A stretch of DNA of 64,000 nucleotides, taken from positions 1 to 64,000 of the forward strand of contig NZ_JDTZ01000005.1 in the NCBI RefSeq assembly GCF_000771225.1, read 5' to 3'. Below the pieces are notes generated by a model that had not been told where the DNA came from, did not search any database, and worked only from the letters and a program-made list of their open reading frames with translations. The position numbers and the translations under genes are program-made. The stretch is from Bifidobacterium pseudolongum subsp. pseudolongum DSM 20099. Its GTDB lineage: Bacteria; Actinomycetota; Actinomycetes; Actinomycetales; Bifidobacteriaceae. Below are positions 1 to 64,000 of the stretch, piece by piece (the first letter of the stretch is position 1; every line of letters begins with the position of its first letter).

Positions 1-180
1 CGCCGATTTCCCGCACTTCCACGGTACCGCTCTGCGCTTAAGCTCCTATACCCACGCAACGCCATCCACTACGCGAACAATACAACCATTTGCATTGAGA
101 CAAAGCCCGTACGTACGCCCCGCGGAAAAAGCCCTGCCGGCAGCCCAGCCCAACCCAACCCTTCTTTGTAATACGACAAA

Positions 181-212
181 AGGGCCGCAACCATCCAAAC
201 GGTTGCGGCCCT
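181..212 (-). terminator. Intrinsic terminator of the formate-tetrahydrofolate ligase gene
   Basis: A perfect 12-bp stem (181-192 with 201-212) with an 8-nt loop. On the minus strand it is followed by CCCTTTTGT, a usable U-run. It lies 42 bp past the stop codon of the minus-strand gene. Nothing else is recognisable in 1-254. Confidence 0.8.
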
Positions 213-254
213 GCAGCCCAGCGGCTCCCCGCCACTACAGCGGCGCCACCGCGC

Positions 255-1772
255 TCACACGATCTTCGGCATCGGCGTGGTGAGCGACGTCGTCAGGTTC
301 ACATGCACGAGCCCCGCACCCGAATGCACGTCCACCTTCTTCAGCGTCACGGTGCGCTCGTCGGCCGGCGCGGTGTCGTCGTCGGTCATCGTGGCGGGCG
401 ACTTGACCGACACGAGCGCCAGATCGTCGAACGCGATGCCCGCGCTCTCACACAGCTCACGCGCCGCCTCGAGCGACTGCGCGAACCCGGCCTTCTCCAC
501 CACGCGCGCTTCCGGCACGCCGTACGCGTTCTCGCAGACCCAGCGCAGATTGTCGATCAGGCCCATGCCCTTGTGGCTCGCCGGTGTCTCGATTGGCTCG
601 CCATCCGTCACCGCGCCCACAAACTCGTCGAGCTGCGGCACGAGCACGTCGCCGCCGTCGCGGAACAGGTTGCCGACGATCGGCGCGCGGAACCCGAGCT
701 CGCTCGCCGTCTCGCGCAGCGCCGGCACCTGGTCGTCCTCGCCTTCCCACAGATTGATGAGCGGGAATGTGGGAATGTTGAGTTCCTCAAGTCGTTTCAC
801 GTGGAACGGATAGCGCCACTGCAGCGCCGGGTCGTCGCGCCACGTGGACGCACGCGTCACCACGACGGCCGCGCTCGGCCACTGCGCGCCGTACTCGCGG
901 CATGCGATGTCGAGCCACTTCTGCGCACCGGCGTCGGCGCCATACCCGGCCTCGACGATGACGACGTCGTGCTCCGCGCACGCCATCTCCACCGAGACAA
1001 GCGAGGGAATGCCGATCGAGACGTTCGCGAACGGACCGCCGTGCACATACACCGGCGAACCGTTGACGGTCTCGGTCTTGGCCGGTTTGACGGCGTCGCC
1101 AAGGATGTCGGTGATGCGCCACAGGTCGATGAATTCGCCGAACGTGACCGCCTTGCCGTCTTTCGTGCCGGCGATCATCTTCGCCACGCGCTCGGCGATC
1201 TCGTCCATCGACCGCGAGAGCACGACGATCTGCATGAGTTCGCACGTCGGCGTCAGCACGACCTTCTCGTGCACGTCGTTCTTGCCGGCGTCCACCACAA
1301 TCGAGCGCAGCGAGCGCGACGGCACTTCGGAGACGCGCGGCACGAGCACGTCGTCGAGCAGCCCATCGTCCACGGCTTTCTCCGCGAACGAAACAAGCAG
1401 GTTCTGCGCGGCTTCGATCGCACCCATCTCACCGCACAGGCCCCAGTCGATGAGCTCGGGGTGGGTCAGAGACGCGCTGCCACCGCCCGACGCGCCGCCC
1501 TTGGATCCGGCGGCGGTGATGCCCATGCTCGGCTGGCGCAGCACGGCGGCGGCGTCGATGCCGCGCGCGTTGAGTGCGTCGATGAGCGCGATGGTTGTGG
1601 TGGTCTTGCCTTCGCCGCGCGACGCCTTGAGCGGCGTGTCCGCGGTGACGAGCACGACCTTTCCGTGCTTGCGTGGAGCGTCAGGATGATTCTTGAGATA
1701 GTCCAAATAACCGAAGGCGTCGATTTTCTCTACCAGCCCGTAAGGCATGGTGAATTGCTCGATGAGCGTCAC
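255..1772 (-). CDS. fhs: Formate-tetrahydrofolate ligase
   Basis: ATP-dependent ligation of formate to tetrahydrofolate, giving 10-formyl-THF for purine and formyl-Met synthesis; cytoplasmic. The protein is 505 aa. The P-loop-like segment ASRGEGKTTTTIAL and the family block RQPSMGITAAGSKGGASGGG are clear, and the C-terminal part carries the usual AKTQ-less nucleotide domain with VEAGYGADAGAQK. The frame stays open to 1901, but the GTG at 1772 is preferred because AAAGGAA lies 7 nt before it and homology begins at TLIEQFTMPYG. The protein is somewhat shorter than the roughly 555-aa clostridial enzymes. It is a single-gene unit with its own terminator (181-212). The upstream region 1773-2041 has no recognisable riboswitch. 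Confidence 0.93.
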   Translation of the reverse strand: MTLIEQFTMPYGLVEKIDAFGYLDYLKNHPDAPRKHGKVVLVTADTPLKASRGEGKTTTTIALIDALNARGIDAAAVLRQPSMGITAAGSKGGASGGGSASLTHPELIDWGLCGEMGAIEAAQNLLVSFAEKAVDDGLLDDVLVPRVSEVPSRSLRSIVVDAGKNDVHEKVVLTPTCELMQIVVLSRSMDEIAERVAKMIAGTKDGKAVTFGEFIDLWRITDILGDAVKPAKTETVNGSPVYVHGGPFANVSIGIPSLVSVEMACAEHDVVIVEAGYGADAGAQKWLDIACREYGAQWPSAAVVVTRASTWRDDPALQWRYPFHVKRLEELNIPTFPLINLWEGEDDQVPALRETASELGFRAPIVGNLFRDGGDVLVPQLDEFVGAVTDGEPIETPASHKGMGLIDNLRWVCENAYGVPEARVVEKAGFAQSLEAARELCESAGIAFDDLALVSVKSPATMTDDDTAPADERTVTLKKVDVHSGAGLVHVNLTTSLTTPMPKIV

Positions 1773-1986
1773 TACACGTTCCTTTCCGCGGATGTTGTGC
1801 TGCCTTTTCAACATATCAGCACACCACGGCCGTGTATAGATGCGTGTCACTGTGCGAACAGTATCCAAGCACCCTCTGAGGCGACTGCCCATAGCTACCA
1901 ACTAGACACAGACAGCTATGCGATGGCACTGCGATGTACATTCATGGCTACGGTCAGCCACAACCGTACATATTCCTACGAAAAAC

Positions 1987-2021
1987 GGCTGTCCGTGGCT
2001 ACCAGCCAGCCACGGACAGCC
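1987..2021 (-). terminator. Intrinsic terminator of pepD
   Basis: A perfect 14-bp stem (1987-2000 with 2008-2021) and 7-nt loop. On the minus strand the stem is followed by GTTTTTCG. It lies 20 bp after the pepD stop codon. Confidence 0.85.
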
Positions 2022-2041
2022 GCCATACGGCATGGCAACCG

Positions 2042-3655
2042 TCAGTTGTCGGAACGGTTGTAGCCGTTGCGCATCTTCATGCTCACCGTGTAGAGCACGC
2101 TGTTGAGCAGTTCGTCGGTGTTCTCTTTGAGCTGCTGCGCCATCGTCTCATTCGCCGCCTCGAGCACATCGCGCACCTCGGGGTTGCGCACGGCGGCGAC
2201 GATGGCCTCCGGGGCCATCGGCTCGACGTCTTCGGAGATGTCGTCTGCCTCATACCGTTCCTCGAGCTGCGCGGCATCGAACACATCGGCGCCGCCGAGG
2301 CGGTCGACCTGTGCGTCCGCGGCGGCGACCATGCGGTTGCCGAGCGCGCCCATCTTCTGTTGGAACCGCTCGACCGCGGCGCTCGTCTCGGCGAAGCGCG
2401 CGTCGCACAACGCGGCGATGATGCGGTTTTCCCAATACATGTTCTCGGTCGTCACGCGCGTCGTGGTGTCGCGCAGATACGCGGGCGTGTCGTTCACATT
2501 CGGGAAGAACGGCACGAGCGCGTTGAAGGGGTTGGACGCGTAGGTGAGCCACTGCACGGCGCGGTTCGCCTGCGGGCGGTACGGGCGGAGCTGCATGACG
2601 GCTAGATGGTTCTGCCGGTTGATACCGATCGGACGGTACAGGTGCCGCGTCTCCTCGGTGCCGAGCGTGCCGTAGGGGTCGAACTCGGTGCCCTGGTAGT
2701 GGGAGCTAAGCACATATTTGATGTCTTCGATCGTGATCTTGCGTTCCGGTTGGCGCGCCCACGGAATGTCGTCGCTCGTCGGCTTGTGGTCGGCGTCCGG
2801 ACCGTCCCAGACCTCGTCGTACGGGTTGAGGCACCGCTGCATGTACCATGCGCGCGGCGTGTTGTACACATGGTCGGCGTCGGAATGCGAGCCGAAGGCC
2901 GACCGCGGGTCGAACGCGGACAGTCCTTCGACGGAAAGGTCGAGGTGGTTGTGTGCGATGAACTCGCGCAGGTCGGCGGAGCACATGCAGTCCTGCTGCT
3001 CGCCGAAGGCGTCGTCGAGGTCGAACTCGTCGATGCCCAGCTGGTTCGGCATCGTCACATAGCAGCCGTCCGGCACGCGCTTGGCAATCCAATGGTGGCC
3101 GCCGACCGATTCGAACCACCAGATCTCGCTCGCGTCACTGAACGCGACACCGTTGGATTCGTATGTGCCGTATTCCTCGAGCAGCGCGCCGAGGCGCTCC
3201 ACGCCTTCGCGCGCCGTCTTGATGTACGGCAGCACGACGGTCACGAAATCCTCTTCGCCCAGGCCGCCGGGCACGGCCGGCTCATAGCCGTCCTCGCCTT
3301 CCGTGCCCTTCGCCGCCACATATTCGACGAGCGGATCGGCGCCGAGCACGCGCTCGTTCGTGGTGATCGTCTCGGTCGCGCTCATCGCGACGTTCGCTTC
3401 ATTGACGCCGGCCTCGCCCCATTCGCCGATGTGCAGGTCCGCGTTCGGCACCGCCGTGTATTGCAGTGGATTGTCCGGCAACGCCACCGTCAGATGGCTC
3501 TGCACGGTCGTGTAGGTGCGCGGCTGGTCGGCCGGCTTGACCACGACGAAGCGCTTCGGGTCGAACTCCCCGAAGCAGGAATCCTCATTGCGCGCGATGA
3601 TCGTCGATCCGTCGTAGCTGGCGTCCCTGCCAACCAGAATCGTTGTGCAGCTCAT
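2042..3655 (-). CDS. pepD: C69-family dipeptidase
   Basis: Cytoplasmic peptidase of family C69 (PepD/secernin type), an Ntn hydrolase that cleaves dipeptides. The 537-aa protein begins MSCTTILVGRDAS. Cys3 is the expected nucleophile once the first residues are removed, and ARNED follows at about residue 21, as in other PepD proteins. The length is typical for lactobacilli and bifidobacteria. An RBS-like GAGGAG lies just before the ATG. Monocistronic, with a strong terminator at 1987-2021. It should serve amino-acid supply in an organism living on peptides. Confidence 0.93.
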   Translation of the reverse strand: MSCTTILVGRDASYDGSTIIARNEDSCFGEFDPKRFVVVKPADQPRTYTTVQSHLTVALPDNPLQYTAVPNADLHIGEWGEAGVNEANVAMSATETITTNERVLGADPLVEYVAAKGTEGEDGYEPAVPGGLGEEDFVTVVLPYIKTAREGVERLGALLEEYGTYESNGVAFSDASEIWWFESVGGHHWIAKRVPDGCYVTMPNQLGIDEFDLDDAFGEQQDCMCSADLREFIAHNHLDLSVEGLSAFDPRSAFGSHSDADHVYNTPRAWYMQRCLNPYDEVWDGPDADHKPTSDDIPWARQPERKITIEDIKYVLSSHYQGTEFDPYGTLGTEETRHLYRPIGINRQNHLAVMQLRPYRPQANRAVQWLTYASNPFNALVPFFPNVNDTPAYLRDTTTRVTTENMYWENRIIAALCDARFAETSAAVERFQQKMGALGNRMVAAADAQVDRLGGADVFDAAQLEERYEADDISEDVEPMAPEAIVAAVRNPEVRDVLEAANETMAQQLKENTDELLNSVLYTVSMKMRNGYNRSDN

Positions 3656-3841
3656 TGATGCTCCTCATAGGTATAGCGGTCGCACCCCGGGCGGGGCGCA
3701 GTATACGCAGACACCTTAGAGCATTCCGTACGGATACGCCCAGAGCAAGCCATCATGCGGGATGATGGCCTTGGCGCCACAGCACAGCACCGTCATGGCA
3801 TCATCCCGCAAGAGCGCACACGGATCCGTGCGCCAGTGCCG

Positions 3842-4396
3842 TCAGGCTTTGCCTACGAGCATCACACCGCCGGCGTCGCACACGGACTTGCCGCGTTCGA
3901 GCCCGTGCAGCAGCTCGTTGAGCCAGAAGCCCTGTTCGAGTCCTTCGACCGGCTCGCTCGTGCCCCACACCTGCAGCGCGTACTGATGGTCCTTGTCCGG
4001 CGGCTGCGGCCCGTTGTAGCGTTCGATGAGCGCCGGGTCGGAGCTGCGGCCCAGGAACGGCGAGGCGGAGGAATTGCGGCCCTGCAGCGCCTCGGGGATC
4101 ATCGCGGGCAGCGAGCGCGAGAAATCAGCCGGAATCGACAACGCGTGCGCGTCGCTCGGGTCGAACATGATCGCCTCAACCGGCAGGTTCGCCACGGTCC
4201 AGTGGATCCATTCGAACCCGCATACGGGGATGGAATCCGGATCGCTGAACTCCCAGTGCAGGTACTTCGCACGCGGGTTGAGTTGGTCGATGTAGAAGGG
4301 GAACGATACGCACGGCACGGAGTCGACGCGTGCGTCTTCAGGCGCGTCTTTTGCGTATGCGCTGGGGATGATGGAAAAATCTGCGGTGATCAGCAT
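3842..4396 (-). CDS. YbhB/YbcL family Raf-kinase-inhibitor-like protein (PEBP)
   Basis: Member of the phosphatidylethanolamine-binding protein family; the bacterial members have no firmly known role. The 184-aa protein shows the family segments SPQL-like YIDQLNPRAKYLHWEFSDPD, HWTVANLPVEA and YNGPQPPDKDHQYALQVW (the GPxPPxGxHxY motif). No signal peptide, so probably cytoplasmic. The frame is open upstream to 4582, but that part lies inside ptsI; the ATG at 4396 starts at the family N-terminus MLITADFSI. It follows ptsI by 79 bp on the same strand and may be cotranscribed. The 186-bp gap to pepD has an 8-bp hairpin at 3749-3769 and a 12-bp palindrome at 3819-3830, but no U-tract. Confidence 0.85.
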   Translation of the reverse strand: MLITADFSIIPSAYAKDAPEDARVDSVPCVSFPFYIDQLNPRAKYLHWEFSDPDSIPVCGFEWIHWTVANLPVEAIMFDPSDAHALSIPADFSRSLPAMIPEALQGRNSSASPFLGRSSDPALIERYNGPQPPDKDHQYALQVWGTSEPVEGLEQGFWLNELLHGLERGKSVCDAGGVMLVGKA

Positions 4397-4475
4397 GTTC
4401 CCAGTATGGCGTATGGGCTGGCCACCCGGGGGCGCACCGGCGTTTCCAGCGCGCCCCATGGGCGTGTCAGCGGCG

Positions 4476-6143
4476 TCATTCGCCCAGTTCGCACCACTGT
4501 GGCGGATTGTAGAAATCGCCGTTGAGCGCCTTCTCGGCGATCTGCTGCGCCTCTTCGAGCGTGTGCTGCGCGAGTTCCGCACGCACGTCGTCGAGGGCGA
4601 CCGGGGTCATCGACAGCGAGTTGACACCGAGGCCCGCGAGCACGACGGCCAAATCCGGGTCGGCCGCTGCCTCGCCGCACACGCCGACCGGCATGCCATT
4701 CTTGTTGCCGGCTTCGCAGATCATCTTGATGACGCGCAGCACGGCCGGGTGCCATGCGGTCTGGTAGTTCGAGACGGAGCCGAGCGTGCGGTCCGCGGCG
4801 AGCGTGTACTGCGTCAGGTCGTTCGTGCCGATCGAGACAAAGTCGGTGACCTGCGAGACCTTGTCCGCCATCACGGCGATCGACGGCACTTCGGCCATCG
4901 AACCCACGAACTTCAGGCCGAAGCTCTTGCCGAGCTTCGTGAAGTATTCGGCTTCCCACTCGTCGGCCACCATCGGCGCCATGACCCACAGGTCGGCGTC
5001 GGTCTGCGCGTCGGCTTCGGCGAGCGCCTTGAGCTGGCCTTCGAGCACGGCCTTGTGCTGTGCGAGCGTGCGCAGGCCGCGCAGGCCGAGCGCCGGGTTC
5101 GGCTCGTCTTCGGGCGTCAGGAACGGCAACGGCTTGTCGGCGCCGGCGTCGAGCAAGCGGATCACGACTTTCTTGCCGGGGAATTGCGCGAGCAGTTCGG
5201 CGTAGGCCTTCGTCTGCTCTTCCACCGTCGGCGGCTCTTCGTTGCCGATGAACAGGAACTCGGTGCGGAACAGACCGACGCCTTCCGCGCCGTATTCGAG
5301 CGCGGTCTTGGCGTCCGACGGCTTGCCGACATTCGCGAGCAGCGGAATGCGGTGGCCGTCCTTGAGCTGTCCGGGCTGGCCGCGCAGTTCCTTGGCCTTG
5401 TCGGCGCGCAGCTTCGCGTCGTGTGCGGCGGCGAGCTGCTCGTCGGTCGGGTCGGTCGTCACTTCGCTCTTGGCGGCGTTGACGATCACGGTCTCGCCGT
5501 CGGCCAGGTCCACGGCTTCGGTGGCCGAGACGACGGCCACGATGCCGCGCGCACGGCACAGGATGGCCGTGTGCGAGGTGGGGCCGCCTTCCGACGTGAC
5601 GATCGCGAGCGTCTTGTCCAGATCGAGGCTCGCGGTGTCTGCGGGCGAAAGGTCCTTGGCCACGAGCACGAACGGCGTCTCGCTCTGCGGCACGCCGGGG
5701 GCCGGGCGCCCCATGAGCTCGGCGATCACGCGCTGGCCCACGTCGTGCAGGTCGGCGGCGCGTTCACCCTGATAGCCGCCGATCTGGCGGAACATCTCCT
5801 CGACCTGGCCGAAGCCATCGAGCACGGCGCGTTCGCCGGTCTTGCCTTCGTCGACCATTTTTGCGATGTTCGCGGCGAGCGCAGGATCGGAGGCGAACAT
5901 GGCCACGGCCTGCAGGATCTCGGCGGCCTGCTTGGTGCCTTCATCGCCGTTCGCGGCTTCCTGCGCGCGACGGTTGAGGTCGGCGTTCACCGCGGCCAGC
6001 GCCTTGGTGACGCGCGCGTTCTCCGCTTCGGCGCTCACCGACGCGGCGCGCGGCTCGTCCTTCGGCTCCGGCAGCGGCTCAGCCATACGAAGCACCGGGC
6101 CCACGGCCACACCACGGCCAATGCCCACACCTTTGATAATCAT
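4476..6143 (-). CDS. ptsI: Phosphoenolpyruvate-protein phosphotransferase (PTS enzyme I)
   Basis: First enzyme of the sugar phosphotransferase system; takes phosphate from PEP and passes it to HPr. 555 aa, close to the usual 570-575. The phosphohistidine is His191 in GGPTSHTAI. The C-terminal PEP-binding TIM barrel is recognisable from GVGLFRTEFLF, IRLLDAGADKPL, SIGTNDLTQY and GVCGEAAADP (Cys general acid). RBS AAGGAG lies before the ATG. ptsH is divergent, 256 bp away, rather than in the common ptsHI operon. Confidence 0.95.
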   Translation of the reverse strand: MIIKGVGIGRGVAVGPVLRMAEPLPEPKDEPRAASVSAEAENARVTKALAAVNADLNRRAQEAANGDEGTKQAAEILQAVAMFASDPALAANIAKMVDEGKTGERAVLDGFGQVEEMFRQIGGYQGERAADLHDVGQRVIAELMGRPAPGVPQSETPFVLVAKDLSPADTASLDLDKTLAIVTSEGGPTSHTAILCRARGIVAVVSATEAVDLADGETVIVNAAKSEVTTDPTDEQLAAAHDAKLRADKAKELRGQPGQLKDGHRIPLLANVGKPSDAKTALEYGAEGVGLFRTEFLFIGNEEPPTVEEQTKAYAELLAQFPGKKVVIRLLDAGADKPLPFLTPEDEPNPALGLRGLRTLAQHKAVLEGQLKALAEADAQTDADLWVMAPMVADEWEAEYFTKLGKSFGLKFVGSMAEVPSIAVMADKVSQVTDFVSIGTNDLTQYTLAADRTLGSVSNYQTAWHPAVLRVIKMICEAGNKNGMPVGVCGEAAADPDLAVVLAGLGVNSLSMTPVALDDVRAELAQHTLEEAQQIAEKALNGDFYNPPQWCELGE

Positions 6144-6399
6144 TTAGGGACTCCTTCCATCCCACCCATTCCCCTACGCGCGTCGCACATACTGGGGCCC
6201 CACGCACGCCAGCGCGCGGCCCCGGCGCGACGGCACGGGAATCCAGTGAATCGATCGTCAGCAATTCTACTCGCGCGCAGCCGTGTGGGGCCGTTTTCCG
6301 GTCTCAGCTAATAGCGCGTCCTTCAAGGTGGGCATGGTAACGTGTGCACTGTCTGCGGTATATCCGCTGCATGTTTTTGCTTATCAGAAGGAGCACACT
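6144..6399. promoter_or_regulatory. Divergent ptsI-ptsH intergenic region
   Basis: This 256-bp region must hold the promoters of ptsI (minus) and ptsH (plus). It has a GC-rich segment with short dyads around 6190-6225 (GGGGCCCCA and its partner). I see no clear operator and no sequence with a convincing -35/-10 pair. Confidence 0.4.
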
Positions 6400-6663
6400 A
6401 TGGCAACCGCTACTCGTAGCACCGTGATCAACGATCCCGTGGGCATCCACGCCCGTCCGGCCGCGCAGTTCGCGCAGGCCGCCGGCGCGAGCGGCTGCAC
6501 CGTGACCATCGCCAAGGGCGACGGCGCACCGGTGCAGGCCGATTCGATCCTCTCGGTGATGGGTCTGGGCGTCAAGCAGGGCGACACGGTGGAGATCACC
6601 GTGGAAGGCGACAATGCCGAAGCCGTGGCCGACGAGCTCATCAACACGCTGCTCGCTGTCTGA
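6400..6663 (+). CDS. ptsH: Phosphocarrier protein HPr
   Basis: The small PTS phosphocarrier between enzyme I and the sugar-specific EII complexes. The 87-aa length is typical. The catalytic His17 sits in VGIHARPAAQFA, and the regulatory-serine region is ADSILSVMGLGV. The ATG at 6400 is chosen because AGAAGGAG precedes it with 6-nt spacing; the frame stays open further upstream to 6283, but that part has no RBS or homology. A composite hairpin follows the stop codon. Confidence 0.95.
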   Translation: MATATRSTVINDPVGIHARPAAQFAQAAGASGCTVTIAKGDGAPVQADSILSVMGLGVKQGDTVEITVEGDNAEAVADELINTLLAV

Positions 6664-6687
6664 TTCGCGGTACACACCGCCTACACC

Positions 6688-6725
6688 AAGGCCCGCGATG
6701 CGCACTGGCGCACCGTGGGCCTCTT
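6688..6725 (+). terminator. Probable terminator after ptsH
   Basis: Composite hairpin: outer arms AAGGCCC (6688-6694) and GGGCCT (6717-6722), inner stem TGCGC/GCGCA (6699-6703 with 6708-6712), followed by CTCTTCGT. It lies between convergent ptsH and holB. Confidence 0.5.
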
Positions 6726-6749
6726 CGTATGCGCCTTTATGCGCGCCGG

Positions 6750-7904
6750 TCACTGCGGCAACAGCTCGCAGAACAGGGCTTCGAACACCAACTGCGGGTT
6801 GACGTTGCCGATCAGACGGCGGCGCGCCACGGCGATGCGGTCGAGCCGTTCGATCACCTGTTCGCGGCGCAACGCGACCGACAGGTCCACGATCGCCTTG
6901 CGGTTCTCCACGTTCACGAGCCCCACCGACCCTTCGGCGTCGTTCTGCAGCACCGCCACATCGCGGTAGACGCTCGCCACCGAGTTGAGCGCGCGGTCGA
7001 GCACGTCGCGTTGGCGGCGCGTGGCCTGCCGTTTGAGCTCGTCTTTCTTCGTGATCGCGTTGTACATGCCGCGCAGGCCCGGCGGCACACGGTCGTCCTC
7101 CCCCAGCCCGTTGATGCGCCGGAACTCCTGCTGCGCGCGCTCGGCCTGCCGGTCCACGTCCGCCTGCGCCTGCGCCTTCGCGCTCGCGATGAGCGTGTCG
7201 GCGAGCAGCACCGCCTGCGAGGCGCGCGCCAGGCCGAGCACACCCACCACGAGTTCGTCACGGTCGGCGAGCACCTGTGAATCGCGCGCATAGAGCGCGG
7301 CGATGCCGATATGCCCTTCGGCGAGGCGCGCCACACGCGCCGCCGTGGCCCGGTCCGCGCCGCAGCTGTGTTCCAGATACGCGGCCACATCCGCGTCGTC
7401 GGGCACGCCCAGATTGACGATTCGTGTGCGTGAGCGAATCGTGGGCAGCACGTCTTGCGCGCTCGGCGCACACAACAGCCAGATGGTGCGTGGGCTCGGC
7501 TCTTCGATCTCTTTGAGCAGCACGTTCGTGGTGCGCTCGAGCATGCGGTCCACGTCTTCGATGATGATGATGCGCCACGGCGCCGTGCTCGGCGTCTGCT
7601 CAGCTGTGCCGATGAGGCTGCGCACGTCGTCGATACCGATCGTCACTTTGTCGGTCGTGAGCGTCGTCACGTCGGGGTGTGTGCCGGCGAGCACCTGCTT
7701 GGTCACGCGCGTTGGCGTTTCGGAAAGCCCATGGTCGGGGCTTTCGAGCGCCGCGGCGAACGCGCGCGCCACATGCGACCGGCCCGACCCGGGCGGCCCG
7801 CAGATGAGCCACGACTGCGCCAGCGCGCTCCCGTCGCCGCTGCTGACGGCGCGCAGCTGCTCCACCACGCGCGGCTGGCCCACAATGGAATCCCATACAC
7901 TCAT
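6750..7904 (-). CDS. holB: DNA polymerase III subunit delta'
   Basis: Clamp-loader subunit that, with delta and tau/gamma, loads the beta clamp. 384 aa. The AAA+ fold is seen in GPPGSGRSHVARAFA (the P-loop lysine is replaced by Arg, normal for the non-ATPase delta' subunit), IIEDVDRMLERTTNVLLKEIEEP and the sensor-like TIRSRTR. It starts 6 nt after the tmk stop codon, so it is the last gene of topA-tmk-holB. Confidence 0.88.
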   Translation of the reverse strand: MSVWDSIVGQPRVVEQLRAVSSGDGSALAQSWLICGPPGSGRSHVARAFAAALESPDHGLSETPTRVTKQVLAGTHPDVTTLTTDKVTIGIDDVRSLIGTAEQTPSTAPWRIIIIEDVDRMLERTTNVLLKEIEEPSPRTIWLLCAPSAQDVLPTIRSRTRIVNLGVPDDADVAAYLEHSCGADRATAARVARLAEGHIGIAALYARDSQVLADRDELVVGVLGLARASQAVLLADTLIASAKAQAQADVDRQAERAQQEFRRINGLGEDDRVPPGLRGMYNAITKKDELKRQATRRQRDVLDRALNSVASVYRDVAVLQNDAEGSVGLVNVENRKAIVDLSVALRREQVIERLDRIAVARRRLIGNVNPQLVFEALFCELLPQ

Positions 7905-7910
7905 ACGGAT

Positions 7911-8546
7911 TCACCCAACCAGATTCGCACTGTCTTGGCAAATCACTTCGGCGATGCGCCCAATCGGCTCGCGCGCGTCCAACACAAGGAACCGCTCCGG
8001 TTCGCGCTCGGCGAGACGCAGGAACGCGGCGCGCGTGCGGCGGGCGAACTCGGCGCCGGCCGATTCCATGCGGTCCTGCTCGTGTTCGAGCCGGCCGAGC
8101 GATACGGCCGGGTCGATGTCGAGCAGATAGGTGCGCGCCGGCAGCAGCCCGTCTGTGGCCCACATGCTCAACGCGCGCACGTCGTCGGCGGTCAATTCGC
8201 GGCCGCCCGACTGGTAGGCAAGCGACGAATCGAGGTACCGGTCGGTGATCACGATCGCGCCGCGGTCGAGCGCGGGGCGCACGACCTGCGCCACATGCTG
8301 CGCGCGGTCCGCGGCGAACAGCAGCGCCTCGGCGCGCGGCGCGATCGGCTCCGCACCGTGCAGCAGCAGCCGGCGGATCCGCGTGCCGAGCTCGGTGCCG
8401 CCCGGTTCGCGCGTGACGACGACTTCACGCCCGCGCGCACGCCAGAACCCGGCGAGACGCTCGACCTGCGTGGTCTTGCCGGCGCCGTCGACGCCTTCGA
8501 ACGAGATGAACAGTCCGCGTGGGGTCTGTGTGGCCATGGCGACCAT
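7911..8546 (-). CDS. tmk: Thymidylate kinase
   Basis: Phosphorylates dTMP to dTDP. The 211-aa protein shows [12 protein letters not shown] (P-loop), [10 protein letters not shown] (DRX-like region), [11 protein letters not shown] and [15 protein letters not shown] at 8546 is only 4 nt after the topA stop, preceded by GAGGGC, which suggests translational coupling; an internal ATG at 8537 (MATQTPRG) is an alternative. The tmk-holB order is common in Gram-positive bacteria. Confidence 0.93.
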
Positions 8547-8550
8547 GCCC

Positions 8551-11490
8551 TCAGCGGTTCGGCACGACCGGCGGACGGCTGTAGCCGTCGTGTTCGGCCA
8601 TGTATTCGACGTCGTTTTTCACGGTGATGGCGGTCGTGCCGAGCTCCTTGGCGATGCGCGAGTTCGCCCACCCCTTGTCGGCGAGTTCACGCACCTTACG
8701 GCGGCGCTCCTCGCGCGCCTTCTGCGCAGGGCTGGCCGATTTTCCGCCCGACTTCGCCTTCGTCTTCGCAGCGGTCTTGCGCCCACGGCGTTTGGCGGGG
8801 CCGGCCGCGCGCTTTTCGGCGAGCAGGCGGAACGCGTCTTCCGCGGAGATTGTCTTGGAGTCGTACTGCTTGGGCAGCGACCGGTTCGTTTCGCCGTCGG
8901 TGATGTACGCGCCGTAGAAGCCCTCTTTGATCGTCACCGGCTTGTTCGTGGCCGGGTCGTTGCCCAGTTCGCGCAGCGGCGGCTTGGCCGCGCGCCCACG
9001 CCCACGGCCGTACTTGGGCTGCGCGAACAGATCGCGCGCCTGCTGTTCGGTCACAGTGAAGATCGCGTCTTCGTTCTCGAGCGAACGGGTCTCGCTCGCC
9101 CCGCCCTCCACGGCGCGCGTCAGGTACGGGCCGTAGCGGCCGTTGTTCGCCGTCACCGTCACATGTTCGATCTCGCCGGTCTTCGCGTTCGGCTCATCGG
9201 CCGCATACACCTCGCGCGGCAGGCTCAGCAAGCGCAGCGCGTCCGCGAGCGTGACCGTCTCGGGGCTCATCGACTTGAACAGCGACGCCATCTTGGGGCG
9301 CTCGCCCTCCGCCTTCTTGGATTTCTTCGCATCGTGCTCGTGCGCGGCCTGCTCCTGGCCGGGCAGCACAAGCGCCACATACGGGCCGTAACGCCCGTTG
9401 CGCACTTCCACCGTGCCGCCGGTGGCCGGGTCGGTGCCGAGCACACGCGGGCCGCCCGCATTGCTGTCGATCAGCTTGCGCGCCTCGGCCACAGTCAGCT
9501 CATCGGGGGCGAGCGTGTCGGGGATCGTGGCGCGCTTGGGGTTGCCCTCGGCGTCCAGATGCGCACAATCCTCCAGATACGGGCCATAGCGCCCCACGCG
9601 CACGGCCAGGCCGTCGCCGATCTCGATCGTGTTGATCGCGCGCGCGTCGATCTCGCCGAGCTGCGCGACCTGCTGCTGCAGGCCCTCATGCACGTCCTGC
9701 GCGGTGTGCGCGGCGTCGTGCCCCGTACCGAAGTAAAACGCGGTGAGCCATTCGCGCCCGGTCTCCTTGCCGTGCGCGATCTGATCGAGCCCGTTCTCCA
9801 TGTCCGCGGTGAACTGGTAGTCCACGTATTTCGGGAAGCGCGTCTCGAGCAGTTTCGTGACCGCGAACGCGAGCCATGACGGGATCAGCGCGCGGCCGCG
9901 CTCATACACATACCCGCGGTCCATGATCGTGGAGATGATGCTCGCGTACGTGGACGGACGGCCGATCTCCTTCGCCTCAAGCGTTTTGACGAGCGACGCC
10001 TCGGTGTATCGCGCCGGCGGCTGCGTCTCATGGCCGTCGGCCTGCACGCCGGTGGCGGTGAGCACTTGGCCTTCGCTCATCGGCGGCAGCGACACCTCGT
10101 CGCTCCCCTTCGCCCGCGCCGATCCGAGCACGCGCAGGAAGCCGGGGAATTCGATCACGGTGCCGGACGTCTGGAATACCGCCTTGCCGTGTTCCGGGGC
10201 CTGCGCAGTGAAGCGCGCGACGGCGGTGGAGCCGGTCGCGTCGGCCATCTGCGAGGCGAGCGTGCGCTGCCAGATCAATGTATAGAGCTTGAGCTGGTCC
10301 GGCGGCAGCGTGCCCGCGAGCTCGTCGGGCGCGCGGAACCGCGAACCCGCCGGGCGGATGCATTCGTGCGCTTCCTGCGCGCCAGCCGTCTTTGTGGCGT
10401 ACTGCTTGGGCTGCGGCGCCAGATACTGCTCGCCGAACTGCTGCGCCACCGACTCGCGCGCGGCGGCGATCGCCTCGTGGCTCAACGTGACCGAATCGGT
10501 ACGCATATATGTGATATAGCCGTTTTCGTACAGGCTCTGCGCCGCGCGCATCGTCTGGCGCGACGACATGCCGAGGCGGTTGCCGGCGGCCTGCTGCATC
10601 GTCGACGTGGTGAACGGCGGCTGCGGACGGCGGCGGTACGGCTTCTTCTCGACCGACGAGACGAGGAAGTCGGCGTCGCGCAACGTGTCGGCGAGCGCCG
10701 TCGCATCGGCCTCGGTCAGCTGGCGCACATCGTCGTGCGCAGCCGCGTCGGTCAGCGCGCCCGCGGCGGTGAAGTCCTTCGAGCCGGCCACGCGACGGCC
10801 GTCGAGCGTGGTCAGGCGCGCATCGAACGGTGTGAGTTCGCCGAGCGCATCGGGGGCCTGCAGTTGGGCCACCACATCCCAGTATGGGGCGCGCACGAAC
10901 GCCATGCGCTCGCGCTCGCGCTCCACGATCAGGCGCGTGGCCACCGACTGCACGCGGCCGGCGGACAGGCCCGGCCCCACCTTGCGCCACAGCACCGGCG
11001 AAAGCTCATAGCCGTACAGGCGGTCGAGGATGCGGCGCGTCTCCTGTGCGTCGACCATGTGGTCGTCCACTTGGCGCGTGTGTTCGAGCGACGCGCGGAT
11101 CGCCTCGGGCGTGATCTCGTGGAACACCATGCGCTTGACCGGCACCTTCGGCTTGAGCGTCTGCACGAGGTGCCATGCAATCGCCTCGCCTTCGCGGTCC
11201 TCATCAGTCGCCAGATAGAGTTCGCTCGCGTGTTTGAGCGCGGACCGCAGTTCGGAGACCGTCTTCTTTTTGTCGGCGCCCACAATGTAATAGGGTTTGA
11301 AGCCGTCGTTCACGTCCACGCCGAACTTGCCGTACTGCGCCTTCTGGTCGGCGGGGATCTGGCTGGGCTGCGCAAGGTCGCGGATATGGCCCACTGACGC
11401 CAGCACGGTGTAGCCCTCACCCAGATACCCGCCGATCTTCTTTGCCTTGGCGGGAGACTCGACGATGACGAGCTTGCTACCGGTAGTCAT
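8551..11490 (-). CDS. topA: DNA topoisomerase I
   Basis: Type IA topoisomerase that relaxes negative supercoils. The 979-aa protein begins with a Toprim domain ([12 protein letters not shown]; acidic cluster [10 protein letters not shown] at about 95-104). The catalytic tyrosine is Tyr328 in [13 protein letters not shown]. The C-terminal half has several topoisomerase C-terminal repeats (each with a GRYGPY or GFYGAY-like core) and ends in a Lys/Arg-rich tail. No zinc-finger cysteines are seen, as is typical of actinobacteria. An RBS GGAGAAG precedes the ATG. It heads the topA-tmk-holB operon. Confidence 0.96.
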
Positions 11491-11598
11491 GCTCTTCTCC
11501 TTACACTTACGCGTTTCGAGACGTCATATTACTCATGCCGTGTGCACAGCGCGCGGACGAGGTGTGGCGCACAGCTGAAAACACAGCTGTGGCGGAGG

Positions 11599-12750
11599 TC
11601 AGGCCGCGGCCTTGCGCGGTGGCGCGGGAGGCTCGCCTATCAGGCCGAGGCGCGTGAGCGGGGCCGCCGTGATCTGCCGCATCATCAGCACCATGCCGTT
11701 GACGAGCCCGGCGAACCCGACGACCATCGCGGTGGCCGCGGCACATGCGCCCGGCGCCGCCCACGCGGAGGCGTACTGCAATCCGGGGAACACCTGCCAC
11801 AGCACGTATGCGCCGTATGCGATCGCGCACAAGCCCAGCGTGATGAGCGCGGTGGCCGCAATCTGCACGCTCGGCGACGACATGCGGCTGCCCGTGCGGT
11901 CCATGCCCGAGGCGCGCGTGCAGGCGAGCGCGAGCATCATGCACGCGCCGGCGATGCACACCGACATCACCACGTCCACCGGCCGGTGCCAGCGGTCATA
12001 GATCACGCTCACACCCACGATCGACGTGAACACAGTGGACAGCACCGCCGCGCACGCGCGCCATGAACGCGGCACCGCGGCGAGCAGCATGAGCCCGGCC
12101 GCCGCGGCGAGCATCGTGTGGCCCGAGGGGGCGGAATTGTTGACCGACGACTCCACATGCACGAGCAGCGGGCGCGGCAAAAGCGGTTTGAGCAGCTTCG
12201 CCGCGGCGAACGCGACGGCCGCGAACACGGCGAGCTGGCCGAGCAGCCACCAGCGTTTGCGCGCCGCCGCCACGAGCATGGCCGCGGCGCCGAACGCGAG
12301 ACTCACGCCGATGACGAGCCCCGATTTGAGGTTGCCGAAGCTGAGCCATGCGGGCATCGTGTCGGCGAAGTTCATGATGGCCAGGTCTTCGTAGCTCTGG
12401 CCGTCCACCGTGTGCACGCCGAGCCAGTAGACGGCTGCCGCGACCGCCAGGAACACCACGCCGAACACCACGCACAGCACAACGCTCGATGTGCGCGGGC
12501 GCAGCGCGAGGGGGTCGGGCTGGGCGAGCGAGGCGTCGATCTGCGCCGACAGCTGGTCTTCCGCGGTAGGCACGGCGGTGGGCGCACTGGTCGGCTGCGA
12601 CTCACGGCGTTCCTCGAGCGGGGCCCACTGCGCGGCGGGGGTGGTGGCATCGCCGGTGGCAACACCATCGCTGGGTGCACTGCCGCCGGAGGCGTTCGCG
12701 GAGCCGTTGGCGCGCGGCTCGTCTTCTGGGGCGGATTCGTGTTGTGTCAT
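11599..12750 (-). CDS. PAP2-family membrane phosphatase
   Basis: Integral membrane acid phosphatase of the PAP2 superfamily; possible substrates are lipid phosphates such as phosphatidic acid or undecaprenyl diphosphate. 383 aa from ATG 12750: a soluble, Ser/Ala/Pro-rich N-terminal region of about 90 residues, then roughly eight hydrophobic segments. The three PAP2 motifs are present: KLLKPLLPRP, SAPSGHT and YDRWHRPVDV (catalytic His in the last two). The frame is open upstream to 12903, but that stretch is the SRP RNA gene, so a start further upstream is rejected. No strong RBS is visible. Confidence 0.8.
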   Translation of the reverse strand: MTQHESAPEDEPRANGSANASGGSAPSDGVATGDATTPAAQWAPLEERRESQPTSAPTAVPTAEDQLSAQIDASLAQPDPLALRPRTSSVVLCVVFGVVFLAVAAAVYWLGVHTVDGQSYEDLAIMNFADTMPAWLSFGNLKSGLVIGVSLAFGAAAMLVAAARKRWWLLGQLAVFAAVAFAAAKLLKPLLPRPLLVHVESSVNNSAPSGHTMLAAAAGLMLLAAVPRSWRACAAVLSTVFTSIVGVSVIYDRWHRPVDVVMSVCIAGACMMLALACTRASGMDRTGSRMSSPSVQIAATALITLGLCAIAYGAYVLWQVFPGLQYASAWAAPGACAAATAMVVGFAGLVNGMVLMMRQITAAPLTRLGLIGEPPAPPRKAAA

Positions 12751-12823
12751 GGCTACGACTGTACGAGCACGAGTGAACCTTGGCACCGACGCCAATGCGT
12801 GCACGAATTGGAAGAGGGTATGG

Positions 12824-12912
12824 AAAAACCTCCGCGCACCCACCAGAGGCCACTTACCCTTGCTGCATTCCTGCCCTGGGGGGATTGGGTGACGTAGTGC
12901 CACGCGGAGGCT
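12824..12912 (-). ncRNA. ffs: Signal recognition particle RNA (4.5S type)
   Basis: The small bacterial SRP RNA, which binds Ffh for co-translational targeting. Read on the minus strand, the terminal stem CCTCCGCG (12910-12903) pairs with CGCGGAGG (12836-12829). The apical loop has the diagnostic core GGGCAGGAATGCAGCAAGGG with a GGAA tetraloop. The RNA is about 82 nt plus a T5 run (12828-12824) that acts as the terminator. It is short, with no Alu domain. The family call rests on the conserved domain IV motif and the closing helix. Confidence 0.92.
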
Positions 12913-12917
12913 TTATC

Positions 12918-12946
12918 AGTGTACACCATGCCGGGACCAAGCGGAA
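12918..12946 (-). promoter_or_regulatory. Promoter of the SRP RNA gene
   Basis: On the minus strand a -10 hexamer TACACT (12923-12918) lies 7 nt before the expected RNA 5' end at 12910, and 17 nt upstream is TTCCGC (12946-12941), a weak -35. The spacing matches the start inferred from the RNA terminal stem. Confidence 0.55.
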
Positions 12947-12958
12947 CCGGCGGCTGTG

Positions 12959-14101
12959 TCAGGCCTTCCAGACGTCCTTGCCGTCGGCCTTCGCCTTGGC
13001 GACGTCGGCGTTGAGCTGCTCTTCGGTCGCTTCGACCGTGCCGGCGATGAACTCCTCGACGAGCTGGCGTGCCTCATTGTCCTCATGCTGCACGGCCGGG
13101 GACTTCATGAAGTACGACGACGGCGCGAGGATCGGGCCGGCCAGGCCGCGGTCGAGCGCGATCTTGGCGGCGCGCAGCGCGTCGATCACGATGCCGGCGG
13201 AGTTCGGGGAATCCCACACTTCGAGCTTGTATTCAAGATTGAGCGGCACATCGCCGAACGTGGTGCCTTCGAGACGCACGAACGCGAACTTGCGGTCGTC
13301 GAGCCATGCCACGTAGTCGGACGGCCCGATGTGCACGTTGTACGGATCCATCTCGTGCGGCACCACGGAGGTGACGGCGCGGGTCTTCGAGATCTTCTTC
13401 GACTCAAGGCGCGAACGCTGCAGCATGTTCATGAAGTCCATGTTGCCACCCACGTTGAGCTGGTAGGTGCGGTCGAGGCGCACACCGCGGTCCTCGAACA
13501 GGCGGGCCATCACGCGGTGCGTGATCGTGGCGCCGACCTGCGACTTGATGTCGTCGCCGACGATCGGCACGCCGGCATCGCGGAACTTCTGCGCCCACTC
13601 CGGGTCGGACGCGATGAACACGGGCAGGCAGTTGACGAACGCGCAGCCGGCGTCCATCGCGGCCTGCGCATACGCCTTGTCCGCCTCTTCCGAGCCGACC
13701 GGCAGATACGAGATCAGGACGTCGACCTTCTTGTCGCGCAGCACCTGGGCCACGTCCACAGGTTCGGCGTCGGACTCCTCGATCATCTCACGGTAGTATT
13801 CGCCCAGACCGTCGTAGGTGGGTCCGCGCAGCACTTCGACGCCCAGTTCCGGCACGTCCGCGAATTTGATCGTGTTGTTCTGCGAAGCGCCGATCGCCTC
13901 AGACAGATCCTTGCCCACCTTTTCGGCGTCCACGTCGAATGCCGTGACGAACTCGATGTCTCGGACACGGTACCCGCCGAAATTGTTGTGCATCAGGCCC
14001 GGAATCTTGTCTTCGTCTTTGGTGTCTTTATAGTAGGTCACACCTTGCACCAGCGACGAGGCGCAATTGCCCACACCGGCGATAGCCACGCGAATGCTCA
14101 T
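12959..14101 (-). CDS. ino1: Inositol-3-phosphate (myo-inositol-1-phosphate) synthase
   Basis: NAD-dependent isomerisation of glucose-6-phosphate to inositol-3-phosphate, the entry to phosphatidylinositol and other inositol compounds of actinobacteria. The 380-aa protein has the Rossmann start [16 protein letters not shown], then [12 protein letters not shown], the family segment [18 protein letters not shown] and [17 protein letters not shown] 14101 is chosen because GGAGGAG precedes it, although the frame is open to 14167. It is divergent from the penicillin-binding protein gene with 207 bp between them. Confidence 0.92.
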
Positions 14102-14308
14102 CTGAAACGACTCCTCCAAGTTGCGTGCGTTCATACAACCTTCAAGCATACCTTTACACCCCCGCAATTGCCATCACGGGGCGGTTCGACGATAGCGGAA
14201 GCGCTGGAAAACAACAGATTGCGCGCATCTGCACAAAGGTCGCGGTCGTGTGCACGGCCGCGTATTTTCCATTGGCGAACCCGCCTTTTTTCAGGTGGAA
14301 CGATTACC

Positions 14309-16660
14309 GTGGTGCTCATGGCTTCACAAACTCGCACCGCAAGCTCACGCCAGAATGGCGCCAAGCCGCGCACCGCCGCCTCAGGTTCCACCAGGCAGGC
14401 CGGTTCCTCCACGCGCCGCAGCGCCACGCGTTCGAGCGGCAAACGGCCCAGTGGCAGCCGCAACCAGTCCAAAGGCCACAAGCAGCCGAGGAACCACAAG
14501 AAAGGGTTGTGGTGGAAGATCCTGCTCGGCGTGATCGGCGGCCTGCTGCTCGCCGGCATCGGCCTGTTCATCTACCTGTATGCCACAACCGACATCCCCC
14601 AGCCTGAAAAAGTGGCGATCGCCGAAAAGACGAACATCTACTACAGCGACGGCACCACGCCGATCGGCTCGATCTCGTCGCAGAACCGCGAGATCATCGA
14701 CTGTTCCGTGCTGCCCGAGTATGTGGGCAATGCGATCGTATCGTCCGAGGACCGTTCGTTCCACACGAACAAGGGCATCGACATCATGGGCATGGCCCGC
14801 GCGCTCTACAACAACCTGACCACCGGGTCACGCCAAGGCGGCTCGACGATCACGCAGCAATACGCGGAGCGGTATTACCTCGGCGAGACCACGTCGTACG
14901 CGGGCAAGATCCGCGAGGCGATCCTCGCGATGAAGATCGCGAATTCGCAAGACAAAGACGAAGTGCTGTGCAATTACATGAACACGATCTACCTGGGGCG
15001 TGGCGCGTACGGCATCCAGGCCGCCGCGCAGGCGTACTTCGGCAAGGACGCCAAGGACCTCACCGTGTCCGAGGCGGCCATGATCGCCGGCATCATCCCC
15101 GCGCCAAGCTCGTGGGATCCGCAGGAGAACCCCGAGCAGGCGAAGAAACGCTTCGACCGCGTGATCCGCATCATGAAGGAGGACGGCTACATCACCGACG
15201 CCGAGGCGGCCGAAGCCCAGTTCCCGCAAGTCAAGGACTACACGCTGAGCAACGATTTCGCTGGCCCGAACGGATACCTGCTCTCCACTGTGGAATCGGA
15301 ACTGGTCAACGCCAAGGCGTTCACCAAGGACGAGCTCGAAACGGGCGGCTACAAGGTGGTGACCACGATTGACAAGGCGTTGCAGGACCGCATCCAGGAG
15401 GTGGGCGACGAACGCCCCGAGGGCATGCCGGAAACACTGCAGGTGGGCGGCATAGCCGTCGACCAGAAGACCGGTTCGGTCAAGGCGATGTACGCCGGCT
15501 CCGACTACCTCAAGCAGCAGCTCAACAATACCACGCAGTCCACGTTCCAGCCCGGTTCCACCATGAAGCCCTTCGGCCTCATCGGCGCCGCGCAGAGCGA
15601 TGTGAGCTTCGCGACGCTGTTCAACGGCAACTCGCCCGAGGAGTTCGAAACCACGCCCGGCACCTTCGCCGAAGTACCGAACGCGCTCGGCATCAGCTGG
15701 GGCAACATCAACCTCAACCAAGCCACCGCGAACTCGGTGAACACGGTGTTCATGAACGTCAACGAACACCTGACGCCGGAACGCTACGCGCAGATCGCGC
15801 ATGACGCCGGCATCAGCGGAGACATCCAGACCGACACGCTCTACAACATCCTGGGCATCAACTCGCTCACCGTGTGGGATCTGGCACAGGGCCACTCGAC
15901 GATCGCCAACAACGGCACGAAGAACACACTGCACGTCGTGGACCGCGTGCTCAAGGGCGACAAAGACATGTACCAGCCGAATCTCAACACCACCAAGGTG
16001 TTCGACGAGAACGACTGCGCCCTCGTGCAGCACGCGATGCTCGGCACCACGCAGTATGGCACGGCCGCAGGCGTGGCGAGCGCGCTCGGTCGCCCAGTGG
16101 CCGGCAAATCGGGCACGGCGAACGACGAGACCGCGGCTTCGTTCGTGGGCTATACACCGCAGCTGATGAACGTGTGGGCCATCTGGAACCCGGGCCCGAA
16201 CGGCGAGAACCAGGTGGTGCCGCAGTTCGCCGGCTATGGCGTCTCGTCCACCGGTTATCCGTCGCATCTGTTCTCCGAATTCATGTCGACGGCGGTCGCC
16301 GACATGCCGGTCGAACAGTTCCCCGACGCCATTGACAACGGCGTGATCGGCGGACCGGACGGCGATTGGGGTCTGGGCGGCAGCAAGCGCGGGTCCGGCA
16401 ACAGCTACAACAACCTGCAGCAGATGCAGCCCACGCCGAGCGAGAGCAGCTCGTCGCCGTCGAATTCACCGTCGCCTTCGACGGAGCAGCAGCAGACGCC
16501 CGAACAGACGACACCCACCGAGCCGAGCGGCGGCAATACGCCCGAGCCGGAGCCAAAGCCGAGCCAAAGCACGCCGGGGCCCCAGCCGAGCGAATCTCCG
16601 GCCGAGACGCCGGGCGGCGGCGGTGAATCCGGCGGCAACACGCAGGAGAACAAGCCGTAG
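14309..16660 (+). CDS. Class A penicillin-binding protein (transglycosylase-transpeptidase)
   Basis: Peptidoglycan polymerase and crosslinker anchored in the membrane. About 783 aa: a basic Ser/Arg-rich cytoplasmic tail of about 60 residues, one transmembrane segment (ILLGVIGGLLLAGIGLFIYL), a GT51 domain (EDRSFHTNKGIDIMG, QGGSTITQQYAERYY) and a transpeptidase domain with SxxK in GSTMKPFG, SVN and KSGT. The last 90 residues are a Ser/Pro/Glu/Gln-rich tail probably in the wall. GTG 14309 is chosen because AGGTGG (14293-14298) lies 10 nt upstream; GTG 14312 and ATG 14318 are alternatives. The frame continues far upstream across ino1, but there it is antisense shadow. Confidence 0.92.
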   Translation: MVLMASQTRTASSRQNGAKPRTAASGSTRQAGSSTRRSATRSSGKRPSGSRNQSKGHKQPRNHKKGLWWKILLGVIGGLLLAGIGLFIYLYATTDIPQPEKVAIAEKTNIYYSDGTTPIGSISSQNREIIDCSVLPEYVGNAIVSSEDRSFHTNKGIDIMGMARALYNNLTTGSRQGGSTITQQYAERYYLGETTSYAGKIREAILAMKIANSQDKDEVLCNYMNTIYLGRGAYGIQAAAQAYFGKDAKDLTVSEAAMIAGIIPAPSSWDPQENPEQAKKRFDRVIRIMKEDGYITDAEAAEAQFPQVKDYTLSNDFAGPNGYLLSTVESELVNAKAFTKDELETGGYKVVTTIDKALQDRIQEVGDERPEGMPETLQVGGIAVDQKTGSVKAMYAGSDYLKQQLNNTTQSTFQPGSTMKPFGLIGAAQSDVSFATLFNGNSPEEFETTPGTFAEVPNALGISWGNINLNQATANSVNTVFMNVNEHLTPERYAQIAHDAGISGDIQTDTLYNILGINSLTVWDLAQGHSTIANNGTKNTLHVVDRVLKGDKDMYQPNLNTTKVFDENDCALVQHAMLGTTQYGTAAGVASALGRPVAGKSGTANDETAASFVGYTPQLMNVWAIWNPGPNGENQVVPQFAGYGVSSTGYPSHLFSEFMSTAVADMPVEQFPDAIDNGVIGGPDGDWGLGGSKRGSGNSYNNLQQMQPTPSESSSSPSNSPSPSTEQQQTPEQTTPTEPSGGNTPEPEPKPSQSTPGPQPSESPAETPGGGGESGGNTQENKP

Positions 16661-16661
16661 C

Positions 16662-16700
16662 AGCAGTCAGGGCCAGTCAGCTCGTCCAGCCCTGACTGCT
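16662..16700. terminator. Inverted repeat between convergent PBP and GH127 genes
   Basis: A perfect 12-bp stem (16662-16673 with 16689-16700) and 15-nt loop directly after the PBP stop codon and just past the GH127 stop. Neither side has a U-run, so termination may rely on other factors. Confidence 0.5.
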
Positions 16701-16703
16701 CCA

Positions 16704-19142
16704 TCATGATGAGGTGACGACACGCAGCGCCGTCACACGTGGCCCGCAGGTTGTGGCCGTGGCGCTCAACGAGAAGCGCGCACAGGCTCCCGCATCTCCC
16801 GCCTCATGCAGGCGCCCGGGCGGATCGCACTGCGGCACGGCGTACACATCGATGATGCGGGATGAATCCTTCATGGTGCATCTCTGGGTTCGCTCAAGCG
16901 GCATGTCGTTCATGAACACCGCATAGTCGCAATCGCAATCGGCCTTCATGATCTCGACGTGCAGCGTGCATCGATCCCGAGTGAGCGCCATTATATAGGA
17001 GAACACCCCGCACAATTGCGCGCAGCGCCAGTGCACATCGCGCTGCCTGCCAAGGCGGTCCGCACGGCCACGGTACTGGTGCCCCACCTCGGATTGCTGC
17101 CTGCCACATTCCACTTCGTCAACAATGCCGGCAGCATGCTCAAGGCGCTCCTCATCCAACCGCATCAGTCCGGCCCGCACCCGCGCCGCATCGGATTCAT
17201 CCCGTGCAATCGGCAGATACACGCTATACCGGGTACGGTCCATCGCAGCAAACGGCTCCAGTGTGAGTTCGGCGAGAGCCCCATCCGGCATCAGCGCCTC
17301 AACGCGCAACGAGCCTTCGATCAACCGGGGAGGACGGTTGCCACACAGGACCGGCAGATCCGCAAGAGGCAGTTTCTCGCCTTGGGCGATATGCCCCATC
17401 CGGCTGGAGTCAGCGTTTTCACCGTCTCGGCCGCCATGACCATCACGTAACGCCATGACCGTGTTCCCGACAATGATGCTTGCCCAATCGGAACCATCAG
17501 GCAAACGCTCAACCGCTATGTTCTCGGTGAGGCGCACCGTGAACTCCATGCCGCCCGTCCAAGTCGCCCGCAACGGACGGAACCCTTCGGGCACATCGTC
17601 ATCTGCATCCACGGCAATCGTGCCTCCCTGCACATCCTCGACGCTCCAGCCGAAAGCCCATTGTGGTTCCCGTACGCCAAGGCGTAGTTCATGGCGGAAG
17701 CCCCGCGTCTCACGCAAGGCGATGGTGACGAGCAAGGAGCCATCGGCGGCATGGTGAACGCGTTGTTTGATGTGCAATCCACGTTCACGCCACTGCAACG
17801 AAGAGCCGATGAACAGATTGATGAGCAGACGGCGCGAATCGAGCGGGCCGCCACCCTGCTTGGCGTAGATAAGACGCCCATAACGCGCATGGTTCTCGAG
17901 CCCCGACCCAACGCAGCACCAGAAGCATTCCCGCACCGAGGAATAGACACGGTAATGCCGGGGCCTCATCGGCGTGAAATACACGAAACCCGGCTCATCG
18001 ACGCTCACCGTGGACAAGATGTGATTGCACATGATCCGCTCGTAGAAATCAAGGTATTCGCGGCGTGGATCCTGCAGCCACATCCGTGCGGTGAGTTTGG
18101 CCATATTGTATGAATTGCAGGTCTCCGGCCCCTGCTCCGAAGTGACCATGGGACCGAAATCGGCGCTGTCATGGAAATGCTCTGCCACCGAATGCGCGCC
18201 GATGCTCACGGATCGACCAAGCGCCACCGACCTCCAGAAGGTCTCCACCGCATCCGCATACCGCCTCTCATGGGTGAGCGCGCCGATTCGCTGCCAACCG
18301 AGCACCTTGGGTATCTGCGTATTGGCGTGTTGACCAGTGAGGGCATCGACGCCATGGGACAGTGGGTCGAACACACTCGAATCCGTGAGGCGGTGCGCCA
18401 TATCGAGATAGCGCTCGTTGCCGGTACGGGCGTACAGTTCAGCGAACGATTCGCACAGCCCCCCGAATTCGCTCACCAGTATGCGCGCGAACAACGCATC
18501 GTCGATTGTGGCCGTCAAACGGCACCACCAGTTCGCCAGATCAACCACGCATGCCCTGGCCATGGAGGCGGTCGGCGGATCGATTGACGAGAGCCCCGAC
18601 CATGCGTCGAGCAGGCCGGCGAAGGTCTTATGCACATTGTAGAGGGGCACCCATGCCCCGTTGAGCGAGAATGCCTGTGACTGCACCTCACCCCGCCCGA
18701 TGCGTTGGAACACCTCCACGGCACCCGGAACACCCCCGATGAATCCTCTCATGAGCCCCTGCATGTGTTCTTGGCATTCGCGCATCCCCCTGACAAGCGA
18801 AGCGGCGCGGCGTGCGAATTCAGGCAGGTCGGTGGTTTGCGCGAAGGCGACATACGCGCTGAGCGCATGCCCCGCCATATGGCCGTCGAGTCCGGTCGAT
18901 TCCCAGTTCGGATACGGCTCCGTCGGGGCGCCTGTATGGTCAGCCATAGGCAGACCGGCCTCGCGGCGCATCGGGGCGAGCAGACGATCGATATCCAACG
19001 ACAGCAGATATGATCCCGCGGCGGACTGGGCGGCTTCATACCGCCCGGAATGGATGCGCACGGCCGAAGGATCGAATGCGTCCAAAGCAGGTGCGGGCGC
19101 GGCGACGGGCTCAAGGCCCTCCGCGGACGATGCGACACTCAT
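16704..19142 (-). CDS. GH127 beta-L-arabinofuranosidase (DUF1680)
   Basis: Family GH127 enzymes remove beta-L-arabinofuranose units; the founding member is from B. longum. The 812-aa protein has the family blocks STGLDGHMAGHALSAYVAF, RGFIGGVPGAVEVF and WVPLYNVHKTFAGLLDAW. The zinc-cysteine active site is intact: GPETCNSYNM supplies Glu and Cys, and CFWCCVGSGLENH supplies the nucleophile Cys pair. It is longer than the roughly 660-aa founding enzyme, with extra C-terminal sequence. No signal peptide, so it acts on imported oligosaccharides. ATG 19142 is chosen for AAAGG 8 nt upstream; an earlier ATG lacks an RBS. It is the last gene after the ABC transporter, separated by a hairpin. The actual linkage in the substrate is inferred from the family only. 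Confidence 0.85.
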   Translation of the reverse strand: MSVASSAEGLEPVAAPAPALDAFDPSAVRIHSGRYEAAQSAAGSYLLSLDIDRLLAPMRREAGLPMADHTGAPTEPYPNWESTGLDGHMAGHALSAYVAFAQTTDLPEFARRAASLVRGMRECQEHMQGLMRGFIGGVPGAVEVFQRIGRGEVQSQAFSLNGAWVPLYNVHKTFAGLLDAWSGLSSIDPPTASMARACVVDLANWWCRLTATIDDALFARILVSEFGGLCESFAELYARTGNERYLDMAHRLTDSSVFDPLSHGVDALTGQHANTQIPKVLGWQRIGALTHERRYADAVETFWRSVALGRSVSIGAHSVAEHFHDSADFGPMVTSEQGPETCNSYNMAKLTARMWLQDPRREYLDFYERIMCNHILSTVSVDEPGFVYFTPMRPRHYRVYSSVRECFWCCVGSGLENHARYGRLIYAKQGGGPLDSRRLLINLFIGSSLQWRERGLHIKQRVHHAADGSLLVTIALRETRGFRHELRLGVREPQWAFGWSVEDVQGGTIAVDADDDVPEGFRPLRATWTGGMEFTVRLTENIAVERLPDGSDWASIIVGNTVMALRDGHGGRDGENADSSRMGHIAQGEKLPLADLPVLCGNRPPRLIEGSLRVEALMPDGALAELTLEPFAAMDRTRYSVYLPIARDESDAARVRAGLMRLDEERLEHAAGIVDEVECGRQQSEVGHQYRGRADRLGRQRDVHWRCAQLCGVFSYIMALTRDRCTLHVEIMKADCDCDYAVFMNDMPLERTQRCTMKDSSRIIDVYAVPQCDPPGRLHEAGDAGACARFSLSATATTCGPRVTALRVVTSS

Positions 19143-19179
19143 GGCAGCGGCCTTTCTGATCAACATGGTCGGGTTAATA

Positions 19180-19225
19180 CCCGTCGGGCCGCCGACCACG
19201 ACTGCGCGGTTGGCGGCCCGACGGG
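19180..19225 (-). terminator. Hairpin between ABC permease and GH127 genes
   Basis: Inverted repeat: 19180-19193 pairs perfectly with 19212-19225, extendable inward with G-U pairs. The minus-strand 3' side reads TATTAACCC, a poor U-run. Its place inside a same-strand gene series suggests partial termination or mRNA end protection. Confidence 0.5.
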
Positions 19226-19269
19226 CGGAGAGGAAAGGAGAAGGTAAGAATATGGATACGCGGATGCGC

Positions 19270-20172
19270 TCACTTCATGCCGGTCATGGCAATGCCCTCA
19301 ACGAACCGCTTCTGCACGAAGAAGAACACGATGATCAACGGCAATGCTGAGATCAATGCACCGGCCATCACGACGCCATACGGGGTCACGGATGACCCGT
19401 GCCCTGTGAGCATGGCCAATCCTGCGGTGATGGTGCGCGTCTCCGGCTTGGACGTCATGATGAGCGGCCACAGCAGGTCATTCCAATTGCCCATGAAATT
19501 GAACATGCCGACGGTGAGGATGGCGGGCACTGAATTCGGCAGGATGATCTGCAGGAAGATGCGGAACTCACCTGCGCCGTCGATGCGGGCTGCGTTGTCG
19601 AGGTCCTTCGGGATCGAGATGAAGAACTGCCTCAGCAGGAAAATGCCACCCACATCCGCCAGTCTCGGAATGATGATGCCGAGGTAGCTGTTGACGAGCC
19701 CCATGTTGGCGAGCAGCTTGTAGATTGGAATCAGCAAGGCCATTGCGGGGATCATCATCGTCGCGATGAGCACGCCCAGGAGGATGCCGCGCCCTTTGAA
19801 GTCGACGCGCGACAACCCGTAGGCGGCGAGCGCATCAAAGAATACCGAGAAAATGGTCACACAGCCGGCGAAGACAATGGTGTTGAGCATCTCCCGGCCG
19901 ACTGGCAAGCGTTGGAACAGCGACTGGTAGTTCTCGAGGGTGAACGCGGATGGGATGAACTTCGGAGGCCATGTCTGCGTCACCGCGTTCGGCGTGAACG
20001 AGACCAGCAGGATGACGAGCAGGGGGAAGACCATGAGGATCGTCACGAGGATCAGGGCCAGGTAACTGAAGCCAAGTCCCCAACGGCGACGGGCTGTCGC
20101 CCTGCGGCGCAGTCGCTCATTCTCGTCGTATTCTTCGGATGCGCGGTGCGCGACGAGGGTTGCGGTGGTCAT
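19270..20172 (-). CDS. Carbohydrate ABC transporter permease (MalG type)
   Basis: Second membrane subunit of the CUT1-family importer for the arabinan island. 300 aa with six predicted membrane helices, starting after a charged N-terminus (LGFSYLALILVTILMVFPLLV). The EAA-type loop that contacts the ATPase is DLDNAARIDGAGEFRIFLQIILP. The ATG at 20172 overlaps the stop codon of the first permease (ATGA), and GGAGGAA precedes it, so the start is firm. No ATPase gene is in the window; a shared MsmK-type ATPase elsewhere is inferred. Confidence 0.93.
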   Translation of the reverse strand: MTTATLVAHRASEEYDENERLRRRATARRRWGLGFSYLALILVTILMVFPLLVILLVSFTPNAVTQTWPPKFIPSAFTLENYQSLFQRLPVGREMLNTIVFAGCVTIFSVFFDALAAYGLSRVDFKGRGILLGVLIATMMIPAMALLIPIYKLLANMGLVNSYLGIIIPRLADVGGIFLLRQFFISIPKDLDNAARIDGAGEFRIFLQIILPNSVPAILTVGMFNFMGNWNDLLWPLIMTSKPETRTITAGLAMLTGHGSSVTPYGVVMAGALISALPLIIVFFFVQKRFVEGIAMTGMK

Positions 20173-21110
20173 GCGAGTTCCTCCTTCTCGTGCTTGGCGT
20201 TGGTGTACAGCTGGATGAGGCCGACGATCAGCGTCATGATGAGCAGCACATATGACAGCGCCGAGGCATAGCCGAGCTTTCCGTTGCCGAAGGCCTCGGT
20301 GTAGATGCGGTAGACGATGGTCTCGGTGGCACGGTCGGGTCCGCCGGAGGTGAGGATGAACACCTGGTCGAAGACCTGGAACGCGCCGATCAGACCGAAG
20401 ATGACGATGTAGTTGAAGGTCGGCCGCAAAGCCGGGATGGTGATATGCCAGAACTTCTGCCATGAGTTCGCGCCGTCGAGGCTCGCCGCCTCATACAGTT
20501 CGGCGGAGATGCCTTGCAGGCCGGCGAGGAAGATGACCATGAAGTAGCCGAAATTCTTCCAGACCGTGATGAAGACGATCGTCGCCATGGCCGTAGAGCG
20601 CGTGCCCAGCAGATTGAGGTGTTCGATGCCGAACAGTTGCGACGCCCAATACGGCACGAGGCCGAGCGATGGGGAGAGAATGAAGTTCCAGGCGATCGCC
20701 GCGACCGTCAGCGAGATGACGAACGGCAGGAACATGCATGTGCGGAAGAATCCGACGAACTTCAGGTCCTTGCGGTTGAGCAGCAGCGCGAACGCGAGCG
20801 CGACGATGACGACGAGCGGCGCGTACAGCACCGCGTAGAACAGCGTGTTCCTCACATCGGTCCAGAAATCGGCGCTATGGAACAGCTTGACGTAGTTTTC
20901 GAATCCAATGAACTTTCCCGCGCGGTTGATGCGATTGTTCGTCAGCGAGACGATGAAGGTCTCGATGGCGGGATAGAACACGAAGACCGCGAGCACGATG
21001 AGTGCGGGTGCAGTGAACAGCAAACCGGTGCGTAGATTGCGCCGTGCAATGGACTTCCGGTTCTCTTCGGCGATTCTCGCACTGCCGGTAACCGTTGATG
21101 CCTGGGTCAT
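20169..21110 (-). CDS. Carbohydrate ABC transporter permease (MalF type)
   Basis: First membrane subunit of the importer. 313 aa, six membrane helices beginning with LLFTAPALIVLAVFVFYPAI; EAA loop LYEAASLDGANSWQKFWHITIP. GGAAAGGAAAAGCC precedes the ATG at 21110. It follows the binding-protein gene after a hairpin-containing gap of 100 bp and overlaps the next permease by 4 nt. Confidence 0.93.
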   Translation of the reverse strand: MTQASTVTGSARIAEENRKSIARRNLRTGLLFTAPALIVLAVFVFYPAIETFIVSLTNNRINRAGKFIGFENYVKLFHSADFWTDVRNTLFYAVLYAPLVVIVALAFALLLNRKDLKFVGFFRTCMFLPFVISLTVAAIAWNFILSPSLGLVPYWASQLFGIEHLNLLGTRSTAMATIVFITVWKNFGYFMVIFLAGLQGISAELYEAASLDGANSWQKFWHITIPALRPTFNYIVIFGLIGAFQVFDQVFILTSGGPDRATETIVYRIYTEAFGNGKLGYASALSYVLLIMTLIVGLIQLYTNAKHEKEELA

Positions 21111-21146
21111 GGCTTTTCCTTTCCTCCGATCAGAATTGGGTGCTGC

Positions 21147-21182
21147 CCGGGCGGGACCATGTACGGGCACGGTCCCGTCCGG
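21147..21182 (-). terminator. Hairpin between binding-protein and permease genes
   Basis: 12-bp stem (21147-21158 with 21171-21182, one G-U pair) and 12-nt loop in the gap after the solute-binding gene. No U-run. Such hairpins commonly give a higher mRNA level for the binding protein than for the membrane subunits; that role is inferred from position. Confidence 0.5.
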
Positions 21183-21210
21183 AGCATGTGGACTGTTCGC
21201 CTTGGGAGGC

Positions 21211-22518
21211 TCAGTCCTCGGCGTATTCCTCGAGGTAGCCGGAGATCTTCTGTTCGGCTTCGTCAAGCAGGCCTTGGATGTCGTCATCCGTGCGGGCTGC
21301 ATTGCTGGTGAGCGTGTCGACGGTGGCGAGCACATCGCCGAAGCCTCCCTTGAGTCCTGCGATGGGGATGAAGGAGTTGTCGGTGTACTGGGAGATCTTC
21401 GCGATGAGCGGTCGCTCGGACAGATCCTCTTCGGTCACGGTCGTGTTGTTCGGCGGGTAGGCGGAGCCGAGCGACCAGATGATCTGGTTGTCGTGGTTGT
21501 TGTACCACTTGTAGAACTCATAGATGCCCTTCTTGACGTCGTCGTCCTTCACCTGCGAGGTGACCCACCAATACAGGCCGGTCGAACCGGTGTTGGAGCC
21601 CTTCGAACCGTTCGGGAAGACGTAGGTGCCATTGCCGTTTGGGACTTGGAAGACATCATGCGGAATGCCCTTGTCCGTGGCCGCCTGGTCCTCCCAAGGG
21701 CCGACGATGACCATGGCCGACTGGCCGGATTCGAAGGATTCACGTGCCGCGGTCTCGTCCATGCCCGACAGCGAATAGCCGCCCTTGTAGAATTCGCGTA
21801 TCTGCTGGAGGAATGCCTTGTTCTCGGGGGTATTCACGGAGACTTTGCCTTCCATGGTGTACAGGCCTGAGCCGTTGCCCTTGAGGAACGGTGCCATCGT
21901 CACGTCCGGCAGGGCGATCCCATACTGCTGCTTGCCCTTGGTGAGTTTTTTGGCGACTTCGAGCAGCTGGTCCCACGTTTTCGGATAATCGGCCTCCGTG
22001 AGGCCCGCGGCCTTCCACATGTCGGTGTTGTACCATACGGCGGTGGGTGCATAGCCCATCGGCACGGCGCATTTCTCCTGGGATCCGTCGATGTCGAAGG
22101 TGATCTGGTCCACGACGTTGGGGATGTAGTTCTTGGTCTCATAGGCGGGGTCGTCGTAGAAGTCGGAGACGCACTGGAAGGTGCCGTCGATAGACCATCC
22201 CTGGCCGTTGTCCGCTCCTGTCGTCACGAAATCGGGGCCATCACCGGAAGTGACCTTGGTGACCATGGTCTCGCCGATTGTGGTCCACGGCTGCAGCTGG
22301 GCATCGATCTGGTATTTGTCCTGCGATTTGTTGAAGGAATCCACAATGCCTTCGAGTGTCTTGCCATCGGCTTCGGAAAAACCATGCCACATCGTGATCT
22401 GCACTTTGCCGTCAGCGGTCTTCTTGACGTCGCCGCCTGCTGAGCCGCATCCGGAGAGCCCAAGTGTGGAGGCCGTGACTATGGCAAGCGCCGCGGCGAT
22501 GGTCTTGTTCATCTTCAT
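21211..22518 (-). CDS. ABC transporter solute-binding lipoprotein (family 1)
   Basis: Surface lipoprotein that captures oligosaccharides, presumably arabino-oligosaccharides, for the adjacent permeases. 435 aa; lipobox LSGC with lipidated Cys24, followed by GSAGGD. The body matches family 1 binding proteins (ITMWHGFSEADGKTLEGIVDSFN, WYNTDMWKAAGL, AMVIVGPWE). GGAG lies 6 nt before the ATG at 22518. Expressed from a promoter with two LacI-type operators (22608-22653). Confidence 0.92.
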   Translation of the reverse strand: MKMNKTIAAALAIVTASTLGLSGCGSAGGDVKKTADGKVQITMWHGFSEADGKTLEGIVDSFNKSQDKYQIDAQLQPWTTIGETMVTKVTSGDGPDFVTTGADNGQGWSIDGTFQCVSDFYDDPAYETKNYIPNVVDQITFDIDGSQEKCAVPMGYAPTAVWYNTDMWKAAGLTEADYPKTWDQLLEVAKKLTKGKQQYGIALPDVTMAPFLKGNGSGLYTMEGKVSVNTPENKAFLQQIREFYKGGYSLSGMDETAARESFESGQSAMVIVGPWEDQAATDKGIPHDVFQVPNGNGTYVFPNGSKGSNTGSTGLYWWVTSQVKDDDVKKGIYEFYKWYNNHDNQIIWSLGSAYPPNNTTVTEEDLSERPLIAKISQYTDNSFIPIAGLKGGFGDVLATVDTLTSNAARTDDDIQGLLDEAEQKISGYLEEYAED

Positions 22519-22607
22519 TGATTGCTCCGTTTCTTTCCCAATTCGACAAGGAACCGGGAACGTTGACGCAGCGACGGCGGAACGCCCTCGCTAGCTCCAT
22601 TGCTTTT

Positions 22608-22653
22608 TGCAACGTTGTACTTGAAGTATAGCGCCGTTTTCAACGTTGTACAA
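22608..22653 (-). promoter_or_regulatory. Two-operator promoter of the arabinan ABC transporter
   Basis: On the minus strand: -35 TTGTAC (22653-22648), 17-bp spacer, -10 TATACT (22630-22625). Operator 1, read as TACAACGTTGAA, covers the -35 and spacer (22650-22639). Operator 2, TACAACGTTGCA, lies just downstream of the -10 (22619-22608). Their centres are 31 bp apart, near three helical turns. Two further island promoters share the design. Confidence 0.8.
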
Positions 22654-22750
22654 AACAATACTCCCAAATCGGCCATCATCCCCGAGATTACGCCACTTTC
22701 CCGCGTGTCGCAGACATTATGCGACAATCGGGGCGCCGGAACGAACGAAA

Positions 22751-22781
22751 CGGCGTCCGGAAGCCGAAGCCCCGGACGCCG
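22751..22781 (-). terminator. Terminator after the GH43 arabinofuranosidase gene
   Basis: Perfect 10-bp stem (22751-22760 with 22772-22781), 11-nt loop, followed on the minus strand by TTTCGTTCGTT. It separates the GH43 gene from the ABC transporter promoter. Confidence 0.75.
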
Positions 22782-22820
22782 CCGCAAGGAAAGGAAGACA
22801 GGAGGATCAGGACACCGCGC

Positions 22821-23852
22821 TCAAGCCATCTTCCTCGAGGAGACAGGAGCTGTGCCCGCGAGTGCACCGCCATCGGGGGGAAGCACATCCACCGATTTCG
22901 GCGTCCACAGCGTATCCGGCTCGGGCACGCCGAAATCGGGGCCATCCGCGGTCCAACGCACGATTTGCGCGCGCGCATGGCGATTGGGGTCGAAGAGGGG
23001 GTCGCCGTCGATATCCGTGTAGTTGCGCGCATGGTAGACCATGATGTCCTGCGCGCCGTCCTTTGTCTTGGTGAAGGAATTATGGCCCGGCCCATACTGG
23101 CCGTTGGCCTCGCATGTGCGGAACACCGGCTGCGCGCTCTTTGTCCAGGAAGCGGGGTCCAGCAGGTCCACGTCCGTATCTGCGGCAAGCATGCCCATCG
23201 CATAGGCGGGGCCGGTGCCGGAGGCGGAATAGGTGATGTAGATGCGCCCATCATGCTCAAGCACGGCGGGGCCTTCGTTGACGAGGAAGTCAATGCATTC
23301 CCAATCGTATTCCGGCTTGGAGAGCATGACCGGCTCACCGCCAAGCGTCCACGGATCGGACATCGGAGCGATGTAGAGGTTCGAGTTGCCTTCGATCGCC
23401 GGGTCCTTCTGCGCCCAGACAAGGTATTGCGTGCCGCGGTGGACGAATGTCGTGGCATCAAGCGCAAACGAATCGATTGGTGTGACGATCTGCCCTTTTT
23501 CGACCCAATGGTCGCTCATCGGGTCTTCGTCGACGTTTTCAAGCACGAACATGCGGTGCGTGGGCAGTCCGGAATCCTCGAAATCGGTTTCGGCGGCGGC
23601 GAAGTAGATATACCACGCGTCCCCGATGCGGTGCAATTCCGGGGCCCAGATGTATTTGCTGGCGGGGCCGGACTCATGCCTACGCCAGACCGTCTTCTCG
23701 GGCGCGGACTGCAGGCCGTCAAGATCGGCAGCATACCGCAGTGCGATGCCGTCATACCGTGGGTCCGAGCCGGTGAAGTAATACCCATCGCCATGTTTGA
23801 TGACCCACGGGTCGGCACGCTGCAGCACGATTGGATTCAGGTAGGTGCGCAT
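22821..23852 (-). CDS. GH43 glycosidase, probable exo-acting alpha-L-arabinofuranosidase
   Basis: A single five-bladed propeller enzyme of family GH43. 343 aa, no signal peptide, therefore intracellular. The catalytic base is Asp14 in QRADPWVIKHGDGYYFTG; the pKa-modulating Asp is in FALDATTFVHRG and the acid Glu in VNEGPAVLEHDG. A GPGHNSF segment typical of many GH43 proteins is present. ATG 23852 (MRTYLNPIV) is preferred over an ATG nine codons upstream because homology begins there and GAAAGAG precedes it. It has its own two-operator promoter. Xylosidase activity cannot be excluded from sequence. Confidence 0.82.
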   Translation of the reverse strand: MRTYLNPIVLQRADPWVIKHGDGYYFTGSDPRYDGIALRYAADLDGLQSAPEKTVWRRHESGPASKYIWAPELHRIGDAWYIYFAAAETDFEDSGLPTHRMFVLENVDEDPMSDHWVEKGQIVTPIDSFALDATTFVHRGTQYLVWAQKDPAIEGNSNLYIAPMSDPWTLGGEPVMLSKPEYDWECIDFLVNEGPAVLEHDGRIYITYSASGTGPAYAMGMLAADTDVDLLDPASWTKSAQPVFRTCEANGQYGPGHNSFTKTKDGAQDIMVYHARNYTDIDGDPLFDPNRHARAQIVRWTADGPDFGVPEPDTLWTPKSVDVLPPDGGALAGTAPVSSRKMA

Positions 23853-23883
23853 ATGACCACTCTTTCTCACAAACGCCAATGTT

Positions 23884-23922
23884 TACATCGTTGAATATAG
23901 CAGGTTATACAACGTTGTACAA
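23884..23922 (-). promoter_or_regulatory. Two-operator promoter of the GH43 gene
   Basis: On the minus strand: -35 TTGTAC (23922-23917), 17-bp spacer, -10 TATATT (23899-23894). Operator 1 is the perfect palindrome TACAACGTTGTA (23908-23919). Operator 2 is the imperfect TTCAACGATGTA (23895-23884), touching the -10. Centres are 24 bp apart. Confidence 0.8.
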
Positions 23923-23989
23923 TTGTTCGGCATGTCGCCGTCCATACGGGATGGGCATTGGCCCGGCGGGAGCGTCTACGCCATAGCCG

Positions 23990-25081
23990 TCAGAAAATGG
24001 GAGGGCGGGTGGATTCACGCACGACGAGCGAGGACGGCACCTTATGGAACACCTTGCCAGTGGCCGGATCCGTCTCCTCGGCGAGCCCCTCGAGGGCATG
24101 GGAGGCCGGATCGAGGCCATCGATGCGGTCCTTGAGCACGCGCACGGCAAGGCGGGCCACCTCGGGCAATCCGGGCGAGATCGATGTGAGCGCGGGCGAG
24201 AGGTACTTGGAATCATCGGAATTGTCGAAACCGACAACGGCCACATCATCCGGGATCCCGTACCCGCGCATCTGGATGGCATGCATGACGCCGGAGGCGA
24301 GCATGTCGTTGAGCGCGACGACGCCATCGGGCACAATGCCCGAATCGAACAACATGTTCATCGCGGTCTCGCCATCCACGCGGTGCCACATGCGCGACGG
24401 AACCACAAGGCGTTCGTCATACTCGATCCCAGCTTCGTGCAGCGCCTCGCAATAGCCTTGGAATCGCAGCGCGGCCGAACCCACCCGCTCCCCGGGGTGC
24501 GCGCCAACGACGGCGATGCGCCGGCACCCGGTCTCCAGCAGATACGACGTGGCCCGTTTGGCGCCCTCGACGTTCTCGGTGGCGATGTGGTCCGCGCGGG
24601 AAGTGAAGATGCGCTCGCCGAGCAGCACAAGCGGGTAGTCCACCTGCAGCTCGTCGACATCCTCCTGCCCCAGTTCGAGCGGGCTGAAGATGAGCCCATC
24701 GACCATCGTGGACTGCGCGCCATGCAACACGTTGAGCTCCTCGTCACGCGAATACAGCGTCGGCTCGATGAGCACGCGCAACCCCTGCTGCTTGGCTTCG
24801 GCGATGACAAGCGAGGACAGCTGGGCGAAATACGGCATCTGCAGATCGGGAACCGCCAATGCGATGATATTCGTGTGCCCCGTGCGCAGCGTGCGCGCGG
24901 AGACATTCACCGAATACCCAAGGCGGTCGATCGCCTCACGCACTTTGGCGCGCGTGGCCTCCGTGACGAACTCGTAGTCGTTGACGACGTTCGAGACCGT
25001 CTTGATCGACACCCCCGCCGCATTGGCTACATCGCGCATGGTCACCGTATGCTCGCGTTTCGAATGCGTCCGTCCGGCCAT
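23990..25081 (-). CDS. LacI-family transcriptional regulator of the arabinan island
   Basis: 363 aa. N-terminal helix-turn-helix and hinge: TMRDVANAAGVSIKTVSNVV followed by LGYSVNVSARTLRTG. The effector domain is the periplasmic-binding type (IIALAVPDLQMPYFAQLS, VDGLIFSPLEL, PDGVVALNDMLASG, DVAVVGFDNSDDSKYLSPALT). GGAGG precedes ATG 25081. The operators TACAWCGWTGTA at three promoters on both sides of this gene are its likely targets, with arabinose or an arabino-oligosaccharide as inducer (inference). No operator is seen before the gene itself. Confidence 0.9.
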   Translation of the reverse strand: MAGRTHSKREHTVTMRDVANAAGVSIKTVSNVVNDYEFVTEATRAKVREAIDRLGYSVNVSARTLRTGHTNIIALAVPDLQMPYFAQLSSLVIAEAKQQGLRVLIEPTLYSRDEELNVLHGAQSTMVDGLIFSPLELGQEDVDELQVDYPLVLLGERIFTSRADHIATENVEGAKRATSYLLETGCRRIAVVGAHPGERVGSAALRFQGYCEALHEAGIEYDERLVVPSRMWHRVDGETAMNMLFDSGIVPDGVVALNDMLASGVMHAIQMRGYGIPDDVAVVGFDNSDDSKYLSPALTSISPGLPEVARLAVRVLKDRIDGLDPASHALEGLAEETDPATGKVFHKVPSSLVVRESTRPPIF

Positions 25082-25175
25082 CGCTGCGCCTCCGTTCCAT
25101 ATCCTCGTCACGGCGACCAGGGCCGCGATCCATCTGCCTTCGACGATACTACCTCCGACGGCGCAAGACCTGCCG

Positions 25176-27284
25176 TCAGTCCACGACTATGGTCATCGTG
25201 ACCTCACGGTATGCGGGATCGAGTTCCTCGTCGGCCTGCATGTCGAGCACCGGCATGCCATCGGCCGCCCAGTGCACACGACGCACCTGCGCATCACGGC
25301 CGCCATATGCGCCATCCTCATATTCGGCGGCATGGAAGACATAGATGAGGTTACCGTCCTCGTCATGGGACCACATGCCGTGGCCGGTGCCGAGCTGCCA
25401 TGCGCCGTTGTACACACCCGACTTCTGCAATGGGTAGTCAAGCTTCGTCCACACCGCCGGATCGAGCAGATCCGCGCCCACACCGGCCGGTGCGGTCGCC
25501 AAGCCCGTCGCATAGTCGATGCCGACGCTCGAACCGGAGTAGATGAGGTAGATCACGCCGTCATGCACGATTGCATTGGGCCCCTCGGCGATGAGGTTGT
25601 CCCAGGCAAACTCGGGCACAATGAGCTGCGCCGGCTGGCCGGTGAGACGCGCGGGGCGCCGCGGATCGAACGGGGCTATCCACACCGAGCCCACCTGTTG
25701 CCACAAGTAGTACCAGCGCCCGGAATCCTCAAGCACGGTCATGTCGAGCGAAATGAGCTGCACCGGGTTGAGGATGCCCCCGTCAGGCCCGAGGATCGGC
25801 TCCGGTACAGTCCAATTGCCCTTGACACGGGGATCGAGGTCGCGGCCATCGGGCCCTTTGCGCAACTGCATGATATGGCACCGCCCTGTCCACATGTCGG
25901 CGAGGCCCAGCCTGTCCCCCTCCACGCCATCGAAGCACGGCATGAACAGAATGGACAGGCGGCCATCGATCACATGCAGCTCAGGAGCCCAGAAGCAGCC
26001 GGTCATTGCGCGCCCTTCGGAGTTGAGGTCGCCGCGCGCCAGCAGGTCGATCTCGCGCGCCCGTCCACCTGCGGCATCGGCGAGCTCCGCGATCGAGCCG
26101 GCCACGCGCAGCGGCATATGCGTGGCGCCACCGCGGGGGTCGATGCAGTTGCCGTCGGCATCTTCGGTCGCGATGAACATGAACATCGGCTCGCCGTTGA
26201 AGCTCCACGCGAACACTGACGGATCGGCTCGTTCCACCGCGAAGGGGACCGGGTATCTCGGCGCGCGCACGGAGCCATGCACCTCGACGCGCGCGCCCGG
26301 GCCAAGGGCACCGTCATCCAATGCGCGGCGCATATCGCCAAGCGCGGCCGCGTCCCAATCGACGCGGCGGGTGGCGGTCGAACCATCGCTGTACCGCAGC
26401 GTGACCGGGGTCCGCTCCAGATCCACAGCCCCTCCACCGACAGACGCGGGAACGGACACGGTGATGGGGTCGACGCCGACATTGGCGATGCGCCCGAAAC
26501 GACCCATCAGCCGTGCCGCCTCTTCGGCGTCGACGCTCACGACATTGCCGCCGCACGCCTGTGGGATGCCCGTGGCGGCGGCATCAACAAAGGTCGGTGC
26601 CGGCCCCGGGCCGGCGCCTTCACCGGCCGGCCCGAGAACGGCATGGGTGCGCGCGACGGCCTCGATGTCATCGCAGAACGCATGGCGCGGCAAGCCCGCA
26701 TCGTCATGCCACCGCACAACATACCGCGCAGCAGTAGGGTCGAACACGACGGACGGATTGCGCACACCGCTGTCGACGGCCAGGTGCAGCAGACCGAAGC
26801 GCTCAAAGGACAGCAGGTCATCGCTTGTTGCGAACAGCATCGCGTTGCGTTCTGAACCATCGGGCGCGCCCCCGCGCGCCGTGCGCGTGGCGACGACGCC
26901 GAAACGGCCGTCAGCCAGCCGGAACAGGTATGGGTCGCGCAAGGACGCCAACACGATATCGACGTCGGGCATCACAGCGGCATACGGAAGGGCGCCCGAG
27001 GGGCTGCGCGAAGGCAAATCGCCTTCATAACCCGCCGCACGCATCTGCGAAACGGCGCCTTGGGCCGCCGTGCATGCACGCGCAGCGCCGGCGTCCACCG
27101 CCTCGCGAGACGGTGTTCCGGACGCGAAGAAAATGCCGTAGTTCCCGTTCAGCGGCTCCCAATCCCCGCTGACCGGCGAGCGCAACGCCAGGTGCATGCT
27201 CAGCGCGACATCGGCGTTGTTCGCCTCTTCATTGGACGTGGGCGTGCGCATATAGCACAGCAACGGGAAACATGGACTCGCCAT
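25176..27284 (-). CDS. Large GH43 family protein with inserted Ig-like domain
   Basis: 702 aa, no signal peptide. Residues roughly 1-220 resemble a GH43 half-propeller (MRTPTSNEEANNADVALSMH, LRDPYLFRLADGRFGVVATR, VRNPSVVFD). Residues about 225-360 contain a bacterial Ig-like module (VTLRYSDGSTATRRVDWD). From about 360 to the end a second GH43-like region has FWAPELHVIDGRLSILF, AEGPNAIVHDGVIYLIYSG (acid Glu) and GTGHGMW. The probable base Asp is in the N-terminal part and the acid Glu in the C-terminal part, so one propeller interrupted by the Ig module is possible, as are two propellers. ATG 27284 follows AAAGG by 8 nt. It should cleave an arabinose- or xylose-containing oligosaccharide; specificity is unknown. 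Confidence 0.72.
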   Translation of the reverse strand: MASPCFPLLCYMRTPTSNEEANNADVALSMHLALRSPVSGDWEPLNGNYGIFFASGTPSREAVDAGAARACTAAQGAVSQMRAAGYEGDLPSRSPSGALPYAAVMPDVDIVLASLRDPYLFRLADGRFGVVATRTARGGAPDGSERNAMLFATSDDLLSFERFGLLHLAVDSGVRNPSVVFDPTAARYVVRWHDDAGLPRHAFCDDIEAVARTHAVLGPAGEGAGPGPAPTFVDAAATGIPQACGGNVVSVDAEEAARLMGRFGRIANVGVDPITVSVPASVGGGAVDLERTPVTLRYSDGSTATRRVDWDAAALGDMRRALDDGALGPGARVEVHGSVRAPRYPVPFAVERADPSVFAWSFNGEPMFMFIATEDADGNCIDPRGGATHMPLRVAGSIAELADAAGGRAREIDLLARGDLNSEGRAMTGCFWAPELHVIDGRLSILFMPCFDGVEGDRLGLADMWTGRCHIMQLRKGPDGRDLDPRVKGNWTVPEPILGPDGGILNPVQLISLDMTVLEDSGRWYYLWQQVGSVWIAPFDPRRPARLTGQPAQLIVPEFAWDNLIAEGPNAIVHDGVIYLIYSGSSVGIDYATGLATAPAGVGADLLDPAVWTKLDYPLQKSGVYNGAWQLGTGHGMWSHDEDGNLIYVFHAAEYEDGAYGGRDAQVRRVHWAADGMPVLDMQADEELDPAYREVTMTIVVD

Positions 27285-27309
27285 TGGGCCACCTTTCTGC
27301 ATAAGGGTT

Positions 27310-27349
27310 TACATCGATGTATCATAGCAGTGTGTACATCGTTGTACAA
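27310..27349. promoter_or_regulatory. Two-operator promoter region between the large GH43 gene and the endo-arabinanase gene
   Basis: For the minus strand: -35 TTGTAC (27349-27344), 17-bp spacer, -10 TATGAT (27326-27321). Operator 1, TACAACGATGTA on the minus strand (27346-27335), overlaps the -35; operator 2 is the perfect palindrome TACATCGATGTA (27310-27321) at the -10 edge. The plus-strand endo-arabinanase at 27403 probably uses the same region (possible -35 TTTACA at 27308), so both divergent genes should be repressed together. Confidence 0.78.
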
Positions 27350-27402
27350 CTTGCGCGGCGCCAACAGCCGCCTGCATTGCCCACCCTACCCAAGGACCTG
27401 AT

Positions 27403-28962
27403 ATGACGTTGCCGACCCAACCAAAACGCACAATCGCCGCAATCATCGCCATCATCATGCTGCTCTGCCCGCTTGCCGCCGGCTGTACCGACACCACCAA
27501 ACCGCGTCCGGAGACCACCCCGACCCAGACAATCGCACGCGGGGAATCCCATGACCCATCCATCGTGAAAGCGGACGGACGGTACTACATCTTCGGTTCG
27601 CACCTCGCATTCCTGCAAAGCGACGACCTTGTCGACTGGAAACCGCTGACCAACAACCTCACCGACGACTACGCTTCAATCTTCGCGGACATCTGGAACG
27701 ACTGGTCGAGCCAGTCGACGAACCCCGACATCAAGGGGAACATGTGGGCGCCCGACGTGCTGTGGAATCCGGCGATGCGCAAATGGTGCATGTACATGTC
27801 GATCAACGGCGACAACCGCCGTTCGGCGATCGTGCTGCTCACTGCGGATGACATCGCCGGCGACTGGAGCTATGTGGGGCCCGTCGTGTACTCGGGGTTC
27901 TCGCGCGGCAACGCCTCACGCACCGACATACCACGCGTCCTGGGAGCGGACGCCGACCTCACCCGCTACCAGTCACCGAACGACACGGGCATCAATGCGA
28001 TCGACCCATGCGTGACCTTCGACGAAGACGGTGGGATGTGGATGACCTACGGCTCGTGGTTCGGCGGGATCTGGATGCTGCGGCTCGACCCGGCCACAGG
28101 ACTGCGCGACTACACAGCGGACTACTTCACAAAGCATGATGCCTCCGACGCCTACTACGGCGTGAAGATCGCCGGCGGACACGGCAACTCCGGAGAAGGC
28201 CCCTATCTGATCCATACGGGCGGCTGGTGGTACCTGTTCGTCTCCTATGGCCATCTCCAGCAGAAAGGCGGCTACCAGATCCGCATGTTCCGGTCGAAGA
28301 AGATCACCGGCCCGTATGTCGACGAGGCCGGCCATGCGGCCATCACGACACGCGCGGAAGGCAACAACTGGCAGGGTGACACCGGCGTGCGCCTCATGGG
28401 CTCGGTCCAGTGGAGCGGCAACGACAACGGGAACATCGAAGTCGCCCAAGGGCACAACTCCGTGCTCATCGACGACGATGGCACCGTGTTCCTCGTCTAC
28501 CACACACGATTCTCGGGTAGTGGGGAGCGCCATGAAGTGCGTGTGCGGCAGATGCTCCCCACCGCCGACGGCTGGCTTGTCGCCGCGCCGTACGAATACA
28601 CCGGCGTGAAAGCCGACATGAAGGGGTATGCCACGGATGCCGTCACCGGCGACTACGAACTCGTCACCCACGACCCGCATGCCGCGTTCAAGGGCCCCAA
28701 GAAAGCCACCGACCCCACGAGCACCAAATACCGCGGGGTCAACCGCCCCGTACGCATCACACTCCATGAAGATGGCACCATCACCGGCGCCCGGCAAGGC
28801 ACATGGAAGGCCACCGCCGGCACCAACCTCCTGACGATGTCGATTGACGGCGTCACCTACCAAGGCGCGTTCGACCGCCTGCCTCGCGACAAGGCAGGCT
28901 CCCCCGATATGACGTTCAGCGCGATCGGAGGCAACCAATGCGTCTGGGGTCTGCACCGTTGA
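27403..28962 (+). CDS. GH43 endo-alpha-1,5-L-arabinanase, exported lipoprotein
   Basis: 519 aa. The signal peptide has a hydrophobic core IAAIIAIIMLLCPLA and lipobox LAAGC, with lipid Cys28, so the enzyme is anchored on the cell surface. Family GH43 (endo-arabinanase type): base Asp51 in ESHDPSIVKADGRYYIFG, pKa Asp in INAIDPCVTFDEDG, acid Glu in GNSGEGPYLIH. Also WAPDVLWNP and VAQGHNSVL, shared with the next gene. A C-terminal beta-rich domain follows from about residue 400. AAGGA precedes the ATG. It should start arabinan breakdown outside the cell. Confidence 0.87.
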   Translation: MTLPTQPKRTIAAIIAIIMLLCPLAAGCTDTTKPRPETTPTQTIARGESHDPSIVKADGRYYIFGSHLAFLQSDDLVDWKPLTNNLTDDYASIFADIWNDWSSQSTNPDIKGNMWAPDVLWNPAMRKWCMYMSINGDNRRSAIVLLTADDIAGDWSYVGPVVYSGFSRGNASRTDIPRVLGADADLTRYQSPNDTGINAIDPCVTFDEDGGMWMTYGSWFGGIWMLRLDPATGLRDYTADYFTKHDASDAYYGVKIAGGHGNSGEGPYLIHTGGWWYLFVSYGHLQQKGGYQIRMFRSKKITGPYVDEAGHAAITTRAEGNNWQGDTGVRLMGSVQWSGNDNGNIEVAQGHNSVLIDDDGTVFLVYHTRFSGSGERHEVRVRQMLPTADGWLVAAPYEYTGVKADMKGYATDAVTGDYELVTHDPHAAFKGPKKATDPTSTKYRGVNRPVRITLHEDGTITGARQGTWKATAGTNLLTMSIDGVTYQGAFDRLPRDKAGSPDMTFSAIGGNQCVWGLHR

Positions 28963-29024
28963 CATGCACGCACACCACGGACCATCCGACCATCCATACC
29001 CCGGTACCGCACAAGGAGATAACC

Positions 29025-30662
29025 ATGCCCCTGCATAACAACCATGCCTCCCTCATCAACAACACCGCTCCGCACATCCACGATCCGGCGATCGTACAGG
29101 ACCACGACGGCTCATATGCCGTCTTCGGCACACACCGCATGTTCGCCCATAGCGACGATCTTGTGCATTGGAGCCCCCTGACGAACAACCTCACCCGCAA
29201 TCCCGAGGCTGAGCTCGGCGCGATCTGGGAACAATGGCCCGCAAGTCCCACGAATCCCGATCTTCGCGGCAACACATGGGCGCCAGACGTCATATGGAAT
29301 CCGACGATGCATCGATGGTGCATGTACCTGTCACTCAACGGTGACGACCTGCGTTCGGTCATCGTCCTGCTCGTGGCGGAGGAACTCACCGGCGACTGGA
29401 CCTATGTGGGGCCCGTCGTCTACTCCGGCTTCACCAGGCAGGACATCGCCCGCACCGATGCCAATGATGTGCTGCGTGAGGCCGCCGCCACATCCTCACC
29501 CATGGATGCGGCGCGCATACTTGACATGGCGCGCTATATGTCGCGTAAAGACACGCGCATCAACGCCATAGACGCCGCGCCGGTGCTGTGCGAGGACGGC
29601 ACGATGTGGCTCGCGTTCGGTTCATGGTTCGCGGGCATCTGGATGCTCCGCCTTGACCCGGCGACAGGACTGCGCGACCGCAGCATACGCTATCCGCTCA
29701 TACGCGACACGACAGGCAACGCGAGTGTGAGCGACCCGTATTACGGTGTGAAGATTGCCGGCGGATACTGGAACAGCGGCGAAGGGGCTTATCTGGTGCA
29801 ACGCGATGGCTGGTGGTTCCTCATGCTCTCCTACGGTTGGCTCGGACGCACCGGCGGCTACCAGGTCCGCGAGTTCCGCGCACGTTCCCCGCTCGGCCCC
29901 TTTGTCGACATGCATGGAAACCCGGCGATTGCGCTCGGTGAGACACCGCACAACGAAACCGGACGCACCGGGGTGCGTATGCTGTCAAGCGTGCATTGGC
30001 ACGACGGTTCCGACGCCATAGAGGTGTCACAAGGGCATAACTCCGTACTGCAGCGCAATGACGGGAGGATGTTCCTCGTCTACCACACAAGATTCGCCGA
30101 CCGTTTCCATCCTGACGACGACGAGGATTTCGATATGCGCGTGAGGGAACTGGTGATGACCGACAACGGCTGGCTCGCAGTCTCCCCGGCGCTGTACCGG
30201 GGAGAGCCGATGCAGCCGGTTGATATGGCGGACATTCCCGGTGATTACGACATCATCATCCACGATCCGACGACATGCTTCACAGGCGACACCGATGACA
30301 CCGGCCGTCGGGAAGGCGTCGGGATCCCTCAGTCAATCACGTTGCAGGCGGATGGGCGAATCATTTGCGGTGAAGCCGTGGCATTCAGTGACACAAATGG
30401 ACTGACGGCCCCGCGCATGACCGATGGCGCACCGACATGTGGATTGTGGCGTTTCGCCGCCCGCGCACGGCCAGGATTGCCCGAAGACGATGCGGGGCCG
30501 GTCATCGGCAGCGCCCATGCGGCTTCGGATATTGTCATGCATCTGAACGGCATGCCTTACCACATGAGGGCCGGCGCACAGCCTCACGACGCCGCTCCAG
30601 CCCGCATCCTGCTGACAGGCGTTGGATGCAACCAGGCGGTCTGGGGTGTACGCCGCGGCTAG
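29025..30662 (+). CDS. GH43 endo-arabinanase paralogue, intracellular
   Basis: 545 aa; paralogue of the preceding gene through its whole length (SPLTNNLT, NTWAPDVIWNPTMHRWCMYL, YVGPVVYSGF, YYGVKIAGG, SQGHNSVL) but without a signal peptide. The base Asp20 is in HIHDPAIVQDHDGSYAVFG and the acid Glu in NSGEGAYLV. AAGGAG lies before ATG 29025, 62 nt after the first gene, so the pair forms an operon. A cytoplasmic endo-arabinanase would act on long imported oligosaccharides. The C-terminal domain is longer than in the exported copy. Confidence 0.83.
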   Translation: MPLHNNHASLINNTAPHIHDPAIVQDHDGSYAVFGTHRMFAHSDDLVHWSPLTNNLTRNPEAELGAIWEQWPASPTNPDLRGNTWAPDVIWNPTMHRWCMYLSLNGDDLRSVIVLLVAEELTGDWTYVGPVVYSGFTRQDIARTDANDVLREAAATSSPMDAARILDMARYMSRKDTRINAIDAAPVLCEDGTMWLAFGSWFAGIWMLRLDPATGLRDRSIRYPLIRDTTGNASVSDPYYGVKIAGGYWNSGEGAYLVQRDGWWFLMLSYGWLGRTGGYQVREFRARSPLGPFVDMHGNPAIALGETPHNETGRTGVRMLSSVHWHDGSDAIEVSQGHNSVLQRNDGRMFLVYHTRFADRFHPDDDEDFDMRVRELVMTDNGWLAVSPALYRGEPMQPVDMADIPGDYDIIIHDPTTCFTGDTDDTGRREGVGIPQSITLQADGRIICGEAVAFSDTNGLTAPRMTDGAPTCGLWRFAARARPGLPEDDAGPVIGSAHAASDIVMHLNGMPYHMRAGAQPHDAAPARILLTGVGCNQAVWGVRRG

Positions 30663-30684
30663 CCCCGTCCTGGAAGTAAAAGAG

Positions 30685-30721
30685 GGCGTCCGTGTGGCCA
30701 GACAAGAACCACACGGGCGCC
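30685..30721 (-). terminator. Terminator between endo-arabinanase and leuA genes
   Basis: 13-bp stem (30685-30697 with 30109-type partner at 30709-30721, one G-U pair) and 11-nt loop; on the minus strand CTCTTTTACTT follows. It ends the leuA transcript and may stop the convergent arabinanase transcript too. Confidence 0.75.
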
Positions 30722-30743
30722 GTCGCGCATGGGACCGTGGAGG

Positions 30744-32657
30744 TCAGCGACCGGAACGGTTGATCGCGGAGATGATCGCCTTGAGCGAGCTCGTGATGAT
30801 CGACGAATCGATGCCGACGCCCCAGACGGTGCGCTTCTCCTCGTCTTCCATGCCGACTTCGCATTCCACGTACGAGGCGGCGAGCGCGTCGGTGCCAACG
30901 GACATTGTGTGCTCGGCGTAATCGAGCACCGAGGCCTCCACACCGAAGGACTTCAGCGCGTTGAGGAACGCGGCGATCGGGCCGTTGCCGGTGCCCGTGA
31001 TCTCGCGCGTCACCTCGGGCTCGTGACCGACGTTGATGCCGCGGTCGAGCACGGTGGCGTGCAGCACGGTGTCGGAGCCGTCTTCGCCGGACGACACACT
31101 GACCTTGAGCAGCTTGAGGCGGCCCCACTGTTCGAGCGAGGCGTCGCCGCTGTCGCTCAGCACGTCACCGCTCGCCACGGCGCCGCCGTCTTCGACCGGC
31201 AGGTACTCGTCCTTGAACAGACGCCAGATGTCTTCGTCCTTGACTTCCTTCTTCGTCTCGTCGGCGTGCTGCTGCACCACGCGCTCGAACTCCACCTGCA
31301 GTTTCTTCGGCAGGTCGAGGTTGTGGTTCGCCTTGAGCAGGTACGCCATGCCGCCCTTGCCCGACTGCGAGTTCACGCGGATGATTGCCTCGTACGACCG
31401 GCCGATGTCCTTCGGGTCGATCGGCAGGTACGGCACGAGCCACACGAAGTTCTCGACTTCGCTGCCGGCCATTTCCGCGGCCACCTCGCGGGCTTCGAGG
31501 CCCTTCTTGATGGCGTCCTGATGCGAGCCGGAGAACGCGGTGAACACGAAGTTGCCCGCGTACGGGTGGCGCTCCGAGATCTTGATCTGGTTGCAGTATT
31601 CCACCGTGCGGCGGATCGTGGGCATGTCGGACAGGTCGAGCTGCGGGTCGATGCCCTGCGTGAGCAGGTTGAGTCCGATTGTCACGAGGTCCACATTGCC
31701 GGTGCGCTCGCCGTTGCCGAGCAGGCAGCCTTCGATGCGGTCGGCGCCGGCGAGGATGCCTAGTTCGGCCGCGGCCACGCCCATGCCTTCGTCGTTGTGC
31801 GGGTGGAGCGAAAGCACCACGGCGTCGCGACGGTCGAGGTTGTTGGAGACGTACTCCACCTGGTCGGCGAACACGTTCGGCGTGGTCATCTCCACCGTGG
31901 CGGGCAGGTTGATGATCATCGGGTGCTCCGGCGTCGGCTTGATCACGTCGATCACCGCATTGCACACCTCGACCGCATACTCCGGCTCGGTGCCGGTGAA
32001 TGATTCGGGCGAATACTCGTAATACAGGTCGATGCCCTCGGCGTCGCCCTCAAGTTCCTTGCACAGCGCCGCGGCGTCGGTCGCGAGCTTCTTGATGCCG
32101 TCGCGGTCCTTGCGGAACACCACTTCGCGCTGCAGCACCGAAACCGAGTTGTAGAAGTGCACGATTGCGCGCTTGCAGCCCTTGAGGCACTCGTAGGTCT
32201 TGCGGATCAGATGTTCGCGGGCCTGTGTGAGCACCACGATCGTCACGTCGTCGGGGATCAGTTCACGCTCGATGAGCATGCGGATGAAGTCATAATCGGT
32301 TTCCGAGGCGCTCGGGAAGCCGACTTCGATCTCTTTGAAGCCCATTTCCACGAGCATGGTCCAGAAGCGCAGCTTGCGCTCGGAATCCATCGGATTGACC
32401 AGCGCCTGGTTGCCGTCGCGAAGATCGACGGAGCACCAGCGCGGTGCGCGCTGCAGTCGCTTGCCCGGCCACGTGCGCTCCGGGTAGTCGAACGGCACCT
32501 GCTTGTCGTATGCCACGTACTTCGTGTAGGGCATATCGCTCGGCTTCTGCGGGGCACCGATAAAACGCGCCGGAGGCAGCAGCGGGTCGTTGTTCCCTCC
32601 GTTGGATGCCGCAGCCACTGCGGCGAGATCAAACACAGTCGATTGATCCTGACCCAT
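30744..32657 (-). CDS. leuA: 2-isopropylmalate synthase
   Basis: First committed step of leucine synthesis (acetyl-CoA plus 2-oxoisovalerate). 637 aa, the long actinobacterial type. DmpG/HMGL-like TIM barrel with SVDLRDGNQALVNPMD, FKEIEVGFPSASETD and the metal-binding SLHPHNDEGMG. The C-terminal LeuA regulatory domain ends in INVGHEPEVTREITGTGNGP and later residues, so leucine feedback inhibition is expected. ATG 32657 follows AAGGAGG by 4 nt; a GTG just before it is an alternative. The long AT-rich upstream region (32661-32861) shows no leucine-rich leader peptide. Confidence 0.95.
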   Translation of the reverse strand: MGQDQSTVFDLAAVAAASNGGNNDPLLPPARFIGAPQKPSDMPYTKYVAYDKQVPFDYPERTWPGKRLQRAPRWCSVDLRDGNQALVNPMDSERKLRFWTMLVEMGFKEIEVGFPSASETDYDFIRMLIERELIPDDVTIVVLTQAREHLIRKTYECLKGCKRAIVHFYNSVSVLQREVVFRKDRDGIKKLATDAAALCKELEGDAEGIDLYYEYSPESFTGTEPEYAVEVCNAVIDVIKPTPEHPMIINLPATVEMTTPNVFADQVEYVSNNLDRRDAVVLSLHPHNDEGMGVAAAELGILAGADRIEGCLLGNGERTGNVDLVTIGLNLLTQGIDPQLDLSDMPTIRRTVEYCNQIKISERHPYAGNFVFTAFSGSHQDAIKKGLEAREVAAEMAGSEVENFVWLVPYLPIDPKDIGRSYEAIIRVNSQSGKGGMAYLLKANHNLDLPKKLQVEFERVVQQHADETKKEVKDEDIWRLFKDEYLPVEDGGAVASGDVLSDSGDASLEQWGRLKLLKVSVSSGEDGSDTVLHATVLDRGINVGHEPEVTREITGTGNGPIAAFLNALKSFGVEASVLDYAEHTMSVGTDALAASYVECEVGMEDEEKRTVWGVGIDSSIITSSLKAIISAINRSGR

Positions 32658-32861
32658 CACTCCTCCTTTTTACTGTTATTGTAGATATAGTTGTTCCCTA
32701 TATAAATAATCAATATGATAGTTCATATAGCGAGTGCGCGCGAGCACGCACAACCGCTACGTTATACAGCGTAGCGAAGAACCGGCGGCGAAACGTCCGA
32801 ATACTGGCATTTCCCCGCATCTTATTTACAACTATCGTGTATAAGCCGGCGCGGCGCCCAG
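32658..32861 (-). promoter_or_regulatory. AT-rich leader or promoter region upstream of leuA
   Basis: In sense orientation it holds a 7-bp hairpin CGCTACG...CGTAGCG (around 32760-32780), then an AT-rich block (32680-32730) with repeated ACTAT/ATAGT half-sites such as GAACTATCATATTG and ACAACTATATC. A promoter likely lies in 32675-32720. No T-box or leader peptide rich in leucine was recognised. Confidence 0.35.
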
Positions 32862-33482
32862 TCAGCCGATCAGATTGACACCGCGGCGCGCCACGCAGTA
32901 CGCGTTGCCGAGCCACGTGTGCCGCGAATTCGGCCACACGGAGCCGAGGCGCGGCGCGTTCTGGCTCATCCAGATGCTCGGCACACGCCCGTCGGCGCTG
33001 CGCGAGCCAAGCAGATTGAAGCCGTTCTTCTCGAGCAGCCATTCAGGGTGTTGCGTGGCCACGGCGAGCCCCTCTTCGAGTGTGAGCGGGATGCGCTCGT
33101 CGGATTCGATGAGCTTGCGCGCCACGTCGGGCTCGCGGTTCACATAGCATGTGCCCGTGTGCGGGTCGACGACCAGGTAGAACGGGCCCTCCGGCGGTTC
33201 GAAGCCGTCGGTCGGCAGGAAGCTCGCGATGTCGCGCGGCGGCATCGTGGTGAAGCCGGCCATGCGGTTGATGCTCGTGCGGGCGATCAGCGATTCGGGC
33301 GTGACGAGCTCGCGCGTGGGAACCAAGAGGATGTCCGTGCCGAGGTCGCTGTCTTCGAGCGCGCTGATGAGCGGGCGGGCGAGCGCGCGGAACGAATCCG
33401 AGCTCATGTCCGCTACGTCGGGGTAGCCGAGTGCCACAATGCGGTCCAGTTGTTTGGTCGCTTCAATCGATGCCAATGACAT
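32862..33482 (-). CDS. DUF5701 family protein
   Basis: 206 aa, cytoplasmic. Conserved actinobacterial family of unknown function: LDRIVALGYPDVADMS, LLVPTRELVTPESLI, GPFYLVVDPHTG, PLTLEEGLAVATQHPEWL, FNLLGSR and the C-terminal LGSVWPNSRHTWLGNAYCVAR. The frame is open upstream to 33665; ATG 33482 is chosen because homology starts at MSLASIEATKQLDR. The RBS is unclear, and an ATG four codons upstream is possible. It stands alone between leuA and asd, with a hairpin (33546-33570) in its upstream region. Confidence 0.8.
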   Translation of the reverse strand: MSLASIEATKQLDRIVALGYPDVADMSSDSFRALARPLISALEDSDLGTDILLVPTRELVTPESLIARTSINRMAGFTTMPPRDIASFLPTDGFEPPEGPFYLVVDPHTGTCYVNREPDVARKLIESDERIPLTLEEGLAVATQHPEWLLEKNGFNLLGSRSADGRVPSIWMSQNAPRLGSVWPNSRHTWLGNAYCVARRGVNLIG

Positions 33483-33545
33483 GGTTCCCAGCATAGCCGC
33501 CGCCCCTACACCAACGCACGACGCAAACCAGTCACCTAGCGATGT

Positions 33546-33570
33546 GCGTCGGTGCGCATCGCACCAACGC
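33546..33570 (-). repeat. Dyad upstream of the DUF5701 gene
   Basis: Inverted repeat 33546-33556 with 33560-33570 and a 3-nt loop. The arms are fully paired in minus-strand RNA if one G-U is allowed. A related half-site GTTGGTGC recurs at 33601-33609. Operator or leader hairpin; nothing else in 33483-33649 is recognised. Confidence 0.35.
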
Positions 33571-33649
33571 GCCACGGAACCAGACTCCTTAGCATGCAGC
33601 GTTGGTGCATATGGCGGGAACGCACCACGCAAACACCAGGACACATAGC

Positions 33650-33682
33650 ACAAGGCGCACGCCACGATGGCGTGCGCCTTGT
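33650..33682 (-). terminator. Terminator-like hairpin after asd
   Basis: Perfect 15-bp stem (33650-33664 with 33668-33682) with a 3-nt loop, 34 bp past the asd stop. There is no strong U-run on the minus strand, so efficiency is uncertain. Confidence 0.6.
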
Positions 33683-33716
33683 GCAGGGGCTATCCGGCCT
33701 ACTCAGGCCGTGGAAG

Positions 33717-34787
33717 TCACAGCTGGTCGGCGAAATGCTTCTGCGCCACGACCTCGGCGAGCTCGACCGCGTTGAGCGCGGCGCCCTTGCGCAGGTTGTC
33801 GTTCGTCACAAAGAACGCGAGGCCCTTGTTGCCGTCGACGGCCTGGTCCTGGCGGATGCGGCCCACGAAGCTCGGCGTCTTGCCTGCGGCGAGCTGCGCG
33901 GTCGGAATGTCCACGAGCTCCACAGCCGGCGCCTCACCGAGCACTTCGCGCGCCTGATCCGGCGTCACGTCCTGCTCGAATTCGGCGTTCACGCTCATGC
34001 CGTGCGAGGTGAACACACCCACACGCACGCACGTGCACGAGGCCTTGAGGTCGGGCAGGTGCAGGATCTTGCGGCTTTCGTTGCGCAGCTTCTGCTCTTC
34101 GTCGGTCTCTTCGGAGCCGTCGTCGACGATGTCGCCGATCATCGGCACCTCGTTGAACGCGATTGTGCGCGCGACCTTCGTCGGCTCCGGGAAGTCGATC
34201 GCGTCGCCGCCGAACACGAGCTTGTCGGCGCCCTGTTCGACCGCGGCCTTCGCTTCGTTCATGAGCTGCTCCACGCCGGCGCGGCCCGCACCGGAAACCG
34301 CCTGGTACGAGCTGACGATGAGGCGCTTGAGGCCGAAGGCGTCGGCGAGCGGCTTCAATACCGGCATGATCGCCATCGTCGTGCAGTTCGGGTTGGCCAC
34401 GATGCCGGCAGGGATCTCGTCGAGGTCGTCCGGGTTCACTTCGGCCACCACGAGCGGCACGTCGTCATGCAGACGCCACTGCGAGGAGTTGTCGATCACG
34501 ATGGCGCCGGCTTCGGCGAACTTGGGCGCCCACTGCTTCGAGGTGCCGCCGCCCGCGGAAAAGATCGCGATGTCGATGCCGCTCAGGTCGGCCGTGGCCA
34601 CGTCTTCCACCGTGATGTCATGGCCGCGCCAGTTGAGCGTCTGGCCCGCGGAACGTGCCGAGGCGAGGAAACGCAGGTCCTTGATCGGGAAGTCGCGCTC
34701 GTCGAGCACGCGGCGCATGACCATGCCCACCTGGCCGGTCGCGCCGAGCACCGCCACATTGACACCGCGTTCGTTGATTTGTACCAT
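33717..34787 (-). CDS. asd: Aspartate-semialdehyde dehydrogenase
   Basis: NADPH-dependent reduction of aspartyl phosphate; branch-point supply for lysine, diaminopimelate, threonine and methionine. 356 aa; N-terminal VAVLGATGQVGMVMRRVL, the catalytic Cys in ANPNCTTMA and the substrate-binding QAVSGAGRAGVEQL. AAAGGAG precedes the ATG. It follows the ACT-subunit gene by 56 bp, completing a lysC-ACT-asd series. Confidence 0.95.
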   Translation of the reverse strand: MVQINERGVNVAVLGATGQVGMVMRRVLDERDFPIKDLRFLASARSAGQTLNWRGHDITVEDVATADLSGIDIAIFSAGGGTSKQWAPKFAEAGAIVIDNSSQWRLHDDVPLVVAEVNPDDLDEIPAGIVANPNCTTMAIMPVLKPLADAFGLKRLIVSSYQAVSGAGRAGVEQLMNEAKAAVEQGADKLVFGGDAIDFPEPTKVARTIAFNEVPMIGDIVDDGSEETDEEQKLRNESRKILHLPDLKASCTCVRVGVFTSHGMSVNAEFEQDVTPDQAREVLGEAPAVELVDIPTAQLAAGKTPSFVGRIRQDQAVDGNKGLAFFVTNDNLRKGAALNAVELAEVVAQKHFADQL

Positions 34788-34843
34788 TGCCGGACTCCTT
34801 TACCGTATTTGCCCTGTTGTGCCGTGTACTGTGTGCCGTTGGT

Positions 34844-35410
34844 TCAGCGGCCCGTGCCGCCGTAGACGACCGCTTCCACCTGGTCCGCGTCGAGACCGTA
34901 GGCGGTATGCAGCGCCTTGACCGCCTCGTTGAGCTGGTCAAGCGGCACAAGCGCGGCGATGCGGATCTCGGACGTGGAGATCATCAGCACATTGATGCCC
35001 TTGTCGCTCAGCGCCTCGAAGAAGCGCGCGGCGAGACCGGAGTGCGTCTTCATGCCGACGCCCACCACGGCCACCTTGCCCACGTTCGGATTGACGTCGA
35101 ACGAATCGTAGCCGAGCACGTCCTGCTCCTGCAGCAGCACTTCACGCACGCGCGCCGCGTCGGCGCCGGGCACGGTGAACGAGATGTCGGCGGTGCCAGT
35201 CGAAGCGCCTGCCTGCACGATCATGTCGATGTTCACGCCGATCTGCGCGAGGCGGGTGAACACGCGCGCCGCCATACCCGGCTCGTCGGTCACGCCGCGC
35301 ACGGTGGCGAGCGATTCGCTGCTGTCGTGCGCCACGCCGGAGATGATTGGCGTCTCCTGGCCCAGGTCTGGAAACAGATCACCCATCGACTTGTCTTCGT
35401 TCTCGTTCAT
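34844..35410 (-). CDS. Aspartokinase regulatory subunit (two ACT domains)
   Basis: 188 aa with two ACT modules: ATVRGVTDEPGMAARVFTRL and KVAVVGVGMKTHSGLAARFF, the latter followed by VLMISTSEIRIAALV, a segment of aspartokinase regulatory domains. It corresponds to the C-terminal half of ordinary LysC and lacks the kinase domain. GGAG lies 6 nt before ATG 35410. It lies 59 bp after the gene for the kinase domain. Lysine/threonine feedback is likely mediated through this subunit (inference from the family). Confidence 0.87.
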   Translation of the reverse strand: MNENEDKSMGDLFPDLGQETPIISGVAHDSSESLATVRGVTDEPGMAARVFTRLAQIGVNIDMIVQAGASTGTADISFTVPGADAARVREVLLQEQDVLGYDSFDVNPNVGKVAVVGVGMKTHSGLAARFFEALSDKGINVLMISTSEIRIAALVPLDQLNEAVKALHTAYGLDADQVEAVVYGGTGR

Positions 35411-35469
35411 ATTGCTCTCCGTAGATTCTGCTTGGTTCTGTACAAAGTTCGGTTGAAAAATATGAGCCC

Positions 35470-36231
35470 TTAGAGATTGGGCAGGGTGTGCGGGTCCATG
35501 CCGTCGGGCACCACGAGCGTGCCGCTGCGGTGCGAGAAGGAGCTGCGCACATGCAGCGGCATCTTGAAGCGCTGGGCGTATTCCACGCAGCGCAGCGCGA
35601 GCACCTTGGAGCCGCACGACGACATTTCGAGGATCTCGTCGTAGCCGATCACCGGAATGCGGCGGGCCGTGGGCACAATGCGCGGGTCGGCGGTGAACAC
35701 GCCGTCCACATCCGTGTAGATCTCGCACACGTCGGCGCCGAGGGCCACGGCGAGCGCGACGGCGGACGTGTCGGAGCCGCCGCGGCCGAGCGTCGTGGCG
35801 TCGCCGCGCTCATTCTTGCCTTGGAATCCGGCCACAATCGCCACACTGCCCTTGTCGAGCGCGCGGCGCACACGGTCCGGCTTGACGGCGCGGATATGCG
35901 CGGCGCCGAACTGGGCGTCAGTCATGAATCCGGCCTGCGAGCCGGTGAACGAATAGGCGTGCGAGCCGGCCGCGTGGATCGCCATAGCCAGCAGGCTCAT
36001 TGAGATGCGCTCGCCGGCGGTCATGAGCATGTCCATTTCACGCGCCGGTGGATCGGAATCGATGCTCAGCGCCTGGTCGATGAGGTCGTCGGTGGTGTCT
36101 CCCATCGCCGAAACCACTACCGCCACGTCGTTGCCGGCGTTCTTGGTTTCGATGATGCGCCGTGCCACACGCTTGATCGAGTCGGGGTCGGCGACAGACG
36201 AACCGCCGTATTTCTGCACGATAAGAGCCAC
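35470..36231 (-). CDS. lysC: Aspartate kinase, catalytic domain only
   Basis: Phosphorylates aspartate, first step of the aspartate pathway. 253 aa, only the amino-acid-kinase fold: [45 protein letters not shown] and [19 protein letters not shown]. Usual aspartokinases exceed 400 aa because the ACT domains are fused; here they are encoded by the next gene. Start is GTG 36231 without a strong RBS. Confidence 0.93.
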
Positions 36232-36365
36232 TGCTATCCAATCTTCTTGTCTGGTGAATCGTCCTTCGGTACGCGTTATTCAGTGTACGCGGGAAGCGCG
36301 ATTATTATATGGAACCGCGCACGTGATGCCACAGTGCCGACCATAATGCGGAAAACTGCGTCAAA

Positions 36366-36968
36366 TCATACGGATTGGCGGCCCTGCAACGCGCGCGAGA
36401 GCGTGATCTCGTCGGCGTATTCCAGGTCGCCGCCCACCGGCAGGCCGCTCGCCAGACGCGTGACCTTCACGTCGAGCGGGGTGAGCAGCCGGCTCAGGTA
36501 TGTTGTGGTGGCCTCGCCCTCGATGTTCGGGTTGAGCGCCACGATGATCTCCTTGACCTCGTCGGTCTGCAACCGGTTGAGCAGTTGGGCGATGTTGAGG
36601 TCGTTGGGGCCGATGTTGGCCATCGGGTTGATCGCGCCGCCGAGCACATGGTAGAGGCCGCGGTATTCGCGCGTGCGCTCGATGCTCATCACGTCTTTCG
36701 GCTCCTCGACGACGCAGATCACCGTGTGGTCCCTGCGCGGGTCGGCGCACACCGTGCATGGGCTCGTTTCGCACACATTGCCGCAGATCTCGCAGAACTT
36801 CACTTTCGCCTTGACCTCGGCGATGGCCTCGGTGAGGCGCTGCGCCTCGTCGTCGGGCGCGCCGAGCAGGTAGAACGCGATGCGCTGCGCGCCTTTGGGC
36901 CCGATGCCGGGAAGGCTCGCGAACGAGTCGATAAGGCGCTGGATCGCGCCGTCATAAGCCAAGGCCAT
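36366..36968 (-). CDS. recR: Recombination protein RecR
   Basis: Loads RecA with RecO/RecF in gap repair. The 200-aa length is typical. Helix-hairpin-helix [14 protein letters not shown], zinc cysteines [16 protein letters not shown] and Toprim [21 protein letters not shown] lies 6 nt before the ATG. It follows dnaX by 35 bp, the common dnaX-recR pair. Confidence 0.95.
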
Positions 36969-37003
36969 TGCCGTCTCCTGATCCTCCTGGTGGTATGCGC
37001 CGG

Positions 37004-39337
37004 TCAGTGCTCGTCATGGTGTTTCTGCGCGTGCAGGTTGCGCGGGTTCTTCGGGTCGTCGGCGCTGAAATCCTCAACAGACTTGACGTCGAATAATTCC
37101 TTGACGGCGTCCAGATCCATCATCATCGACGTGCTGATGGACTCGTCGGTCATCGAGTATTCGTCGTCGTCCGGATCCACTTGCGGCGTGGGCTCGGGCT
37201 GCGCGGGCCCGGACGTGGCGGCCGCGGGCTGCGCAGATGCACGGTCCGGCGCCGACTCCCCCGGCATGCGCTGCCACGGGTCGTCGGTTTTGGCGGCACG
37301 CGCCTGCGCGGCCTGCTGCTCGAACGACGAGACGCGGTCGAAGTCGATGTGCGTCTGCTCGTCCTCCGGGTACGCCCACGGGTCGATATCGTCGAGCGCA
37401 GGTGTGGCCGGGGCGGTCTGCGCGGCGGAGACAGCCGGCATGGCCGGCGCGGTCTGCGCGGGCGCGGCTCGGTGCACAGCGTCGGCGTCGGACGGAGCCT
37501 CGCCGTCTGCGCCACTGTGCTTGCTGGATTCACGTTCCGCACGCCCCGCGATCTGCGACTGCAGGCTGCCCTGCAGCAGCTGCGCCTTGATGCGCTGCTG
37601 CTGATCCGCCGGCAGTTTGCTCAACGGCGGCGCCACCTGGCCGTCCGCCATTTTCTCGGTCGGCGCGAGCGCCACCTGCGGCCCGAACGCGCGGTGCACC
37701 TCGGCGCGCAGGATGTCAACGACCTTGGTGGTGCCATCCACGCTTTCGGCACTGACGGCGAGCGCGAACGCATATTTGCTCATCGGGGTGTCGAACTTGA
37801 TCCACAGGCGCGAGCGGCCGGTGCGCGGATCCTGTGCCAGGTTGATGCGCGGCACTTTCTGGCGGTCCACATACGCGCGCACGTCCTCGGGCAGCCCCCG
37901 CACCAAGGCGTCCCAACGCTCGTCGGGGCTCGCATTGGACTGCGCCGCGGATGCGGGCTGCTGCTGCACCGGTTGGGTGGATTGTGCGGGCTGGGCCGGC
38001 TGAGCGGCCGCACGGGAGGCCATGTCGGGCCAACCGGACTGCGCGGGCTGGGGTGCGTCAGCCGCCTGCAGTGCCTGGTGCGGCTCGGCGGACTGTTGCG
38101 GCGTGGGCCGCGGCTCCGGCGCCTTCTGCTGCTGGGCCTTCGCCTGATTGGCGATGAACCCGCCGTGCGGCGCAGGCTTGGTGGGGTCGTCGGCAATCGC
38201 CTTGGCGGGCGCGTTGATCGCCGCATAGCCGGTCTCGCGTCCAGCGAGCAGTTTCGCCGCGAGCAGTTCAAGCCGCATGCGCGGCGAAATCGCGCCGGCC
38301 ATATGCACGAGTGCGTCGTCCATCGTTTCGGCCATGGCCGTGAGCGTCGGCAAGCCCAGCGCCTTGGCCTGCCGGTGCAGTTGTTCGAGGTCTTCGGCTG
38401 CGGCGTCATCGCTCAACACACGTTCGGCCTGGTCGCCGCCAAGTGTGAGCACGAGCAGGTCGCGTGTGCGCGCCAGCAGGTCCTCCACAAAGCGGCGCGC
38501 GTCGAAGCCACCGACGATCACCTTCTGGATCACGTCGTACAATTTCGCGCCGTCGTGGTCGATGATCGCGTCAATCGCCGTGCCGATGAGCACGTCGGGC
38601 GTAAAACCGAGCAGCGCCACGGCGGCGTCATACGAGATCTCGCCGTCCACGGCGCCCACCATGAGCTGGTCGAGCACCGAAAGCGTGTCGCGCACCGAGC
38701 CGCCGCCTGCACGCATCGCCAGGCGCAGCACGCCGGGCTCGGCCTCGATCTGCTCCTTTTCGCAGATCTCCTCGAGGTACGGCCCCATCACCTCGGGCGG
38801 CACCAGACGGAACGGATAATGGTGCGTGCGCGAGCGGATCGTGCCGATCACCTTTTCGGGCTCGGTCGTGGCGAAGATGAACATCACATGCTCCGGCGGC
38901 TCCTCCACGATCTTGAGCAGCGCATTGAACCCCTGCTGGGTCACCATATGCGCCTCGTCGAGGATGAAGATCTTGTAGCGGTCGCGCGCCGGCGCGAACC
39001 CCGCGCGTTCACGCAGTTCGCGCGCGTCGTCCACACCGTTGTGGCTCGCGGCGTCGATCTCCACGACGTCGATCGAGCCGGGGCCGCCGGTCGCCAGGTC
39101 CCGGCAGCTTTCGCAGACGCCGCACGGCTGCGACGTGGGGCCTTCGGCGCAGTTGACGCAACGCGCCAGGATGCGCGCCGAGCTCGTCTTGCCGCAGCCG
39201 CGCGGGCCCGAGAACAGATATGCGTGCGTGAGCTTGTGTTCGTCGAGCGCGCGCATGAGCGGCACGGTCACCTGATCCTGCCCGATAACGCCCGCGAACG
39301 TGTCTGGACGGTACCGACGATATAACGCTAATGCCAT
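37004..39337 (-). CDS. dnaX: DNA polymerase III subunits gamma and tau
   Basis: Clamp-loader ATPase. 777 aa: AAA+ domain with [16 protein letters not shown] (P-loop), zinc cysteines in [23 protein letters not shown]-type [11 protein letters not shown] and the SRC-like [12 protein letters not shown] Gln/Pro/Ala-rich linker (about 390-480) and a tau-like C-terminal domain follow. I found no clear slippery sequence for a frameshift product. It is upstream of recR. Confidence 0.95.
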
Positions 39338-39383
39338 AATGTGCCCTGTTTCCTTCTCGCGATGATTCGCGTAGTGCTGCTAC

Positions 39384-39872
39384 TTAAAATACAGGCTGCA
39401 TCACCCGTGCAGGGCGCGGGAACGCACCTGCGCACACGGAACGCCCCGCTGCCCGCGCGTGTTGCACGCCTCCCGCGGCGGCGCATGGGCGCGGACCGGC
39501 GCGCGCCTGCGCCGTGACGTGCCGCACGAACGGCACTTGTGTGGCCACACGCGCACGCACCTGCACGTCGTCGCCATCCACCATGCACGTCTCGATTGCA
39601 CCACCGTTCGCGCTGGCGATATGCCCAGCGAGAACGCACGGCGTCTCTGTTTCGCCATACCACAGCGCCTGCGCCGCGCCGACCGCGGCCAGATCGGCCA
39701 CAGTGCGAGCCTGCCCGCGCCGCAGCACGATGTTTCCGCCGGCGGCAATCAGGCTGAGCAGCAGGGCCGCCGCGCACACGAGCGCGACGCCGGCCATGGC
39801 GGCACTGCCTTCGTCACGCACGTCCAGCCACCCACGCATACGCCGCAGAACCGCGCGCACGGTACTGACCAT
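39384..39872 (-). CDS. TadE-like protein (Rv3654c type)
   Basis: 162 aa. Last gene of the flp-tadE unit. One hydrophobic helix (MAGVALVCAAALLLSLIAAGG) preceded by DEGSA, resembling a pilin leader but lacking the +5 glutamate of TadE pseudopilins; then ARTVADLAAVGAAQALWYG, as in Rv3654c-type proteins. It starts directly after the tadE stop codon (TAGCATG). An ATG 15 nt upstream inside tadE is an alternative. Minor pilin or assembly factor by context. Confidence 0.72.
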   Translation of the reverse strand: MVSTVRAVLRRMRGWLDVRDEGSAAMAGVALVCAAALLLSLIAAGGNIVLRRGQARTVADLAAVGAAQALWYGETETPCVLAGHIASANGGAIETCMVDGDDVQVRARVATQVPFVRHVTAQARAGPRPCAAAGGVQHARAAGRSVCAGAFPRPARVMQPVF

Positions 39873-39873
39873 G

Positions 39874-40275
39874 CTATGCCTGCCCATCCTGCTTCACCCC
39901 CACCGCTTTGCCGTGCACACTGCCCGGAATCACATGCAACGGATCCGACACGACCCTGCACGTTGTGGTCACGACGTACCGGTTCGCTTCGGAGGCCACC
40001 GCCACATGCACGCCGGCGCCCGCCGATGCGCGCGCTGCGGCAGCGTCACCGTCGAGCACCACGAGCTGGCGCGCCACGGCCGCCGCCGCGTCTTGGCATT
40101 CCAGCTGCACCACGCATGCACGGGCCGTGTAGAGCAGCAGGGCGACCATGACCACCACGGCGGGGAGGACCACCGCGAATTCCGCGGTGGCCGCCCCCTC
40201 ATCGTGCGCCCGAAGCCAGCGCCCAAGACGTTGCGCCATGTGCCACACGGCACCGGAGCCGTTCATGCCGCGCAT
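39874..40275 (-). CDS. tadE: TadE-family pseudopilin
   Basis: 133 aa. Minor pilin-like component of Tad (Flp) pili. N-terminal type IV pilin-like segment DEGAATAEFAVVLPAVVVMVA with glutamate at +5 after the expected GA cleavage point, then a single helix and a small extracellular domain with two cysteines (VQLECQD, TTTCRVV). ATG 40275 lies 2 nt after the flp stop (TAGCGATG), so translation is probably coupled; an ATG at 40266 is an alternative. Confidence 0.85.
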   Translation of the reverse strand: MRGMNGSGAVWHMAQRLGRWLRAHDEGAATAEFAVVLPAVVVMVALLLYTARACVVQLECQDAAAAVARQLVVLDGDAAAARASAGAGVHVAVASEANRYVVTTTCRVVSDPLHVIPGSVHGKAVGVKQDGQA

Positions 40276-40277
40276 CG

Positions 40278-40562
40278 CTAGGCGACGCTCAGCGCCTTCT
40301 TGACGATGTTCGTCAAGAGCGTCTTGATGGTGTCCGACTTGAGCAATGCCACGAGTATGGCCGCAAACCCGGTGGCCGCCACAAGCACTACGGCGTATTC
40401 GGCCGTGGCGGCGCCTTCCTCCGGCTCGGCGGCCAACGTGCGCCAGCGCGCGTCGAGCATGATGGCCGCGCGCTGCGCACGCGCCGCCCAATCCCCTACC
40501 GTGCCGCCGATGCCACGTCGGGTTGCGAGGCCATCCCCATTGATGGCGGTGAGTTCGTTCAT
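40278..40562 (-). CDS. flp: Flp-type pilin, DUF4244 family
   Basis: 94 aa; probable major subunit of the Tad pilus. After a leader of about 50 residues comes EPEEGAATAEYAVVLVAATG, the prepilin site with glutamate at +5 and Tyr after it, then a hydrophobic helix and a short Lys-rich end. GGAG lies 6 nt before ATG 40562. The gene has its own upstream region with a 28-bp box shared with cpaE. No prepilin peptidase gene is seen in the window. Confidence 0.85.
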   Translation of the reverse strand: MNELTAINGDGLATRRGIGGTVGDWAARAQRAAIMLDARWRTLAAEPEEGAATAEYAVVLVAATGFAAILVALLKSDTIKTLLTNIVKKALSVA

Positions 40563-40670
40563 GATGCACTCCATTCCTTACGATTGCTGTATTCGGTTGT
40601 ATGGCGCCCCTGGTGCGGGGCGTGGGTTCACTGTGCGCCATGCGCGCCTGCGTGTCCAGCCCAGCGAGGG

Positions 40671-40698
40671 CATGTGGTCGGACGGTCGGTTATCCACA
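40671..40698 (-). promoter_or_regulatory. 28-bp box upstream of flp (copy 1 of 2)
   Basis: Sense (minus) sequence starts TGTGGATAACCGACC and ends GTCCGACCACATG. It matches 27 of 28 positions with the box at 44437-44464 upstream of cpaE. It contains the direct repeat CCGACC-gt-CCGACC and begins with a DnaA-box-like 9-mer. It starts 5 nt after the tadC stop, 108 bp before the flp start. Confidence 0.75.
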
Positions 40699-40703
40699 TT
40701 TCC

Positions 40704-41297
40704 TCAGCCCTGCGCAAACGACATGATCGTCGGCACCACGGCGATGCACAGGAACGCCGGCAGAAAACACAGGCCCATCGGCAACAGCAGCCGTACCGAA
40801 AGCGCCGACGCCGCGCGTTCGATGCGCATGCGTTCAAGCGCATCCAGCTGTTCGGCTGCGGCACGCAGCCTCGGCACAGCCGCCGAACCGTCGTGCCATG
40901 GCGAGCGCAGCGCGTCGGCGAGCGTGTGCAGCACGGCGGCCAAGCCGCGCGTATCTGGCTCGTCCACGAGCACAGCGGCCACACTCCAGGCATCATTCCA
41001 CGGCATGCCCTGTTCGAGCGCGCCGGCCACGTCGGCGAACGCGCTGGCGCATGCAGGGCCACAACAGGCGCCCACGGTGCGCAGCGCAGTGGGGATCGAT
41101 GCGCCTTGTTCAAGCGCCGCAACGACAAGCGCGATCACCAAAGTGCCCGACGGCCGCCAATCGTCATCATGGGGCACGCCGGCACGCGCATCCCGCAGCC
41201 GCACGGACGCAGTGCGCGGCACGGGCAGCCAACACACGGCCGCCGCCGCGCAGCAGGCGGCCAGCAATGCCCAAGCCGACCCCGCCAGCGCGATCAT
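40704..41297 (-). CDS. tadC: Tad pilus inner-membrane protein TadC
   Basis: 197 aa; type II secretion F-domain platform protein. Hydrophobic N-terminus (IALAGSAWALLAACCAAAAVCWL), then IALVVAALEQGASIPTALRTVG typical of GspF/TadC proteins and a C-terminal helix pair LPMGLCFLPAFLCIAVVPTI. The ATG overlaps the tadB stop codon (41294-41297). Last gene of the cpaE-tadABC unit. Confidence 0.85.
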   Translation of the reverse strand: MIALAGSAWALLAACCAAAAVCWLPVPRTASVRLRDARAGVPHDDDWRPSGTLVIALVVAALEQGASIPTALRTVGACCGPACASAFADVAGALEQGMPWNDAWSVAAVLVDEPDTRGLAAVLHTLADALRSPWHDGSAAVPRLRAAAEQLDALERMRIERAASALSVRLLLPMGLCFLPAFLCIAVVPTIMSFAQG

Positions 41298-42037
41298 GGC
41301 GGCGTGCCGATCATCGCGAGCATCAGACGGTGCATCCACGCGGCGCCCACGGCGTAGCAGATGGAGCCGAGCAGCAGGCAGCACATCCCCTGCACCGAGC
41401 CGAACAGCACGCTGAGGGGATGCGCGCCGAGCAATTCACCCAACGCGACGGTGACGGCCGGGAGCCCCATGAGCATACGCACCGTGGAGCGTGGCACGGC
41501 GAACGCGTTGCGCTTCAGGTCCTCGCGCAACCGCAAGCGCGCATATGATTCGCGCACCGCCTCAAAACAGCGCGCGGCCGGGCAGCCAAGCCGGTGGCTC
41601 ACCCCATACGCCGCGCATATGCCGTGTGCGGCGGCGCAAATCTGCGCATCGGTCTCTTCCGCGAGCCTGTGCGCCTGCAACAATGCGGCGATCGCGTCGG
41701 CATCGCAGTCGCCGTTGACGTCCGTCACCGCCGTGTGCGCGACAAGGCCGGGCAGCGCGGCGCCGTGTGGATCGCTCAGCGGTGACGCACGGGCATGCTG
41801 TTGCGGCACCTCGAATTGGCGGCACAGCGCCTCGAGCACGCCGGCACCGCCCTGCAACGAGGCGACGACGCCCGCGAGCACCACGCTCACGCCCTGATTG
41901 CCCGAATCGGTGTGCGCTTCATCAACATGCACACCCGGGGCATGGTGCGCATCACGAAGCCGTGCATGCGGCGCGCGCATGCACAGCCATACTGCGGCCC
42001 CCATACACAGCGCCGCCCACCACGCCAGCCAGTTCAT
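41294..42037 (-). CDS. tadB: Tad pilus inner-membrane protein TadB
   Basis: 247 aa; partner platform protein of TadC. N-terminal helix NWLAWWAALCMGAAVWLCM, then VVLAGVVASLQGGAGVLEALCRQ (F-domain), later ALGELLGAHPLSVLFGSVQG. Its ATG overlaps the tadA stop codon (42034-42037) and its own stop overlaps tadC, so the three genes are translationally coupled. Confidence 0.83.
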   Translation of the reverse strand: MNWLAWWAALCMGAAVWLCMRAPHARLRDAHHAPGVHVDEAHTDSGNQGVSVVLAGVVASLQGGAGVLEALCRQFEVPQQHARASPLSDPHGAALPGLVAHTAVTDVNGDCDADAIAALLQAHRLAEETDAQICAAAHGICAAYGVSHRLGCPAARCFEAVRESYARLRLREDLKRNAFAVPRSTVRMLMGLPAVTVALGELLGAHPLSVLFGSVQGMCCLLLGSICYAVGAAWMHRLMLAMIGTPP

Positions 42038-43278
42038 GACCCGCCTCCGGAACCGTGGGCCTTCCACTGCGCGACGAAATCGCCCCACGCCTCACCCGCC
42101 ACCGCATTGCCCGTGCCACTCCACTGCGCCACCACCCGGCCGCACAGGCGGCCGTCTACGCACTGCACCATGCCGATCTGCGCGATGCGCCGGCATTGCG
42201 AGCCGCGCTCCAGATGCAGCAGCACGTCGAACGCGCCCTCCGCCAGTATCGCCGTCGCGCGCGGTTCGAGCCCGGCGAGCAGGCCCAATGCAATGAGCCG
42301 GCCCGGCACACGCGCCACGGAATCCGCGTGCACCGTGGTGAACGACCCGCGGTGCCCCGAATTCAACGCCCGCAACAGATCAGCCACCTCCTCACCGCGG
42401 CATTCGCCCACCACCACGCGGTCGGGCCGCATGCGCAGCGTCGCCTTGACAAGATCGGGCAGCCCCACCGCTCCCCTGCCCTCGACGTTCGCCGCACGGG
42501 CCACGAGCGACACCGTGTGCGCATGCGGTACGGCGTTCAATTCGCGCACCTCCTCGACCGTCACGATGCGCTCCTGGGGTGCGCAACAGGCCAGCAGCGC
42601 CTTGAGCAGCGTCGTTTTGCCCACGCCGGTGCCTCCAGTGATGAGCACATTCGCGCGGCCCCGCACCAACAACCGCAGCAACGGCACCCATGGCGCAGGG
42701 CACATGCCCAGCCGCGCCAACACATCCAAATCGGGAGCCACACGGTCGGGGAAGCGAATTGAAATCGACGCGCCATGCGGCACAATCGGCGCGACGACCG
42801 CGTGCACGCGCGTGCCGTCAGGGGCGCTCGCGTCGGCGATCGGGCAGGATTCGTCGAGCCTGCAGCCCAATTGGGCGCACAACCGCACAGCGAAGTCACG
42901 CAGCACATGCGGGTCGTGCAGCGGGATCGCGGTATGCGCGAGCTGCATGCCGCGCCCACAGTCGACCCATACCGCGCCGTCGCACGTCACCACCACATCG
43001 GTCACGGTGCCGTCGCACGCGAACCGCTCCAGCGGTCCCAGCTGCAACGCCGGAGTGGGGTGCTTCACGGACTGATGGGCGGGTTGCTGCGCGAGTGGTG
43101 GCGCTACCGATTGCGCGGCAGTCTGCGTAGATTGGCGCGCGCCCGCCGGCACCATATGCCAGCCGCGTTCGGGGGTCATCACGGCTGTGCAACCCGCCGC
43201 CGCGCGCTTTGACGCCGCGCGTCCCACTTCCGTGTGCCCCGCTCCTGCATGCCCTGCTGCCGTATGCCCCATCGCCAT
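42034..43278 (-). CDS. tadA: Tad pilus secretion ATPase TadA/CpaF
   Basis: 414 aa; hexameric ATPase that drives pilus assembly. P-loop ITGGTGVGKTTLLKALL, Asp-box-like IVTVEEVRELN, Walker B-like RPDRVVVGECRGEEVADLL and His-box HRGSFTTVHADS. The first about 75 residues are a Gly/Ala/His-rich, low-complexity extension not found in most CpaF proteins. AAAGGTGG precedes the ATG. It lies 36 bp after cpaE. Confidence 0.92.
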   Translation of the reverse strand: MAMGHTAAGHAGAGHTEVGRAASKRAAAGCTAVMTPERGWHMVPAGARQSTQTAAQSVAPPLAQQPAHQSVKHPTPALQLGPLERFACDGTVTDVVVTCDGAVWVDCGRGMQLAHTAIPLHDPHVLRDFAVRLCAQLGCRLDESCPIADASAPDGTRVHAVVAPIVPHGASISIRFPDRVAPDLDVLARLGMCPAPWVPLLRLLVRGRANVLITGGTGVGKTTLLKALLACCAPQERIVTVEEVRELNAVPHAHTVSLVARAANVEGRGAVGLPDLVKATLRMRPDRVVVGECRGEEVADLLRALNSGHRGSFTTVHADSVARVPGRLIALGLLAGLEPRATAILAEGAFDVLLHLERGSQCRRIAQIGMVQCVDGRLCGRVVAQWSGTGNAVAGEAWGDFVAQWKAHGSGGGS

Positions 43279-43314
43279 CGTCCACCTTTCGTTTTTGCCG
43301 TGCCCATACGCGAC

Positions 43315-44388
43315 TCAATCACGCCGGCCATCGAGCGCGCAGGCGTGCTCTGCGACCGACGTCAGTTCATCGATGACCGCGCGGTTCCGGCGCGGCACCG
43401 TGCGCACGCCAAGCCCTTCCAGCACGTCACCGCACAAATGCACGTCCGTGCGCAGTGTGCCGAGCACGTCACGTCCCAGATACGACGTGGCCTCGTCGGG
43501 CGCCACCACGCCGCGCTCGCGCACCGTGCCGCGCGGTTCGACACCGACGACCGCAACGATCTGCCCAGGCACCGCCGCCATCGGGCGCACCTCCTGCCCA
43601 ATGCCCGGCGGGGTGTTGCGCTGCTCCACACTGTTCAGGCCGACCTGTTCGAGCCATTCGATATGCATTTGCGCGCGGGCGAGCCCCAGCACCGACAGTT
43701 CGACGAACACAATGTGCGAGGCTTCCACGAGCGTGGCGACCTGTTCGATCATTTCACCGCGGCCCGCATCCACAACCACCGCATCGTCTTCCTGTGCAAG
43801 CGCCTGCACCGCCGCCTGCACTTCCCACCAGTCCGGTGCCTCGCCCTGCCAGGGGTTGTGCGAAAGGACCGCCACGCCCTTCCACTTCGGCAGTTTGCGC
43901 TGCAGCGCGGGGCCGTTGAGCTGGCCGAGCGGCGCGTGCACGTCGTGCCACCGCACCCCGCGCTCATGCTCCAGGCCGAGCATCAGGTCCAACCCGCCGC
44001 CGGCCACGCGCAGGTCGGCGTCGACGAGCGCGGTGGACGCATGGCGCTTGGCGAGCTGCCGCGCCAGGATTGCCGCCGTGAGCGTCGTGCCTATTCCGCC
44101 GCTCGCCGATGTGCATGTGATGACGTTGCGGCCGACAATCGTCACGCGCTCGCGCTCAGGTGCCGGATCGGTAATCGCCTCATGCGCCGGAGCGACCGGC
44201 GCCCAACGCACACCTGACCCTGAGCGGGAAGCGGCGCGCGCGGGCTCCTGTTGGTGCGGCACATAGAACCGCTGTGGTTCGAGCGTGGTGCGGCGGCTCA
44301 CGGTGCTGCGCGCGCCGGGCGATTGCGTGGCATCGCGGTGTGCGAACGGTGTCTGGATATTGCCCAAGGGCATTGTTGCTGTACTCAT
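43315..44388 (-). CDS. cpaE: CpaE/TadZ-like P-loop ATPase of the Tad locus
   Basis: 357 aa; MinD/ParA-superfamily protein thought to position the pilus machine (Ssd type in actinobacteria). P-loop-like TCTSASGGIGTTLTAAILAR lacks the usual lysine. ALVDADLRVAGGGLDLMLGL and DDAVVVDAGRGEM follow. ATG 44388 (MSTATMPLG) is chosen within a frame open to 44475; no RBS is visible and TTCAAT lies only 6 nt before it, so a leaderless start is possible. First gene of the cpaE-tadABC unit. Confidence 0.82.
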   Translation of the reverse strand: MSTATMPLGNIQTPFAHRDATQSPGARSTVSRRTTLEPQRFYVPHQQEPARAASRSGSGVRWAPVAPAHEAITDPAPERERVTIVGRNVITCTSASGGIGTTLTAAILARQLAKRHASTALVDADLRVAGGGLDLMLGLEHERGVRWHDVHAPLGQLNGPALQRKLPKWKGVAVLSHNPWQGEAPDWWEVQAAVQALAQEDDAVVVDAGRGEMIEQVATLVEASHIVFVELSVLGLARAQMHIEWLEQVGLNSVEQRNTPPGIGQEVRPMAAVPGQIVAVVGVEPRGTVRERGVVAPDEATSYLGRDVLGTLRTDVHLCGDVLEGLGVRTVPRRNRAVIDELTSVAEHACALDGRRD

Positions 44389-44436
44389 GGTTCGATTGAA
44401 CGGCATGCGCGCAGTGCGGGCCAAACTGTGCGGACC

Positions 44437-44464
44437 CATGTGGTCGGACGGTCGGCTATCCACA
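44437..44464 (-). promoter_or_regulatory. 28-bp box upstream of cpaE (copy 2 of 2)
   Basis: Same sequence as 40671-40698 except one base (C at 44456 for T at 40690). It lies 48 bp before the cpaE start. A second partial DnaA-box-like 9-mer, CTATCCACA, lies next to it at 44466-44474. Confidence 0.75.
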
Positions 44465-44486
44465 GCTATCCACATCGCCTTGTGCG

Positions 44487-44566
44487 TCTCCCTGCGTTAC
44501 GAAGTGGCACTTTCTTCGTTATGAATGCACTTTCTTCGTTACGGATGCTGCCTTCCTCATTACGGG
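44487..44566. repeat. Degenerate short tandem repeats upstream of the tad locus
   Basis: Two 20-bp units, 44507-44526 and 44527-44546, share GCACTTTCTTCGTTA. A third at 44547-44566 is diverged (GCTGCCTTCCTCATTACGGG), and a partial unit with CGTTACG precedes at 44495-44501. The core CTTCGTTACG recurs with 20-22 bp period; a further CGTTACGGG lies at 44610. Confidence 0.6.
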
Positions 44567-44638
44567 TGGTGCTGGCATCGATCAAACGGGGCATGCAAGC
44601 CATACCATCCGTTACGGGTAGCGCCCATGGCTAGACCC

Positions 44639-44764
44639 TAGACATCGACAGCCACCCAAGGCATTGATGGCGACCTCCCCCGTCTGGCCACTAGACACGG
44701 GCGTCCATTCCAGGAGCAGATGCCGACTGCATATGTCTACCCACTAGACACCGACAACCACCCA
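44639..44764. repeat. Spaced 20-bp direct repeat
   Basis: TAGACATCGACAGCCACCCA at 44639-44658 recurs as 44745-44764 with 18 of 20 matches. A partial copy (CTAGACAC) lies at 44691 and another at about 1904. No function is apparent. The rest of this stretch up to 44850 is AT-rich with a loose palindrome near 44788-44830. Confidence 0.45.
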
Positions 44765-44854
44765 GGCCACAAATGTCAGCCGCCTCACTATATAGTGATA
44801 ATAAAATGAATAATTACTAGCTATATAATATTTCGCGCCTCAGCCACAAAAAAG

Positions 44855-44884
44855 GGGAAGGCCCACGCTATTGTGGGCCTTCCC
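44855..44884 (-). terminator. Strong intrinsic terminator in the gene-poor region
   Basis: Perfect 12-bp stem (44855-44866 with 44873-44884), 6-nt loop, followed on the minus strand by CTTTTTTGTGG. No intact minus-strand gene precedes it; it directly abuts the stop codon of an open fragment (44884-45000). Confidence 0.8.
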
Positions 44885-45000
44885 TACAAGTCCAACTGTG
44901 CAGAATCTCTACACAACCTCATCGTTGCAACGGTAAGTCTTTCCAATACCCGCTCAACGTAATAATCTTGCTGATCATATACTTTTTGTGGGTCTGCTAT
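44884..45000 (-). pseudogene. Possible C-terminal remnant of a minus-strand gene
   Basis: A 38-codon open segment reading IADPQKVYDQQDYYVERVLE and onward, ending in SAQLDL and a TAG that overlaps the strong terminator stem. It has no start codon with an RBS and is preceded by an in-frame TGA. The low GC and the stop-plus-terminator arrangement suggest the tail of a lost gene. Upstream on the same strand AAAAAGGAG precedes a GTG at about 45065, which opens only a 15-codon peptide. Family not recognised. Confidence 0.3.
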
Positions 45001-45338
45001 TCAGTTGTTCTTGTACTTGCAATTATGCTCGCCATTTGGCATTCCGCAACTGGATTTGGCCAATGTGCACAAATTCTCCTTTTTGTTCGCTCAACTACCT
45101 AATCTCACATCGCAATGTGCTGTTTTATGTGCACAACCTGCCCTGAATGTTCATTCAAACACGTTATGCCTCACCTTACGGCGTGTCGCGACCGCGCCAA
45201 CCCGTCGGCGCCCGCACTCCAACACGACGCCCCGCACAACACACGCACAGCCGCAAGGCGCAAGCCCCGAACGGAACAGGAAGTCTCCAGAGCCCACCAC
45301 GATGGCAACGGATGCGCAGGCGGCAGAACATACAACCC

Positions 45339-45575
45339 ATGAGCATGCTGCCGGAATTGGAACTCATCATGGTCAACGAATTCGATGACCTCATGGGATG
45401 CGACATGTTTTCCAGATTCCATCTGGAGGGGAAATACGAAAACGAACTGCTGCTGCTTTCACCTGTCGTGGTAAAGATGGATTTCCAAAGGCAGCATGTT
45501 TCCAAAGACATTATCGAATCCGGTTTCCAGAGCACCGCCGCACACTATACAACACCGCGGAACATGAATAAATAG
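45339..45575 (+). CDS. Small hypothetical protein, doubtful
   Basis: Possible 78-aa protein starting [18 protein letters not shown] and containing [18 protein letters not shown]. Composition is plausible for a small soluble protein and the GC content is lower than that of neighbours, but no RBS is visible and I recognise no family. It may be a remnant; the rest of 44890-45631 shows nothing convincing. Confidence 0.25.
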
Positions 45576-45618
45576 CAAAGTTTTCGCCACTTTCAGTGAT
45601 TTTTCGGGCGCAAGGCCC

Positions 45619-45631
45619 TAAAGTAGAGTGC
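45619..45631 (+). promoter_or_regulatory. -10 element just before ppk (possible leaderless start)
   Basis: TAAAGT at 45619-45624 lies 7 nt before the ATG at 45632. No Shine-Dalgarno sequence is present and the -35 is weak. Confidence 0.4.
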
Positions 45632-47869
45632 ATGACACAGATTTTTGACGCACCATCAAAGGCGATACTGCGCAGTCAGATTGCCGAGCATATCGCAGAG
45701 ACCGACAAATCCGACAAGCGCGAGACGCTCAACGGAGAGCAGCCGCTGCCGAAGGACCGTTTCTTCGACCGCGAACTGAGCTGGCTCAAGTTCAACAAGC
45801 GCGTGCTCGAACTGGCGCAAGACGAAGACATCCCGATCATCGAGCGCGCCACCTTCGCCGCGATCTTCGCGAGCAACCTCGACGAATTCTTCATGGTCCG
45901 TGTGGCCGGCCTCAAGCGCCGCATCGACACCGGCATCGCCGTCACGAGCGCATCGGGGCTAAGCCCGCGCCAGCAGATGCGCGCGATCAGCGAGCAGGCC
46001 CACCGCCTGCAGGACGAGCACGCGCACTACGTGGTGGACCACATCCTGCCCGACCTGGCGAAGGAGAACATCAAGCTGCTGGGCTGGGACAAGCTCACGA
46101 TCGCCGAGCAGGAGCGCCTCTCGAAGTACTTCCGCCAGCAGGTGTTCCCCGTGCTCACCCCGCTCGCCGTGGACCCCGCGCACCCCTTCCCGTACATCTC
46201 GGGCAACTCGATCAATCTGGCCGTGCTCGTGGAGAACCCGGCTTCGGGCAAATCGCATTTCGCGCGCGTGAAGATACCCGACAACATCAACCGCCTCGTG
46301 CCGGTCGACGACATGACCGAAGACGAGGCCGATGAGGTGCGCTACGGCTTCATCACAATGGAGAACCTGATCATCGCGCATCTGGAATCGCTGTTCCCGG
46401 GCATGATCATCAAGGAGGCACGCTCGTTCCGCGTGACGCGCAACGAGGACATCGAGGTCGAGGAAGACGACGCCGAAAACCTGCTCAACGCAATCGAGAA
46501 GGAGCTGCTGCGCCGCCGCTTCGGACCGCCGATCCGCCTGGAGATCTCCGACGAGACCTCGCCGTTCCTCTCCCAGCTGCTCGCCGACCAGATGGGCGTG
46601 ACGCCGGACGAGGTCTACCGTCTGCCCGCCCCGCTCGACGCGACCGTGCTCTTCGAACTCGGCGGCATCGACCGCCCGGACCTCAAGTTCCGCCCGTTCG
46701 TGCCGACGACGAACCGCCAGATCGCGCAGGTCGAGACGAGCCGTGCGCAGGACATCTTCGCGGCGATCCGCGAGCGCGACATCCTGCTGCACCACCCCTA
46801 CGACTCGTTCTCCACCTCGGTGCAGGCGTTCCTCGCGCAGGCTGCGGCCGACCCGAAGGTGCTCGCGATCAAGCAGACGCTCTACCGCACGTCGAGCAAT
46901 TCGCCGATCATCGACGCGCTCATCGACGCCGCGCACGCCGGCAAGCAGGTGCTCGCGCTCGTCGAGCTCAAGGCGCGCTTCGACGAGGACGCAAACATCG
47001 CGTGGGCGCGCAAGCTCGAGCGCGCGGGCGTGCACGTCGTCTACGGCATCGTCGGGCTCAAGACGCACTGCAAGCTCTCGCTCGTCGTGCGTCAGGAGGC
47101 GGACGGCCTCAAACGCTACTGCCACGTGGGTACGGGCAACTACAATCCGAAGACCGCGCGCCAGTACACCGACCTCGGCCTGCTCACATGCGACCCCGTG
47201 GTGGGTCAGGACATGACGCGCCTGTTCAACCAGCTGAGCGGCTACGCGCCGAAGTCGAGTTTCCACCGTCTGCTCGTCGCGCCGCGCACAGTGCGCTCCG
47301 GGCTGATTCAGCGCATCCGCCGCGAGGAGGACGCCGCGCGCGCAGGCAAGGAGGCGTGGATCAAGATCAAGGTGAACTCGATTGTCGACGAAAAGACGAT
47401 CGATGCGCTGTACCGCGCGAGCCAGGCCGGCGTGAAGATCGACATCGTGGAGCGTGGCATCTGCTCGCTCAAGCCGGGCGTGCCGGGCCTGAGCGAGAAC
47501 ATCCGCGTACGCTCGATCCTCGGCCGGTTCCTCGAGCACAGCCGCATCTACGCGTTCGCGAATTCCGACGGCCCGCAGATCGGCGAAGGCCCGATTGCCG
47601 GACCGGAGGTGTGGATCGGTTCCGCCGACCTGATGCACCGCAACCTCGACCGGCGCGTGGAGGCGCTTGTGCGCATCACCGCACCCGAGCAGATCGACGA
47701 GCTGATCAAGTACATCGACCTGCAGATGGCCGACACCACGTCGTCGTGGCACATGGAGCCTGATGGCACGTATGTGCGCCACTCGAAGGACGAAGAGGGC
47801 CGCCCGCTCGTGGACAGCCAGGAGTACCTGATCCGCAAGCACCAGCGCAGGCCCAACCCGCATCGCTGA
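45632..47869 (+). CDS. ppk: Polyphosphate kinase 1
   Basis: Makes polyphosphate from ATP. 745 aa with all four PPK1 regions: N-terminal [20 protein letters not shown], head domain [18 protein letters not shown] and the catalytic C1/C2 domains with [20 protein letters not shown] (phosphohistidine) and [17 protein letters not shown]. Length is typical. Followed by a hairpin at 47881-47912 and then the NUDIX gene, a neighbour order common in actinobacteria. Confidence 0.96.
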
Positions 47870-47880
47870 CGCACTCCGCC

Positions 47881-47912
47881 GAGGCCGCCCGCACCACGCA
47901 CCGGGCGGCCTC
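47881..47912 (+). terminator. Hairpin after ppk
   Basis: Perfect 11-bp stem (47881-47891 with 47902-47912), 10-nt loop, 11 bp past the ppk stop. There is no U-run, so it may be a weak terminator. Confidence 0.5.
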
Positions 47913-47947
47913 GCGCATATTCCCCAGTAGCCGCCCCACACAGCCCC

Positions 47948-47961
47948 TACAATGGGGAACC
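47948..47961 (+). promoter_or_regulatory. -10 element just before the NUDIX gene (possible leaderless start)
   Basis: TACAAT at 47948-47953 lies 8 nt before the ATG at 47962. The intervening GGGGAACC is too close to act as a normal RBS. Confidence 0.5.
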
Positions 47962-49017
47962 ATGAGCAAACGCAGAATTGTCGAAGCGGCAGGTGGCATC
48001 CTATACCGCACACGCGCAGGCGCACCGGATGGCGACATCGAAGTGTGCGTGGTGCACCGCCCCAAATACGACGATTGGAGCTGGCCGAAAGGAAAACTGG
48101 AACTCAACGAATCCCACCGCCACGCGGCCGTGCGCGAAATCGGCGAGGAGACCGGCTGCCATGTGGCGCTCGGCCCGTTCCTGGGTGAGGTCGAATACCC
48201 GCTCGCCGACGAAGGCCGCAAAAAACGCCACGCCGGCGCGCAAGGCAACAGCAGCGGCAGTGACGACACCCAGACCAAGCATGTGGCCTATTGGATGGCC
48301 ACGGTGATCAGTGACTCGCAGGCACACCGCATGGCCACTGCGTTCGGTCCCGTGCGCCGCGCCGATGTGGGCGAGATCAGCGACGTGCGTTGGCTCACGA
48401 TCGCCGAGGCGCGCAAACAGCTCACCCATTCAACCGACAAAGACGTGCTCGCGTGGTTCGTCGACCGCCTGCAGGAGGACGCGCACCACGCGCGCACGGT
48501 CCTGCTCGTGAGGCATGCCAAGGCCGAGCCGCGCAAATTGTGGAAAGGCACCGACCCCGCGCGTCCGATTACACCGAAAGGCGCAGCGGCCGCCTATGCG
48601 CTCGACCGCGAACTCGCCTGCTACGCGCCCGAACGACTCACGACATCCCCGTGGATTCGCTGCCAGCAAACCATGCAGATGCTCGCATGGCAGACTGGAT
48701 TACCCGTTGAGCTGATCCCCGAGCTGACCGAAGACGCGTTCGCCGCCGACCCAGCCGCCGCGTGGGCCGCGTTCCGCGCGCAGATCGCCGAGGCGCTCAC
48801 CAGTGGCGCCACGACCGCGATCTGCATGCACCGCCCCGTCATCGGCGGCATCTTCGAGCAACTGCGCCCGCTGTGCTCGTGCAAATCCCTGACCAAACGA
48901 CTCATCGCGAAGTCCCCGTACATGCCCACCGGCAATGCGCTCGCCCTGTTCGTCACCGGCAGCCCGGAGGGCCCGCGCATCATCGATATTCAGAAAGTGG
49001 CACCGATTGTCTACTAA
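47962..49017 (+). CDS. NUDIX hydrolase fused to a histidine phosphatase (MutT1 type)
   Basis: 351 aa. Residues about 5-140 are a NUDIX domain with the complete box [20 protein letters not shown] followed by TG. Residues about 175-345 are a histidine-phosphatase domain with [11 protein letters not shown] and a later CMHRPVIGG. The same fusion in mycobacteria (MutT1) hydrolyses 8-oxo-dGTP and dinucleotide polyphosphates; the same role here is inferred. Its 3' end overlaps the next gene by 11 nt. Confidence 0.87.
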
Positions 49018-49762
49018 CGCCCCGCACTTCGGCAACGGCTCCGTGATCGCGAGCCGTGCCGCGTTCACCCACACCGGCTCGCCCCGCCCTGCACGCCCAG
49101 GCCAGCTCGACCAAGGGCTCGCCGAGAACATCGCCGGCGGCGTCGACCCCGAGCAGCTGAGCGAAGTGAGTCACGCGACCGCCTGGGCCCTGCTCAGCCA
49201 TGTGCACAAGACCGACGACCCGGCCGTCGTGGCGCGCACGCTGACCCTCGTGGACCATGAGGGCGTGGACGTGATCGCGGAACTGTGGAGCCACGCGGAA
49301 CCCGACTCACTGCCGGGCGTGCTGTGGCGTCTGTATCTGCTGCGCACATGGATGCGCCGCCAGCGTAATGCAATCGCGCGCCTGTGGCGTCTCGGCGAGC
49401 CGATCGCCACGTCGGCGTCTGCGATCGCCGGAGTGGTCGCGGCGCCGACGGAAGAGGACATTGCGCGCACGGCGGATTCGATCCTCGCCGGCGCGTTCCG
49501 CGGCGATTTCGCCGTCGCGCTCGAGCGCGCCTCGACGTTCGTGGATGTGGTCGTGCTCGGCCTGCGCGTCGAGGCGAAACGCGTGACTGCGCGCGCCTCG
49601 GCGATGGCCGACGTCGACTCCCCCGTCGTCGGCACGACTGACGAGATCCACACCCTGCGCGCGCAAGCGGCGCGCCTGCTGCACACCGCGGCGAACCTGC
49701 AGACCACCGCGCGGGACCTGCGGGCCGGCGCGCACCTGTGGCGCCGCGGCCAGCTCGAATAG
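49007..49762 (+). CDS. Hypothetical protein of unknown function
   Basis: 251 aa from TTG 49007 ([20 protein letters not shown]). Mostly alpha-helical by composition, no signal peptide or membrane helix; segments [22 protein letters not shown] and [22 protein letters not shown]. The C-terminal third is Ala/Arg-rich and may form a coiled coil ([19 protein letters not shown]). The TTG lies inside the end of the NUDIX gene, preceded by AGAAAGTGG, suggesting translational coupling. I cannot assign a family; it may act with the NUDIX protein. Confidence 0.7.
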
Positions 49763-49927
49763 CGGCGCGTCACAGCGGTATGGTGTACACACCCGCGCAA
49801 ATCATGTACAATATAAGACGCGTCGGGCCGTGCATAGCCCCGGGCTCCATTTTTTGCCGCTGCGAGCGGCCTTTGCGCCGACATGGCGCTTTCGCGGTCC
49901 GACGTTCTCTCTTCCCTCAGCCGCGCG
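49763..49927. other. Intergenic region with a possible plus-strand promoter and small hairpin
   Basis: TACAAT at 49807-49812, an inverted repeat GCCGCT-gcg-AGCGGC at 49856-49870 and then CTTTGC. This could be a terminator for the preceding gene or a very short RNA. No coding sequence seen. Confidence 0.3.
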
Positions 49928-50866
49928 TCAGTGTGTAGGCACGGGCATGTTCGGCAGTTCCTCATCGATGAACTTCATGTACGGCTTGGCCACCACCTCA
50001 TTGCGGTGCGCGCTGTACCACGCGTATGACTCGCGCAGACCCTCGGCGAGCGGCGTCGTCTCCGGCATGAGTTCGCGTTGCGCACGCACATCGAGCTCAT
50101 ACTGGTAATCGTGGAAGGGGAAGAAACTGCGCTGGGGCACGTTGTGCACCTCCACGCATTCGAGCGGTTTGCCCGCGGCGCGGTAGCACAGCTCGACCCA
50201 TTCGCGCACACTAACCGATTCCGGATTGCCCACATTGAACACATGCTGCTGCGGCCGCTGCCCGATGATCACGTTGATGAACCGGCACAAGTCGCGCACA
50301 TGGAAGAACTGCAGGCGCATCTCCCCTTCGCCCGGAAGGCGGAACGCGCGCGAGGCGTCGGCGCAGTCGAAGACGAAGGCCTCGCGGTACACGTTGTTCA
50401 TCGGTCCGTACAAGTACGGCGGCCGGATGATGTATGCGTTCGGAATCTGTTGGAGCACGGCGCGTTCGGCGGCGATCTTGCCTTCGCTGTACGGGCCCCA
50501 CACCTCATGTTCCGTGTTGAGCCCAAGCCGGCCGTTCTCGACGAATGGCTGCAGGTTGGTGGTTGGGTACACCGCGCTGGAACTGATCATCACATAGGTC
50601 TCGAAAGTGGCCGATCCCAAGGCGCGCGCCAGATTGTCCACATCCTGCGCGTTGTAGGCGGTTACGTCGATCACCGCGTCGAAATGCTGGCCGTCCAGCA
50701 CATTCCCCAGTGCGTGCCGGTCGGCTTCGATGACCGTGACGCCCTCCAGCTGCTGCTTGGTATTGCGGTTGAGGACCACAACGTCTGCGCCAAGACCCGC
50801 GAAATACCGCGCGAGGTACTTGCTCACGAAGACGGTTCCCCCTGTCACCAGAATCCTACGTGCCAC
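49928..50866 (-). CDS. NAD-dependent epimerase/reductase-family protein
   Basis: 312 aa, extended short-chain dehydrogenase fold: N-terminal RILVTGGTVFVSKYLARYFA (GGTxFV replaces the usual GxxGxxG, as in plant CSP41-like members) and VVVLNRN. The catalytic-type YSEGK and a C-terminal NVGNPESVSVREWVEL follow. Start GTG 50866 with AAGGGAG upstream. Substrate unknown; nucleotide-sugar or RNA-related roles are both known in the family. Confidence 0.75.
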   Translation of the reverse strand: MARRILVTGGTVFVSKYLARYFAGLGADVVVLNRNTKQQLEGVTVIEADRHALGNVLDGQHFDAVIDVTAYNAQDVDNLARALGSATFETYVMISSSAVYPTTNLQPFVENGRLGLNTEHEVWGPYSEGKIAAERAVLQQIPNAYIIRPPYLYGPMNNVYREAFVFDCADASRAFRLPGEGEMRLQFFHVRDLCRFINVIIGQRPQQHVFNVGNPESVSVREWVELCYRAAGKPLECVEVHNVPQRSFFPFHDYQYELDVRAQRELMPETTPLAEGLRESYAWYSAHRNEVVAKPYMKFIDEELPNMPVPTH

Positions 50867-50983
50867 TTCGCTCCCTTGTTCTCCTGTGGATTAGGACTAC
50901 AGCAGAACGTACCAGATGGATGCGGGACATGGGGCCAGGGCGCCCACGATGTGGGATTGAGCAGGCCCCATGTCATGTGATCA

Positions 50984-51078
50984 GATTCGCCGTTTTCGTC
51001 ACCGTTTTCGCCGTTATGGTCATTAATCGAGATAAAAAGTGACGAAAACGGCGAAAACGGTGACGAAAACGGCGAATC
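50984..51078. repeat. Long inverted repeat of CGTTTTCG-type units (copy 1)
   Basis: Arms 50984-51015 and 51047-51078 are perfectly complementary over 32 bp, with a 31-nt centre. Each arm is built of the internally repeated unit GACGAAAACGGCGAAAACGG (or its complement). It lies in the 358-bp gap between the epimerase gene and the GlsB gene. Related sequence recurs at 52901-52980. Confidence 0.85.
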
Positions 51079-51175
51079 CAGAGAGGTAACGACACCTACC
51101 GCCACGACAGCAGGCGGCAAGACGGCAATCTTCAACCATCTCCAAACCACAATCATCCTGCATCGCATAACAAAG

Positions 51176-51204
51176 AGGCCCTGCATGTAGAGCCTGCAGG
51201 GCCT
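51176..51204 (-). terminator. Terminator of the first GlsB-type gene
   Basis: Perfect 10-bp stem (51176-51185 with 51195-51204), 9-nt loop, followed on the minus strand by CTTTGTTATG. It is 20 bp past the stop codon. Confidence 0.7.
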
Positions 51205-51224
51205 GAAACGCCTATACGTGACAA

Positions 51225-51479
51225 TCACTTCTTGGCGGTGACTCTCATCACGAAGAACGAGACAACAGCGACCACGATGACCGCGCCGATGAGCGATGGG
51301 AAGATGGCCATGCCGCCGAGTTGCGGGCCCCAGCTGCCGAAGAGCGCCTGTCCCAGCGCCGAACCAGCAAGGCCTGCGATGATGTTGGCGATCCAACCCA
51401 TCGATCCGCTGCGGTTCGTGATGGCTCCAGCGATGGCTCCAATGATTGCTCCAACGATAAGCGTCCAAATCCAATACAT
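51225..51479 (-). CDS. GlsB/YeaQ/YmgE-family membrane protein (copy 1)
   Basis: 84 aa with three hydrophobic segments (IWTLIVGAIIGAIAGAIT, IANIIAGLAGSALGQALFG, FPSLIGAVIVVAVVSFFVM) and the family Gly-rich core. The family is linked to stress responses but its function is unclear. It is a close paralogue of the gene 286 bp upstream; each gene has its own terminator. Confidence 0.88.
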   Translation of the reverse strand: MYWIWTLIVGAIIGAIAGAITNRSGSMGWIANIIAGLAGSALGQALFGSWGPQLGGMAIFPSLIGAVIVVAVVSFFVMRVTAKK

Positions 51480-51706
51480 GATATTTCCTTACGTCTTGGT
51501 TTTCAAGGTTCGGGAAGAAACCTTGAACTATCTTTCACTGTACGGGACCGCACGATGATTTCCTTGAAATCACGCGGTTTTACGCTACTACGGCAAAATC
51601 AGGCAACGCACAGGCTGGCCAACTATGCTTCCGCATGTGCGCCGGCCGCGGGAGTGGCCCGGCCCGTCATTCACCCGTGCGCCCCTCGCATTCGGACAAA
51701 AACGCA

Positions 51707-51740
51707 ACGCCGGTGCAAGGCGCATGCCCCACACCGGTGT
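51707..51740 (-). terminator. Terminator of the second GlsB-type gene
   Basis: 9-bp stem (51707-51715 with 51732-51740, one mismatch that is G-U-like), 16-nt loop, followed on the minus strand by TGCGTTTTTGTCC. It lies 25 bp past the stop. Confidence 0.6.
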
Positions 51741-51764
51741 ATGACGGTAACCAACCCCGTGACG

Positions 51765-52013
51765 TCACTTGCTTGAACGCATGAGGAAGAACGAAACGAC
51801 GGCAACGACAATGATCGCGCCGATGAGCGACGGGATGATTGCCATGCCTGCGAGCTGCGGACCCCAATGTCCCAGCAGGGCCTCACCGATCGCCGAGCCA
51901 ACCAAGCCGGCGATGATGTTGCTGATCCAGCCCATCGCTCCACTGCGACGGGTGATGACACCAGCGACTGCGCCAATAATGGCTCCTACAATCAATACCC
52001 ATATCCAACGCAT
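51765..52013 (-). CDS. GlsB/YeaQ/YmgE-family membrane protein (copy 2)
   Basis: 82 aa, paralogue of 51225-51479 along its full length (WIWVLIVGAIIGAVAGVITR, SNIIAGLVGSAIGEALLG, IPSLIGAIIVVAVVSFFLM). AAAGGAG precedes the ATG. An AT-rich promoter-like stretch with TATATTTATACC lies about 45 bp upstream on the minus strand. Confidence 0.88.
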   Translation of the reverse strand: MRWIWVLIVGAIIGAVAGVITRRSGAMGWISNIIAGLVGSAIGEALLGHWGPQLAGMAIIPSLIGAIIVVAVVSFFLMRSSK

Positions 52014-52224
52014 AATAGTACTCCTTTCCTAACGCGAAGAATGTGGGTAGGTATAAATATACGAAGCCGATAATGGTGAGTATTGCTTTTTAGCTAATGG
52101 CAAGCACCGCTATCTCATAGCTGAAAAGGCATGCGCGTTGACACGATTGCGCTATCCGCATGGACATCGGCGCATCGCCCGGTGTGCGTCCATCGCTGAA
52201 TCAGACACGCGCGCCATGCGCAGG

Positions 52225-52238
52225 CTATGCTAGGAGAT
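52225..52238 (+). promoter_or_regulatory. -10 element just before upp (possible leaderless start)
   Basis: TATGCT at 52225-52230 lies 8 nt before ATG 52239, with CAGACA (52202-52207) 17 nt upstream as a -35. The AGGAG at 52232-52236 is only 2 nt from the ATG, too close for normal initiation. Confidence 0.5.
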
Positions 52239-52880
52239 ATGGAACTCCAAGTACTCAATCATCCGCTGGTCGAGCACAAGCTCACCGTGCTGCGAGACAA
52301 GAACACCCCTTCATCCACCTTCCGCGAACTCGTCTCCGAGCTCGTCACACTCGAAGCCTACGAAGCCACCCGCAACCTTGAGGTCGTGGACAAGCCGATC
52401 GAGACGCCTGTGGCGCCGATGGTGGGCAAGACAATCGCCAAGCCGCGCCCAATCATCGTGCCGGTGCTGCGTGCCGGCTTGGGTATGCTCGACGGCATGA
52501 CGCGCATGATGCCGAGCGCCGAGGTCGGATTCCTGGGCATGAAGCGCGACGAAGAGCATCCCACCCAGCAGATCACCTACGCGAACCGCTTGCCGGACGA
52601 CCTTTCGGGCCGCCAATGCTTCCTGATCGACCCGATGCTCGCCACCGGCGGCACGCTCGTGGCCGCCACCCACTATCTGGCGGAAAAGGGCGCCAAAGAC
52701 GTGACCGCCATCTGCATCATCGCCGCACCGGAGGGCATCAAGTTCGTCGAAGAGAACATCGACCCGAGCATCTCGTTCCGCGTTGTCGTCTGCGGTGTGG
52801 ACGAAGGCCTCAACAGTAAGAGCTACATCGTGCCCGGTCTGGGCGACGCCGGCGACCGCCTGTACGGCGTGATCGACTGA
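52239..52880 (+). CDS. upp: Uracil phosphoribosyltransferase
   Basis: Pyrimidine salvage, uracil plus PRPP to UMP. 213 aa. Typical Upp segments [47 protein letters not shown], the PRPP site [15 protein letters not shown] and C-terminal [17 protein letters not shown] 52239 is chosen because the family N-terminus begins there; an ATG at 52227 would add four residues. Single gene. Confidence 0.94.
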
Positions 52881-52900
52881 CACAACCTACGCACAGACGG

Positions 52901-52980
52901 GGGTTTTCGCCGTTTTCGTCATAAATCCAACCAAAAAATGACGAAAACAGCGAAAACCCTGACGAAAACGGCGAAACCAG
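52901..52980. repeat. Inverted repeat related to 50984-51078 (copy 2)
   Basis: Arms 52901-52922 and 52938-52959 pair over 22 bp with one mismatch (G-U in minus-strand RNA) and a 15-nt centre. A further unit GACGAAAACGGCGAAACC follows at 52960-52977. The units match the first copy closely. It lies between convergent upp and the phosphodiesterase gene. Confidence 0.8.
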
Positions 52981-53011
52981 CAACATAAACAGCGAAACCC
53001 CCAATGCAAGA

Positions 53012-53042
53012 GCGGGCCGCGGTATTCACCACCGCGGCCCGC
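53012..53042. terminator. Hairpin between upp and the phosphodiesterase gene
   Basis: Perfect 12-bp stem (53012-53023 with 53031-53042), 7-nt loop. Neither strand has a strong U-run. It lies 22 bp past the stop codon of the minus-strand gene. Confidence 0.55.
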
Positions 53043-53063
53043 CCGTATTATGCGCGTATCAGC

Positions 53064-54131
53064 TCATAGCTGCATGTTCGGCGCGGGCAGTTCGCCCGGC
53101 ACGAACGCTTCGAAGATGTAGCGGTCGAAGTATGGCATGCTTTGGCTCAGTTCAGCCGAGCTGCGTACGGTCCATGCCACGGAGAGCGCGCCCATCTTGC
53201 GCGCGAAGGCGAGCAGCTTGCTGCTGCCGTTACGGTAGTCATACGCCACGAAATCGGGCCGCGACATCCAGTTGAACACGAGCTTGCCGGCGGCCCATGC
53301 CACCGGGTCAGTCGAGCCGAACGGCACGTCCTCGGCGAGCTGCCCACGGCACACGTCCGGATGGTTCGTCTTGTACCAGTGCATCGCGGCCGGGTTGAAC
53401 GACTCCACCGCATACAGCCCACAGTACGCCTCGAGCAGATCCGCTGCGCGCGCCATGAACTCATCGTCACGGGAGTCCCATGCGCGCACGTTCTCGAACT
53501 TGAATTCGACGATGATCGGCACGCGGCCGTCCACCACGCGCAGCACGTCGCTGAGCAGCGGCACATGCTGGTAGTAGCCCTTCGGCGCCTGCTCCGGCGT
53601 TTTGACCGCAGCCGGGTCGTCCGCGGCGGCGCCCGGCAGCAGCGGCGACTCATGCGCGCCTGGCGCGGCTGTAGGGAAGAGCGGGATGCGCACGAGCTCG
53701 TCGTACGTCAGGTCGGCCACGCGGCGCGGATCGCCGGCCACGCGCAGCAGGTCGGGGTCGTGCAGCACCACGATCTGATTGTCGAGCGTCATCTGCACAT
53801 CGAGTTCGATGCCGTAGCCGGCGGTCGCTGCCGCGGCGAACGCGGCGAGCGAATTCTCCGGCGCGATCGGGCCCGGTTCGTTCGGCGTGCCGTAACCCGA
53901 CTGCATCGCCATGCGGCGTGCGAGCGCGATGTATTCGCCGCTCTCCCCCGCGTACTGCTGGCTCAGGCCGGAGCCCGCGTCATGCAAGCCGCGATGCGCG
54001 TAGGGGATCTGCGGCAGCGTGGGCACATAGTTCTTGCGCTTGTTGCCGAACGTGCGCGGCGCCATCGCCCACAATCCGGCACCTGCGGCGAGCGCTCCGC
54101 CAATCAGGATTTTCTGTACGGTCTTGGCCAT
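53064..54131 (-). CDS. Glycerophosphodiester phosphodiesterase family protein
   Basis: Cleaves glycerophosphodiesters to glycerol-3-phosphate and alcohols. 355 aa, with an N-terminal hydrophobic segment ILIGGALAAGAGLWAMAP that probably anchors it, so it acts at the outer face. GDPD motifs: AHRGLHDAG, APENSLAAFAAA, GIELDVQMTLDNQIVVLHD, IVEFKFE and ESFNPAAM. GGAGGAAAC precedes the ATG. It may serve lipid turnover or teichoic-acid-like polymers. Confidence 0.9.
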   Translation of the reverse strand: MAKTVQKILIGGALAAGAGLWAMAPRTFGNKRKNYVPTLPQIPYAHRGLHDAGSGLSQQYAGESGEYIALARRMAMQSGYGTPNEPGPIAPENSLAAFAAAATAGYGIELDVQMTLDNQIVVLHDPDLLRVAGDPRRVADLTYDELVRIPLFPTAAPGAHESPLLPGAAADDPAAVKTPEQAPKGYYQHVPLLSDVLRVVDGRVPIIVEFKFENVRAWDSRDDEFMARAADLLEAYCGLYAVESFNPAAMHWYKTNHPDVCRGQLAEDVPFGSTDPVAWAAGKLVFNWMSRPDFVAYDYRNGSSKLLAFARKMGALSVAWTVRSSAELSQSMPYFDRYIFEAFVPGELPAPNMQL

Positions 54132-54201
54132 GTTTCCTCCTTGGGAGTTCCACTACCCGAGCCTACTGCACGCCGGTGCCGTTGCTGTCAGCGAACGCGC
54201 G

Positions 54202-56235
<2,034 letters not shown>

Positions 56236-56248
56236 AGGCAAACCAAAA

Positions 56249-56279
56249 CGCCGCCCGGGTCATACCGGCTCGGGCGGCG
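56249..56279 (-). terminator. Terminator between the phasin-like and UbiB-family genes
   Basis: Perfect 9-bp stem (56249-56257 with 56271-56279), 13-nt loop, followed on the minus strand by TTTTGGTTTGCC and then, 13 nt from the stem, the UbiB start codon. Confidence 0.75.
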
Positions 56280-56367
56280 CGTGTCATCGGGAGCTTGTGC
56301 ACGTCATCGCACGCTCATCGGGGATTGGCTGCGGCGCGGGCCGCACGGAGCGCCGCGCCGGGACGGC

Positions 56368-56754
56368 TCACTTCGTGGAGCCGGCGTTCGCAGGGTCGAC
56401 CGGGGTGTTGTCGGCGGGCGCGGCGGCGTTGTCATCGTCGGCCCCGACCATGGACTTGACGTTCTGCTGCACCTGGTCCTTGATGCCGGCGGCGGCGTCA
56501 CGCACGGTCTGCGTGGCTTCCTGCGCCTGTTCCTTGAGGCCGCTCGTCTTCTCGCTGGCCTTGTGCGCGAGCTCGCTGTTGAGCTTCTTGCCCTGCTCGA
56601 CGGTCAGCTCGCCACGGGCCACCAGATTGTTGACGATCTCCTGGCCCTTCTCCGCGGTGGCGGCGAGCGCGCCGACGCCCGCGAGGAAGATCTTGCGCAG
56701 GCCTTCGCCGAAGTCCGGCATATTGGTGTTGTTGGAAGTGTTGTTGTCGGTCAT
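56368..56754 (-). CDS. Phasin-like alpha-helical protein
   Basis: 128 aa, soluble. Residues about 10-105 are helical with FGEGLRKIFLAGVGALAATAEKGQEIVN, resembling phasin (polyhydroxyalkanoate granule) proteins of the PhaF/PhaI type; the ends are low-complexity (Asn/Thr at the start, Asp/Ala/Pro at the end). ATG 56754 follows GGGAGG with 5-nt spacing. No polyester synthase is seen here, so the true role is unknown; a coating or scaffold function is possible. Confidence 0.75.
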   Translation of the reverse strand: MTDNNTSNNTNMPDFGEGLRKIFLAGVGALAATAEKGQEIVNNLVARGELTVEQGKKLNSELAHKASEKTSGLKEQAQEATQTVRDAAAGIKDQVQQNVKSMVGADDDNAAAPADNTPVDPANAGSTK

Positions 56755-56833
56755 GATACCTCCCGGGTTCAAACGACTGTCATTGCCCACTCTACACGCT
56801 CAAGGCCGGCCTGCCGCGCGCCGCGGCGGCGTT

Positions 56834-57583
56834 TCAGCGTGGGCGTACCTCGGCCACGGCTCGGGCATGTTCGGCGAGTGCGTCCAAGCGCGCGAGCTCG
56901 TCGCGCATGTCTGCGCTCTGCTCGGGGGTGAACGTGCCGTAGCGGCGTTCGGCGGCCGCACGGATCAGGAAGTCGCTGATCGCAGGATTCTTCGGCAGCA
57001 GCGACCCATGCATGTAGGTGCCGATCACATGGTTCACCACGGCGCCTTCGGTGTGGTCCTCGCCGTTGTTGCCGCAACCGTCGGCGTCCACATGCCCCAG
57101 CGGCTGCACATGCTCGCGCAGGAACGTCTGCCCCGAATGGTTCTCGTAGCCCACGATCCGGCCGAATTGTTCGCTCAATTCGGTGAGGTTGCCGATCATG
57201 CGCACATCACGCCCCACCGTGTACGCGCCGATGATCGAGATGCCTTCGAGCTTCGAGCCGTCCACCGTCTCAAAGTATTCGCCGAACAGCTGGTAGAGGC
57301 CGCAGATCATGAGCATCGGCACGCCGTCCTGCGCGAGCGAGCGCAGCAGGTCGGCGCGGCGGAACAGGTCCTCGATGATCTTGCGCTGGCCGTTGTCCTG
57401 GCCGCCACCGCCCAGGATGATGTCGGCATGGTCGGGCCACGGGTCGTTCTGGTTGACGGCGTGGATGCGCGGCTCATAGCCGTAGAGCGCGAGCCGGCGC
57501 TCCACGGTGAGCACGTTGCCCGAATCGCCGTAGATGTTCATGTCTTTGGGATAGAGCGAGACAATGTCGATTTGCCGTGCCAT
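56834..57583 (-). CDS. gatD: Lipid II isoglutaminyl synthase, glutaminase subunit
   Basis: Supplies ammonia to MurT for amidating D-Glu of the peptidoglycan stem. 249 aa, class I glutamine amidotransferase-like. Nucleophile Cys94 in MLMICGLYQLFGEYF; GGGGQDNGQ and the catalytic His in HVIGTYMHGSLLPKNP. AAAGGAG lies 6 nt before ATG 57583; the frame continues upstream but overlaps murT. It follows murT by 11 nt. Confidence 0.92.
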   Translation of the reverse strand: MARQIDIVSLYPKDMNIYGDSGNVLTVERRLALYGYEPRIHAVNQNDPWPDHADIILGGGGQDNGQRKIIEDLFRRADLLRSLAQDGVPMLMICGLYQLFGEYFETVDGSKLEGISIIGAYTVGRDVRMIGNLTELSEQFGRIVGYENHSGQTFLREHVQPLGHVDADGCGNNGEDHTEGAVVNHVIGTYMHGSLLPKNPAISDFLIRAAAERRYGTFTPEQSADMRDELARLDALAEHARAVAEVRPR

Positions 57584-57594
57584 CACGCACTCCT

Positions 57595-59043
57595 TTACTT
57601 GCCCACGCCGGCGTCCGCAACGTCGGCCATCGTGCCCAGGATCGAACGCACGGCGAGCATTGCCGTGTACGTGCAGTAGATGTGTTTGCGCGTGCCCGGG
57701 TCCATGCCCACGAACGCGCGCACTGCCTGCTCGAGGTCGGTGTTGACGCCGCGCGCCGCCACGCCGTCGTATTCGAGCCGCAGCGCCATGTCCCACGCGC
57801 GCACGCCCGACACGGCGTCGACGCCGGTGGCGTGCAGGCTCGTGAAGTCGACGTCCCACAGCCAGCTCATGTCGCGGCCGTCGGCGTATTCGTCGTTGAT
57901 GCAGATCATCGTGTTGCAGCCGGCCGGCGGGAACGAGGCGAGCGCCAGACGGAACCCCATCGGGTTCTTCACGAGCAGCAGCTCGACGGGCGAGCCCTGC
58001 ACGTCGATCACCTCGCCGCGTCCGAACGCCGGCGTGACCTGCGCGAGCGCATCGACGAGCGCATCGGTCGAGGCGCCGGCGAAGCGCTGGGCGCGCATCA
58101 CGAAGCCGTCGCGGCGTTTGGCGGGCAGGCGTGCGGCGCGCTCGCGGATCGCCTGCGGGTTGCGTACGCTAGCCTGCACCGCGCGCACCACGGCGAGCGC
58201 GGCCGCCGCGTTGTACAGGTTGTAGACGCCTTCGAGGCGCACCTCGGAGTCGTATTCGGTGCCGTCGATGAGCAGTTGCGCGCGGTGGTCGCCCACGCCG
58301 GTGAGCATCACGTCGGCCACGGTGCCCGCGGTCGGTTCGGCGGGCGCGGACGCCGGTGCGGCGTCACGCTCGAAGGTCGTGGCCATGTCGTCGTCGGTCG
58401 GGAAGAACCGGCGCAGGGCCTGCGAAAGGCCGAAGTGCACAGTGCGCGCACCGCTTGGCACGACCTGCGCGAGCGCGGCGATGCGCGGGTCCTCGCGGTT
58501 GAGCACCACCGTGCCGGTCGTGGCGGCTGCGACGCGTGACAGCAGGCGCGCGGTGTTGTCGATCTCGCCGAAGCGATCGAGCTGGTCGCGCATCACGTTG
58601 AGCAGCAGCGCGTAGTCGGGGCGCACCTGCTCCACGAAATGCACGGCGTAGGCCTCGTCGAGCTCGAGCACGGCGATGTCGGCGTCGAGCGCGCCGTCCG
58701 CCGAGACCTCCTGCAACAGCGCGGAGACGACGCCGCGCGTGAAGTTGGAGCCGGTGGGATTCGTGAACACGCGCAATCCCAACGATTCGAGCATCATCGA
58801 GACCATGCGCGTGGTGGTCGTCTTGCCGTTGGTGCCCGAGACAAGCACCACACCGAGCGGCAGCTGCGCGAGCGTGCGGCGCAGGAAGCCGGGGTCCACG
58901 CGTTCCACGACCTTGCCGGGGAACGCGCTGCCCCCATGGTGCGTGATGCGCGAAGCCCAGCGCACGCCTTTGCCGATCGTGGGCGTGGCGAAGGCGTACC
59001 AAGGCGCGCGCGGCGCCGGTGTGCCGGTGGGTGCTTGCGTCAT
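57595..59043 (-). CDS. murT: Lipid II isoglutaminyl synthase, Mur-ligase subunit
   Basis: ATP-dependent activation of D-Glu in lipid II. 482 aa: P-loop SGTNGKTTTTRM, NPTGSNFTRGVVSALL, then Mur-ligase-like blocks LLLNVMRDQLDRFGEI and GVYNLYNAAAALAV, and a C-terminal DUF1727 domain (GRDMSWLWDVDFTSL). The zinc-ribbon cysteines known from staphylococcal MurT are absent from the insert around residues 200-260. ATG 59043 is 1 nt after the dnaB stop. Confidence 0.92.
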   Translation of the reverse strand: MTQAPTGTPAPRAPWYAFATPTIGKGVRWASRITHHGGSAFPGKVVERVDPGFLRRTLAQLPLGVVLVSGTNGKTTTTRMVSMMLESLGLRVFTNPTGSNFTRGVVSALLQEVSADGALDADIAVLELDEAYAVHFVEQVRPDYALLLNVMRDQLDRFGEIDNTARLLSRVAAATTGTVVLNREDPRIAALAQVVPSGARTVHFGLSQALRRFFPTDDDMATTFERDAAPASAPAEPTAGTVADVMLTGVGDHRAQLLIDGTEYDSEVRLEGVYNLYNAAAALAVVRAVQASVRNPQAIRERAARLPAKRRDGFVMRAQRFAGASTDALVDALAQVTPAFGRGEVIDVQGSPVELLLVKNPMGFRLALASFPPAGCNTMICINDEYADGRDMSWLWDVDFTSLHATGVDAVSGVRAWDMALRLEYDGVAARGVNTDLEQAVRAFVGMDPGTRKHIYCTYTAMLAVRSILGTMADVADAGVGK

Positions 59044-59044
59044 G

Positions 59045-60421
59045 TCAGACCCCCTGTTGCATGTTCTGGGCCATGTCGCTGAAGCGCGAGTACTGGCCCT
59101 GGAACCCGAGTTGGAACGTTGCGGTGGGGCCGTTGCGGTGCTTTGCCATGATGATGTCCGCCTCGCCCGGCCTGTCCTCTTTATCATAGACGTCGGGGCG
59201 GTGCACCAGGAAGATCACGTCGGCGTCCTGCTCGATCGAGCCGGATTCGCGCAGGTCGGAGATCTGCGGCTTGCGGTCGTTGCGCATCTCGGAATTGCGG
59301 TTGAGCTGGCTCAACGCCACGACCGGCAGCTCGAGCTCTTTCGCGAGCAGCTTGAGCGCGCGCGAGAATTCGGAAACCTCCTGCTGGCGGCTTTCCACCT
59401 GCTTGCCCGAGCTCATGAGCTGCAGATAGTCGATCACCACGAGCTTGAGGCCCTGCGTCTGCTTGAGGCGGCGGCACTTGGCGCGGATCTCCATGAGGCT
59501 CATGTTCGGCGAATCGTCGATGTACAGCGGGGCGCTCTCGAGCTTGCCGTAGAAGTCGTTGAGCACGTTCCAGCGGCCGGGGTCGATGTCGTCGGGGTTG
59601 CGCATCGCGGCGAGCGGAATGTTCGTCTCCGCGGCGATGATGCGCTGCGCGAGCTCGATGCGGCTCATCTCGAGGCTGAAGATCACGGTGGGCTCGTGGT
59701 GCTTGAGCGCGGCCGAACGCGCGAAGTCCACGCCGAGCGTCGATTTGCCCATCGCGGGGCGGCCGGCCACCACCACCATCTGGCCGGGCTGCAGGCCCTT
59801 CGTCATCGCATCGATCTCGCGGAAGCCGGTGGGGATGCCGGCTTCGATCTCGCCTTTCTGGATGCGGTCGATCTGGTCGAGCGCCGTGTTCACGGCGTCG
59901 CGCAGCGGCACGTAGTCCTGATGCACCTTGCCTTCGCCCATCTCGTAGGCCTCGGCCTGTGCCAGGTTGATCACGTCCTGGGCCTGCGCGCCGCCGGCGT
60001 TGTAGCCGAGCTGGGTGATTTTGGTGCCGGTGGCGATCACGCGGCGCAGCAGCGCGCGCTGGTGCACGATCTCGGCGTAATACAGGGCGTTCGCGGCCGT
60101 CGGCACCTCCGACGCCAGGTCGTGCAGGTAGTTCACACCGCCGATCTTCTGCAGGTCGCCGCGCTCGTCGAGCTTCGTGGCCACCGTCACGCTGTCCACG
60201 GGGTCGCCGGCGCTGAACATGGCCAGGATCGTCTCATAGATCGTCTGGTGGTTCGGCTGGTAGAAATCCTCGGGGTCGAGGGCCTGCGAGATCTCGCCGA
60301 TTGCGTCTTTGCTCACGAGCATGCCGCCCAACGCGGCGCGCTCGGCGTCATCATCGTGCGGGGGCACGCGGTCGAACAGCGATGCGTCATTCATGTCGGT
60401 TTTCTGGAATCCTTCAGCCAT
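59045..60421 (-). CDS. dnaB: Replicative DNA helicase
   Basis: 458 aa. N-terminal interaction domain (PPHDDDAERAALGGMLVSKDAI), then the RecA-type helicase domain with VVAGRPAMGKSTLGVDFA (Walker A), LVVIDYLQLM (Walker B) and SQLNRNSEMR. No intein. The ATG at 60421 is chosen on the promoter position; MNDASLFDRV at 60394 would be the alternative. First gene of dnaB-murT-gatD. Confidence 0.95.
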   Translation of the reverse strand: MAEGFQKTDMNDASLFDRVPPHDDDAERAALGGMLVSKDAIGEISQALDPEDFYQPNHQTIYETILAMFSAGDPVDSVTVATKLDERGDLQKIGGVNYLHDLASEVPTAANALYYAEIVHQRALLRRVIATGTKITQLGYNAGGAQAQDVINLAQAEAYEMGEGKVHQDYVPLRDAVNTALDQIDRIQKGEIEAGIPTGFREIDAMTKGLQPGQMVVVAGRPAMGKSTLGVDFARSAALKHHEPTVIFSLEMSRIELAQRIIAAETNIPLAAMRNPDDIDPGRWNVLNDFYGKLESAPLYIDDSPNMSLMEIRAKCRRLKQTQGLKLVVIDYLQLMSSGKQVESRQQEVSEFSRALKLLAKELELPVVALSQLNRNSEMRNDRKPQISDLRESGSIEQDADVIFLVHRPDVYDKEDRPGEADIIMAKHRNGPTATFQLGFQGQYSRFSDMAQNMQQGV

Positions 60422-60458
60422 AGCTCACGAGTATATCCATGGAATGGCACAGGCGAAA
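60422..60458 (-). promoter_or_regulatory. Promoter of dnaB with short or absent leader
   Basis: On the minus strand TATACT (60435-60430) lies 8 nt before the ATG at 60421. The -35 position has TTTCGC. No RBS precedes the ATG. Confidence 0.55.
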
Positions 60459-60580
60459 CCGTGCGGATGGAGCACTACCCGTAGCGGAAGAGGACGGAGA
60501 GGGAGAGGCATCAACGCACTTGTTGGGGGCTGCCGCATTTTCCCTGTAACGTGACCCGTCGCCCACCGAGGTGTCGCGCC

Positions 60581-60586
60581 TACAAT
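60581..60586 (+). promoter_or_regulatory. -10 element of the first uracil-DNA-glycosylase-family gene
   Basis: TACAAT lies 27 nt before ATG 60614. GGGAGG (60602-60607) lies 6 nt before the ATG, so this mRNA has a normal leader. Confidence 0.45.
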
Positions 60587-60613
60587 CGGAAATCAGGATA
60601 TGGGAGGCTGCAT

Positions 60614-61207
60614 ATGGCAAGTATCGAAGACATCAGAACCAGCATCATCAACGACCCGCGCAACGCGCGCTTCACCGCCGAAGGGTGGAAGCCGGTGTTC
60701 TCCGCACCATCCACCGCCGTGATCACGATTGTCGGCCAGACGCCGAGCGCGGACGCGCAGCGCAGCGGGCTGTGCTGGGACGACCGCAGCGGTGACCGCC
60801 TGCGCGAATGGCTCGACGTGGACCGCGAGACGTTCTACCATTCCGGCCTGTTCGCGCTCGTGCCGATGGATTTCTACTTCCTCGGCGATGGAGAGGACGG
60901 CCATGGAGACACACCGCGCCCGTGGGTCGCGCCACAATGGCACCCGCAGATCAACGCGGACCTGCCGCATGTGCAGCTGACGGTCCTAGCGGGCGAAGAC
61001 GCGCAGCGCTACTACCTGCATGAGAACACCGAAGCGCGCGAGACGCAGACCGTGGAGCATTTCGAACAATACCTGCCCAAGTTCTTCCCCATCGTGCACC
61101 CTTCGGGCCGCACCAACATCTGGCGTACCGAGCATCCGTGGTTCGACGAGCGCGTGATCCCCGCACTGCGCACACGCGTGCATGGGATCATCGACGCGCG
61201 GCAGTGA
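60614..61207 (+). CDS. Uracil-DNA-glycosylase-family protein (copy 1)
   Basis: 197 aa. UDG-superfamily fold: ITIVGQTPSADAQ at the water-activating loop, DRETFYHSGLFALVPMDFYF, VQLTVLAGEDAQRYYL and the minor-groove loop FFPIVHPSGRTNIW. Compared with copy 2 the first motif is GQTPS instead of GQAPG. Base-excision activity is only inferred. RBS GGGAGG decides the ATG. It is followed by a paralogue after 32 bp. Confidence 0.8.
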   Translation: MASIEDIRTSIINDPRNARFTAEGWKPVFSAPSTAVITIVGQTPSADAQRSGLCWDDRSGDRLREWLDVDRETFYHSGLFALVPMDFYFLGDGEDGHGDTPRPWVAPQWHPQINADLPHVQLTVLAGEDAQRYYLHENTEARETQTVEHFEQYLPKFFPIVHPSGRTNIWRTEHPWFDERVIPALRTRVHGIIDARQ

Positions 61208-61239
61208 CGTGCCCTGCCCCCTACATGGAAAGGTGACCG

Positions 61240-61821
61240 ATGGAAACGATTGAGCGCATCACACAGGAGATCATGGCCGACCCGGCCAACCGCAGCTACA
61301 CCGAGCGGGGCATTCCACCGCTGTTCAGTGCGCCCACGACCGCGCGCATCAACATCGTGGGGCAGGCGCCGGGCGTGCGCGCGCAGGAGACGCGGCTGTT
61401 CTGGAACGACCCAAGCGGCGACCGCCTGCGCGCATGGATGGGCGTGGACCGCGACACGTTCTACCATTCGGGCATGTTCGCGATCCTGCCGATGGATTTC
61501 TATTTTCCGGGCAAAGGCAAATCAGGCGACCTGGCGCCGCGGCGCGGATTCGCCGAGAAGTGGCATCCGCGCATCCTGGCCGACCTGCCCGATATCCAGC
61601 TCACAATCCTCGTGGGCCAATACGCGACGCACCACTACCTGCACCTCAAGTCGTCGGTCAAGCTCACGAGCATCGTCGAGGACTACCGCAGCTACCTGCC
61701 CGAGTTCTTCCCCATCGTGCACCCTTCGCCACGCAACGGCATCTGGCTCGGCGCCCACCCGTGGTTCGAGCGCGACGTGGTGCCTGCGCTGCAGCAGCGC
61801 GTGCACAGCATCCTGCAGTGA
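61240..61821 (+). CDS. Uracil-DNA-glycosylase-family protein (copy 2)
   Basis: 193 aa, alignable to copy 1 over its whole length (SGDRLRAWMGVDRDTFYHSG, IQLTILVGQYATHHYLHL). Motifs INIVGQAPGVRAQE and FFPIVHPSPRNGIW fit the superfamily better than those of copy 1. GGAAAGGTGACCG precedes the ATG. A tandem duplication is clear; functional divergence is possible. Confidence 0.82.
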   Translation: METIERITQEIMADPANRSYTERGIPPLFSAPTTARINIVGQAPGVRAQETRLFWNDPSGDRLRAWMGVDRDTFYHSGMFAILPMDFYFPGKGKSGDLAPRRGFAEKWHPRILADLPDIQLTILVGQYATHHYLHLKSSVKLTSIVEDYRSYLPEFFPIVHPSPRNGIWLGAHPWFERDVVPALQQRVHSILQ

Positions 61822-61901
61822 GCGAAAACAGCGACGCTGGATACCAGTCCAGCAGGCCACTGCATTTTGGCGGTGGGCAGAAAACCACGGTGATGCCGCC
61901 C

Positions 61902-62017
61902 TGTGGATTGGTGTATCCACAAAATCGTGATTTATCCACATTCTGGGGATAACCATGTGGATTGCCGCTGATTTTATCCACATTCGGTGGATAAGTCTGT
62001 GGATAGCGTGGGGATAC
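61902..62017. other. Array of DnaA-box-like 9-mers
   Basis: Nine 9-mers resembling TTATCCACA: two perfect (61932-61940, 61974-61982), five with one mismatch (61913, 61944, 61986, 61998 and, more weakly, others), and weaker ones at 61902, 61956 and 62009. Orientations alternate. Start intervals are 11, 19, 12, 12, 18, 12, 12 and 11 bp. It lies between the glycosylase gene and the 3' end of glnD. No dnaA, dnaN or gidB gene is nearby. Confidence 0.75.
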
Positions 62018-62091
62018 GAGGTGTACAGCCTCCATTCCCCACTGTTCCGATTTGCCATATGGCTAGTTCTCTGCTATACTGCCCGCACCAT

Positions 62092-63948
62092 TCACATGTG
62101 GTATTGCGCGACCGAAGCCATCGTCGTCACCAGTTTGGCGCGCCACCGGCTCCACCCCACCTTGCCCGAGATCTGCTCTTCGGCGGTGGCTCCCAACGAA
62201 CACATGTCGGCACGCGTCAAGTCGAACAGCATGTCGAGCAGCGCCGGGTCGTGCTCCACGCGCCGCGCAAGCTCACCGCCCGCCTCGGGGTCGTTCGGGT
62301 TGCGCGAACTCGCGAATTCCGAAAGTGTCAGATGCTCGCGCACAAGCAATGTAGCCCAGTGCACGATTCGCGGGTCGAAACCCATGCGCGTGAGCACCGC
62401 GCGCGCATGGCGCGCCCCTTCACGCGCGTGGTCAGTGACACCGGGCCGTTTGCCGATGTCGTGCAGGATCCCCGCGAGCAACAGCGCCGTGTACTGGTCG
62501 CTCGTGTAGTTCTCGGATGTGCGCGGCGCCACCCCGGCCGCCAGAAAATCGGGACGCACATGGGTGAGCTGCGCCGTCACTTCGAGCATGTGCCGGTCGA
62601 TTGTGAAGCGGTGCGCGGCGGAGGCGCTCGGCCGGTTGCGGATCGCCTCCCATTCGGGCATCCACCGGCTGGGGATCCCCACAAAGTCCAGCTCCTCCCA
62701 CGTGCGCGCCAGTTGATCGCCGGTGGCGAGCAGGCGCACGAACAGCGCGCGCGTCTCGTCCGTCCACTCCGTGTAGCGGATCGGTGCGCGCCGCAGGTTC
62801 AGCAGTGTGGACGTATTGATCGAAAGTCCGTGTTCGGCCGCTGCTACCGACGCACGCAGCGGCAGCGCGCCGTCGGTCCGCACATCGGCGCCGGGGGCGA
62901 GCACAACCTCGTGTTCGTGCTCGGCCACGCCGGCGGCGAGCACGTCGAATGTCGGCGCTTCGCGTTTGCCGCCGGCGCGCGGATGGCGGAGCTGAAAGAA
63001 CGAAAAACGCGGTTTGTCATGCACGAGTGTGCGTTCGGCGCGCGCCGCCGTGGCGTCGAGCGAGAACGCGATGGTGCGCCCGAGCCGCGCGAGCAATGTC
63101 TGCAAATCATCGATCGACTTCGCCTCGCGCGCACCACTCGGCAGCGTGGGATCCGCAAGCCCGAGCATCGCGGCTACCGGCGCCTGGTATGGCGCGAGCA
63201 ACAGGTTCGTGTCTTTGCCCGCGGCCATATGGATGCAGTCGCGCACATCGAGCAGGCGTTCCACACTGGCGTCGTACCTGCCGTGCGGGCGGTCCGCGAG
63301 CCACGACGCGGCGAGCGCGCCCAACAACACGGTGTCGCGCAGTCCGCCGCGTGACTCCTTGATGTCGGGCTGGTTCACATACGGCATCTGCCCGAACCGC
63401 TCCAGCCGCACGCGCGCGGAGTCGAGCAGTTCCGGCAGCCGTTTGCGCGCGGCCTTGCGCCAGCGCTCCAAAATGGCGGTGGATGTGCGCGTCACGAGTT
63501 CACCGTCGCCCGCGACCGCGCGCACGTCGAGCCAGCCCATCGCCGCCGGCAGGTCGTGGTCGGTCACGGCCTCGCACTCCGCCACTGTGCGCACCGAATA
63601 ATCCAGGTCGATTCCCGCGTCCCAGATTGGATACCACAGCTTGTTCGCGAGTTCGGCGAGCCGCGCATGGTCCAACGCGCGGCCGTCGCTGATCAGCACG
63701 AGGTCGAGGTCGGACGCGGGGCCGATCTGCCCGCGCGCGAGCGAACCGACGGCGGCGAGCGCTACGCCGCGACTCGGCACGTCGAACGGCACGGCCTGCG
63801 CGGCTTCGTTCCACAATTGCGCCAGCGCGTCCATCGCGAGCGCGGTGCGCGCGGCGCGCTTGGCGGTGCCGCCGCGCAGTACGCCGTCCGCGTCCGGCGC
63901 GCTCAGTTCGAGCATGCATGTTTTGAGATCGCTGACTGCGCTGGGCAT
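62092..63948 (-). CDS. glnD: [Protein-PII] uridylyl- or adenylyltransferase, short form
   Basis: Nucleotidyltransferase that modifies the nitrogen sensor PII. 618 aa. NTase motif VGSLARGQIGPASDLDLVLI, the segment QPDIKESRGGLRD typical of GlnD, and an HD domain with LLAGILHDIGKRPGV and DHAREGARHA. The C-terminal ACT repeats of enterobacterial GlnD (about 890 aa) are missing; the protein ends soon after ISGKVGWSRWRAKL. AAAGGAA lies before ATG 63948. No PII or amt gene is in the window; they may lie beyond the right edge. Confidence 0.87.
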   Translation of the reverse strand: MPSAVSDLKTCMLELSAPDADGVLRGGTAKRAARTALAMDALAQLWNEAAQAVPFDVPSRGVALAAVGSLARGQIGPASDLDLVLISDGRALDHARLAELANKLWYPIWDAGIDLDYSVRTVAECEAVTDHDLPAAMGWLDVRAVAGDGELVTRTSTAILERWRKAARKRLPELLDSARVRLERFGQMPYVNQPDIKESRGGLRDTVLLGALAASWLADRPHGRYDASVERLLDVRDCIHMAAGKDTNLLLAPYQAPVAAMLGLADPTLPSGAREAKSIDDLQTLLARLGRTIAFSLDATAARAERTLVHDKPRFSFFQLRHPRAGGKREAPTFDVLAAGVAEHEHEVVLAPGADVRTDGALPLRASVAAAEHGLSINTSTLLNLRRAPIRYTEWTDETRALFVRLLATGDQLARTWEELDFVGIPSRWMPEWEAIRNRPSASAAHRFTIDRHMLEVTAQLTHVRPDFLAAGVAPRTSENYTSDQYTALLLAGILHDIGKRPGVTDHAREGARHARAVLTRMGFDPRIVHWATLLVREHLTLSEFASSRNPNDPEAGGELARRVEHDPALLDMLFDLTRADMCSLGATAEEQISGKVGWSRWRAKLVTTMASVAQYHM

Positions 63949-64000
63949 GGGTTCCTTTCGCGTATGAGAATCCCCGCGCGCGCTTGCTGCGCCACGCGGG

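Follow-up and report, generated by a model that had tools for sequence, protein, structure and literature searches.

Background

Clusters of DnaA boxes lying on the chromosome outside oriC are described for Bacillus subtilis and for an actinobacterium, Streptomyces coelicolor (PMC5742627), and in Escherichia coli the non-coding box cluster datA keeps a conserved position with respect to oriC (PMC4585315). It requires an IHF site, located between the key boxes (PMC5742627, PMC4585315), and read-through transcription at this locus has been linked to the departure of IHF (PMC10950094). DARS1 and DARS2 of E. coli contain close, oppositely oriented boxes, a head-to-head pair, within a short core of three boxes (PMC5742627, PMC4585315). 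DnaA also acts as a transcription factor (PMC4447404), and at DnaA-regulated promoters boxes are found upstream at helical distances. As to the genus considered here, the published bifidobacterial oriC sits at dnaA (PMC2788695), and the oriC clusters of B. longum are made of TTATCCACA-type boxes (PMC2430713). All these statements refer to the available portions of the cited papers. As to function, datA stimulates hydrolysis of DnaA-bound ATP and curbs untimely initiation, an effect also ascribed to the Bacillus and Streptomyces clusters, and the DARS sites bring about release of ADP from DnaA.

The locus described here lies in a stretch of 64,000 nucleotides from Bifidobacterium pseudolongum subsp. 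pseudolongum DSM 20099, the whole of which is called the window. As in the Bacillus and Streptomyces type, several boxes are clustered outside oriC; unlike those clusters, this one has a 42-bp layout kept throughout the genus (weaker in the family), fixed places for strong and variant boxes, and a promoter in phase with them. Oppositely oriented boxes 12 bp apart occur twice, a possible likeness to the DARS sites, whereas about eight boxes in two 42-bp repeats replace the three of the DARS core. Gaps between adjoining boxes do not exceed 10 bp, which we take to be too small for an IHF site, given the site size that we assume; there is therefore no room for a datA-type IHF site, though the working principle of datA may still apply. 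Compared with other DnaA-regulated promoters, the box array is long, and the promoter is kept even where no gene follows it. Among the literature matches listed (titles and openings of abstracts, mainly of freely accessible papers), none described the array itself.

Results

The box array and its surroundings

The window belongs to contig C19, in a genome of 1.9 Mb whose DnaB is 99-100% identical to the DnaB of two B. pseudolongum subsp. globosum strains. A mismatch scan of the 64-kb window identified nine DnaA-box-like 9-mers, with up to two mismatches from TTATCCACA, at 61902-62017: two are perfect (61932, 61974), four carry one mismatch (61913, 61944, 61986, 61998) and three carry two (61902, 61956, 62009). 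Start-to-start steps are 11, 19, 12, 12, 18, 12, 12 and 11 bp, corresponding to gaps of 2, 3, 9 or 10 bp. The nine boxes, two perfect ones and near-helical spacing of the original prediction were thus reproduced. The elements are listed below, with their offsets in the genus-wide layout described in the next section.

61902-62017, no strand: whole DnaA-box array, nine boxes
61902-61910, minus: box CAATCCACA, two mismatches, not part of the genus-wide layout
61913-61921, plus: box GTATCCACA, one mismatch, near layout offset 0, where many relatives have a minus-strand box
61932-61940, plus: box TTATCCACA, layout offset 18
61944-61952, minus: box TTATCCCCA, layout offset 30
61956-61964, minus: box CAATCCACA, layout offset 42
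61974-61982, plus: box TTATCCACA, layout offset 60
61986-61994, minus: box TTATCCACC, layout offset 72, mostly TTATCCCCA in relatives
61998-62006, minus: box CTATCCACA, layout offset 84
62009-62017, minus: box GTATCCCCA, layout offset 95

The three boxes at 61932, 61944 and 61956 are repeated exactly at 61974, 61986 and 61998, forming a 42-bp repeat of about four helical turns. The GC content is 45% in the array and 64.6% in the window. As a control for chance, 100 order-1 Markov resamples of the 64-kb window were scanned: the largest cluster within 116 bp contained 4 boxes with up to two mismatches and 2 with up to one, against 9 and 6 in the window, so that the density does lie beyond chance, as had been proposed. 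No Rfam match was found in 61000-63000 up to E=1, and folding of the array as a single-strand hairpin gave a z of -1.8, with 10 of 200 shuffles folding equally well. TTATCCCCA is absent from the seven oriC box types given for B. longum in the available portion of PMC2430713. Elsewhere in the window, two CTATCCACA boxes lie 10 bp apart at 44456-44474, and a lone perfect TTATCCACA is found at 40690.

The neighbouring features are the following.

59045-60421, minus: dnaB, replicative helicase; starts 1.48 kb from the array, which it adjoins in most relatives, and is displaced here
60614-61207, plus: UDG-superfamily gene 1, between dnaB and the array
61240-61821, plus: UDG-superfamily gene 2, between dnaB and the array
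61835-61854, minus: terminator-like hairpin past the array, on the strand of glnD; weak, as shuffles yield 0.8 such sites
62092-63948, minus: gene for a GlnD-like nucleotidyltransferase, with 74 bp between its 3' end and the array

The UDG gene pair separates dnaB from the array in the window's clade. Its two paralogues (60614-61821) are 54% identical, and are also found between dnaB and the array in genome G027. If the hairpin at 61835-61854 were used as a terminator, the glnD transcript would cross both the promoter described below and the array. Of the neighbours recognised at 59-64 kb none is dnaN, and the single copy of dnaA (PF00308) lies on the same contig at C19:263988-264491, about 202 kb from the array. 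The absence of dnaA from the vicinity and a distance of 1.5 kb to dnaB, both noted in the original prediction, were in agreement with these measurements.

Conservation and layout across the genus

In each genome the locus examined either surrounded the array or lay upstream of dnaB, and was picked partly by array matches (28 loci, 1.5 kb flanks) and partly via dnaB, glnD or array positions; the markers were found in 79 (glnD), 111 (dnaA) and 112 (dnaB) of 112 genus genomes. At least four boxes within 125 bp, allowing up to one mismatch from TTATCCACA or TTATCCCCA, are present at the dnaB/glnD region in 111/112, and the conservation in relatives that had been suggested as a check is therefore found. 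Shuffled loci never contained more than two (200 shuffles, preserving base composition only, as also for the layout score below). The exception, G097, lacks boxes upstream of dnaB; a contig edge lies at the 3' end of its glnD. A DNA search with the array matched 103/112 genus genomes at E<=1; the strong matches share one common core stretch, while the weak ones may be due to chance.

The common layout has boxes at offsets 0 (-), 18 (+), 30 (-), 42 (-), 60 (+), 72 (-), 84 (-) and 95 (-), and thus contains the 42-bp repeat. A layout score of at least 53 out of 72 was reached by 103/112 genus genomes, the maximum for 30 shuffled loci being 37; G007, G018, G022, G039, G040, G050, G065, G094 and G097 fall below 53. 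In 62 non-redundant cores, box columns carry 1.39 bits of information and spacer columns 0.62. Box position 7 is C at offsets 72 (56/62) and 95 (51/62), and A at offsets 18 (61/62), 60 (60/62) and 84 (60/62). Forty-two cores bear a box at offset 30, with C at this position in 40 of them, and the remaining 20 non-redundant cores have GGCGTGT there. Conservation hence extends to the order in which strong and variant boxes follow each other.

A strict three-box motif, searched throughout the order, was found in 15/396 genomes. Thirteen belong to the genus (22 sampled), all with the match at the array locus, two lie outside the family, and none of 13 sampled genomes from the family's other genera was positive. 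The two matches outside the family (L224, L225) adjoin genes which, from their translations, we take to be rhomboid-, DUF881- and sortase-like, and not dnaB. Among the named loci, weaker forms of the layout are found in the asteroides group, Bombiscardovia and Scardovia, and no such layout near dnaB in Galliscardovia. In B. pongonis (L154, L155) the dnaB-array region is present twice on one contig, in opposite orientations and with identical DnaB; this is either an assembly artefact or a duplication, the matching genome, G060, having 8% contamination.

A predicted outward promoter in phase with the array

To the right of the last box, a TTGC-N19-TA pattern corresponds to a predicted promoter with a -35 element, a 17-bp spacer and an extended -10 element, TG preceding the TA. 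In 51 of 61 non-redundant units this pattern starts 22-24, 33-35 or 44-46 bp after the last box (0.14 expected); the three distance windows were picked after the data had been seen, yet 51 of the 52 such patterns within the first 90 positions fall inside them. TG is found before the -10 in 49 of the 51. These counts refer to the fixed pattern, units with a right flank shorter than 120 bases being dropped; a per-genome display that takes the best -10 match is biased, and the fixed-pattern count was used instead. Since the distances differ by steps of 11 bp, the promoter always faces roughly the same side of the helix. A fixed helical distance from the boxes, as expected of a DnaA-regulated promoter, is thus what is found, and it amounts to 34 bp in the window:

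62052-62080, plus: outward promoter TTGCCA-N17-TATACT; -35 at 62052-62057, spacer ending in TGC, -10 at 62075-62080; 34 bp past the last box

It is the sole promoter-like site found in 61700-62700 (0.2 in shuffles), and its start site is expected near 62087. Helical phasing between the array and an extended -10 promoter facing outward, seen in relatives and not anticipated in the original prediction, makes a role in transcriptional control at least as well supported as titration.

The gene downstream of the promoter

In at least 62 of 111 units, the array is followed by a gene which, from its sequence, we take to encode a DinF-like MATE transporter, and which reads in the promoter direction in 62/62 cases. 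This count is a lower bound, since the copy of G047 lies just beyond the stretch covered. In G013 and G042 the MATE gene is found in the same direction, about 5 and 10 kb downstream, and in other genus genomes it is relocated or was not found; the own genome has no MATE match at E<=1e-25.

Of 21 non-redundant units that have no MATE next to the array, 19 retain the phased promoter, the window included; it is absent in 8 of 40 units with MATE. The latter are 8 of the 10 (out of 61) in which it is missing, and MATE must use something else there. When nine genomes with a MATE-less array were aligned, the promoter core and a short start were conserved, followed by divergence, with variable flanks. 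A small RNA transcribed from the promoter is disfavoured by this divergence after the short conserved start.

Relation to dnaB

The array adjoins dnaB in most of the family, and could be a DnaA-dependent control region for this gene. Among 102 loci having both, 70 have the array at most 700 bp upstream of dnaB, a proximity also seen in Scardovia and the asteroides group. In the other 32 it is displaced, in many lineages, by 0.8-6.3 kb, and near and far states change 11 times on a DnaB tree of 80 named loci, a quick tree in which 27/69 inner branches are weakly supported and 'far' includes loci without an array within 4 kb.

Moreover, 16 units are inverted relative to the flanking genes, with the layout in each; MATE, present in 15, turns with the unit. 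Inversion is found in Gardnerella and B. callitrichos. The 16 units belong to four genomes larger than 2 Mb and twelve small, Gardnerella-type ones, and two inversion events are needed on the DnaB tree (named loci). The orientation of G048 and G075 is not settable, so both are excluded from the 16; the left-motif count of 16/18 includes them. A fixed orientation close upstream of dnaB is thus not what is found, and in the direction of dnaB there is no promoter in phase with the array, only 2 isolated TTG-N16-18-TANNNT matches occurring in 41 near units. An element serving dnaB should not tolerate displacement or inversion. A dnaB promoter element as the main role of the array is therefore rejected, and dnaB control is considered improbable.

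Motifs to the left of and inside the core

A GACAC[GAT]C motif is found within 60 bp to the left of the core in 89/103 units (0.014 expected per 60 bp). The distance of GACACGC to the left of the array is nearly fixed, at 16-23 or 32 bp. In the window's clade the GACAC motif is absent left of the array. Inside the core, at about the offset-30 box, GGCGTGT is present in 34/103 genus cores, for example in L093-L103, in the Gardnerella-type L113-L119 and in L183-L207; it may be the site of a second protein, swapped in. GACAC is the WhiA motif of Streptomyces in the available portion of PMC3781837, and a WhiA family protein is encoded in the own genome. WhiA as a partner at the array is only a lead, and the motif is missing in the window's clade.

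Core and flanks in the clade of the window

The 104-bp core differs from those of two relatives by 1 and 3 substitutions. The right intergenic stretch differs at 22/73 and 20/68 positions (Fisher p 6e-9 and 7e-7 versus the core), and the left one at 9/92 and 32/91, with Fisher p over the flanks ranging from 7e-3 to 2e-9. The right flank, though diverged, contains two blocks, -35 and TGCTA, that do not differ among three B. pseudolongum-clade genomes; the -10 is TACACC in the two nearest relatives, weaker than the TATACT of the window. As the core is nearly unchanged and the promoter blocks are identical while the flanks diverged, array and promoter core look selected in a clade that has neither MATE nor dnaB beside them.

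The locus could also be a fossil, the drifting remnant of a lost MATE promoter. The missing MATE match in the own genome, the displaced dnaB, the absent left GACAC motif and the weaker -10 of the two nearest relatives would agree with this. Drift is hard to reconcile with a 104-bp core that has changed at 1 and 3 positions when the right flank has diverged by about 30%, and with the retention of the promoter in 19/21 non-redundant MATE-less units, and we regard a fossil as very improbable. A chance or fossil origin of the array is disfavoured by the resampling together with the contrast between core and flanks.

Chromosomal position

In 24 single-contig genomes, the distance between array and dnaA is 41-417 kb, or 0.05-0.33 of a replichore (median 0.23; about 0.21 here). 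An origin-proximal place fits a titration or control site; being a consequence of gene order, the conserved place is not independent evidence.

A dense group of boxes close to a helicase gene could suggest a secondary or unusual replication origin. As is usual for origins, dnaA has its own box cluster, separate from the array and arranged differently; the array, about 202 kb away, does not adjoin dnaA as an oriC would. An oriC would also have an AT-rich unwinding element beside its boxes; in gross composition the flanks of the array, at 65% and 53% GC against 64.6% for the window, are not AT-rich. The layout score is 63 for the array and 37, the background level, for the own oriC locus. GC skew gives no indication either way, since the array is 2 kb from the end of the window. 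The array is thus unlikely to be an origin, and even a secondary one is scarcely credible, also in view of the bifidobacterial oriC published at dnaA. Of the options raised in the original prediction, a conserved box array away from dnaA, at a place fitting titration or control, is retained, and an origin element is set aside.

A second dense cluster, of five perfect and three one-mismatch boxes, is found at C19:182440-182667 (L032 2441-2668), about 80 kb from dnaA, with a layout score of 39. Judging from translations, it presumably adjoins rhomboid- and CrgA/DUF881-like genes. It may represent a wider actinobacterial cluster, as the only strict-motif matches outside the family adjoin genes of similar type.

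The array might instead be a stand-alone DnaA sink or a control site for the DnaA state, in the manner of the B. subtilis and S. coelicolor clusters or of E. coli datA, its promoter being secondary: a site doubling soon after initiation would soak up DnaA or help to inactivate it, so that re-initiation is delayed. This is the main rival reading, possible if somewhat doubtful. The array is origin-proximal in 24/24 single-contig genomes; it survives displacement of dnaB, absence of MATE and inversion of the unit; and its core is conserved relative to the flanks in the window's clade. G007, with 6 boxes kept and the right end and phased promoter lost, suits a stand-alone binding site better. Precedents are the Streptomyces and Bacillus clusters (PMC5742627), and titration in E. 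coli is favoured by box density near the origin (PMC12371093), according to the available portions of these papers. Plain titration, on the other hand, requires number and affinity of sites, not exact spacing or positional strong and variant boxes, and leaves the 11-bp quantised promoter spacing unexplained.

Discussion

The rigid layout, the phasing of the promoter and the one-sided association with MATE make a DnaA-controlled promoter module the best reading, in which the array would be the DnaA-binding half of a small self-contained unit; we hold it with about even confidence. The array is probably also a chromosomal DnaA sink, and both roles may hold. The array itself, its geometry, conservation and phasing and the gene neighbourhoods are direct observations; from the sequence we infer DnaA binding, its cooperativity, the direction of control and transcription, as follows.

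DnaA would load on the two strong plus-strand boxes and spread cooperatively across the phased boxes, the variant TTATCCCCA sites included, to form a complex of fixed shape. The distance from this complex to the outward extended -10 promoter downstream of it would take one of three values that are equivalent on the helix. By arithmetic, the last box is centred near -63, -74 or -85 relative to the promoter start, where a class I activator would stand. The complex would most likely adjust the firing of the promoter to the cellular DnaA state. For most relatives, transcription from it would run into the MATE (DinF-like) gene; here it would meet no recognised gene, and dnaB is displaced, with array and promoter core still kept.

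It would be unusual for a transcription switch to have a promoter with no gene behind it, and this counts against the promoter module, as do the weaker -10 of the two nearest relatives and the 10/61 units without a phased promoter. The gene-less promoter could rather be built into a replication-control element. Outward transcription would then remodel or strip the DnaA assembly, rather as IHF is linked to departure from datA upon read-through (PMC10950094), or supply negative supercoiling behind it, so that sequestration and release follow growth and cell-cycle state; MATE would hitch-hike, and in most lineages a second factor, with WhiA as a candidate, would dock at the GACAC-type site at the other end. 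We consider this fairly unlikely.

Replication timing is poorly known in actinobacteria without E. coli-type regulators. The array would provide a single compact site, present throughout the genus, at which control by DnaA can be tested in harmless gut bacteria. Its rigid geometry, its stepped promoter distance and the variants found in nature, which are inverted or lack the gene or the promoter, offer test cases from the outset. The locus is also relevant to the question whether DnaA-box clusters work by titration or through structured complexes.
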